Shown here: positions 1 through 36,215 of the stretch, one piece after another | Position numbering within the stretch: the stretch's first letter is position 1 | Layout: each line of letters begins with the position of its first letter | Origin: Bacteroidota bacterium | GTDB taxonomy: Bacteria; Bacteroidota; Bacteroidia; Bacteroidales; F082 | Length of the DNA stretch: 36,215 bases | Reading direction: 5' to 3' | NCBI GenBank assembly: GCA_947505205.1 | Contig: CANNKD010000009.1 | Location: 1-36,215 of the forward strand | Notes under the pieces: model-generated | What the model was told of the DNA's origin: nothing | What the model saw: only the letters and a program-made list of their open reading frames with translations | Databases searched by the model: none | Made by a program: the position numbers and the translations under genes

Positions 1-156
1 GCCATTGGAACGGCTGAAACCCTTATCAATAGTGGATTAGAGGGCAATTCGTTCCATGTTCCAAAAGTGGAACGGTATAAATATTTATTATTACCCCTGT
101 TTTATTTTATTCTGAAATATTCCTTATTAAAGGTATTTTTCAGGGGTAATAGATAA
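1..156 (+). CDS. C-terminal end of an unidentified protein (cut by window start)
   Basis: Frame 1 is open from the first base to a TAA at 154-156, giving 51 residues with no start in view. The tail is hydrophobic and basic: KYLLLPLFYFILKY followed by a Lys/Arg-rich end, like a membrane-associated C-terminus. I do not recognise the family. It converges on the minus-strand tRNA gene, and the hairpin at 189-220 could end transcription from both sides. An inverted repeat (89-99 and 141-151) lies inside the last third, which is unusual for coding sequence and lowers my confidence. It could be a chance open frame. Confidence 0.4.
   Translation, partial: AIGTAETLINSGLEGNSFHVPKVERYKYLLLPLFYFILKYSLLKVFFRGNR
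89..151. repeat. 11-bp perfect inverted repeat with 41-base spacer
   Basis: TATTACCCCTG at 89-99 is the exact reverse complement of CAGGGGTAATA at 141-151. The AT-rich interior can also fold weakly. It overlaps the end of the partial ORF. It may be part of a termination structure or a remnant of a small mobile repeat. The spacer is much shorter than known invertible promoter segments in Bacteroides. Confidence 0.5.
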
Positions 157-160
157 CATT

Positions 161-184
161 TGTTTGCTAAAATGTTTGCTAAAG
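161..184. repeat. Two tandem copies of a 12-base unit
   Basis: TGTTTGCTAAAA (161-172) is followed directly by TGTTTGCTAAAG (173-184), matching at 11 of 12 positions. It sits between the partial ORF and the tRNA terminator hairpin. No function is evident. Confidence 0.6.
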
Positions 185-220
185 AAAAAGCCACTTACAA
201 ATTTTACTCTGTAAGTGGCT
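181..220 (-). terminator. Intrinsic terminator of the tRNA-Arg gene
   Basis: An 11-bp perfect stem, AGCCACTTACA at 189-199 with TGTAAGTGGCT at 210-220, closes a 10-base loop. Read on the minus strand it is followed by TTTTCTTT (188 down to 181), the classical layout of a Rho-independent terminator, starting 10 bases past the tRNA 3' end. It may also stop + strand transcription from the partial ORF, but the + strand T-run is short. Confidence 0.75.
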
Positions 221-230
221 GATTTTCAAG

Positions 231-303
231 TGAACCCGGAGAGACTCGAACCCCCAACCTTCTGATCCGTAGTCAGATGCACTATCCATTATGCTACGGG
301 TCC
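231..303 (-). tRNA. tRNA-Arg, anticodon ACG
   Basis: The reverse strand folds as a full tRNA of 73 bases. The acceptor stem GGACCCG pairs with CGGGTTC (one G-U pair), with discriminator A at 231. The anticodon stem TCTGA/TCAGA encloses the loop CTACGGA, so the anticodon is ACG, reading CGN arginine codons after A34-to-I editing. The T-arm contains GTTCGAGTC. The CCA tail is not encoded (CTT follows). It stands alone, with its own promoter at 316-344 and terminator at 181-220. There is no integrase gene or duplicated 3' end suggesting use as an attachment site. Confidence 0.95.
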
Positions 304-315
304 ATTTTCAGAGTG

Positions 316-344
316 CAAAGATAGAAAAGTATTTAATTAGACAA
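316..344 (-). promoter_or_regulatory. Promoter of tRNA-Arg
   Basis: On the minus strand TTG (344-342) is followed after 18 bases by TATCTTTG (323-316), a perfect match to the Bacteroidota -7 box TAnnTTTG with a -33 TTG at close to the usual spacing. Transcription would start near 309, a few bases before the mature tRNA 5' end at 303. Confidence 0.75.
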
Positions 345-388
345 TAAAATTAATTTGAAAATGTGCTAATTATAACTCTAAGTACTTC

Positions 389-419
389 CAGTCTGCTGGC
401 GCAGCCTGACAGGTAGGCA
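389..419. repeat. GC-rich palindromic element after the amidohydrolase gene
   Basis: This short block is much richer in G and C than its surroundings. It contains GCTG-GCG-CAGC and CCTG-A-CAGG mini-palindromes and can form a bulged hairpin closed by GTC/GAC. It lies just after the stop of the minus-strand amidohydrolase gene and has no T-run. Its composition resembles dispersed intergenic repeats common in Bacteroidota genomes, but only one copy is in this window, so repeat status is inferred. Confidence 0.35.
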
Positions 420-423
420 CTCT

Positions 424-2073
424 TCAAAACACAACCTCTCCTGAACTAACTGTCGTTTCTACCTTGGCTTTTAATATCTCACTCTCCGGAATTGTCATGA
501 TATCTTTATCAAGTATCACAAAATCAGCTTGTTTACTTACTTCAATACTGCCTTTCATTTTCTCTTCGAATGCACCTTGGGCAGGCCAAAGCGTGATTGA
601 TTTCAAGGCTTCCTCGCGGGATAACGCATTTTCAATCTGAAATCCGCCTACAGGTTCACCTGAAACATCTTTACGAACAACCGCCGCAAAAAAAGTATTG
701 ATAGGATGAATACTTTCGATCGGGAAATCTGTTCCGTTCACAATCCATCCATTTTGTGCCATCAATTGCTTTTGGGCATAAGCACTTTTTATTCTCTCCT
801 GGCCAAGTCGTAACCCCGCCCATTTCATATCGGAGGTGCAGTGGGTGCTTTGTACGGAAGGAATAATTGAATATTGTCCAAATAACTCAAAATCAGCAGG
901 ATCAATAACCTGAGCGTGTTCAATTCGCCAACGCAAATCGTTTTTACCTTTCAGAAATTTCGCGAAAAGCGATAAAACCATTCTGTTTGCCGAATCGCCA
1001 ATGGCATGTACATTTACCTGAAAACCAGCCTGATAAGCATTTTCGCAGATTGATTCATAATAATCCTTATCGTACATAATCATGCCTGTTTTCCCCGGTG
1101 CATCGCTGTAGGGTTTCAGTAGTTTTGCGCCTCGACTTCCAAGAGCACCGTCAGCATATAATTTTACGGAACGAACAGTCAGCCGATCCCTGATCAATAT
1201 TCCAGACGGCAAGAATCTGGCAAGCGTTGTTGAATCGGAACTCAACATCACATTCATCTTCATCTTCAACTTATCACTTAATTGAAGTGCATCTATTAAA
1301 TCGATGATTTCGTAGGATAATCCCGCATCTGTCAAGCTTGTCAGCCCAACGGCAAAGCATCTCTTTTCTGCCTCAAGTAAACCAATAACCTTTTGATCAA
1401 CAGATAGTTCAGGTATCAATGCTTTTACAATATCCATTGCGTTATCGATCAAAATTCCGCTTGGCTTATTTTGATTATTCAAGATGATTTCACCTCCTGA
1501 AACATGATAATTTTTGTCAATTCCGGCTTCATTTAATGCTGTTTTACTTACCAAAGCAGCATGACCGTCTATCCGGATTAAATAAACTTTTTTATTGGGA
1601 AATATCTTTTCTAATTCCTCATTATCAGGAAATTGAGCTCCTTCCCAATTGTTCTGATCCCATCCACGACCTAAAATCCAATCAGACGGAAACTGCTCCT
1701 GATGCTTCATTAATATTGCCAAAACTTCTTCAAATGAGGCTGAACCTGACAGATCAGCATAGCGTACAATATTTTCTCCAAAACCATAAAAATGACAATG
1801 TCCATCATTGAAACCTGGAAAAATTGCTTGCCCTTTGGCATCGATTTGTGAGTCAGCTTCAAATTTACCAAGGATTTCTTTAGTGGTTCCAATAGCCAAA
1901 AAACGCCCATCATTGATTGCAAAAGCTTCAGCCTTGCTAAAATTACTATCTACCGTGTAAATGAGCCCATTATACACAATCATATCAACTTTTTGTTTCA
2001 TCGGATGACAGCTATTTAGGAGCGTAATTGCAAATATAACGAGAGAATAACGGGATTTAATCAGCCTTTTCAT
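424..2073 (-). CDS. Lipoprotein amidohydrolase, YtcJ-like (amidohydrolase family 3)
   Basis: A 549-residue metal-dependent hydrolase of the amidohydrolase superfamily. The N-terminus has a basic stretch and a hydrophobic helix ending in the lipobox LNSC (Cys22), so the enzyme should be a lipoprotein on the periplasmic or outer-membrane face. Metal-site motifs are visible: DGHCHF near residues 90-95, VNVHAIGDSAN near 354-364, RIEHAQVI, and NGTDFPIE near 455. Length and motif order fit YtcJ-type exo-amidohydrolases, whose natural substrates are mostly unknown. It is last in the minus-strand operon and its start overlaps the ATPase gene by 17 bases, which suggests translational coupling. A link to the imported substrate is possible but unproven. 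Confidence 0.85.
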   Translation of the reverse strand: MKRLIKSRYSLVIFAITLLNSCHPMKQKVDMIVYNGLIYTVDSNFSKAEAFAINDGRFLAIGTTKEILGKFEADSQIDAKGQAIFPGFNDGHCHFYGFGENIVRYADLSGSASFEEVLAILMKHQEQFPSDWILGRGWDQNNWEGAQFPDNEELEKIFPNKKVYLIRIDGHAALVSKTALNEAGIDKNYHVSGGEIILNNQNKPSGILIDNAMDIVKALIPELSVDQKVIGLLEAEKRCFAVGLTSLTDAGLSYEIIDLIDALQLSDKLKMKMNVMLSSDSTTLARFLPSGILIRDRLTVRSVKLYADGALGSRGAKLLKPYSDAPGKTGMIMYDKDYYESICENAYQAGFQVNVHAIGDSANRMVLSLFAKFLKGKNDLRWRIEHAQVIDPADFELFGQYSIIPSVQSTHCTSDMKWAGLRLGQERIKSAYAQKQLMAQNGWIVNGTDFPIESIHPINTFFAAVVRKDVSGEPVGGFQIENALSREEALKSITLWPAQGAFEEKMKGSIEVSKQADFVILDKDIMTIPESEILKAKVETTVSSGEVVF

Positions 2074-3064
2074 ATTCTGATAATTGAATTAATATTTCCT
2101 CAATTTTAATACAAACATATATTTTTGTTTTGATGGTAAGGTGAAATTTCTGATCTATTATTTCAATCTTCAGTTCACATTGCGAGTCATCGCTTTCAAC
2201 AAATCCTTTTCTATCCAATGCATTTCGAAGCCAGATTCCATTAATTCCTTCAGCCTTGATGAAAATTTTCTTTTTGCCTGAAAATGTGTGTGAAAACTTT
2301 CCTTTTTCCGCATCAAAATGCAGTCCTGCCCGCGTAAAATAGCTTTCTATCAAGCCATCAAGCACCAATTGCTCCGGAATGCCCGTTTGAATCGGTTTTC
2401 CTTGCGCGATGAGCCAGAGTCTGTCAGCAGTTTGAAGGACATGATCGAGATCGTGTGAAGAATATAAAATGGTTTTTTGATGTTGTCTGACCAATTTCTG
2501 AAGCAGATGCATCAATTCAATTTTACTTGGATAATCGAGAAAAGCAGCCGGTTCATCCATAAAAATAATGGGTGTATCCTGCGATAATGCCTTAGCAATC
2601 ATTACTTTCTGGCGTTCACCATCACTTAACCGATGAAATAATCGTTCGCTAAAATCAGTCATTCCAACCAATTCAAGACAGCTAAAAATGATTTCTTTGT
2701 CCAAAACGCTGAGTGTTGCCCAGAAACCGGTATAGGGATATCTTCCTGTTGCAACCACATCAAAAACACTGATGTGGTTATCAACGATTTTGTCGGTCGT
2801 AACTATGCTGATGATTTTCGCTAATTCGCCTGCCTGATAATATTGTAACTCCTTCTGCATCAGGAATATCTTTCCTGAAATAGGTTTCAGATTACCCGAA
2901 ATTGACCTTAATAAAGTGGTTTTGCCGGCGCCATTCGGACCCACCAGTGCTGTTAGTTCGCCTGCGTTTAATTGCAGATCAAATACAGGAAACAGTCTTT
3001 TACTTCCGTCTGTTTTCGACGAATATCCTATTTCAAGTTGGTTGCATTGTATCAGGTTTTTCAT
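2057..3064 (-). CDS. ABC transporter ATP-binding protein, FecE/BtuD/FhuC type
   Basis: The ATPase of a type II importer. It has Walker A GPNGAGKTT, signature LSDGERQKV, Walker B IIFMDEP and an H-loop in SSHD. I place the start at the ATG at 3064, giving 335 residues (MKNLIQ...), because it follows the permease stop by one base (TGA-T-ATG). An in-frame GTG at 3076 would add four residues. After the NBD (about 250 residues) comes an extension of about 80 residues containing AEGINGIWLRNALDRKGF, then beta-strand-like segments, which standard FecE or BtuD proteins lack. Known relatives import siderophores, haem or cobalamin; the sequence does not settle which. Confidence 0.9.
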   Translation of the reverse strand: MKNLIQCNQLEIGYSSKTDGSKRLFPVFDLQLNAGELTALVGPNGAGKTTLLRSISGNLKPISGKIFLMQKELQYYQAGELAKIISIVTTDKIVDNHISVFDVVATGRYPYTGFWATLSVLDKEIIFSCLELVGMTDFSERLFHRLSDGERQKVMIAKALSQDTPIIFMDEPAAFLDYPSKIELMHLLQKLVRQHQKTILYSSHDLDHVLQTADRLWLIAQGKPIQTGIPEQLVLDGLIESYFTRAGLHFDAEKGKFSHTFSGKKKIFIKAEGINGIWLRNALDRKGFVESDDSQCELKIEIIDQKFHLTIKTKIYVCIKIEEILIQLSEYEKAD

Positions 3065-3065
3065 A

Positions 3066-4118
3066 TCAGGAAGCACTGAAATTACGGTGTTTGAGGATAA
3101 ACCAGATCACAATTGGTGCGCCAATGAGCGATGTGATTGAATTGATGGGCAAGCTGCCATCGAAGCCCGGTAAGCGTGCAACGAGATTACAAAACAACGC
3201 CAAAACACCGCCCAACATCATCGAAGCCGGAAGCAGAATTTTATGATCAGCCGTTTTGAAAATGGAACGCGCCAAATGTGGTACAGCTAATCCAAGAAAT
3301 GCCACCGGACCTGTATAAGCGGTTACAATAGCTGTTAAAAATCCAGTAATTAATACGATATATATTGTTGATATTCTGATATTTAATCCAAGGTTTTCAG
3401 CATAACGTTCACCCAACAACATCAGGTTCAGCGATTTCATCATGAGCAAAGAAAGAAACAAACCAAAAACGATTGTACCAATAAAAAGTGGCAGCTGCGA
3501 ATTACCAACATTCGAAAAACTTCCCAATCCCCAGATTGCAAAAGCATAAATATCTTCCTTTTGACTGAAATATTTCACCAATCCCACCAATGCACCGACA
3601 ACGTAAGCGATCATAATACCAACAATTAACAAGGTGATTGCATTACCTAACCGGCTGCTAATGAATATGATGAGTGATAATACTACCAAAGATCCCAAAA
3701 AAGCTGATAAGGTCAAGCCGATATGCCCAAACCAATCTGCTCCGGCAAAAGCTTCACTTCCAATTCTTCCGGTGAAAAACATCAACAAAGCAACCCCAAG
3801 ACCAGCTCCCGAACTGATACCAAGAATGGATGGATCAACGAGCGGATTGCGAAATAAAGTTTGCATCATCAATCCGGCAACAGCGAGCGCTGCACCTGCA
3901 AATAAGGCGGTATAAGTCTGTGGAAGCCTGAAGTTCAAAATGATAAGTGTTTCGGTTTGTGAGGTTCCATTTATGTTTCCAATTAAAACCCTGATTACCT
4001 GGTTAAATGGAATAATTACCGAGCCAAAAAAAAGATTCATAAAGAACAGCAAAACCAGAAATCCGGTGATAACACCAAAAATCCATATTTTTCTTACCGG
4101 AACCATTTCGTTTTTCAT
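3066..4118 (-). CDS. FecCD-family iron/corrinoid ABC transporter permease
   Basis: A 350-residue integral membrane protein of the BtuC/FecCD family with about ten hydrophobic segments. The family signature is clear: RLPQTYTALFAGAALAVAGL, then QTLFRNPLVDPSILGISSGA, and near the end GPVAFLGLAVPHLAR, the loop that meets the ATPase, then the conserved PGFDGSLPINSITSLIGAP. A homodimer would form the pore. The start overlaps the stop of the binding-protein gene by four bases (ATGA) and the stop lies one base before the ATPase ATG, so all three subunits are probably made together. The 350-residue length is normal. Confidence 0.92.
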   Translation of the reverse strand: MKNEMVPVRKIWIFGVITGFLVLLFFMNLFFGSVIIPFNQVIRVLIGNINGTSQTETLIILNFRLPQTYTALFAGAALAVAGLMMQTLFRNPLVDPSILGISSGAGLGVALLMFFTGRIGSEAFAGADWFGHIGLTLSAFLGSLVVLSLIIFISSRLGNAITLLIVGIMIAYVVGALVGLVKYFSQKEDIYAFAIWGLGSFSNVGNSQLPLFIGTIVFGLFLSLLMMKSLNLMLLGERYAENLGLNIRISTIYIVLITGFLTAIVTAYTGPVAFLGLAVPHLARSIFKTADHKILLPASMMLGGVLALFCNLVARLPGFDGSLPINSITSLIGAPIVIWFILKHRNFSAS

Positions 4119-5239
4119 TGAAGCAAATGATAATAAACAGGTTGATAACCAGGAATCAAACCAGGATGAAGTATGGAAATAAGATCACACAACACAACAT
4201 CAGGTTCAAACTGACTCTTCTCGAAATAAGCTGTTTGGGCAGTATTGCAGAAGATAATTTTCTTTTCTTTGAATGCCTTAAAAGAGGCGTAAATCTCATT
4301 CTCAAGGCGTAAATCATCATAGCTATAACCTTTATTTGCAGCCTCAGCGATTCGCCAGAAATCAGCATGATTTGCCTTATTCAATATTGTTTCAATATCC
4401 AATGGAAAACTTGCAGTAGATTGATTTTCAGCCCAAATATAATCAGCACCGGCATCTTTGAAAAGACAGGCCATATAACTTTTACCACCCGGAACATACC
4501 ATTGACCACTGAATTCCTTGTCGGCAAAAATCGTTGGTAGAACAGTTAATTTCTTCGTTAGCTTTGCCAGATTTTCATAAGCAATTGATATTTGAATAAA
4601 TAGTGCATTCGATTGTTTTTCTTCCTCCAACAACAAACCCATCACTTTGATCCATTCTGCGCGGCCAAGTGGGTGGTTTTCATAATAATCAGGCCAGGCT
4701 AATAATGGAACATTTAAACGACTCAAAACATCCGGTATTCCTGAAGGATCGGGTGAATACAAGATGAGATCGGGTTTCATCTGAACGATCAACTCGGTTT
4801 TATAACTTCCATTTGCTGCAACATCAATGGTTTCGCCTTTATTGAGTCTGTTTCTGATGGCTTTTGTTTGAATGTATCCTGCCTCAGAAACGCCTTTTAA
4901 TTCTTCCTGATGATTCAATTTAAGTGCTGCCGCCCATTGGGTTGAAGATAATGTAACGAGTCTTTTCACGGGCGTGAAGATCACGTGTTGCGATTGTAAA
5001 CTATCCGGTAAGGCGACAGAATCAGGCCAGATGACATAACGATTTAAAATTTCACCTTCTTTCCATGGACTGTAAATTTCTAAAATATGTAGGGATTTTT
5101 CATTGATTATACTGAATCCTTTGGCATATAATGGATGTTCATTTCCAGTATCAATTGCATGAACTTCTTGTTTCATAGAATTACCACAACTGCTTATAAA
5201 ACAGATTAATAAAATATATGATAGGTATGAATATCTCAT
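4115..5239 (-). CDS. Lipoprotein substrate-binding protein of the ABC importer (BtuF/FepB-like)
   Basis: A periplasmic binding protein of 374 residues, cluster A-II (TroA/BtuF fold). I start it at the ATG at 5239, not at the longer frame open to 5365, because this start gives a proper lipoprotein signal (MRYSYLSYILLICFISSC, lipobox Cys18) and lies 7 bases after the GroES-like gene; the longer version would overlap that gene by about 120 bases. Family landmarks: KRLVTLSSTQWAAALKL, VKPDL-like QMKPDLILY, and a C-terminal LHPGLIPGYQ. In Gram-negative bacteria it would pass substrate from a TonB-dependent receptor to the permease. No receptor gene is in the window, so the ligand (siderophore, haem or corrinoid) stays open. 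Confidence 0.87.
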   Translation of the reverse strand: MRYSYLSYILLICFISSCGNSMKQEVHAIDTGNEHPLYAKGFSIINEKSLHILEIYSPWKEGEILNRYVIWPDSVALPDSLQSQHVIFTPVKRLVTLSSTQWAAALKLNHQEELKGVSEAGYIQTKAIRNRLNKGETIDVAANGSYKTELIVQMKPDLILYSPDPSGIPDVLSRLNVPLLAWPDYYENHPLGRAEWIKVMGLLLEEEKQSNALFIQISIAYENLAKLTKKLTVLPTIFADKEFSGQWYVPGGKSYMACLFKDAGADYIWAENQSTASFPLDIETILNKANHADFWRIAEAANKGYSYDDLRLENEIYASFKAFKEKKIIFCNTAQTAYFEKSQFEPDVVLCDLISILHPGLIPGYQPVYYHLLQ

Positions 5240-5246
5240 CTTAAGA

Positions 5247-5636
5247 TTAATAATCAGAATTATCTTCTTCACGTTCGAGCAGCAATATGGCGTGTTGCGG
5301 AACAACATAATACTTTTCCTTGTGATACATGATTTCGATGGTGCTTTTTTGTAAGAATATGGCAAGATCCCCTACTCTGGCTTGCAATGGCATATATCGG
5401 GAAAGTTCATCAGCGGGCTTTTTCCATGGCTCGACATCATTTTCCAGAGGCATCGGAATTGGATAACCCGGACCACATTTCATCACAAAACCACTTTGAA
5501 TTTCTTCTTTTTCTTTATAGCCAGGAGGAAGAAATAAACCACTTCCGGTTTTATCCGGACCTGTCTTTGGTTTGATGAGAACCCTGTCGCCGACCACAAT
5601 AAGGCTGTCGAATTGATTTTTTGTTTTATTTATCAT
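5247..5636 (-). CDS. GroES-like co-chaperonin family protein
   Basis: A 129-residue protein with the cpn10 fold pattern: VGDRVLIKP at the N-terminus, a glycine-rich mobile-loop region GSGLFLPPG, a central CGPG turn, and the C-terminal strand block KYYVVPQHAILLLER. Canonical GroES has about 95 residues. This one has an insertion of roughly 30 residues (about 60-85, with EPWKKPADELSRY) between the roof region and the final barrel strands. No groEL gene is adjacent. Such divergent GroES-like proteins occur in Bacteroidota beside the canonical groESL operon, so I do not assign the symbol groS. It is first in the ABC-importer operon, 7 bases before the binding-protein gene, behind a promoter at 5718-5752. 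Confidence 0.8.
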   Translation of the reverse strand: MINKTKNQFDSLIVVGDRVLIKPKTGPDKTGSGLFLPPGYKEKEEIQSGFVMKCGPGYPIPMPLENDVEPWKKPADELSRYMPLQARVGDLAIFLQKSTIEIMYHKEKYYVVPQHAILLLEREEDNSDY

Positions 5637-5717
5637 GTAATAATCTTAATGCAATTTTACGTAAAAAGTTGAGAATGAACACAAATACTCCTTATTAAAT
5701 GAAAGCCTTACAGACTT

Positions 5718-5752
5718 CAAATATACATATTGCCCATGAGCCATCCTGCAAA
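5718..5752 (-). promoter_or_regulatory. Promoter candidate for the GroES-like/ABC importer operon
   Basis: On the minus strand TATATTTG (5725-5718) matches the Bacteroidota -7 box exactly. A TTTG (5752-5749) lies 23 bases upstream, slightly more than the usual spacing. Transcription would start near 5711, leaving a leader of about 75 bases. I saw no cobalamin-riboswitch motifs in that leader. Confidence 0.5.
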
Positions 5753-5768
5753 GTACTGAAAAAATAGG

Positions 5769-5776
5769 TACATTTG
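5769..5776 (+). promoter_or_regulatory. -7 box candidate for mutL
   Basis: TACATTTG is an exact TAnnTTTG match about 100 bases before the mutL ATG, in the divergent intergenic region 5637-5873. The -33 element is weak (CTG at 5746-5748, 20 bases upstream). The rest of this 237-base gap is AT-rich, with no gene or strong hairpin visible. Confidence 0.4.
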
Positions 5777-5873
5777 TCAGGAAATTTGAATGAATAATTA
5801 TTTTAACTAACATAATATCATTGCTTTATAATTTATTTCTGGGAAAAATGAATTTTAAACGCACGCTATTAAT

Positions 5874-7706
5874 ATGAGTGATATCATCAAGCTTTTACCG
5901 GATGCCGTAGCCAATCAAATTGCTGCAGGTGAAGTGATTCAACGTCCTGCCTCAGCAATTAAAGAATTGCTTGAAAATGCAGTGGATGCTGGAGCAACTC
6001 AAATTGATCTCGTGCTGAAAGACTCAGGAAAAGCACTTATTCAGGTAATTGACAATGGCTCAGGCATGTCGGTAACCGATGCAAGAATGAGTTTCGAACG
6101 TCATGCCACCTCTAAAATCAGGCAGGCAATCGATTTGTTTTCTATTAAAACAATGGGGTTTCGTGGTGAAGCATTGGCGAGTATTGCTGCCATTGCCCAG
6201 GTTGAGCTCAAAACCAAAAGAAAAGAAGATGAAACTGGTACAAGAATTTTAATCGATGGTTCCAGTTTTATCTCGCAGCTGCCGGTTACAACAACAACAG
6301 GATCAAATATTTCCGTTAAAAATATCTTTTTTAATGTTCCTGCAAGGCGGAATTTTTTAAAGTCGGACCAGGCAGAATACCGTCATATTCTCGATGAATT
6401 TTACCGTGTCAGCCTGATTCATCCGAATATCGTTTTCCATTTCTACCATAATGATAAGGAGGTATTTCATCTTTATTCAGGAAATTTGAAACAACGTATT
6501 GTCGCTCTGTTTGGCAACGCTTTTAATGAGCGTTTACTCGCTGTAAATCAGCAAACTGATTCAGTTTCTATTGAAGGATATATCGTAAAAGCTGAATTTT
6601 CACGTAAAACACGTGGTGAACAGTATTTCTTTGTCAATAAGCGTTTTATCAAACATCCATATCTGCACCACGCCATCGAAAATGCATTTTTAGAATTGCT
6701 TCCCAAAGATAGTTTTCCATCCTATTTCCTAAATATAACGATAGATCCAACGGAGATTGACGTGAATATTCATCCGACAAAAACCGAAGTTAATTTTCAA
6801 AACACCAAACTCGTTTACGCTGTAATCCACGCTGCTGTTAGGAAAGCTATCGGACAATATAATCTTTCACCACGCCTCGATTTTGACACAGCAGGAACTG
6901 AAGGCATCGATTTTGGCGATATCAGTAGGCAAGGCCGTCCGGTTACTCCTCCTGGCATTTCCGTTGACCATACGTTCAACCCTTTCGGGAATATGGCAGC
7001 GGCAGGTTTCACCCAAAATAATACGCCGGCAAACAGCGAAAAAGGAAACTGGAGAATTCTTTATGAAGACCATTTACCTCCTACAATGTCAATTCCGATG
7101 CAGCATGATCCTGATGAAAATCCCGCTGCTCCAAATGATAATTTCGTTCATCAGAAAAGAATTCAGCTGCAACAATCTTATATTCTGACAGTTGTAAAAT
7201 CAGGAATTCTATTAATTGATCAACATCTGGCACATTATCGGGTATTGTATGAAATATATCTAAAGCAATTAGAAAGAAATCAGGCCGGATCGCAGCAGGA
7301 ATTGTTTCCACATACTTTGCAATTGGGCGCTTCTGATGCTGAATTGTTGGTCGCGCTAACGGATGAATTGGCTATTTTGGGGTTCAGATTTGAAGCGATG
7401 AATCAACGCACTTTCGTTATCAATGGCATTCCGGATGGTTTAAAAAGTGATCCTATTCAGTTAATTGAATCTATTTTAGAGAATTATAAACGAAATTTAC
7501 ACGATCTTCAGTTAGATAAGAAAGTGAATCTGGCGCGTGTGATGGCAGTTAATGCCGCCATCAAAACCGGACAGGCTTTGGCTGATCAGGAAATGAGTCA
7601 TTTGATCGATCAGCTGTTTGCATGTCACACTCCAGAGGTTGCGCCTGACGGACGTAAAATATTTATAATCATATCATTAAACGAGTTATTAACAAAATTC
7701 AAATAA
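5874..7706 (+). CDS. mutL: DNA mismatch repair protein MutL
   Basis: The 610-residue mismatch-repair matchmaker. The N-terminal GHKL ATPase is intact: IAAGEVIQRPASAIKELLEN (17-36, with the catalytic Glu and metal Asn), VDAGA, DNGSGM (60-65), FERHATSKI and GFRGEAL (95-101), with the transducer domain following to about 330. A Pro- and Asn-rich linker (about 335-425) leads to the C-terminal dimerisation domain. The usual endonuclease motif DQHA-x2-E-x4-E reads DQHLAHYRVLYE (449-460), so Tyr455 replaces the metal-binding Glu. The ACK and CPHGRP motifs read VNA (559-561) and APDGRK (590-595). This copy may therefore lack nicking activity. The next gene starts 15 bases later. Confidence 0.96.
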   Translation: MSDIIKLLPDAVANQIAAGEVIQRPASAIKELLENAVDAGATQIDLVLKDSGKALIQVIDNGSGMSVTDARMSFERHATSKIRQAIDLFSIKTMGFRGEALASIAAIAQVELKTKRKEDETGTRILIDGSSFISQLPVTTTTGSNISVKNIFFNVPARRNFLKSDQAEYRHILDEFYRVSLIHPNIVFHFYHNDKEVFHLYSGNLKQRIVALFGNAFNERLLAVNQQTDSVSIEGYIVKAEFSRKTRGEQYFFVNKRFIKHPYLHHAIENAFLELLPKDSFPSYFLNITIDPTEIDVNIHPTKTEVNFQNTKLVYAVIHAAVRKAIGQYNLSPRLDFDTAGTEGIDFGDISRQGRPVTPPGISVDHTFNPFGNMAAAGFTQNNTPANSEKGNWRILYEDHLPPTMSIPMQHDPDENPAAPNDNFVHQKRIQLQQSYILTVVKSGILLIDQHLAHYRVLYEIYLKQLERNQAGSQQELFPHTLQLGASDAELLVALTDELAILGFRFEAMNQRTFVINGIPDGLKSDPIQLIESILENYKRNLHDLQLDKKVNLARVMAVNAAIKTGQALADQEMSHLIDQLFACHTPEVAPDGRKIFIIISLNELLTKFK

Positions 7707-7721
7707 CGATTTCACAGCAAT

Positions 7722-8465
7722 ATGAGTCAATTTCAACCAACAAGTTTTAAGGTTTTGCCCGTTGTGGTAAAAAATCTGCTTATCATAAACGGATTGCTTT
7801 TTTTAGCAATGATTTCTTTCGATACGACATTTCATTTCGATCTGGTCAAAATTCTCGGTCTATATTACCCAACATCCGGAAATTTTAGGGTTTGGCAGCT
7901 AATAAGTTATATGTTTATGCACAGTGGTTTTTCGCATATCTTATTCAATATGTTCGCTTTATGGATGTTTGGGAATGTTTTGGAAAATGTGTGGGGGCCA
8001 AAGCGTTTTTTAAATTATTATCTCGTAACCGGAATTGGTGCTGCACTGATTCAATATTTGGTTGCCTACTTCAGGATGCAGGCGATATTGCCAAATCTTT
8101 CGCCTGAACAGATGCAACTGGTTTATAATGAGGGTTATGGAATTTTAATGCAGGGTAAAAACTTCCAGAATCCTGCGATGGGAATGTTAAACGAAATTAT
8201 AAATACACCAACCATCGGTGCCTCCGGTGCTGTTTTTGGGATTTTGCTCGCTTTTGGAATGATGTTTCCAAACTCAATTATCTATATTTATTTTGCTATT
8301 CCCATGAAAGCGAAGTACTTCGTAATGCTTTATGGTGCCTTCGAATTGTTTGAAGGCTGGCGCAATTCCGGTGATGGTGTTGCGCATTTTGCCCACCTTG
8401 GCGGCATGCTTTTTGGTATTATTATGATTCTGTATTGGAAAAAAAGAGGTACTTTAAATCACTGA
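7722..8465 (+). CDS. Rhomboid-family intramembrane serine protease (first of two)
   Basis: A 247-residue six-to-seven-helix membrane protease. The catalytic serine is Ser168 in GASG (166-169) and the catalytic histidine is His225 in HFAHLGG. HSGFSHILFN (67-76) supplies the conserved His72 and Asn76 of the oxyanion region. A hydrophilic loop of about 40 residues (roughly 120-160) precedes the active-site helix. Rhomboids cut transmembrane segments within the membrane; the substrate cannot be told from sequence. It lies 15 bases after mutL and 6 before a second rhomboid gene, so mutL, both rhomboids and perhaps uvrB may be co-transcribed. Confidence 0.93.
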   Translation: MSQFQPTSFKVLPVVVKNLLIINGLLFLAMISFDTTFHFDLVKILGLYYPTSGNFRVWQLISYMFMHSGFSHILFNMFALWMFGNVLENVWGPKRFLNYYLVTGIGAALIQYLVAYFRMQAILPNLSPEQMQLVYNEGYGILMQGKNFQNPAMGMLNEIINTPTIGASGAVFGILLAFGMMFPNSIIYIYFAIPMKAKYFVMLYGAFELFEGWRNSGDGVAHFAHLGGMLFGIIMILYWKKRGTLNH

Positions 8466-8471
8466 TAAACA

Positions 8472-9392
8472 ATGAATTATTACGGTCAACCTAATTTTTT
8501 TGATTCGGCAAAATATTTCTTCAGTCAGAAATCCGGTTTGCCAAGATTAATTTTGATCAATATCGCTGTTTTTGCGGTTGTTCACCTTACAAATTTGATT
8601 CTGTGGTTGTTTCAAATTGGTGTAAATCAACAAATTGAAGGTATTTCTATAATTACTCATTGGCTTGCCGTTCCTTCAAACTTTGGATTACTTGCTGCAA
8701 AACCCTGGTCAATCGTAACTTATATGTTTTTGCATCAGGATTTTTTGCATTTATTGTTCAATATGATGGTAATGTATTCCGGTGGTAGTATTTTCTTGCA
8801 ATATCTTTCCGAAAAACAGCTGTATCAGACCTATTTCATCGGTGGGATAGTCGGAGCCTTATTTTTCATATTGTCATTTAACTTTTTTCCGGTATTCGCA
8901 AAAGTGAATCAACATTCAATTGCATTGGGTGCTTCAGCTTCGGTTTTGGCAATCATGGTTGCCATTGCCACCTATGTTCCTCAATATACTGTTAATCTGA
9001 TGTTTATTGGTTCAATACGGCTAAAATATCTGGCATTAATCTTATTGGTTTTGGATGTTTTCAGCATCCAAGGTTCTAACCCTGGAGGTCATATCGCGCA
9101 TCTGGGTGGCGCATTATGGGGCTTTGGATATATTATGGCTTTGAAGAAAAACATTGACATGTATTCGATATTTAACATCTTCAAAAGGAGGAAGCTGAAA
9201 GTTGCTTATCGAAATACTGAATCAAGCACAAAAAGCAAAAGACCATTGTCGGACGAAGAATACAACGCTCAAAAAAACGATTACGCAGCTAAAGTCGATC
9301 TAATCCTCGATAAAATTTCAAAATCGGGTTATGGCAGTCTTTCGCAAAATGAGAAAGAGTTTTTGTTTAAAATGGGTAATAAAAAGTCTTAA
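8472..9392 (+). CDS. Rhomboid-family intramembrane serine protease with cytosolic tail (second of two)
   Basis: A 306-residue rhomboid. Ser155 lies in GASA (153-156), a variant of the usual GxSG motif, and His210 in HIAHLGG is the catalytic histidine. HQDFLHLLFN (88-97) carries the conserved His and Asn. After the last helix comes a soluble tail of about 75 residues rich in Lys, Ser and Glu and ending KEFLFKMGNKKS, which the first rhomboid lacks. Such tailed rhomboids are common in Bacteroidota. The two copies differ too much in sequence to be a recent duplication. uvrB starts 42 bases downstream. Confidence 0.92.
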   Translation: MNYYGQPNFFDSAKYFFSQKSGLPRLILINIAVFAVVHLTNLILWLFQIGVNQQIEGISIITHWLAVPSNFGLLAAKPWSIVTYMFLHQDFLHLLFNMMVMYSGGSIFLQYLSEKQLYQTYFIGGIVGALFFILSFNFFPVFAKVNQHSIALGASASVLAIMVAIATYVPQYTVNLMFIGSIRLKYLALILLVLDVFSIQGSNPGGHIAHLGGALWGFGYIMALKKNIDMYSIFNIFKRRKLKVAYRNTESSTKSKRPLSDEEYNAQKNDYAAKVDLILDKISKSGYGSLSQNEKEFLFKMGNKKS

Positions 9393-9434
9393 ATCTCCAT
9401 TTTTATACCGTTTTCTTTACATTATTGATAACAA

Positions 9435-11465
9435 ATGGATTTCAAATTAGTCTCTGATTTCAAACCAACAGGCGATCAGCCTGAGGCAATCAAACAATTG
9501 GTTGAAGGCTTATTGCGTGGCGATAAGGCTCAGACGCTGCTTGGCGTTACCGGATCGGGAAAAACGTTTACCGTTGCCAATGTACTCGCACAAGTTCAAC
9601 GACCTGCATTGGTTTTGAGTCACAATAAAACGCTCGCAGCCCAACTCTATGGCGAGTTTAAACAGTTCTTCCCTGAGAATGCCGTTGAATATTTCGTTTC
9701 TTATTACGATTATTACCAGCCGGAAGCTTTCATTCCAACAACAAATACTTATATTGAAAAGGATCTTTCGATTAATGATGAAATTGAGAAACTGAGGTTA
9801 AGTACAACATCTTCCCTATTATCCGGAAGACGTGATATTATTGTTGTTTCCTCAGTTTCATGTATTTACGGAATCGGGAATCCGGATGATTTTAACAACA
9901 ATGTCATTCATCTCGAAAGTGGCCAATTAGTCAGCCGGCAATTGTTGCTGCAATCGTTGGTGAATTCCCTTTATAGTCGCACCGATATTGAGCTTACACG
10001 TGGAAAATTCAGGGTGAAAGGTGACACACTTGATGTTTTTCCGGCTTACACCGATTTTGCTTACCGGATTCAATTCTTTGGAGATGAAATAGAAGCACTC
10101 GAAAGTTTCGATCCGATTTGTGGACGCAGGTTTGAGACACTTCAACGGTTAACGATATTTCCTGCAAATATCTTTGTAACCTCTCAGGATAAAATGAAAA
10201 GTTCTGTCATCGATATCCAGGATGATCTTTTCAGACAGGTTGCCTATTATAAGGAAATAGGTAAATATGAAGAGGCCAAAAGGCTTGAAGACCGTGTTAC
10301 TTATGATATTGAGATGATGCGCGAACTTGGTTATTGTAGCGGCATCGAGAATTATTCACGCTATTTTGACGGAAGAAACCCCGGTACACGACCTTTTTGT
10401 CTGCTTGATTTTTTTCCGAATGATTACATTACTATTATCGATGAAAGTCATGTTACCATTCCGCAAATCAGGGCAATGTATGGTGGCGATCGGTCGCGCA
10501 AACAAACGCTTGTTGAATATGGTTTCAGATTACCATCAGCGCTGGATAATCGGCCATTGAAATTTGATGAGTTTGAGGCACTTACCGATGATGTACTTTT
10601 TGTGAGCGCCACACCTGGAGATTATGAATTACAAAAGACTGATGGCGTGTATGTTGAACAGGTAATCCGTCCGACTGGATTGCTTGATCCATTGATTGAG
10701 GTTCGACCAAGCTTCAACCAAATTGATGATTTGCTCGATGAGATATCCAAAACTGTTGCAGCAGGATTCAGGGTTTTGGTGACTACCTTAACCAAAAGAA
10801 TGGCGGAAGAATTGGATAAATATCTGGCGAAACTGAACATCAAAAGCAGATATATCCATTCAGATGTTGACACCCTTGATCGCGTGGAGATTATGCGGGG
10901 CTTGCGATTGGGCGAGTTTGATGTGCTGGTTGGCGTAAACCTTTTGCGCGAAGGATTGGATCTTCCGGAAGTAAGTCTTGTTGCTATTTTGGACGCCGAC
11001 AAAGAAGGATTTTTACGTTCAGAAAGGTCATTAACCCAAACAGCAGGTCGCGCAGCTCGAAATGCTGAAAGTAAGGTGATCATGTATGCCGATAAAATGA
11101 CAGTCTCGATGCAGAAAACCATTGATGAAACCCTACGCAGACGTATTAAACAGATTGCCTACAACGAAAAGCATGGCATTAAGCCTACCACCATTGTTAA
11201 ATCGACCAAATCAATCATGGGACAGACTTCGGTAGTTGATTATATTGGTAAAGAATTGAAATATAATACGGATGAAAAAATCATTTTGGCTGCAGATCCT
11301 GTCATTCAATATATGACCATTGAAGCAATGCAAAAAATGATATTAAAAACACGTAAAACAATGGAAGAAGCCGTTAAAGAGCTTGATTTTATTGAAGCTG
11401 CACGTTGCCGAGATGAACTTTTTGCCCTTGAGAAATTGATCGCAGAGAAAAAATTAAATAAATAG
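9435..11465 (+). CDS. uvrB: Excinuclease ABC subunit B
   Basis: The 676-residue UvrB damage-verification helicase of nucleotide excision repair. Walker A is GVTGSGKTFT (near residue 38-47) and the damage-clamping beta-hairpin region appears as YYDYYQPEAFIP. DESHVTIPQI is the Walker B box, and GVNLLREGLDLPEV and QTAGRAARN are helicase motifs V and VI. The C-terminal UVR domain (EEAVKELDFIEAARCRDEL), which contacts UvrC, is present. Length and all motifs are normal. uvrA and uvrC are not in the window. Good ATG start, no Shine-Dalgarno, as is usual here. Confidence 0.98.
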   Translation: MDFKLVSDFKPTGDQPEAIKQLVEGLLRGDKAQTLLGVTGSGKTFTVANVLAQVQRPALVLSHNKTLAAQLYGEFKQFFPENAVEYFVSYYDYYQPEAFIPTTNTYIEKDLSINDEIEKLRLSTTSSLLSGRRDIIVVSSVSCIYGIGNPDDFNNNVIHLESGQLVSRQLLLQSLVNSLYSRTDIELTRGKFRVKGDTLDVFPAYTDFAYRIQFFGDEIEALESFDPICGRRFETLQRLTIFPANIFVTSQDKMKSSVIDIQDDLFRQVAYYKEIGKYEEAKRLEDRVTYDIEMMRELGYCSGIENYSRYFDGRNPGTRPFCLLDFFPNDYITIIDESHVTIPQIRAMYGGDRSRKQTLVEYGFRLPSALDNRPLKFDEFEALTDDVLFVSATPGDYELQKTDGVYVEQVIRPTGLLDPLIEVRPSFNQIDDLLDEISKTVAAGFRVLVTTLTKRMAEELDKYLAKLNIKSRYIHSDVDTLDRVEIMRGLRLGEFDVLVGVNLLREGLDLPEVSLVAILDADKEGFLRSERSLTQTAGRAARNAESKVIMYADKMTVSMQKTIDETLRRRIKQIAYNEKHGIKPTTIVKSTKSIMGQTSVVDYIGKELKYNTDEKIILAADPVIQYMTIEAMQKMILKTRKTMEEAVKELDFIEAARCRDELFALEKLIAEKKLNK

Positions 11466-11466
11466 C

Positions 11467-11489
11467 ACAGGCGGGATTCTGTTTTTTTT
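11467..11489 (+). terminator. Weak terminator candidate after uvrB
   Basis: ACAG (11467-11470) can pair with CTGT (11479-11482) directly before a T-run. The stem is only four pairs, so termination would be partial at best. Confidence 0.28.
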
Positions 11490-11634
11490 ACAGTTTTCTC
11501 TCTTCACGTTTTGTATTGTTATCAATCAAATAGCAATTTACACAACTGATATACTGTCAGTTAACTAAATTATTATAGAAATATTTCCAAATTGAAAAAC
11601 CGTTTCAAGGATATAATTAAATCAACAATTGAAA

Positions 11635-11667
11635 GAAGTTATTAACAATCGGAATGTAAATAACTTC
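11635..11667. promoter_or_regulatory. 33-bp imperfect palindrome, candidate operator of the EPS locus
   Basis: GAAGTTATTAACAATC (11635-11650) and GAATGTAAATAACTTC (11652-11667) are reverse complements at 14 of 16 positions around the central base 11651. The palindrome ends three bases before the -7 box TATCTTTG and covers where a -33 element should be; that promoter lacks a recognisable TTG there. A third half-site, GAAGTTAA, lies just downstream (11681-11688). The layout suits a dimeric DNA-binding regulator. Function is inferred. Confidence 0.55.
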
Positions 11668-11670
11668 CCA

Positions 11671-11678
11671 TATCTTTG
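11671..11678 (+). promoter_or_regulatory. -7 box of the main EPS promoter
   Basis: TATCTTTG matches TAnnTTTG exactly. Transcription would start near 11685, about 100 bases before the first receiver gene. No -33 TTG is present at the normal distance; the palindrome occupies that place, so activation by a bound protein is plausible. Confidence 0.6.
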
Positions 11679-11708
11679 TAGAAGTTAAGCGATTATTAAT
11701 TATTTTTG
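11675..11708 (+). promoter_or_regulatory. Second overlapping promoter candidate
   Basis: TTTG at 11675-11678 (part of the first -7 box) could act as -33 for a second exact -7 box, TATTTTTG at 11701-11708, with 22 bases between. The start would be near 11715. Only one of the two overlapping promoters could be used at a time. Confidence 0.35.
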
Positions 11709-11785
11709 CTTTATGTAGTATAAAACTCTGAATCCGGAATAGTAATGTAAACTAAATATAAAACCTAATAAATTCGAATTAGTAC

Positions 11786-12157
11786 ATGAAAAAGAAAATA
11801 TTGATTATTGATGACGAGTTAAGTATCAGGTTGTTACTGGAGAACTTCTTGGGAAAAACCTATGATGTGGTCACCAAAAATGACGGTATGGAAGGTTTGA
11901 AATGGATGGAAGGCGGCAATATGCCTGATTTAATCGTTGCTGATATTCAGATGCCCAATCTGGATGGTTACGAGTTTATAAAGAACGTTCGTGCGAGTGG
12001 TTTTTTCATTGATATCCCTATGATCATGCTTTCGGGTATCGAAAGCAGTCAGGAAAAGGTTAAATGTTTGAAGTTGGGGGCGAATGATTATATGATCAAG
12101 CCATTTAACCCTGAAGAGCTCTCGATTAGAATTGAGATTTTATTAGCTCGTAAATAA
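11786..12157 (+). CDS. Stand-alone response regulator receiver domain
   Basis: A 123-residue CheY-like protein consisting of one receiver domain without an output domain. The phosphorylation site is complete: acidic pair Asp9-Asp10, phospho-acceptor Asp53 in VADIQMP, switch Ser83 in MLSG, and Lys105 in IKPF. It would be phosphorylated by a histidine kinase and act by protein contact. It is the first gene of the EPS locus and ends 9 bases before the pseudo-receiver/priming transferase gene. An obvious partner kinase is the hybrid kinase encoded at the far end of the locus; that pairing is inference. Confidence 0.93.
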   Translation: MKKKILIIDDELSIRLLLENFLGKTYDVVTKNDGMEGLKWMEGGNMPDLIVADIQMPNLDGYEFIKNVRASGFFIDIPMIMLSGIESSQEKVKCLKLGANDYMIKPFNPEELSIRIEILLARK

Positions 12158-12166
12158 GAATATCCG

Positions 12167-13354
12167 ATGGAAGAAACTGTCAATTCAAAGCTTAAGGTTA
12201 TATACATTGGAGGGTTTTTAAATTACATTGAGCAATTTAAAAATAGAGCCGATTTGTTTGATTTGACTGTAGTTGAAAATGGTTTGGAAGCCATGAATAA
12301 ACTTCAGCCCGATGATTCCTTTCAAGGAATTATTAGCGAAGTATTTCTTCCAGGCATGAATGGATTTGACATTTCAAAGATGCTAAAATCAAAAGACATT
12401 CATTATAAAACTCCTTTTATACTTGTTTCACCCGAAAAAAATTCAATAAATAAGGCAAGAGCTTTTAACTCTGATATAAGCGATTTTTATGATGGCACTT
12501 TAGAGGTTGAACACGTTTATAACAGGATTGGATTTATCAACAGATTCAACGCATATTATTCCGAATCGCACGAATCCGGAAATAAAATTCGTGAATATAA
12601 AATTCCATGGGATAAAAGATTATTTGATATTTTGGTTTCGTCAACAGCCCTGTTGGCACTTTCACCTCTTGTTTTATTGGTAATGCTTGCCATCAGGATG
12701 GAATCAAAAGGAAAGGTGTATTATACTTCAAAAAGGGTTGGTACAGGTTACAAAATATTTTTATTTTACAAACTTCGGTCGATGCGTGTAGGTGCTGATG
12801 CTTCTTTGAAAGACCTGAAGCATCTTAACCAATATGATGTTAGCGCAAAAACAACCTCAGATGAACAGGTCTGTCCACGGTGTGCTGATTTACCGCAAGG
12901 TGAAACCTGTTCACAGGAACTTTACTCCGAAGGTAAGAAAGTTTGTGAATATTGGTATTTTGAAACAAAAAAGAACAGTGTATCTTCTACATTCATCAAA
13001 ATTAAAGACGATCCACGCATAACACGCGTTGGAAAATTCATCCGTAACACAAGTATTGATGAGCTTCCACAGCTACTTAATGTATTAAAAGGCGATATGT
13101 CGATTGTTGGAAACCGGCCACTGCCCTTGTATGAAGCAGAGATGCTTACGTCGGATGATTGGAGTGAAAGATTCATGGGGCCGGCAGGGATAACAGGTCT
13201 TTGGCAGGTTGAACAAAGAGGTAAAAAAGGAAAAATGTCGGAAGAAGAACGTAAAGCACTTGATAACCAATATGCGAAAACGTATTCTTTTTGGGGTGAT
13301 ATTAAATTGATTTTGAGGACAATACCTGCACTATTTCAAAAGGAAAATGTGTAA
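12167..13354 (+). CDS. Pseudo-receiver fused to EPS-priming sugar-phosphate transferase
   Basis: A 395-residue two-part protein. Residues about 8-125 resemble a receiver domain (GIISEVFLPGMNGFDISKML), but the key residues are changed: the acidic pair reads Gly-Gly (15-16), the phospho-Asp is Glu58, and the conserved Lys is missing (DFYDGT, 106-111). Residues about 145-395 are a WcaJ/WbaP-type polyprenyl-phosphate sugar-1-phosphate transferase: membrane anchor 153-177, KLRSMR (202-207), catalytic Asp298-Glu299 in SIDELPQLLNVLKGDMSIVG, and GITGLWQV. This enzyme class puts the first sugar phosphate on undecaprenyl phosphate. A Cys-containing insertion (Cys236, 239, 248, 260) lies between the basic motif and the catalytic dyad. 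It follows the active receiver gene by 9 bases. The sugar is unknown. Confidence 0.9.
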   Translation: MEETVNSKLKVIYIGGFLNYIEQFKNRADLFDLTVVENGLEAMNKLQPDDSFQGIISEVFLPGMNGFDISKMLKSKDIHYKTPFILVSPEKNSINKARAFNSDISDFYDGTLEVEHVYNRIGFINRFNAYYSESHESGNKIREYKIPWDKRLFDILVSSTALLALSPLVLLVMLAIRMESKGKVYYTSKRVGTGYKIFLFYKLRSMRVGADASLKDLKHLNQYDVSAKTTSDEQVCPRCADLPQGETCSQELYSEGKKVCEYWYFETKKNSVSSTFIKIKDDPRITRVGKFIRNTSIDELPQLLNVLKGDMSIVGNRPLPLYEAEMLTSDDWSERFMGPAGITGLWQVEQRGKKGKMSEEERKALDNQYAKTYSFWGDIKLILRTIPALFQKENV

Positions 13355-13414
13355 TGACAGCTATTAAATAATATTAAATTAAACAACTTGAAGTTTAAAA
13401 CTATCAAACAAAAT

Positions 13415-14209
13415 ATGAGTAAACATAGCGCACATAATCATTTTTTAATTCTATGTTTTCGGTTTGTTATTTTTGCTTTTGTATTTGCAATTGGCAATAA
13501 ATCATTTGCTCAAATTTATGCAAATGATGAGTCAAAGTTGTTTAACCCATTGACCGACGATATCACCAAACGTCTTCCTGCCTTACGTATCTTAATTGAT
13601 TCTGCTGTAGCCAACTCTCCGACTGTGCGCTATGAAGAACTAAAAGCAGATTATTATTATTATGAACAGAAATCTCAGGAACGCTATTGGTTAGAGCATT
13701 TCAGTTTTAATGTTGATGCAAATTTTGGTAAATGGAATTTTCATGATCGTGATATTGTGAATCGTGGCCCAGATTGGTATTATACTGAGTCTGTACGCGA
13801 TAATTTCGCCGTTGGATTTTATATTCGCTTTCCATTCGCATCACTCGTTGATAGAAGAAACAGAATCAATAAACAGAAAAAATGGATCGAACTTTCTTAC
13901 GTTCAACGTGATATCAACCGGAAATATGTTGAGAAAGAAGTCGTTGAAGCATATAATATGATGATTCAATGGCAAAATTATATAAGAATTTATAATGATT
14001 ATCAGAAGTTTACGATGATTCAGATGCAGATGGCTCAGAATCAGTTCCTAAATGGAGAAATAGGACCTGCTGAATATACACGTTTGAAGGAAATTCAGAC
14101 TCGTGGGGCCATTGAATACCAGCAAGCAATTGCGGAATTTAGTAAAAATTACCAGCTTCTGGAAATTATTACGGAGATCAACTTCAACCTAATCAACGTA
14201 TTAAGATAG
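13415..14209 (+). CDS. Half-length TolC-like outer membrane protein
   Basis: 264 residues from the ATG at 13415; a TTG at 13388 would add nine. I prefer the ATG because it gives a compact signal peptide (MSKHSAHNHF, a hydrophobic core, cleavage near SFAQ). The mature protein follows the TolC/OEP pattern: PALRILIDSAVANSPTVRYE at the start, a strand-rich part with aromatic residues (FGKWNFHDRD, VGFYIRFPF), then long helices with Gln/Asn-rich heptads and QFLNGEIGPAEYTRLKE. TolC proteins have two such repeats and over 400 residues; this has only one. It sits directly before the Wzz-like gene, where an outer-membrane export component would be expected; no Wza gene is in the locus. Confidence 0.7.
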   Translation: MSKHSAHNHFLILCFRFVIFAFVFAIGNKSFAQIYANDESKLFNPLTDDITKRLPALRILIDSAVANSPTVRYEELKADYYYYEQKSQERYWLEHFSFNVDANFGKWNFHDRDIVNRGPDWYYTESVRDNFAVGFYIRFPFASLVDRRNRINKQKKWIELSYVQRDINRKYVEKEVVEAYNMMIQWQNYIRIYNDYQKFTMIQMQMAQNQFLNGEIGPAEYTRLKEIQTRGAIEYQQAIAEFSKNYQLLEIITEINFNLINVLR

Positions 14210-14221
14210 AAAAGCAATACC

Positions 14222-17038
14222 ATGGATATAGCACAGTTCATACGGGTTTTTCAAAAAAATCTCATCCTTCTGATAACAATTCCATTGTTATTGGCGATTG
14301 TTGTTTTTGCACTTACACGAAATCAGGGAAAGGTATATGAATCTGAAACTATAATATATACAGGTATCACCACTGGTTATTCTATTGAATCAACAGCGCA
14401 AAAACCAACCGACTTCTTTAGTGTAAGTGCACAATTTGATAACTTAATCAACTTAATAAATTCGAGGCAGACGATTGTTGAATCTGGCATTATGCTTCTG
14501 GCTCAGGATCTTTCACTTGAAAATTATAATACACAATATATTTCTAACGAAAATCTTGATAAACTTAGAAAATTCGTTCCTAAGTACATTAAAGATATGG
14601 TAGTGAAAAACGGTAAAGCTGGTATCGAACGTGAAAAAGAAGAACAGATTAGAAATCTGGAAAAAGAAATCAGAGGCCTTGAAAAAGAAATAAACAAAAA
14701 GAAGACCAGAGCTGTTCAAGAATTTGTTAATCAAGGTTCCACAACAAATTCGTTACCACAGCAAGGCGTTTCTAAGGACGATCTTCCAGTTGAGGAAACA
14801 GTTTCAAATATTGTTAGTGATTCAAAAATACATACTGTCCAAAAAGGAGAAACAATATTATCAATTGCACAACATTATGGTATTTCACTAAGTAAATTAC
14901 GTGAATTGAATGATTTTAATTCACAGGAATTAAAAGTTGGGCAAAAAGTTTTGTTAGCAGGTGAATCAATGGGGTCCTATCTCGATGGTGGTTATGCTGA
15001 AAAAGAAGTTAGTTTGTACGAAGGAGATAATAATGCACAGGATAAAAACGATATTATTAATCAACCTGCAGTTGAAAATTATTCATTTTCGAGCGAAGAA
15101 GGACAAGGAAGTATTTTAGCGGAAAACAGATTGTCAACTTCAGTCGAAAAAGATCCAATTATTCCAAATGGTGTGTTGGAAAGCGATTTTTTAAAAACAG
15201 TTCAAAATATTACGAATTACTACAATTCAAGTGATACCAATTTTATTTATGGTCTCCTGCATTATGGTGAAAGCAAACATTACAGTATCAAGGCATTGAA
15301 AACATTGCAAATATATCGCATCAATAACAGTGATCTCGTTAGATTGGTTTATACTTCGGATGATCCTGGTATTTGTCAGGAAACGCTTAAAATTATTGCG
15401 CATGTTTTTGTAAAGAATTATAAATTATTGAAAGAAAACCAAACCGATTTGGTTGTGGCTTATTTCAGAAGACAAGTTGACTCGGCGGATAATCAATTAC
15501 AACAAGCCGAAGACCGATTATTGAAATTTAATAAAAAGAACAATATCATTAACTATGCTGAGCAAACTAAATATATAGCTGCTCAGAAAGAAGATCTGGA
15601 TAAATATTATCAGGATGAACAAGTGCGCATGGCACAAGGTTCTGCGGCCTTAAAGGAGCTTGAGACAAAACTTACCCGTAAGGACAGTATTTATTTGAAA
15701 AGTGATATTATCAACCAACGGAGAAAGCAATATGCCGATGTGACAGAGAAAATTCTCATCAATGAATTAGCTGAAGATTACGATCAACGAATTGGTGACG
15801 AAATTGCATTGCTCAGAAAAAAATCAGATGACTTAAGAGATGAAATAAAGCTTTATGTTGATCAGTTGTATTTGTATGGTCATTCAACCCAGGGAGTTCC
15901 TATCGCAACATTGCTCGATGAGTGGTTAAAAAATGCGCTTTCTTACGAAGAAGCAAAAGCGAGTTTGGTTGTTTTAGCACGACGTAAGATGGATTTTGTC
16001 CGAACTTACCAACGATTCGCTCCCTTAGGTGCTATGCTAAAACGTATTGAACGTGAGATTACTGTGGCAGAACAATCGTATCTTGAACTCCTTCGTAGTT
16101 TGAATCTGGCGTTGATGCGTCAGCAAAACCTTCAAATGGCGACAAATATAAAAATTGTCGATCCACCATATTTTCCGTTGTCAGCAAACCCGTCCAAAGC
16201 AAAATATCTGGTTGTTGCGGCTGCAATGATTGGATTTATTCTAATCGCCTTCATTATTCTTGTACTTGAGTATTTTGATGCTTCAATGAAGAGTCCGGAT
16301 CGGGCAGTTGAACGTGTTGGATTGAAACTTGCAGGTGCTTTTCCGTATATTGGATCAAACTCCAAACTTCAGGATATGGTTTTCATTAGCAATCGTTTAA
16401 TTGAAATGATCGTTCAAAACCTGAAGCTAAAATTGCTTCACCAATCAATATATCCTGCTCAGAAACCATATATTATCTTGATATTCAGTACACAGGATGA
16501 AGTTGGAAAATCATTCATCACTACCCGAATTGCCAATAAACTTCGTACCTATGGTGAGAAGGTACTTGTGTTAAACCACAAAGATGAAGTTGATCTTGAA
16601 GAAACTGACAATAATTTGAATTATAACTATTCAATCAACGATAACTTTGCCGAAATAAGCAACATCAAAGAACTTATTAACAGCAATGTATTGCGTCGTG
16701 AAAATTATAGCTACGATTATATATTTATCGAAATTCCATCCATCATTTTCCATCGTTATCCAATTGATCTAATGCATCAGGTTGATGTTTCATTATTGGT
16801 GTTAAAAGCTTCCAGTCAATGGAATAAAGCTGATATTTCCTCACTTGAAATCATCAAAGACTTATCGAAAGAATCACCAATGATTATTCTGAATGAAGCA
16901 GAAGACTTTGCCATTTCTGAGATCATATCAGGAATAAAGGTGAAGAAATCTTCTGAAACCTGGCAACGAATAAAAAATGTTTTGTTCTTCCCTACCCGTT
17001 TAAGAATTCAGGTAAAAGAAAATCAAGTTGAATCGTGA
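14222..17038 (+). CDS. Wzz-type polysaccharide co-polymerase with LysM insertion and degenerate kinase-like domain
   Basis: A 938-residue inner-membrane protein. TM1 is 13-31 and TM2 is about 662-682; the part between faces the periplasm. It begins like a Wzz domain (to about 130), then has a charged coiled coil (133-165), a LysM module (about 203-246: HTVQKGETILSIAQHYG ... LKVGQKVLL), a low-complexity linker, and a second long coiled-coil region (410-640) ending in the proline-containing DPPYFPLSANPSK before TM2. The cytosolic end resembles the BY-kinase/ParA fold but is decayed: P-loop STQDEVGKSF (756-765) keeps GKS, Walker A' reads VLVLNHKDE, Walker B reads FIEIP, and there is no C-terminal tyrosine cluster. 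Its role is probably chain-length control and export. Its end overlaps the flippase start by four bases. Confidence 0.85.
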   Translation: MDIAQFIRVFQKNLILLITIPLLLAIVVFALTRNQGKVYESETIIYTGITTGYSIESTAQKPTDFFSVSAQFDNLINLINSRQTIVESGIMLLAQDLSLENYNTQYISNENLDKLRKFVPKYIKDMVVKNGKAGIEREKEEQIRNLEKEIRGLEKEINKKKTRAVQEFVNQGSTTNSLPQQGVSKDDLPVEETVSNIVSDSKIHTVQKGETILSIAQHYGISLSKLRELNDFNSQELKVGQKVLLAGESMGSYLDGGYAEKEVSLYEGDNNAQDKNDIINQPAVENYSFSSEEGQGSILAENRLSTSVEKDPIIPNGVLESDFLKTVQNITNYYNSSDTNFIYGLLHYGESKHYSIKALKTLQIYRINNSDLVRLVYTSDDPGICQETLKIIAHVFVKNYKLLKENQTDLVVAYFRRQVDSADNQLQQAEDRLLKFNKKNNIINYAEQTKYIAAQKEDLDKYYQDEQVRMAQGSAALKELETKLTRKDSIYLKSDIINQRRKQYADVTEKILINELAEDYDQRIGDEIALLRKKSDDLRDEIKLYVDQLYLYGHSTQGVPIATLLDEWLKNALSYEEAKASLVVLARRKMDFVRTYQRFAPLGAMLKRIEREITVAEQSYLELLRSLNLALMRQQNLQMATNIKIVDPPYFPLSANPSKAKYLVVAAAMIGFILIAFIILVLEYFDASMKSPDRAVERVGLKLAGAFPYIGSNSKLQDMVFISNRLIEMIVQNLKLKLLHQSIYPAQKPYIILIFSTQDEVGKSFITTRIANKLRTYGEKVLVLNHKDEVDLEETDNNLNYNYSINDNFAEISNIKELINSNVLRRENYSYDYIFIEIPSIIFHRYPIDLMHQVDVSLLVLKASSQWNKADISSLEIIKDLSKESPMIILNEAEDFAISEIISGIKVKKSSETWQRIKNVLFFPTRLRIQVKENQVES

Positions 17039-18468
17039 ATGGACTTCTCAAAAAAATTGTAACAAATAACAATTTCCTTTCACTTGCTAACAATGGCTTG
17101 GTAGCTGTATTTGGTTTCCTAAGTTTTATTATGCTTGTCAGGATGCTTCCACAGGATGTATTTGGTGAATGGGTGTTATTCATTACAATGAGTAATTTCA
17201 TTGATATGCTTCGCTTCGGGATAACCCGAACCGCAATCACAAGGTTTCTATCCGCTGCCGACGAGGAAGGTTCAAAAAGTTTGATGGGATCCAATAACCT
17301 GATCAACCTTACTTCTACATTGATTCTGATTGTCATTATCGTTCCCGTTTATTTTTTCTATAAAGAAGGAGTTCAAGATTCAGGATTTGGACTTTTTTTC
17401 GTTTGGTATCCAATCTATTCAATTATAACACTGCCATTTAACAATGCTCAATCTGTATTGCAGGCCCAGCTAAAGTTCGATAGCATGTTATGGCTCCGAA
17501 TAGTGAATGTGGGTTCTTTTATGGTTTTTCTTGCTGCCAATTTTTATTTTAAATTTGGAATTGAGATTATTTTGATAGCTTATCTTGCAACAAACGCTTT
17601 AAGTTCATTAATGGCAAGTATCAATAATTGGGATGGAATGCGATATATATTCAAGGCAACAAAATCTGCAACAAAAACTATACTTGATTTTGGTAAATAT
17701 ACGACTGGTACGCTGATTGGAAGTAATTTACTCCGAAGTGCAGATGCATTTATCATTGGATTAAGTCCATTTTTAGGGACAACAGGCGTTGCATTATACA
17801 GTATTCCATTAAAGTTGACCGAAATTATAGAAATACCATTGCGAAGTTTTGCTGCAACTGCATTTCCTGCATTATCAAAGGCCAGTATTGAAAATAATAA
17901 GGAAAAGGTAAAACAGTTGTTCTATGAAAATGCCGGTGGGACTACTTTTTTGTTATTTCCGGTAATGATTTTTTGTTTCATTTTTGCGAGACAAATTGTT
18001 TATATTCTTGGTGGTACAGATTATTTAATCACGGCTAATATCTTCAGGATTTTCTGTATTTATGGACTTTTTTTACCTCTCGACAGATTTATTGGCGTTA
18101 CGCTCGACAGTATAAACAAACCTAAACAGAATCTATACAAGGTAATCTATATGGCTGTTTCCAATATTACAGGAGACGCTTTGGTTGTTTTTGGATTATC
18201 AGGAATTATATTGAGTTTTTCTTGGTCTGTATTATTTATCGGTAATTCAGTATCACCAGATATCGCCTTCGACATGGCCCATGCTTATGCCATGATTAAG
18301 ACATTAGAGTTAGTTGCCATTGTATCAATACTTTTCACCATTATCGGAATTTTAATTGGGTTCCATTATCTGAATCAATCATTAGATTTAAAATTCCGTG
18401 ATATTTTAAAGGTTGGGCTCAATTTTGGGATTCAAACTGCAAAACACATGTTAAAGATTGGTCATTAA
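17035..18468 (+). CDS. Wzx-type polysaccharide flippase
   Basis: A 477-residue, roughly 12-14-helix membrane protein of the MOP superfamily (oligosaccharide flippases). Typical features are an N-terminal SLANNGLVAVFGFLSFIMLVR helix, the cytoplasmic loop DVFGEWVLF, and the mid-protein segment RSADAFIIGLSPFLGTTGVALYSIP seen in many Wzx proteins. It should turn undecaprenyl-linked repeat units from the inner to the outer leaflet. The start is GTG at 17035, overlapping the stop of the co-polymerase gene (GTGA), so the two are translationally coupled. Wzx proteins diverge quickly, so substrate cannot be inferred. Confidence 0.88.
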   Translation: MNGLLKKIVTNNNFLSLANNGLVAVFGFLSFIMLVRMLPQDVFGEWVLFITMSNFIDMLRFGITRTAITRFLSAADEEGSKSLMGSNNLINLTSTLILIVIIVPVYFFYKEGVQDSGFGLFFVWYPIYSIITLPFNNAQSVLQAQLKFDSMLWLRIVNVGSFMVFLAANFYFKFGIEIILIAYLATNALSSLMASINNWDGMRYIFKATKSATKTILDFGKYTTGTLIGSNLLRSADAFIIGLSPFLGTTGVALYSIPLKLTEIIEIPLRSFAATAFPALSKASIENNKEKVKQLFYENAGGTTFLLFPVMIFCFIFARQIVYILGGTDYLITANIFRIFCIYGLFLPLDRFIGVTLDSINKPKQNLYKVIYMAVSNITGDALVVFGLSGIILSFSWSVLFIGNSVSPDIAFDMAHAYAMIKTLELVAIVSILFTIIGILIGFHYLNQSLDLKFRDILKVGLNFGIQTAKHMLKIGH

Positions 18469-18494
18469 ACGCAATTCTTAGTAATTTAGCCCTC

Positions 18495-19988
18495 ATGTTT
18501 TCATTTCTAAAAGATAAACCCGGTGCAAGCAAACTTGAAAACCCCTATGTGGTTGGAATGCTTGTTTTGGCAGCAATCGTTTTGGGAATCATCATTGCCA
18601 AAGGGGGATTAATTGTAGCTATTGCCTTGCTGGTACTTTTCCCTGTAATTATATATTTTAATCGTTTTTTCAATGAACCCCGTATCGGACTTTTTACAAT
18701 AATCATTCTTGGTTTCATAGCGATTGGTTTAACCCGCTATATTCAAAATGTTCCTTTCGGGTTGTCAATTGATGGTTTTTTGGTATTGACATATATTTCT
18801 GTTTTCTTTCGATATTTTTATTCAAAACTGGATTGGCAGCAGGCAAATCGCGATTTGACCTATCTTTCCATTGCCTGGTTTACGTATTCTATTTTACAAT
18901 TATTTAATCCTGAAACACTTAGCCGGACAGCATGGTTTTATGCAATGCGAGGTATGTCGTTATATATGTTATTGCTTATTCCCGTTGGTTTAATGATTTT
19001 CAATCGACTAAGGCATCTATTTGTTTTTATCTATATCTGGGGATTTTTCTCCATACTTGCTACACTAAAAGGCCTGCAGCAGATATATATAGGCCTTGAT
19101 TATGCTGAACAGTTTTGGCTTGACACAATTGGAGGTGTAACACACTTACTTTTTGGTGAATTACGCGCATTTTCATTTTTCAGTGATGCAGGTCAATTTG
19201 GTGCAGCTCAAGGTGCAGCAGGTGTTGTTGGATTACTCATCGCTCTGAATATAAAAGGTACTTTCAATAAAGTATTTTTTATGACAATGGGTATTATGGG
19301 TTTCTGGGGAATGATGATTTCCGGAACCCGTGGTGCGATGATTGTGCCAATGGTTGGTGGTGTAACATATATTGCGCTTCGAAAGAATTTCAAACCGATG
19401 ATTATCGGAACTTTAGTCTTGGTACTTGTATATGCTTTTTTTGCATACACTTATATTGGAAACGGTAATTCACAGATACGCCGTATGCGAACTGCATTTG
19501 TACCAGAAGAAGATGCATCTTATCTTGTTCGTTTGGAAAATAGGAGGATTTTGGGTGGTTATTTAGCGTCCCGGCCTTTTGGAGGTGGTATTGGCAGTGC
19601 AGGTGACTGGGGAAAACGATTTTCTCCTCAAGGGTTCTTAGCCAATGTTGCAACGGATAGTTGGTATGTTCAGATATGGGCTGAACAAGGGATTATTGGT
19701 CTTTTTTTACATCTCTTTATTTTGAGTTATATTTTATTAAAAGGTTCATTTATGATTATGTTCCGGCTTCAGTCCCCTGAGTTAAGGGGAATTGTAAGTG
19801 CTCTCATGTGCGGATTCACTGGCATTATGGGAGCAAGTTATGGAAATGGAGTACTTGGTCAGATGCCAACAGGGATATTGATATACCTGAGTTGGGTTTT
19901 TATTTTCGTAAGTCAACAACTTGATCGTGAATATATTTACCTCGTTGGTAAAAAAATCAATCCCTGGTTACTAAAAAGTAAAACTTAA
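18495..19988 (+). CDS. Wzy-like polysaccharide polymerase / O-antigen ligase family protein
   Basis: A 497-residue membrane protein with about 12 hydrophobic segments. A large periplasmic loop after SGTRGAMIVPMVGG contains an Arg-rich part and RPFGGGIGSAGDW, matching the Wzy_C/O-antigen-ligase family pattern. A loop ending in DSWYVQIWAEQGIIGL is also characteristic of this family. It should polymerise flipped repeat units in the periplasm; a ligase role is possible but less likely here, next to wzx-like and wzz-like genes. It starts 26 bases after the flippase gene. Confidence 0.85.
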   Translation: MFSFLKDKPGASKLENPYVVGMLVLAAIVLGIIIAKGGLIVAIALLVLFPVIIYFNRFFNEPRIGLFTIIILGFIAIGLTRYIQNVPFGLSIDGFLVLTYISVFFRYFYSKLDWQQANRDLTYLSIAWFTYSILQLFNPETLSRTAWFYAMRGMSLYMLLLIPVGLMIFNRLRHLFVFIYIWGFFSILATLKGLQQIYIGLDYAEQFWLDTIGGVTHLLFGELRAFSFFSDAGQFGAAQGAAGVVGLLIALNIKGTFNKVFFMTMGIMGFWGMMISGTRGAMIVPMVGGVTYIALRKNFKPMIIGTLVLVLVYAFFAYTYIGNGNSQIRRMRTAFVPEEDASYLVRLENRRILGGYLASRPFGGGIGSAGDWGKRFSPQGFLANVATDSWYVQIWAEQGIIGLFLHLFILSYILLKGSFMIMFRLQSPELRGIVSALMCGFTGIMGASYGNGVLGQMPTGILIYLSWVFIFVSQQLDREYIYLVGKKINPWLLKSKT

Positions 19989-19992
19989 TTGT

Positions 19993-20023
19993 TTTGATAT
20001 TTTAATTATTTGTTTTATCTTCG
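19993..20023 (+). promoter_or_regulatory. Internal promoter candidate before the glycosyltransferase block
   Basis: TTTG (19993-19996) and TATCTTCG (20016-20023) are 19 bases apart, the normal Bacteroidota spacing, with one mismatch in the -7 box. Transcription would begin near 20030, after the TTG at 20033 becomes implausible as a start and just before the ATG at 20051. It would allow separate expression of the glycosyltransferases. Confidence 0.38.
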
Positions 20024-20050
20024 ATTATTATTTTGAAAATAATTACGGAG

Positions 20051-20989
20051 ATGGAAGAAAATCAGCAAAACAAATTACCTTTAGTTTCTGTCATTACAGT
20101 AAACTATAATCAATCTGGCGTAACGCTTGAGTTTTTAGCCTCCATGAAACATTGCACCTATCCAAACATTGAGATTTGGGTTGTTGATAATGCCTCCCCT
20201 TCTGATAATCCTGATATTATTAAGGAGCAATATCCCGATATTCATTTTATAAAAACAGCCAAAAACCTTGGATTTGCCGGAGGTAATAATGTGGCTGTTA
20301 GGCGGGCAAAAGGAAAATATCTTCTTTTAATTAACAACGATACTGAAGTTGAACCCGGTTTTCTTGAACCAATGGTAGAACTTTTAGAAAGTAATTCGGA
20401 AATTGGTATGGTGAGCCCAAAAATTCAGTATTTCTATTCCGATAATATAATACAATTTGCCGGTTTTTCACCTTTTCATCCAATTACATCACGAAATTTC
20501 GCTATTGGATTTGGCGAACAGGATCGTGGGCAATACGACATTACTTGTGAAACGGGTTCAATTTTTGGAGCAGCCATGCTTATCTCTCGTCCTGTTATTG
20601 AAAAAGTTGGACTCATGTCTGAAGTGTTTTTTCTGTATTATGAGGAACACGATTGGGCAGCACATATTAAAAAAGCGGGATATAAAATCTATTATCAGGG
20701 TAAATCATTGGTATTGCATAAAGAATCAATTTCCACGGTTAAAAACTCCGCATTTCAAATTTATTATCTCACCAGAGGACGTGTCATTTTCGCACGACGC
20801 AACAGCAAAGGATTCACCAAACTATTGAGTATGTTGTATATATATATTATTACCATACCCAAAATTACATTGGGATACCTCTTAAAAGGTCGCTTCGACC
20901 TTATACATGCTTTTTGGCGTGCGATGTACTGGAATTTGACTCACCATAAAGAAGTCTATCAAACTGAACGATTAAATAACAGAATATGA
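20051..20989 (+). CDS. GT2 glycosyltransferase, soluble rhamnosyltransferase-like (cassette copy A)
   Basis: 312 residues from the ATG at 20051; a TTG at 20033 would add six, but the family starts at the LVSVITVNYNQ strand, so the ATG is enough. GT-A fold motifs: TVNYNQ, VVDNASPSD, GFAGGNN, and the metal-binding INNDTEVEPGF. The later YYEEHDWAAHIKKAGYKI segment and LHKESIST are typical of the WbbL-like GT2 group, many of which add rhamnose from dTDP-rhamnose. It overlaps the next gene by four bases (ATGA) and has a clear paralogue at 22231-23151. The sugar added is unknown. Confidence 0.88.
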   Translation: MEENQQNKLPLVSVITVNYNQSGVTLEFLASMKHCTYPNIEIWVVDNASPSDNPDIIKEQYPDIHFIKTAKNLGFAGGNNVAVRRAKGKYLLLINNDTEVEPGFLEPMVELLESNSEIGMVSPKIQYFYSDNIIQFAGFSPFHPITSRNFAIGFGEQDRGQYDITCETGSIFGAAMLISRPVIEKVGLMSEVFFLYYEEHDWAAHIKKAGYKIYYQGKSLVLHKESISTVKNSAFQIYYLTRGRVIFARRNSKGFTKLLSMLYIYIITIPKITLGYLLKGRFDLIHAFWRAMYWNLTHHKEVYQTERLNNRI

Positions 20990-22209
20990 ATATGTTAAAA
21001 ATTATCTTAGGCTTTATTGAAGTTGTTTTTTATGCCTATTTATGTATGTCAACATTGTACATTTCCATATATGGCCTGGCTTCAATTTTCCCACGTAAAG
21101 TGAGGAAAGTGACCGTAGCAAAGATGAATAAATTTGCGGTGATGATTCCCGGATATAAAGAAGATTGGGTAATTGTTGATGTTGCCAAAGAAGCCTTGCA
21201 GCAGGATTATCCCAAGGATTTATACGAAGTTATTGTAATTGCAGATTCTTTTAAACCTGAAACATTAGCGGCACTTCGTGAGCTTCCAATAAAAGTGGTT
21301 GAAGTCGTTTTTGAAGTGAGCAAAAAATCTAAAGCCTTGAATAAATGTATGGAAATAATTGGCGATCAATATGATATTGCCATGATTCTTGATGCAGATA
21401 ATGTTATGGCACCAGATGTTTTATCAAAAATGAACGAAAGTTTCAACCAGGGTTTTATCGCTGTTCAAGGTCACCGCATGGCAAAAAATACCAATACCTC
21501 TTTTGCTGTGCTGGATGCGGTAAGTGAAGAAATAAATAATAGCATTTTCCGCCTCGGACACCGGGTGTTGGGTGTTTCATCGGCATTGATTGGTTCTGGA
21601 ATGGCAATTGATTATGCGCTTTATAAAAAACTAATGGCAGGTATTGACTCGGTTGGAGAGGATAAAGAATTGGAAATGAAATTATTACGTCTGAAATATA
21701 AGATTGAATATATTGAAGATGCCTGTATTTTCGATGAAAAAACTCAAAAATCGGATGTTTTTGTCAATCAACGTCGCCGTTGGATTGCAGCTCAGTTAAG
21801 CCATTTCAAACACTATTTCTTTGATGGTTTATTTCACCTTTTTCGCAATGGAAATATTGATTATTTCGACAAAGTTCTTCAAATGATTCAACCACCACGA
21901 ATACTGCTGAGCGGATTGTTATTTCTTTTTACGTTCACATCCGGAATAGTATTCTTCTTTGAGTTAACATTCCTGAGTGATTTGTTTATCACCGGATTTT
22001 ATTATTGGTTGGTTCTGTTTGTTATGACCGCAATCACCTTGGCAATATCCGTACCTAAATCGTATTATTCGATAAAGACCTACATTGCGCTTTTATCACT
22101 TCCTAAAGGATTTATATTAATGATTCTGAGTCTTTTAAAAATAAAAGGTGCCAGTAAAAAGTTCATTCATACCACACATTCAATCTCTCAGGACGACAAA
22201 AAACATTAA
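20986..22209 (+). CDS. Membrane GT2 glycosyltransferase, synthase-like (cassette copy A)
   Basis: 407 residues. An N-terminal helix (8-30) precedes a cytosolic GT-A domain, and at least two helices follow (about 308-385). The motif set is that of the cellulose/hyaluronan-synthase-like GT2 branch: Asp in VIADSF (83-88), DAD (136-138), GED (224-226) and QRRRW (262-266). Whether it is processive is unknown; in a Wzx/Wzy locus it more likely adds one sugar to the lipid-linked unit. Start overlaps the previous stop by four bases. Its closest visible relative is the gene at 23148. Confidence 0.88.
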   Translation: MNMLKIILGFIEVVFYAYLCMSTLYISIYGLASIFPRKVRKVTVAKMNKFAVMIPGYKEDWVIVDVAKEALQQDYPKDLYEVIVIADSFKPETLAALRELPIKVVEVVFEVSKKSKALNKCMEIIGDQYDIAMILDADNVMAPDVLSKMNESFNQGFIAVQGHRMAKNTNTSFAVLDAVSEEINNSIFRLGHRVLGVSSALIGSGMAIDYALYKKLMAGIDSVGEDKELEMKLLRLKYKIEYIEDACIFDEKTQKSDVFVNQRRRWIAAQLSHFKHYFFDGLFHLFRNGNIDYFDKVLQMIQPPRILLSGLLFLFTFTSGIVFFFELTFLSDLFITGFYYWLVLFVMTAITLAISVPKSYYSIKTYIALLSLPKGFILMILSLLKIKGASKKFIHTTHSISQDDKKH

Positions 22210-22230
22210 TTTTTCCAGATTCACGTTACT

Positions 22231-23151
22231 ATGTCTAAAAGATTTCCTTTGGTCTCAATTATTACTGTCAACTATAATCAGGCTGAGGTTACTTGTGCTT
22301 TATTAGAATCGCTCAATAAAATTACTTATCCAAACTTTGAAGTGATCGTTATCGATAATGCATCAGTCGATGATGATCCAGGTATTATCAAAAAAAGATA
22401 TCCAAATGTTGTATTTATTTCAAATCCAATCAATTATGGTTTTGCTGCAGGAAATAACTTTGGATTGATGCGTGCCAAGGGTGAATATGTGCTTTTATTA
22501 AATAATGACATCGAAGTTCCTACTGATTTCATGGAACCACTGGTCGAAAAACTGATGAAAAATCCGGATATTGGTGCGGTAAGTCCAAAAATTAAGTACT
22601 ATTATCAGAATGATACCATTCAATATGCTGGTTTTACACCAATCAATTATGTAACCATGCGGAATGCTTCAATAGGCTTCCGTACCAAGGACATAGGCCA
22701 ATATAATACTGATTATGAGACTGCTTACGCACATGGAGCAGCAATGATGGTGCCGATGGAAGTGGTCAAAAAGATTGGATTAATGTCATATATTTTCTTC
22801 CTTTATTATGAAGAGGCTGATTGGTGCGTTAGAATAAAAAGCGCTGGTTACAAAATATATTTCGTTCATAATTCCTATGTGCTTCACAAAGAATCGATTA
22901 GTACTGGAAAGCTAAGCTCATTGAAGATTTACTACCAAAATCGTAATCGTTTGGTTTTTATGAGAAGGAATGTTAAAGGCGCCGATTTTTATTTTGGAAT
23001 TGCATACCAGTTTTTTGTTGCGATTCCAAAAAACGCTTTCTCCTATCTGTTGAAGGGTAAAATTAAACTCTTTTATGCTTATTATCAAGCTATTGGATGG
23101 AATTTGAAGCATTTGTTTGATAAAGAAATTTACGAAAATCCAAGTCTTTGA
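22231..23151 (+). CDS. GT2 glycosyltransferase, soluble rhamnosyltransferase-like (cassette copy B)
   Basis: A 306-residue paralogue of the gene at 20051, with the same motifs in the same order: SIITVNYNQ, VIDNASVDD, GFAAGNN, LNNDIEVPTDF, FFLYYEEADWCVRIK, VLHKESIST. By eye about half of the residues are identical. Differences in the acceptor region (PINYVTMRNAS against PFHPITSRNFA) suggest a different acceptor or linkage. It starts 21 bases after copy A of the membrane GT2 and overlaps copy B of that gene by four bases (ATGA). Confidence 0.88.
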   Translation: MSKRFPLVSIITVNYNQAEVTCALLESLNKITYPNFEVIVIDNASVDDDPGIIKKRYPNVVFISNPINYGFAAGNNFGLMRAKGEYVLLLNNDIEVPTDFMEPLVEKLMKNPDIGAVSPKIKYYYQNDTIQYAGFTPINYVTMRNASIGFRTKDIGQYNTDYETAYAHGAAMMVPMEVVKKIGLMSYIFFLYYEEADWCVRIKSAGYKIYFVHNSYVLHKESISTGKLSSLKIYYQNRNRLVFMRRNVKGADFYFGIAYQFFVAIPKNAFSYLLKGKIKLFYAYYQAIGWNLKHLFDKEIYENPSL

Positions 23152-24359
23152 TGGGAAATAATATACTCTTTCTGTCTATATTTATTATTCAAATGATATT
23201 ATATATATACTTGACAACCACAAGTATATATATATTCACTTTCTCAATTTCGGCTTTATTTCCTTACAAATGCAAATTAAAATTTCTCTCGGATAAAAAG
23301 AGAAACTTCGCTATCATTATTCCATGTTATCACGAAGATGATGTTATTTTTGAAGTGATACAATCTGCATTAAACCATAACTACCTCACTTTCGATATTG
23401 TGGTTATCGCTGACGGATTCCGGCAAGAATCAATCGAAAAATTAAAGAAATTGCCAATAATATTATTTGATGAAAATTTTGATGTTAGTACAAAAACGAG
23501 GGCAATCAACTTTGCACTTCGTCAATTACCTGATAATAAATATGATGCAGTTGTTATTCTGGATGCTGACAATATCATGGAAAACGATTTTCTCTCAAAA
23601 ATAAATGAATCTTTCAATCAGGGCTTTCTTGTCATTCAAGGCCATCGTGTTGCCAAAAATACTAATACCAACTTTGCCGTATTAGACGCAATAAGTGAGG
23701 AAATCAATAATCAGATTTTTAGAAAAGGACATCGCGTTCTCGGATTGTCGTCTGCGCTGATTGGTTCTGCCATGGCATTTGATTATGTTTTTTTTAAAAA
23801 TCTCATGAATGATATTGAAGTGGTTGGAGGTTTTGATAAAGAATTAGAAATGAGGCTTATGCGTGATAATTATAAAATTGAATATTTGCACGACGCTTAT
23901 GTTTTTGATGAAAAAGTTCAAAATATTCAGGTTTTCACAAAGCAACGACGGAGATGGTTGTCGGCTCAATTTCATTATTTTGGCATTCATTTTATCCCTG
24001 CTCTCAAAGCTCTTTTTATAAATCAGAACATCGATTATTTCAACAAGGCCTATCAATATGTTCAACTTCCACGTATTCTTTTAACAGGTTTGCTTTTTAT
24101 AATAACTTGTATATCAATACCATTAAATCCTACCCACCTCACCATTGGCTGGTCTGTTAGCTTGCTGCTGGCGGTTTTATCCCTTTTATTTTCTGTTCCC
24201 AGGAAGTTTTACAATCAACTAACTCTGAAAGCTGTTTTCTATTTACCGGTAGGATTTTTATTTATGGCACTTTCATTACTAAAAATGAAAGGTGCTAACA
24301 AAAAATTTATCCATACAAAACATACATACAATGCTTTTCAAATAAAACAAAAAAAGTAA
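23148..24359 (+). CDS. Membrane GT2 glycosyltransferase, synthase-like (cassette copy B)
   Basis: A 403-residue paralogue of the gene at 20986, with an N-terminal membrane helix, VIADGF, LDADNI, DKELE and QRRRW, then C-terminal helices. The central block (SKINESFNQGF, QGHRVAKNTNTNFAVLDA, GHRVLGLSSALIGSAMA) is nearly the same as in copy A. The GED of copy A reads GFD here, keeping the Asp. The start overlaps the preceding stop by four bases. A strong 14-bp stem-loop (23200-23234) lies within the first 30 codons and may affect translation. Confidence 0.88.
   Translation: MMGNNILFLSIFIIQMILYIYLTTTSIYIFTFSISALFPYKCKLKFLSDKKRNFAIIIPCYHEDDVIFEVIQSALNHNYLTFDIVVIADGFRQESIEKLKKLPIILFDENFDVSTKTRAINFALRQLPDNKYDAVVILDADNIMENDFLSKINESFNQGFLVIQGHRVAKNTNTNFAVLDAISEEINNQIFRKGHRVLGLSSALIGSAMAFDYVFFKNLMNDIEVVGGFDKELEMRLMRDNYKIEYLHDAYVFDEKVQNIQVFTKQRRRWLSAQFHYFGIHFIPALKALFINQNIDYFNKAYQYVQLPRILLTGLLFIITCISIPLNPTHLTIGWSVSLLLAVLSLLFSVPRKFYNQLTLKAVFYLPVGFLFMALSLLKMKGANKKFIHTKHTYNAFQIKQKK
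23200..23234 (+). repeat. 14-bp perfect inverted repeat inside the start of a glycosyltransferase gene
   Basis: TATATATATACTTG (23200-23213) and CAAGTATATATATA (23221-23234) are exact reverse complements around a 7-base loop. In the mRNA it forms a hairpin about 50 bases after the start codon, encoding the first membrane helix. The matching place in the paralogous gene is not palindromic. Confidence 0.7.
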
Positions 24360-24382
24360 TTAAAACCAATAAAAACTTATTT

Positions 24383-25522
24383 ATGAAAATTGGTATCGAA
24401 GGACAGCGACTCTTTAGGGTCAAAAAACACGGGATGGATATGGTGGCTCTTGAGCTAATCAAAAACTTACAACTTATTGATAAAGAGAATGAATATTATA
24501 TCTTTATCAAGCCTGATGAAGATAAATCATGCCTTCAAGAGACGAAAAATTTTCATCTGATTGAATTGGATGGCGGTGCATATCCTACTTGGGAACAAAT
24601 TGCGTTGCCTATGGCAGCCAAAAAATATGGCTGTGATATTCTGCACTGCACAAGCAATACTGCGCCACTTTCAACATCCATTCCATTGGTTGTTACTTTA
24701 CACGATATCATCTATCTTGAAAGCATCAGTATTTTAAAAAAAGGTGGAACCTGGTATCAGAAAATGGGGAATATGTATCGTAGATATGTCGTTCCAAGAG
24801 TTGTAAAGAAAAGCAGGAAAATCATTACTGTTTCTCATTTCGAGAAAAACAGAATCAAGGGATTTTTTGGTTTTCCTGAAGCTGATCAAAGACTCGTGGC
24901 TGTTTATAATGGTGTTGGTGAATATTTTATACCGATTGTTGATAAAGTTGAACTCAACCGAGTAAAAGAAAAATACCATCTTCCCAACAGATTCGCCTTT
25001 TTCCTTGGAAATACTGATCCGAAGAAAAACACAAAGGGCGTTCTGAAAGCATTTTCAGATTATTTAAAATCAGGAAATGAACCTTTAGAACTGGTGATGC
25101 TTGATTATGAAAAAAGTGCATTGAGTAGTCTTTTATCAGAAATTGGTGATAATCAGCTAATAAATCATATTCATTTAACAGGATATGTGGTTAATACCGA
25201 TCTCCCAGCAATTTATAGTCAATGTGCTATATTTTTGTATCCATCTCTGCGTGAAAGTTTCGGCATTCCGATGCTCGAAGCGATGCGATGTGGTTGTCCG
25301 GTCATCACTTCCAATACTTCAAGCATGCCGGAAGTTTCAGGAGATGCTGCCATTTTAATCGATCCTTTTAAACCAGAAGAAATCACAGCAGCAATGATTA
25401 AGGTACTTACAAACAGTGAATTACGTATTGAACTGATTGAAAAAGGTAAATTGCAAGCTGCAAAATTCTCATGGAAAGCCATGGCACAGGAAGTGTTGAA
25501 TATTTATAACGAAATCATTTAA
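24383..25522 (+). CDS. GT4-family glycosyltransferase
   Basis: A 379-residue GT-B retaining glycosyltransferase. The N-terminal half begins MKIGIEGQRLF and holds the acceptor side, with LHCTSNTAPL and VTLHDIIYLES. The C-terminal half holds the donor site: FFLGNTDPKKN, HLTGYV, and SLRESFGIPMLEAMRCGCPVI, with the two glutamates of the EX7E motif, then TSNTSSMPEVSGDAAILIDP. This is typical of mannosyl/glucosyl-type GT4 enzymes in EPS clusters. It acts in the cytosol on the lipid-linked intermediate. Gap of 23 bases to the previous gene and 19 to the next. Confidence 0.92.
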   Translation: MKIGIEGQRLFRVKKHGMDMVALELIKNLQLIDKENEYYIFIKPDEDKSCLQETKNFHLIELDGGAYPTWEQIALPMAAKKYGCDILHCTSNTAPLSTSIPLVVTLHDIIYLESISILKKGGTWYQKMGNMYRRYVVPRVVKKSRKIITVSHFEKNRIKGFFGFPEADQRLVAVYNGVGEYFIPIVDKVELNRVKEKYHLPNRFAFFLGNTDPKKNTKGVLKAFSDYLKSGNEPLELVMLDYEKSALSSLLSEIGDNQLINHIHLTGYVVNTDLPAIYSQCAIFLYPSLRESFGIPMLEAMRCGCPVITSNTSSMPEVSGDAAILIDPFKPEEITAAMIKVLTNSELRIELIEKGKLQAAKFSWKAMAQEVLNIYNEII

Positions 25523-25541
25523 TCACAAAAATATTAAAGTC

Positions 25542-26744
25542 ATGATAAAAAATCGAGATTTTATTGTTGTTGGATTACAGGCACTTGATAGTCGTATCGG
25601 GAGTAATTGCATCAATATCGCACAGGAGATTGCGCGTCATAACAGGGTTTTATATGTCAATTATCCACTTGATCGCCTCACGAAAATCAGGGAGAAAGCA
25701 GATCCCTTAATTGAGAGAAGAATTAGAATAAACAAGGGTCTAGAACCTGATTTAGTTCAGGTTTCCGAAAATATGTGGAATCTTTTTCCAAAAACCACCT
25801 TGGAATCAATTAGCCAGCTACCTTTTAATAGTCTTTTTGATTTTTTCAATAGAATTAATAACAAGCGGTTTGCCCGTGAGATAAAAAAAGCCATTAAAAA
25901 ACTAAACTTTCATAATTACTTCATTTTCAATGACAGTGATATGTTTAGGGGTTTCTATTTAAAGGAAATGCTGCAACCTGAATTGTATATTTATTACACA
26001 CGCGACAATCTGATTGCTGTCGATTTCTGGAAAAAGCAAGGAATCAGGATCGAGTCCGCGTTGATGGCTAAGTCTGATTTAGTCGTTGCAAATTCAACGT
26101 ATTTAGCTGATCACGCACGCCAGTTTAATCCTCATTCCTATTATGTTGGACAAGGATGCGATGTAAGTATTTTTGATACCAATTTGATTAAAACTGAACC
26201 TGCTGATCTTCAGCAAATTAAACGACCAATTATAGGCTATATTGGTGCTTTGTTTTCTCTTCGCTTAGATATTGATGTTTTGGTTTATTTGGCTAAGCAA
26301 CGCCCAGATTGGCAGATAGTATTGGTTGGCCCGGAAGATGATGCATTTAAAAACAGTGAGTTACATTCGATCAGCAATGTAATTTTTCTGGGCAGCAAAA
26401 AAATGGAAGAGCTGCCCTCCTATCTGAATTATTTCGATGTGGCTTTGAATCCACAAAAGCTGAATGAGGTAACTATTGGCAATTATCCTCGTAAAATCGA
26501 CGAATATCTTGCCATGGGAAAGCCTACAGTTGCAACACGAACTAAAGCGATGGATGTTTTTGCTGATTATACATATTTGGCTGATACAAAGGAAGATTAC
26601 CTTCAATTGGTTGAAAAAGCCTTGAAGGAAAATAATAGTGAACTACAATCTGCCCGGGAGACTTTCGCGAAAAGCCATACCTGGGAAAATAATGTTCTCG
26701 AGATATACAATAAGATGTTACTTTTGATGCAATCACCTAAATAA
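25542..26744 (+). CDS. GT4-like glycosyltransferase, TuaH-like
   Basis: A 400-residue GT-B fold protein. The N-terminus (DFIVVGLQALDSRIGSNCINIA) and the YYTRDNL segment resemble TuaH-like or GumK-like glycosyltransferases. The donor half has IGYIGALFSLRLDIDVL, WQIVLVGPE and VIFLGSKKMEELPSYLNYFDVALNP, then NYPRKIDEYLAMGKPTVAT, where Lys and Glu contact the nucleotide sugar in GT4 enzymes. It is more divergent than the previous GT4 gene. The acyltransferase gene follows after 7 bases. Donor sugar unknown. Confidence 0.85.
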   Translation: MIKNRDFIVVGLQALDSRIGSNCINIAQEIARHNRVLYVNYPLDRLTKIREKADPLIERRIRINKGLEPDLVQVSENMWNLFPKTTLESISQLPFNSLFDFFNRINNKRFAREIKKAIKKLNFHNYFIFNDSDMFRGFYLKEMLQPELYIYYTRDNLIAVDFWKKQGIRIESALMAKSDLVVANSTYLADHARQFNPHSYYVGQGCDVSIFDTNLIKTEPADLQQIKRPIIGYIGALFSLRLDIDVLVYLAKQRPDWQIVLVGPEDDAFKNSELHSISNVIFLGSKKMEELPSYLNYFDVALNPQKLNEVTIGNYPRKIDEYLAMGKPTVATRTKAMDVFADYTYLADTKEDYLQLVEKALKENNSELQSARETFAKSHTWENNVLEIYNKMLLLMQSPK

Positions 26745-26751
26745 TAAAGAG

Positions 26752-27372
26752 ATGAGTTTCATTGAGACAATTAAAAGTAGTCCACGATTGAAACAGTTGG
26801 CATTGTGGGCATTAATGCCAAAAAATCAGGCGAGACCACGATTGTGGGTAAAATGGTTTCTGAACCCACTCAAACACAAAAAAGGCAAAGGTTCATTAAT
26901 CAGACGCCGGACAAGAATGGATGTGATGCCATTTAATTATTTTGCCATCGGATGCGATTCTACTATTGAAGATTTTTCGACAGTGAATAATGGCGTAGGT
27001 GCCGTCACAATTGGTGATCGTACTCGCATCGGTCTAAGTTGTGTACTTATAGGCCCTGTTACTATTGGAAACGATATCATGTTTGCCCAAAATATTGTTG
27101 TTTCTGGATTAAATCACGGTTATCAGGATATTACAAAGTCAATCAGTATGCAACCAGTCGAAACAAAACCTATAATTATCGAAGATGAAGTTTGGATTGG
27201 AGCAAATTCAGTAATAACCGCAGGTGTGACCATAGGAAAACATTCAGTTGTTGCTGGAGGAAGTGTTGTTACAAAATCTGTTCCTCCTTACTCAGTTGTT
27301 GGAGGAAATCCAGCAAAGTTGCTTCGTCAATACAATAAAGAAACAAAAAGCTGGGAAAAACCAAATCTATAA
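26752..27372 (+). CDS. Left-handed beta-helix acyltransferase (WcaF/LacA-like)
   Basis: A 206-residue hexapeptide-repeat acyltransferase. After a helical N-terminus of about 60 residues the repeats run from IGCDSTIEDFSTVNN through VTIGDRTRIGLSCVLIGPVTIGNDI to VWIGANSVITAGVTIGKHSVVAGGSVV and end in PPYSVVGGNPAKLLR, the usual acetyl-CoA-binding end. His122 in SGLNHGYQD is the likely catalytic base. It most likely O-acetylates a sugar of the repeat unit. Gap of 7 bases from the preceding gene and 19 to the next. Confidence 0.92.
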   Translation: MSFIETIKSSPRLKQLALWALMPKNQARPRLWVKWFLNPLKHKKGKGSLIRRRTRMDVMPFNYFAIGCDSTIEDFSTVNNGVGAVTIGDRTRIGLSCVLIGPVTIGNDIMFAQNIVVSGLNHGYQDITKSISMQPVETKPIIIEDEVWIGANSVITAGVTIGKHSVVAGGSVVTKSVPPYSVVGGNPAKLLRQYNKETKSWEKPNL

Positions 27373-27391
27373 ATTAATCAATTAATGTTCT

Positions 27392-28192
27392 ATGCAAAAA
27401 CTACAAAAATTTCTGCGTTATTTCAAAGATTTCTTACAATTCGGTCAATTCAGGCTGGTGATTGGTGCAATTATATTTTTACTAACCGGAAAATCAATTC
27501 TTAATACGAGGATTTGTCGAGGTAAATTAGGTTATTTCCTTCATCGAAAAGGTACTCTGGATTTTCAGTTTGGAAATTATGCCTACGAATGGGCGGTTAA
27601 ACAATTTATGCTTAGTCATTACAAGGACTTTAGTGTATTCGTCGATATTGGTTCAAATATGGGCACCTACACCTTATTACTTCAGCAATTAGGCCTAAAA
27701 AGTTATGCTTTTGAACCATCACATTCAAATTATAAGGCATTAACAATCAATCTGATGCTTAACAATCTCGAAAATTTGACGAAAACATATAATGTTGGAT
27801 TAGCAAGTAAAGCAAGTCGCGAAAAATTTGTTTTTGACCCGATTAATACCGGTGCTTCGCATTTAAATTCAGTAGAATTTTACGATCATGTTACAGACAA
27901 CCGAGGTACAATTGATGAAATTGAGTTGGTTATGTTAGACGAAATGATTGATAAAATGGGTATCGCGACCAATGAACGCATTTTGATGAAAATTGATGTG
28001 GAAGGAATGGAAAAAGACGTTCTATTAGGCGCATCGACGTTTATTAAGACCTATCCAAATATTTTGATTGTAATGGAAAGTGTTCACTCAGGCGAACAGG
28101 CGCTTAAGGAAGTTTTAAATCAAATGGCTGAATTTCAATATTTTGAAATTGATCATCTGAATTTTGCAGCTAAAAAAGTTAGAAATCTGTAA
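27392..28192 (+). CDS. FkbM-family SAM-dependent methyltransferase
   Basis: A 266-residue class I methyltransferase. Motif I is FVDIGSNMGTYT (83-94), the FkbM-family AFEPSHSNYKAL lies at 106-117, and KIDVEGMEKDVLLGA (200-214) is the family C-terminal signature. FkbM proteins O-methylate many targets, including sugars of surface polysaccharides; the setting makes a sugar hydroxyl the likely target. The first 35 residues are hydrophobic and basic and may lie against the membrane. Confidence 0.92.
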   Translation: MQKLQKFLRYFKDFLQFGQFRLVIGAIIFLLTGKSILNTRICRGKLGYFLHRKGTLDFQFGNYAYEWAVKQFMLSHYKDFSVFVDIGSNMGTYTLLLQQLGLKSYAFEPSHSNYKALTINLMLNNLENLTKTYNVGLASKASREKFVFDPINTGASHLNSVEFYDHVTDNRGTIDEIELVMLDEMIDKMGIATNERILMKIDVEGMEKDVLLGASTFIKTYPNILIVMESVHSGEQALKEVLNQMAEFQYFEIDHLNFAAKKVRNL

Positions 28193-28203
28193 TCTCAAAT
28201 ACC

Positions 28204-29397
28204 ATGTTAACCTTAAAGATAATATTTTGGTTTCTGTTGTTTATTGTATTTTACGCTTATTTGGGATATGGCATCTTACTGTATTTTCTCGTTAAAATGA
28301 AGAGAATCTTCAATAAAAAGAAAATCGAATCCAAAGAAGGCTATGAACCGGAAGTTACACTTTTCGTTGCTGCCTTTAATGAAAAGGATTATATCGATGC
28401 CAAGGTTAAAAATTCATTTGAGATGCTCTACCCAAAGAATAAAATCAAACAGGTTTGGGTAACGGATGGATCTAATGACGGCACTCCTTACCTCCTTCAA
28501 AAATATGAAAATCAAGGGGTTGAAGTATATCATGAAGATTCGCGTGGAGGAAAAATTGGCGCCATGAACCGTGGGATTCAATTTGTAAAATCTCCCATAG
28601 TTATTTTCTCTGATGGAAATACCATACTGGGTAAAGAATCCGTACAACGCATTGTAAATCTGTTTGCTGATCCAAAAGTTGGCTGTGTTTCCGGTGAAAA
28701 GCGCATTTATAGTAAAGATAAAGATGCCGCTGCCGGTACCGAAGGAATTTACTGGAAATATGAATCGAAACTTAAAAAATGGGATGCCGAATTGTATTCA
28801 GTTGTCGGAGCTGCCGGTGAGCTTTTCGCAATTCGAACTGAATTATTTGAAACGGTTGAAAAAGACACGCTGCTCGATGATTTTATCATCTCCTTGCGTG
28901 TTGCTATGAAAGGCTATACCATTCAATATGATCCTGAGGCTTATGCAATTGAAACCTCCTCTGCTGATGTTAAAGAAGAGTTGAAACGAAAAATACGCAT
29001 CGCAGCCGGTGGAATTCAATCCATTATCAGATTAAGTCCATTGTTGAACGTTTTTAAATTTGGAACCTTAAGTTTTCAATATATTTCTCACCGTGTTTTA
29101 CGGTGGACCATTGCTCCTTTTGCGCTTCCGGTGCTATTCATTATAAACCTGATCATCACATTTATCTCTGGATTTGATAATTTCAAGGATATTTTTACAT
29201 TACTAATGTATTCACAAATAGCATTTTACGTTTTTGCATTATTAGGTTGGTATCTGGAAAACAAAGCAATCAGAATCAAAATCTTATTTATTCCATACTA
29301 TTTTCTTGTAATGAATGTAGCGGTTTGGCTTGGTTTGAAGAGATTTTATAAAGGTAGCCAGTCGGTAAATTGGGAACGTGCCAAAAGAGGTACGTGA
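28204..29397 (+). CDS. Membrane GT2 glycosyltransferase
   Basis: 397 residues. An N-terminal helix (about 4-30), a GT-A domain and three or so C-terminal helices (about 300-375). Motifs: FVAAFNEKDYI, WVTDGSNDGTP, FSDGNT as the metal site, LLDDFIIS as the acid region, and KRKIRIAAGG in place of QxxRW. This is the BcsA/PgaC-like GT2 branch, different from the cassette A/B membrane enzymes. It may add a sugar to the lipid-linked unit. The next gene's earliest possible start is 3 bases later. Confidence 0.88.
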   Translation: MLTLKIIFWFLLFIVFYAYLGYGILLYFLVKMKRIFNKKKIESKEGYEPEVTLFVAAFNEKDYIDAKVKNSFEMLYPKNKIKQVWVTDGSNDGTPYLLQKYENQGVEVYHEDSRGGKIGAMNRGIQFVKSPIVIFSDGNTILGKESVQRIVNLFADPKVGCVSGEKRIYSKDKDAAAGTEGIYWKYESKLKKWDAELYSVVGAAGELFAIRTELFETVEKDTLLDDFIISLRVAMKGYTIQYDPEAYAIETSSADVKEELKRKIRIAAGGIQSIIRLSPLLNVFKFGTLSFQYISHRVLRWTIAPFALPVLFIINLIITFISGFDNFKDIFTLLMYSQIAFYVFALLGWYLENKAIRIKILFIPYYFLVMNVAVWLGLKRFYKGSQSVNWERAKRGT

Positions 29398-29427
29398 TAA
29401 TTGCGTATCTTTAGATTCAAAAATAAC

Positions 29428-31077
29428 ATGGGGATGTCAGTTTTCGCTAAAACAATTTGTTTCATTATCGGCATCAATTTTTGTGTAAATATATCATTTT
29501 CACAATCTTATTGTACGTTTTCTATTCCTGTCAATAGCTCTGTCATCGATGGAGTGGCAATACAACCTGGCGACACCATCTGTATTGAGTCAGGAACCCG
29601 CGATTTTCTTCGCTTCAATAACCTCACCGGAACAGCCGATTTACCTATTATTATTGTCAATGCAGGTGGACAGGTTATCATAGACACTGATCATTATTAT
29701 GGTGTGAAATTTGATCGTTGTAAATTCATTAAATTTCTTGGAACCAATTCGAGCACAGACTTTTATGGTATTAAAATAAGAAGAGTTGGAAACGGAGCAG
29801 GAATTTCAGTTGATAATTTAAGTACCAATGTCGAAATCGCTAACATTGAAATTGCAAATACAGCTATTGGTGGAATTTATGCTAAAACAGATCCCGATTG
29901 CAGTTTTATTGCAACGCGTGAGAAATTTACCATGTTCGACATTAAGATACATGATTGTTATTTACATGATATTCAGGATGAAGGAATGTATATCGGGAGT
30001 TCAAAATTTACTGGACAACACTTGAACGACTGTGATACAACCGTTTTACCTCACGTTATTGATGGAGTTAAGGTTTATAACAATATTGTTGAAAATACAG
30101 GTTGGGATGGTATTCAGGTGAGTTCAGCACCGGTTAACTGTGAAATTTATGGCAATATTATTCGCCATGATTCATGGCGTGAAACAACAAATCAGATGTC
30201 GGGAATCCTGATTGGTGGTGGCTCACGTTGCGATTGTCACAACAACAAGATTTTCGACGGAAAGGGCGATGGCATTGATGTTTTTGGTAGCAATACCATG
30301 AAATTTTATAACAACGTCATTGTCAGGCCTGGAAAAACCTATTTTCCAAATGATCCCTCTTTTCAGCGGCACGGCATTTTCTTCGGAAATCCTCCTGATG
30401 AAAGTTTTGCTTCCTGGATTATTGTTTTCAATACCATTATCCAGCCAAAGACAAATGGATTAAAAGTATTTAACAACAATACGAGCGGCAACTTCATCTA
30501 CAACAATGTTATCTGTGAACCGGGTGCTTATTCAAGTCAGGGTGATTTAGCGTATTTTAATAGCAATATTCAGCCGAATCAATATACAATGTCGGATAAC
30601 TATTTTGTTAATGAACATTTGAGCCCAAAATTTGTCGGATTTAGTTCAGATAACTTTGATTTACTGCCAAATAGCCCATTAATTAACGTAGCAATCAATC
30701 TTGGTAATCCAATTTTCGGTCTTGATATTGAAAATCGGCCTCGCCCACATAATGCAGGTTACGATATTGGAGCGTTTGAATGTCAAGATGTTAATGCTAA
30801 TATTCAAACTATTCAAGATAGAATAACTGTAAATATTTCTCCAAATCCTGTTCATGGGATACTTTCAGGTCTTGTTCATTTTCATGGTTTAGAAAATGTT
30901 GACATTAAAATACAAAATATTGAAGGACATTATATTACTCCTGAAATAATCACAGAGAATTTACCAGATGGGTTTGTCTTCTCGTTCGATACATCCCGAT
31001 TCAAAAATGGTCTTTATTTTATTAAAATTCAAAGTAATCAAGGTAGTTTTTCAACAAGATTTATTGTCTATAAATAA
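29428..31077 (+). CDS. Secreted right-handed beta-helix protein with T9SS sorting domain
   Basis: 549 residues from the ATG at 29428; a TTG at 29401 would add nine. I prefer the ATG since it begins a clean signal peptide (cleavage near SFSQ). The body is a parallel beta-helix with many short Asn-rich turns (VYNNIVENTGWDGIQVSS, YGNIIRHDSW, CHNNKIFDGKGDGIDVFG), as in pectate lyase, alginate-lyase and epimerase folds. The C-terminal ~80 residues (VNISPNPVHG ... KNGLYFIKI ... RFIVYK) are a T9SS type A sorting domain, so it should be moved across the outer membrane and possibly attached to the cell surface. It may cut, epimerise or bind the EPS made here. I cannot point to catalytic residues. Confidence 0.85.
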   Translation: MGMSVFAKTICFIIGINFCVNISFSQSYCTFSIPVNSSVIDGVAIQPGDTICIESGTRDFLRFNNLTGTADLPIIIVNAGGQVIIDTDHYYGVKFDRCKFIKFLGTNSSTDFYGIKIRRVGNGAGISVDNLSTNVEIANIEIANTAIGGIYAKTDPDCSFIATREKFTMFDIKIHDCYLHDIQDEGMYIGSSKFTGQHLNDCDTTVLPHVIDGVKVYNNIVENTGWDGIQVSSAPVNCEIYGNIIRHDSWRETTNQMSGILIGGGSRCDCHNNKIFDGKGDGIDVFGSNTMKFYNNVIVRPGKTYFPNDPSFQRHGIFFGNPPDESFASWIIVFNTIIQPKTNGLKVFNNNTSGNFIYNNVICEPGAYSSQGDLAYFNSNIQPNQYTMSDNYFVNEHLSPKFVGFSSDNFDLLPNSPLINVAINLGNPIFGLDIENRPRPHNAGYDIGAFECQDVNANIQTIQDRITVNISPNPVHGILSGLVHFHGLENVDIKIQNIEGHYITPEIITENLPDGFVFSFDTSRFKNGLYFIKIQSNQGSFSTRFIVYK

Positions 31078-31085
31078 AGCGCAAA

Positions 31086-31895
31086 ATGAAAACGATTATT
31101 AAAAAACTTATTCCACGCAGGATTGGATATGTTTTGCGTAGCATATATTTATTTTTCCGTAAAATCATTTATAGCGGAAATAAGTTCTTCTGTCCGCTCT
31201 GCCGCCGTTCTTACAAATCGTTTTTAGATGGTGGATTTGATTTAGCTGTGAACAAAGAAATGCAGATTATTGGCGCGGGACGGAGAAAACACGTTGTTTG
31301 CCCAGGTTGCGCTTCAACCGACCGTGACCGATTATTGTTTGTCTATTTGAATAGTTCTCCAGGGATTTTAAAGCCGTCTGTAAAAACGCTGCATATCGCG
31401 CCCGAACCGGGTTTGGGAAAATATTTATCCAGTATGAGTAAAACCGAATATGTAAGTGGAATGAAATATCATGAAGGATTTTATTATGGAAAAAACACCA
31501 AATTATTTGATATAACTGCACTTCCATTTGAAGAAAATAAGTTTGAACTCATTGTCTGCAACCATGTTTTGGAACATATTGATGACGATCATCAGGCCAT
31601 GAAAGAAATTTATAGGGTGATGAAACCTAATGGAACAGCCATTTTACAAGTGCCTTGGTCACCCATTTTAAAAGAAACACGTGAAGATTCTTCTGTAAAA
31701 GACCCAAAAGAGCGCGAGAAACAATTCGGTCAATTTGATCACGTTCGACTTTATGGAACTGACTATCCAGATCGACTTAAAAAGGCAGGTTTTAATGTCG
31801 AAATCGTTACACTTGAACAATTAAACATCAAAGTTGATTATCAAAAAAGGATTTCCGTGATTCCTAATGAAGTAATATTTATTGCAAAAAAATAA
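31086..31895 (+). CDS. SAM-dependent methyltransferase with N-terminal zinc-ribbon-like motif
   Basis: A 269-residue class I methyltransferase. Cys36, Cys39, Cys72 and Cys75 (CPLC and CPGC) form a likely zinc ribbon before the catalytic domain, as in a known family found in polysaccharide clusters. Motif I is the variant LHIAPEPGLGKYL (102-114), and the post-motif VCNHVLEHIDDDHQAMKEIYRVMKPNG (157-183) is strong. The C-terminal half carries DHVRLYGTDYPDRLKKAGF. It probably methylates a sugar or an end group of the polymer. Gaps of 8 bases before and 6 after. Confidence 0.87.
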   Translation: MKTIIKKLIPRRIGYVLRSIYLFFRKIIYSGNKFFCPLCRRSYKSFLDGGFDLAVNKEMQIIGAGRRKHVVCPGCASTDRDRLLFVYLNSSPGILKPSVKTLHIAPEPGLGKYLSSMSKTEYVSGMKYHEGFYYGKNTKLFDITALPFEENKFELIVCNHVLEHIDDDHQAMKEIYRVMKPNGTAILQVPWSPILKETREDSSVKDPKEREKQFGQFDHVRLYGTDYPDRLKKAGFNVEIVTLEQLNIKVDYQKRISVIPNEVIFIAKK

Positions 31896-31901
31896 GATCG
31901 T

Positions 31902-34346
31902 ATGAAATTGAGGAATCGACTATTATTGTTAGGTTTTATCTCCTTTTTCCGGATTGGTGTATTTGCCCAATCAACTGATTTAATTAATTTCAGAAATTCG
32001 TTCATTAACGATTATCATAATGATAATCAATTATTTATAAATATTTTTGATCATTTGAATGCCGATTCTCTATCACGGAGAATTCTGCAAGCTTCACTTC
32101 AACTTGATGATTTTCGACTAAATCATGATACGCTGAATCAAATTGCAGCTGGCGAAAAACTTGGTCATTTATTTTGGTATATTGATCAAAAGCAACAGGC
32201 CTTTACCTATTTCAACGATGCACTTCAACTCGCTGAAAATAAACTCAAAAGTGAATCATATTTTGAATTATTGACTAAAACAATTTATATTTCTACTTAT
32301 TTGATGCATGATGATTATACCTTGTCATCGTTAAAAAAACAATTGATTATCGCTGAAAAAACCAATAATAAACCATTGATAATGAACATTTTTAATGGAA
32401 TTATCAGGATTTATCTCGCCAAAGGCAGTATTGATAAAGCAGGTATCTATTATCACTCGTTGCAGGAATTTATGGGTAAAAATCCTGATTATAAACTAAC
32501 CATTAAAGATCAACTTGATTCGTGGAAATATATCCATTTAAGTTCGACAATTCAATCGCCTGATTTCTTTTCAGATAATTTGTATGCTGAAATTACACAA
32601 TCGGGTTCTGCAACTGATATGTTGGCATTTTCAATCTATCATTTCGATACGGATGGGAATACCGGTTTTGAAATAAAAGCATTGGAAAGATTGATTAATC
32701 GATTTTCATCACCACAGGATGAGATGGCTTTTTGCGCGTTAAATGAATTAATATCAGCATATTATAAAAATACTGATCCTGGAAAATCTTTTGAATTTTC
32801 GTTAAATTCCATCAGATCTTTTGAAATATCAAACGAAAAGATATCTCAGAAAACACAAGAGGTTCTTCGATTACTACAGTCAGCAAACTTTGCTAATAAA
32901 ATTATTGATGATCACAAATCAAGGGTTGCAGGTGGAATTGGAACTGAAATTTTCATTGGAATTCTACTTTTTTCTTTATTAAGTTTGTTTGTATTTTTGC
33001 TTGCTAAACTTAAAAAATTCGGCGTACAAAGTACAATTGAGAAAGCAAATGCGGAAATTCTATTCAAAAACTTGACAACAAATATTCAGCAAAGCGCGAT
33101 TGAACTCGATGTATTGGTGCATGAAAGAGAACAGGAAATCCAATCTGAATTGATTGAATATTCCAAACTTGATACCGAACTCAAAGAAGCGTTAAAAAAG
33201 GCGGAAGAGGCAAATTATCTGAAGAACTCATTTCTATCCAATATGAGTCACGAAATACGTACGCCGCTCAACGGTATTTTAAACTATTCAAATTTATTAG
33301 AGGTCGAGCTTGCGATTATTGATAAACCTGAACTTTATGAGTACGCCAATTCTATTGAAAAGAGCGGTGAAAAATTACTTCATTTACTCAATAATATCAT
33401 TGATATAAGCAGGCTTGAGGCAAATGATCTTGAATTAAAGATCGAGCCATGCGATATTATTTCAGTTGTTGATTCAGTGATTAATAATCTTCAACTTAAA
33501 GCAAAAGAAAAAGGTTTAAATATTATCAGGGATTTCTCTGAGATTCCTTTTGTAATGGCAGATATATCAACCATTAGCCGTGTGTTTAGTGAATTGATTG
33601 ACAATGCAATAAGATATACAGAAAAAGGATTTATAAAATTGAGTATCAAAAAAATACCTAAAGTAAACCTGATCGAAATTAACATTCTCGATACAGGAAT
33701 TGGTATCGATAAATCCTATTTACCTCAAATTTTTGAAGCATTTCGTCACGACAGTATTGGTTATACACGCCAATATCAAGGTACAGGTTTAGGATTACCA
33801 CTCGCTCAAAGAATGACCGTGCGCATGGGTGGTGAATTTATTGTTGAATCAGAGAAAACTGTCGGAACAACCATTAGCATAAGACTAAACATAAGTGAAA
33901 TAAATAAAACTGCACCCGAACAGCGTAAAATTGAAGTGCCGGTTTGGGAAAGAAAGAGTTTAAAAGATTTAAGAATATTATTGGTTGAAGATGATAAATC
34001 GAATATGTTGGTTATTTCAAAACTAATTGATGCAGAAACTACTGTAGCTAAAGCATTTGACGGCGATGAAGCCATAAAACTGGTAGTCCAAAATATGAAT
34101 GATGATGTTGTTTTTGACTTGATGTTATTTGATATTAATCTACCCGCCCCATGGGATGGCGTAAAGTTGATGCAGTACATCAAAAATAAATATTCTCAAT
34201 ATCAGAATATACCATTTATTGCTCAGACTGCCTATGCCATGATTGGTGATAGGGAGAGATTTATTGATGCAGGTTTTAATGAATACCTCTCAAAACCAAT
34301 TAAAAAAGTTGATCTCGTTAATGCGATTCATAAAGTAATAAAATAA
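31902..34346 (+). CDS. Hybrid histidine kinase with periplasmic TPR-like sensor and C-terminal receiver
   Basis: 814 residues. Signal peptide 1-22 (cleavage near VFAQ), an all-helical periplasmic sensor of about 320 residues with TPR-like repeats (clearest 85-190), TM 347-368, a coiled coil (about 376-440), HisKA with phospho-His450 in SNMSHEIRTPLNG, an HATPase_c domain (N568 in SELIDNA, DTGIGI 597-602, GTGLGL 627-632), and a receiver at 689-814 with acceptor Asp744 in LFDINLP and Lys798 in SKPI. Complete and probably active. The order suggests a signal sensed in the periplasm, passed by phosphorelay to a separate phosphotransfer protein or receiver. It is the last gene of the tight EPS run; the single receivers at both ends of the locus are natural partners, by inference. 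Confidence 0.93.
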   Translation: MKLRNRLLLLGFISFFRIGVFAQSTDLINFRNSFINDYHNDNQLFINIFDHLNADSLSRRILQASLQLDDFRLNHDTLNQIAAGEKLGHLFWYIDQKQQAFTYFNDALQLAENKLKSESYFELLTKTIYISTYLMHDDYTLSSLKKQLIIAEKTNNKPLIMNIFNGIIRIYLAKGSIDKAGIYYHSLQEFMGKNPDYKLTIKDQLDSWKYIHLSSTIQSPDFFSDNLYAEITQSGSATDMLAFSIYHFDTDGNTGFEIKALERLINRFSSPQDEMAFCALNELISAYYKNTDPGKSFEFSLNSIRSFEISNEKISQKTQEVLRLLQSANFANKIIDDHKSRVAGGIGTEIFIGILLFSLLSLFVFLLAKLKKFGVQSTIEKANAEILFKNLTTNIQQSAIELDVLVHEREQEIQSELIEYSKLDTELKEALKKAEEANYLKNSFLSNMSHEIRTPLNGILNYSNLLEVELAIIDKPELYEYANSIEKSGEKLLHLLNNIIDISRLEANDLELKIEPCDIISVVDSVINNLQLKAKEKGLNIIRDFSEIPFVMADISTISRVFSELIDNAIRYTEKGFIKLSIKKIPKVNLIEINILDTGIGIDKSYLPQIFEAFRHDSIGYTRQYQGTGLGLPLAQRMTVRMGGEFIVESEKTVGTTISIRLNISEINKTAPEQRKIEVPVWERKSLKDLRILLVEDDKSNMLVISKLIDAETTVAKAFDGDEAIKLVVQNMNDDVVFDLMLFDINLPAPWDGVKLMQYIKNKYSQYQNIPFIAQTAYAMIGDRERFIDAGFNEYLSKPIKKVDLVNAIHKVIK

Positions 34347-34358
34347 TTTTTTCACAAA

Positions 34359-34391
34359 TTGATACTTGATATGAATGAAATTGTATATTTG
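34359..34391 (+). promoter_or_regulatory. Promoter candidate for the last receiver gene
   Basis: TTG (34359-34361) is followed after 22 bases by TATATTTG (34384-34391), an exact -7 match. Transcription would start near 34398, giving a leader of about 110 bases before the GTG at 34510. It lies just after the hybrid kinase stop, so the receiver can be expressed apart from the operon. Confidence 0.5.
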
Positions 34392-34493
34392 TTTGAGAAA
34401 AGGGAGGCCTTAGATTATTTATCTGATGAGTATTTTATAAATCATAATCAGAACTAAAGAAAACGAGTCTAAACAATGAAGTTTAAATAGAAT

Positions 34494-34500
34494 AAGGAGG
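34494..34500 (+). promoter_or_regulatory. Strong Shine-Dalgarno sequence before the last receiver
   Basis: AAGGAGG stands 9 bases before the GTG at 34510. I find no comparable sequence at the other starts in this window. It fixes the start at the GTG, since no ATG lies between it and the first receiver strand. Confidence 0.7.
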
Positions 34501-34509
34501 ATTCAAATA

Positions 34510-34905
34510 GTGAGTGAAAGCCTACCTAGCGCAGGATTAAAAGTACTTCTGATTGAAGACAATGAACTGAACCAAAAATTTGCTTTTGCGGTTTTAAAAA
34601 GATTTGGACATACTGCCGATATTGCAGAAAATGGTCGTATTGGCTGTGATTTGTTTCTTGCTAATAAATATGATTTAATATTAATGGATATTCAGATGCC
34701 AATCATGAATGGCATTGAAGCATCGATAGAAATAAGAAGACTGGAAAAAGAAAGAAATTTAGGTCATATACCGATCATAGCTGTTACAGCATTTGCTATG
34801 GAACACGACCGAAGAAACTGTATGGATGCTGGAATGGATGAATTTTTGACCAAACCATACAAGCCAGCTGATCTGGAACATAAAATCAAAACAGTATTAA
34901 AGTAA
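34510..34905 (+). CDS. Stand-alone response regulator receiver domain
   Basis: A 131-residue receiver with no output domain. Acidic pair Glu16-Asp17, phospho-acceptor Asp60 in LMDIQMP, switch Thr93 in AVTAFA, and Lys115 in LTKPY. The sequence resembles the receiver domains of hybrid kinases more than CheY (EDNELNQKFAFAVLKRFGH), so it may take phosphate from the upstream hybrid kinase. It has its own promoter candidate, a GTG start and an unusually strong Shine-Dalgarno, and is followed by a strong terminator at 34935-34969. Confidence 0.93.
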   Translation: MSESLPSAGLKVLLIEDNELNQKFAFAVLKRFGHTADIAENGRIGCDLFLANKYDLILMDIQMPIMNGIEASIEIRRLEKERNLGHIPIIAVTAFAMEHDRRNCMDAGMDEFLTKPYKPADLEHKIKTVLK

Positions 34906-34934
34906 TCCACTGAATTTCTATTATATTTTAGAAT

Positions 34935-34969
34935 AAAAAAAATGCGATGGAAGCCATCGCATTTTTTTT
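34935..34969. terminator. Bidirectional intrinsic terminator
   Basis: ATGCGATGG (34942-34950) pairs perfectly with CCATCGCAT (34954-34962) around a 3-base loop. An A-run precedes it (34935-34941) and a T-run follows (34962-34969), so it works in both directions. It separates the + strand receiver gene from the converging minus-strand T9SS gene. Confidence 0.92.
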
Positions 34970-34994
34970 ATGATACATATTGATTAACAGCATT

Positions 34995-36215
34995 CTATCG
35001 CTGAATAATCAATTTTTCGGTAATACTTTCTCCGCCATTAACAATCTTGATGAAATAGATCCCATTTTTCAAATCAGTTGCACGAATAGCTTCGTGTTTT
35101 TTACCGGATAATATAGTTTCAAAAACCTTTTCACCCATCAAATTCATAATGATAATTTGACTTCCAGCTGTAGGAAAATCACTTATTTCCAAATTAAATG
35201 AACCATTGTTTGGATTAGGTGTAATTTTCAATCCCGATTCAGAAAGTAATTGATCAATTCCTGTACAATTGTCAACTTGAATGATGAGATTTTCAACATT
35301 GGTACCGGCACCGCATTCATTTAATCCATGTGCACTTAAACTTGCTTGTCCAATCCATCCTTCAGCCCATTGAATTGTGATATCCAAGCCTTCTCCGCTT
35401 ATAACTCCTGCATCAGCCGGTGTTAAATTCCAGAGATAACTATCTGCATTTGCTACAGCTTCAATTGAATAAGAATTGTTTCCGTCCATACAAACGATAG
35501 TTAGGCCACTGATAGGACCAACTAAACCAGGATATGGTAAAAAATTCAACACAAGATCATCAGTAACAGTTTGGTCAACCGGTCCGTATGCCGTAAGGCT
35601 AAGGGTTACGAAGGTGTTGTCATAGTCATCCTGACTTGGGAAATACATTGCATTTAACATGGTAATATCATCAAAACTTCCATTTCCAGTCGTTTCCCAT
35701 AAAACATTATTGTAATTTTCAGCAGTCGCAACGGTTTGAAAGCCAACTGACTCACAAATAGCAGCATCTTCACCGGCATTTACATTAACCAATGGTACTG
35801 AAGCAGGAAGATCAATATAATCGACCCATGCGCAGTCACTTCCAGACGAAGTATTGCCATTTTTAACATAAACCCATTTCAATATGTGTAAACCGGGTGT
35901 TAATGGAATCGCAACTCTTTCCCAGTTTGTTTCGCCCGAAACTTCGTCCCATAATACTTCATCGACAAAGAAATGCAGGAAATCGAAGTTTGTTTGTGAT
36001 GAAGTCTTGCGGAAATAAGCAATTGAATCACCGTTTGCTACAATCATTGTCAGTGTCATTTCTGAAGTTTGGTTGTTGCCGATCGCACCTGATTTCGCAC
36101 TGTATTCTCCTTCATACTTTTCGTCAGGTACAATCGTCCAAGGAGAACTTCCAGCGGTTTGCCAGTCGTACATTGTAAAATCGCCAGTTTCAAAATCTTC
36201 GATAATAAGACCAAC
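34995..36215 (-). CDS. T9SS-secreted multidomain protein (3' part, cut by window end)
   Basis: The frame stays open to the last base of the window, so the start lies outside; the Met encoded at 36173 is internal (IIEDFETGDFTMYDWQ). At least 406 residues are present. From the N-terminal side: a beta-sandwich-like module (EDFETGDF ... NNQTSEMTLT ... HILKWVYVKNG ... AWVDYIDLPA), as seen in surface adhesins and gingipain-like C25 peptidases of Bacteroidota, then a region with NAGEDAAICES and PKD-like repeats, and a T9SS type A sorting domain (ITPNPNNGSFNLEI ... NGIYFIKI ... KLIIQR). It is a secreted surface protein; peptidase activity, if any, would be in the missing part. No functional link to the EPS locus is visible. 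Confidence 0.85.
   Translation of the reverse strand, partial: VGLIIEDFETGDFTMYDWQTAGSSPWTIVPDEKYEGEYSAKSGAIGNNQTSEMTLTMIVANGDSIAYFRKTSSQTNFDFLHFFVDEVLWDEVSGETNWERVAIPLTPGLHILKWVYVKNGNTSSGSDCAWVDYIDLPASVPLVNVNAGEDAAICESVGFQTVATAENYNNVLWETTGNGSFDDITMLNAMYFPSQDDYDNTFVTLSLTAYGPVDQTVTDDLVLNFLPYPGLVGPISGLTIVCMDGNNSYSIEAVANADSYLWNLTPADAGVISGEGLDITIQWAEGWIGQASLSAHGLNECGAGTNVENLIIQVDNCTGIDQLLSESGLKITPNPNNGSFNLEISDFPTAGSQIIIMNLMGEKVFETILSGKKHEAIRATDLKNGIYFIKIVNGGESITEKLIIQR

Follow-up and report, generated by a model that had tools for sequence, protein, structure and literature searches.

A stand-alone receiver and a transferase with a dead receiver domain form a possible two-protein switch in an exopolysaccharide pathway of Bacteroidota

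Genes of the locus

The window, i.e. the whole stretch of 36,215 nucleotides that was analysed, contains a stand-alone receiver (SDRR) at the head of a set of exopolysaccharide (EPS) genes, followed by a gene that fuses a receiver-like domain to a phosphoglycosyl transferase (PGT). The features of the locus are collected in Table 1. PGTs commit the shared and limiting undecaprenyl phosphate to a pathway, and the step that they catalyse is the one considered here.

Table 1. Features of the SDRR-PGT locus, with positions in the window
Feature	Coordinates	Strand	Basis or remark
Stand-alone receiver (SDRR), 123 aa, intact site, heads the EPS genes directly 5' of the PGT	11786..12157	+	Pfam, alignment
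Dead receiver - small monotopic PGT, 395 aa	12167..13354	+	ORF translation, Pfam
Predicted dead receiver domain, residues 9-138, (beta-alpha)5, long last helix	12191..12580	+	Structure model and structural matches
Gly15-Gly16 replacing the acidic pair	12209..12214	+	First position Gly in 78/90
Glu58 at the phospho-Asp position	12338..12340	+	E 60, D 12, other 18 of 90
Asp106, alpha4-beta5-alpha5 face, presumed match of PhoB D101	12482..12484	+	D in 85/90
Arg120, presumed match of PhoB R115	12524..12526	+	R in 81/90
Bac_transf core, residues 150-390, hydrophobic helix near 155-178	12614..13336	+	Pfam, hydropathy
Four-Cys insert (C236, C239, C248, C260) in the transferase core	12872..12946	+	Residues 236-260
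Catalytic pair Asp298-Glu299	13058..13063	+	Invariant in 122/122 related PGTs
Hybrid of TPR, histidine kinase and receiver, distal end of the EPS genes	31902..34346	+	TPR match weak, below cut-off
Second stand-alone receiver, after the kinase	34510..34905	+	Matched in 5/5 genomes with that stretch fetched

The product of the fused gene is a small monotopic phosphoglycosyl transferase (PF02397), as it has a Bac_transf core (Pfam, E 3.9e-56, 189.9 bits against a cut-off of 27) and the catalytic Asp-Glu pair. Its N-terminal part matches Response_reg at residues 20-107 (Pfam, E 1e-7, 32.6 bits against a cut-off of 30.2). A Pfam search of the PGT gave no match to PF13727 up to E 1, and hydropathy analysis found no TM-like stretch before residue 150, the 19-residue maximum being 0.86 up to residue 150 compared with 2.34 at residues 155-173. 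Assignment to the large monotopic PGTs of the WbaP/EpsZ type, which are recognised by an N-terminal four-TM bundle together with PF13727, was rejected because the protein has neither. That the N-domain could be the PF13727 DUF of the large PGTs was likewise rejected, since Pfam gives no such match and the structural matches, in lists of limited length, are of the receiver type instead. In the full-length model the transferase part is poor (mean pLDDT of 62.3 with a 25-row alignment), and our structural conclusions are limited to the N-domain.

The catalytic core is homologous to that of WbaP of Salmonella (PDB match with E 3.3e-32, best stretch 274-393), and, as the accessible text of PMC10942596 describes for WbaP, a cytoplasmic domain precedes the core. 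Unlike WbaP, which has the PF13727 DUF and a four-helix TM bundle according to the same text (PMC10942596), the PGT of the window is without either. The insert in the transferase core has all four cysteines in 98 of the 122 related PGTs and none in the other 24, with no partial case (0/122); an all-or-none pattern is what a metal site would give, and the insert is probably a site of this kind.

The SDRR matches Response_reg with an E-value of 6.7e-25 (Pfam), and D9, D10, D53, S83 and K105 are all present. It ends 9 bases before the start codon of the PGT, so that the active receiver that the original prediction placed at this spacing is there with its site intact. We called a receiver phosphorylatable if the acidic pair, the phospho-Asp, the Ser/Thr and the Lys were all present, and by this definition the site is complete in 82 of 86 partner SDRRs. 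The genome of the window contains no close second copy of the SDRR, the next best match being 34% identical (E 5e-16). The models that score best with the SDRR are those of RpaB and PhoB, both below their full-protein cut-offs. A scan of 11400-13450 for promoters and terminators gave no excess over shuffled sequences (10 against a mean of 9.0 and 1 against 1.1, respectively).

Located 3' of the PGT are the OEP, Wzc-like, Wzx, Wzy and beta-helix genes, whose order is unchanged and whose spacing hardly varies across all 15 sampled family genomes. As far as the listed genes go, the EPS genes at 13388-34905 show a degree of conservation that seems unusual in a polysaccharide locus. The Wzc-like chain-length protein (938 aa, 14222-17038) has an internal LysM domain at residues 204-244. 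Signalling genes lie at both flanks of the EPS genes, with the SDRR at the head and the kinase and second receiver at 31902-34905. Of the 15 family genomes, 13 gave a match to the hybrid kinase, in most cases to its kinase part only, up to the edge of the fetched stretch, and this protein is a plausible candidate phosphodonor for the SDRR.

The receiver-like domain of the transferase

The original prediction described a receiver-like domain, fused to the transferase, in which the acidic pair is replaced by Gly15-Gly16 and the phospho-Asp by Glu58, and from which the conserved Lys is missing; Pfam, the alignment and the structure model are all in agreement with this description. The remaining switch positions in the alignment are Ser88 and, at the Lys position, Gly110. 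When residues 1-140 were modelled alone with a 23-row alignment (the window and 22 relatives), the result was a (beta-alpha)5 structure with a mean pLDDT of 89.6, whose last helix extends to about residue 138. The best PDB match of this model in Foldseek was CheY (3chy, probability 1.00, TM 0.72/0.78), and the top match in VIA-align was 2zay (Z 17.0, 1.9 A over 121 residues), with 2vuh, the HupR receiver with an engineered D55E substitution, at Z 16.8. By their titles, nearly all of the best 50 matches from each tool are response regulators or proteins that contain a receiver. The N-domain of the PGT is therefore predicted to adopt the receiver fold, and the outcome that would have refuted the original prediction, a fold of another kind, did not occur.

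Loss of the phosphorylation site is common to the fused proteins. We collected 90 distinct N-domains from searches of family, order, phylum and genome contigs, leaving out two Firmicutes PGTs of about 30% identity (L062, L063) and five other PGTs or fragments from the window's own genome (L003-L007). None of the 90, the window's copy included, has a complete site, so that the second refuting outcome named with the original prediction, many homologues with an intact Asp/Lys site, did not occur either. Glu replaces the phospho-Asp in 60. Isolated decay of the window's copy is thus ruled out by a dead site shared among the 90 rows, and the dead receiver is, judging from the aligned sequences, an old and retained family trait rather than the product of local decay.

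That Glu itself is needed as a mimic of phosphorylation, as also proposed originally, is not supported. Among the 62 rows assigned to the window's order, 55 have Glu at the phospho-Asp position, compared with 5 of 28 others (these 28 include six named records without a kinship code, and the tree places one of the six, L054, within the window's family). The position can also be taken by Asp, Asn, Gln, Ser, Tyr and other residues, and in three proteins from the window's own family it is Asp, with the acidic pair and the Lys lost. As Glu is patchy and the site is incomplete in all 90 rows, the trait in common is the loss of phosphorylation and not Glu as such; Glu58 is at best a doubtful phosphomimic. 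Two proteins from another class of the phylum (L102 and L106) retain one acidic residue and the Lys while the site is already Glu. This pattern would fit an early origin of Glu, on a part of the tree where the branching is unsure.

Outside a few columns the dead domain is variable, with 17-63% identity to the window among 22 rows. Two fused copies elsewhere carry in-frame stops, one in G019 and two in G292. A profile of the dead domain scored the 86 partner SDRRs at a median of 83.6 bits and the window's SDRR at 71.8 bits, against 63.6 bits or less for 20 other receiver domains of the genome; the alignment behind the profile included the SDRRs, and this tilts the scores towards them. Such scores are what would be expected if the dead receiver arose from an SDRR, and with the test biased in that direction they give only a hint of this origin.

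Variation in the dead domain is lowest at D106 and R120, whose counterparts in PhoB of E. coli are D101 and R115. The Asp-Arg pair is intact in 79 of 90 dead domains, compared with 62 of 86 SDRRs. At the other salt-bridge positions of the alpha4-beta5-alpha5 face (R91 and E111 in PhoB numbering), dead domains have Lys or Arg at 91 in 44 of 90 rows and Glu at 111 in 5 of 90. Most dead domains and most SDRRs resemble OmpR/PhoB receivers in having a pair of the D101/R115 type. Unlike these receivers, the dead partner is without a phosphorylation site and mostly without a pair of the R91-E111 type, and unlike OmpR/PhoB proteins, neither the SDRR nor the PGT has a DNA-binding domain.

The accessible text of PMC4511772 reports that R115D is damaging in PhoB and that D101R gives a partial rescue. 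According to that of PMC2586830, two charged residues, which are not named there, are absolutely conserved at the centre of the OmpR/PhoB interface and crucial for dimerisation of PhoB. Since the chemistry is lost and the Asp-Arg pair is kept, the dead domain resembles an interaction module, and the pair may also stabilise the fold within one chain. At 24 loci the SDRR is without its own pair, and at 19 of these the dead domain still has it, which favours dimerisation between PGTs through this face, perhaps with the SDRR bound elsewhere, or a role within the chain, over a symmetric SDRR-PGT heterodimer. A symmetric heterodimer formed through the Asp-Arg pairs of both proteins is weakened as a candidate by these loci.

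Pairing of the stand-alone receiver with the fused transferase

Among the matches listed for 173 genomes of the family, the fused PGT and the SDRR occur in the same 51 genomes, and neither occurs in the other 122, where it should be borne in mind that fused-PGT matches were listed to about E 1e-17, that a strongly diverged fused protein could be absent from them, and that in draft genomes one missing contig would remove SDRR and PGT together. For this count the SDRR was taken as present at E <= 1e-30, with up to 25 candidates per genome scored, and the 51 fused genomes were picked by hand as those in which the match starts at query residue 10 or before. Six genera hold both carriers and genomes without either gene. 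In 50 of the 51 genomes the two genes are adjacent on the same strand, and the gap between the matched stretches is 12-56 nt (median of 30.5); in the 51st (G016) the PGT match begins at base 69 of the contig, i.e. at a contig end.

The neighbourhood of the wider set of related PGTs points in the same direction. We regarded a PGT as fused if its core was preceded by about 100 residues or more, and as having an SDRR neighbour if a receiver ORF lay on the same strand no more than 400 bases upstream; ORFs were read from stop to stop, and some begin before the true start. Enough upstream DNA was available for 118 of the 122 related PGTs (L010, L070 and L071, all fused, and the unfused L134 had too little), and here an SDRR adjoins 86 of 87 fused compared with 4 of 31 unfused PGTs, the latter drawn from a set picked by hand from the matches. 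The one fused exception (L095, PGT at 2828-3862) has upstream a histidine kinase gene (HATPase_c 3.6e-22, HisKA 7.1e-7) and no SDRR. None of the 19 family paralogues without the receiver domain that have enough upstream DNA (of the 20 that were collected, L124-L143) has an SDRR beside it; the twentieth, L134, has none in its 305 upstream bases, and the paralogue of this kind in the window's own genome has no SDRR neighbour. The four unfused PGTs with an SDRR directly upstream (L152, L153, L146 and L154) come from other classes of the phylum and could represent a forerunner of the fused form or a later loss from it. Because they adjoin an SDRR, the SDRR may contact the catalytic core even where there is no dead receiver.

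As the genomes are related and not independent, Fisher tests on the pairing overstate the evidence. On the PGT tree there are 4 changes of each trait, and a sign test would need more than the 2 to 4 independent contrasts that the tree provides. The adjacency holds across families, in other classes, in PGTs with and without the Cys insert, and where identity of the PGT to that of the window is about 40-50%. One PGT labelled Beijerinckiaceae (L060) groups with a Chitinophagaceae PGT on the tree, and this may perhaps reflect a binning error of the assembly.

A proposed switch at the committed step

We lean towards the reading, which draws on analogy, that the SDRR and the PGT with the dead receiver would together make up a switch for the committed step in one conserved EPS pathway of the Wzx/Wzy type, in which the phosphorylated SDRR would activate the PGT. 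That the upstream receiver is coupled directly to the transferase, as originally predicted, is now our best reading. The sequences themselves show the fused architecture, the dead site, the pairing and joint inheritance of the two genes and the conservation of the catalytic residues; we infer the contact between the two proteins, its direction (activation), the kinase and the interface. A histidine kinase, for which the hybrid at the end of the EPS genes is a candidate, would phosphorylate the SDRR, and the phospho-SDRR would then bind the PGT and activate it post-translationally, on the pattern of EpsW and EpsZ. In this scheme the role of platform would fall to the dead receiver, a domain that keeps the receiver fold and the Asp-Arg pair and in which phosphorylation is impossible. 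It could dock the SDRR through its alpha4-beta5-alpha5 face, or it could hold a PGT dimer that is recognised by the SDRR. In a narrower form, on which we are doubtful, a live and a dead receiver together would gate the enzyme through an alpha4-beta5-alpha5 assembly with the phospho-SDRR, the dead one being a duplicate of the SDRR and the module being widespread in Bacteroidota. If this were true, phosphate on one protein would switch catalysis in another.

The analogy comes from Myxococcus xanthus. According to the accessible text of PMC12802240 (mBio 2025), the SDRR EpsW, when phosphorylated, is near enough to the initiating PGT EpsZ in vivo to label it. It also raises the activity of EpsZ in a heterologous host, and the published model has it stabilise the EpsZ dimer. 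As in that system, a single-domain response regulator is paired here with an initiating PGT in a Wzx/Wzy EPS pathway, and the mode that we propose by analogy is also post-translational activation by contact (PMC12802240, accessible text). Unlike EpsZ, which is a large monoPGT with a TM bundle and a DUF, the enzyme of the window has a small core and a fused dead receiver; the SDRR scores 66 bits with the EpsW model NF041866, whose cut-off is 200, and the PGT 154.5 bits with the EpsZ model NF041877, whose cut-off is 800 (NCBIfam). The fusion itself is not new, since the accessible discussion of PMC12802240 already states, from an earlier sequence survey, that a receiver domain can be part of a small monoPGT. 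Words starting with 'Bacteroid' do not occur in the main text of that paper, and in the open-access literature, as far as its accessible text goes, we found no description in Bacteroidota of the dead site, the SDRR neighbour or the retained interface pair.

One published case of gating, EpsW/EpsZ, comes from myxobacteria and involves a large monoPGT. If the proposed switch is real, the same logic would operate across Bacteroidota in a different class of PGT, with the dead receiver as a built-in adaptor. An orphan stand-alone receiver would gain a defined enzyme target, and E58, D106 and R120 of the PGT together with D53 of the SDRR would make the interface directly testable.

Other explanations need to be weighed against the proposed switch. 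The dead receiver could be a constitutive module for homodimerisation of the PGT, in the role of the DUF of WbaP, with the SDRR acting on the core or elsewhere. We consider this unlikely but worth serious attention, as the 19 loci at which the dead domain keeps a pair that the SDRR has lost, and the four unfused PGTs paired with an SDRR, are in its favour, and so is the observation, in the accessible text of PMC10942596, that the contacts of the WbaP dimer are mostly in the cytoplasmic DUF. However, such a module alone leaves unexplained that the fusion and the SDRR are found in exactly the same 51 genomes; moreover, the published EpsW model, as described in the accessible text of PMC12802240, contacts both the DUF and the catalytic domain, so both readings may hold. 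It seems improbable that the SDRR controls another target, such as a phosphate sink or a different regulator, and shares no more than a transcript with the PGT. The conserved core of the EPS operon around the SDRR would allow its adjacency to be passive linkage, and the operon ends with a kinase and a second SDRR, but the neighbour is kept at 86 of 87 fused loci across families, classes, forms of the PGT and identities of about 40-50%, while the family paralogues without the receiver domain have no SDRR.

We give slightly less weight still to the idea that Glu58 locks the N-domain in an active-like state, so that the PGT would be constitutive and the SDRR would compete or reset it. A phosphomimic normally requires the conserved Lys and the Ser/Thr switch, and the Lys is absent from the window's N-domain. 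The prevalence of Glu within the window's order, and the D55E HupR receiver among the close structural matches, agree with such a lock; the diversity of residues at the site elsewhere, with Asp recurring where the acidic pair or the Lys is missing, speaks against it. Very improbable, finally, is that the N-domain is a decaying remnant without function: its phosphorylation residues are gone, it evolves fast, and the in-frame stops in G019 and G292 would suit decay, but the fused frame is kept in 90 rows from many families with D106 and R120 near-invariant, and the window's copy is open, with an N-domain that folds well in the model.
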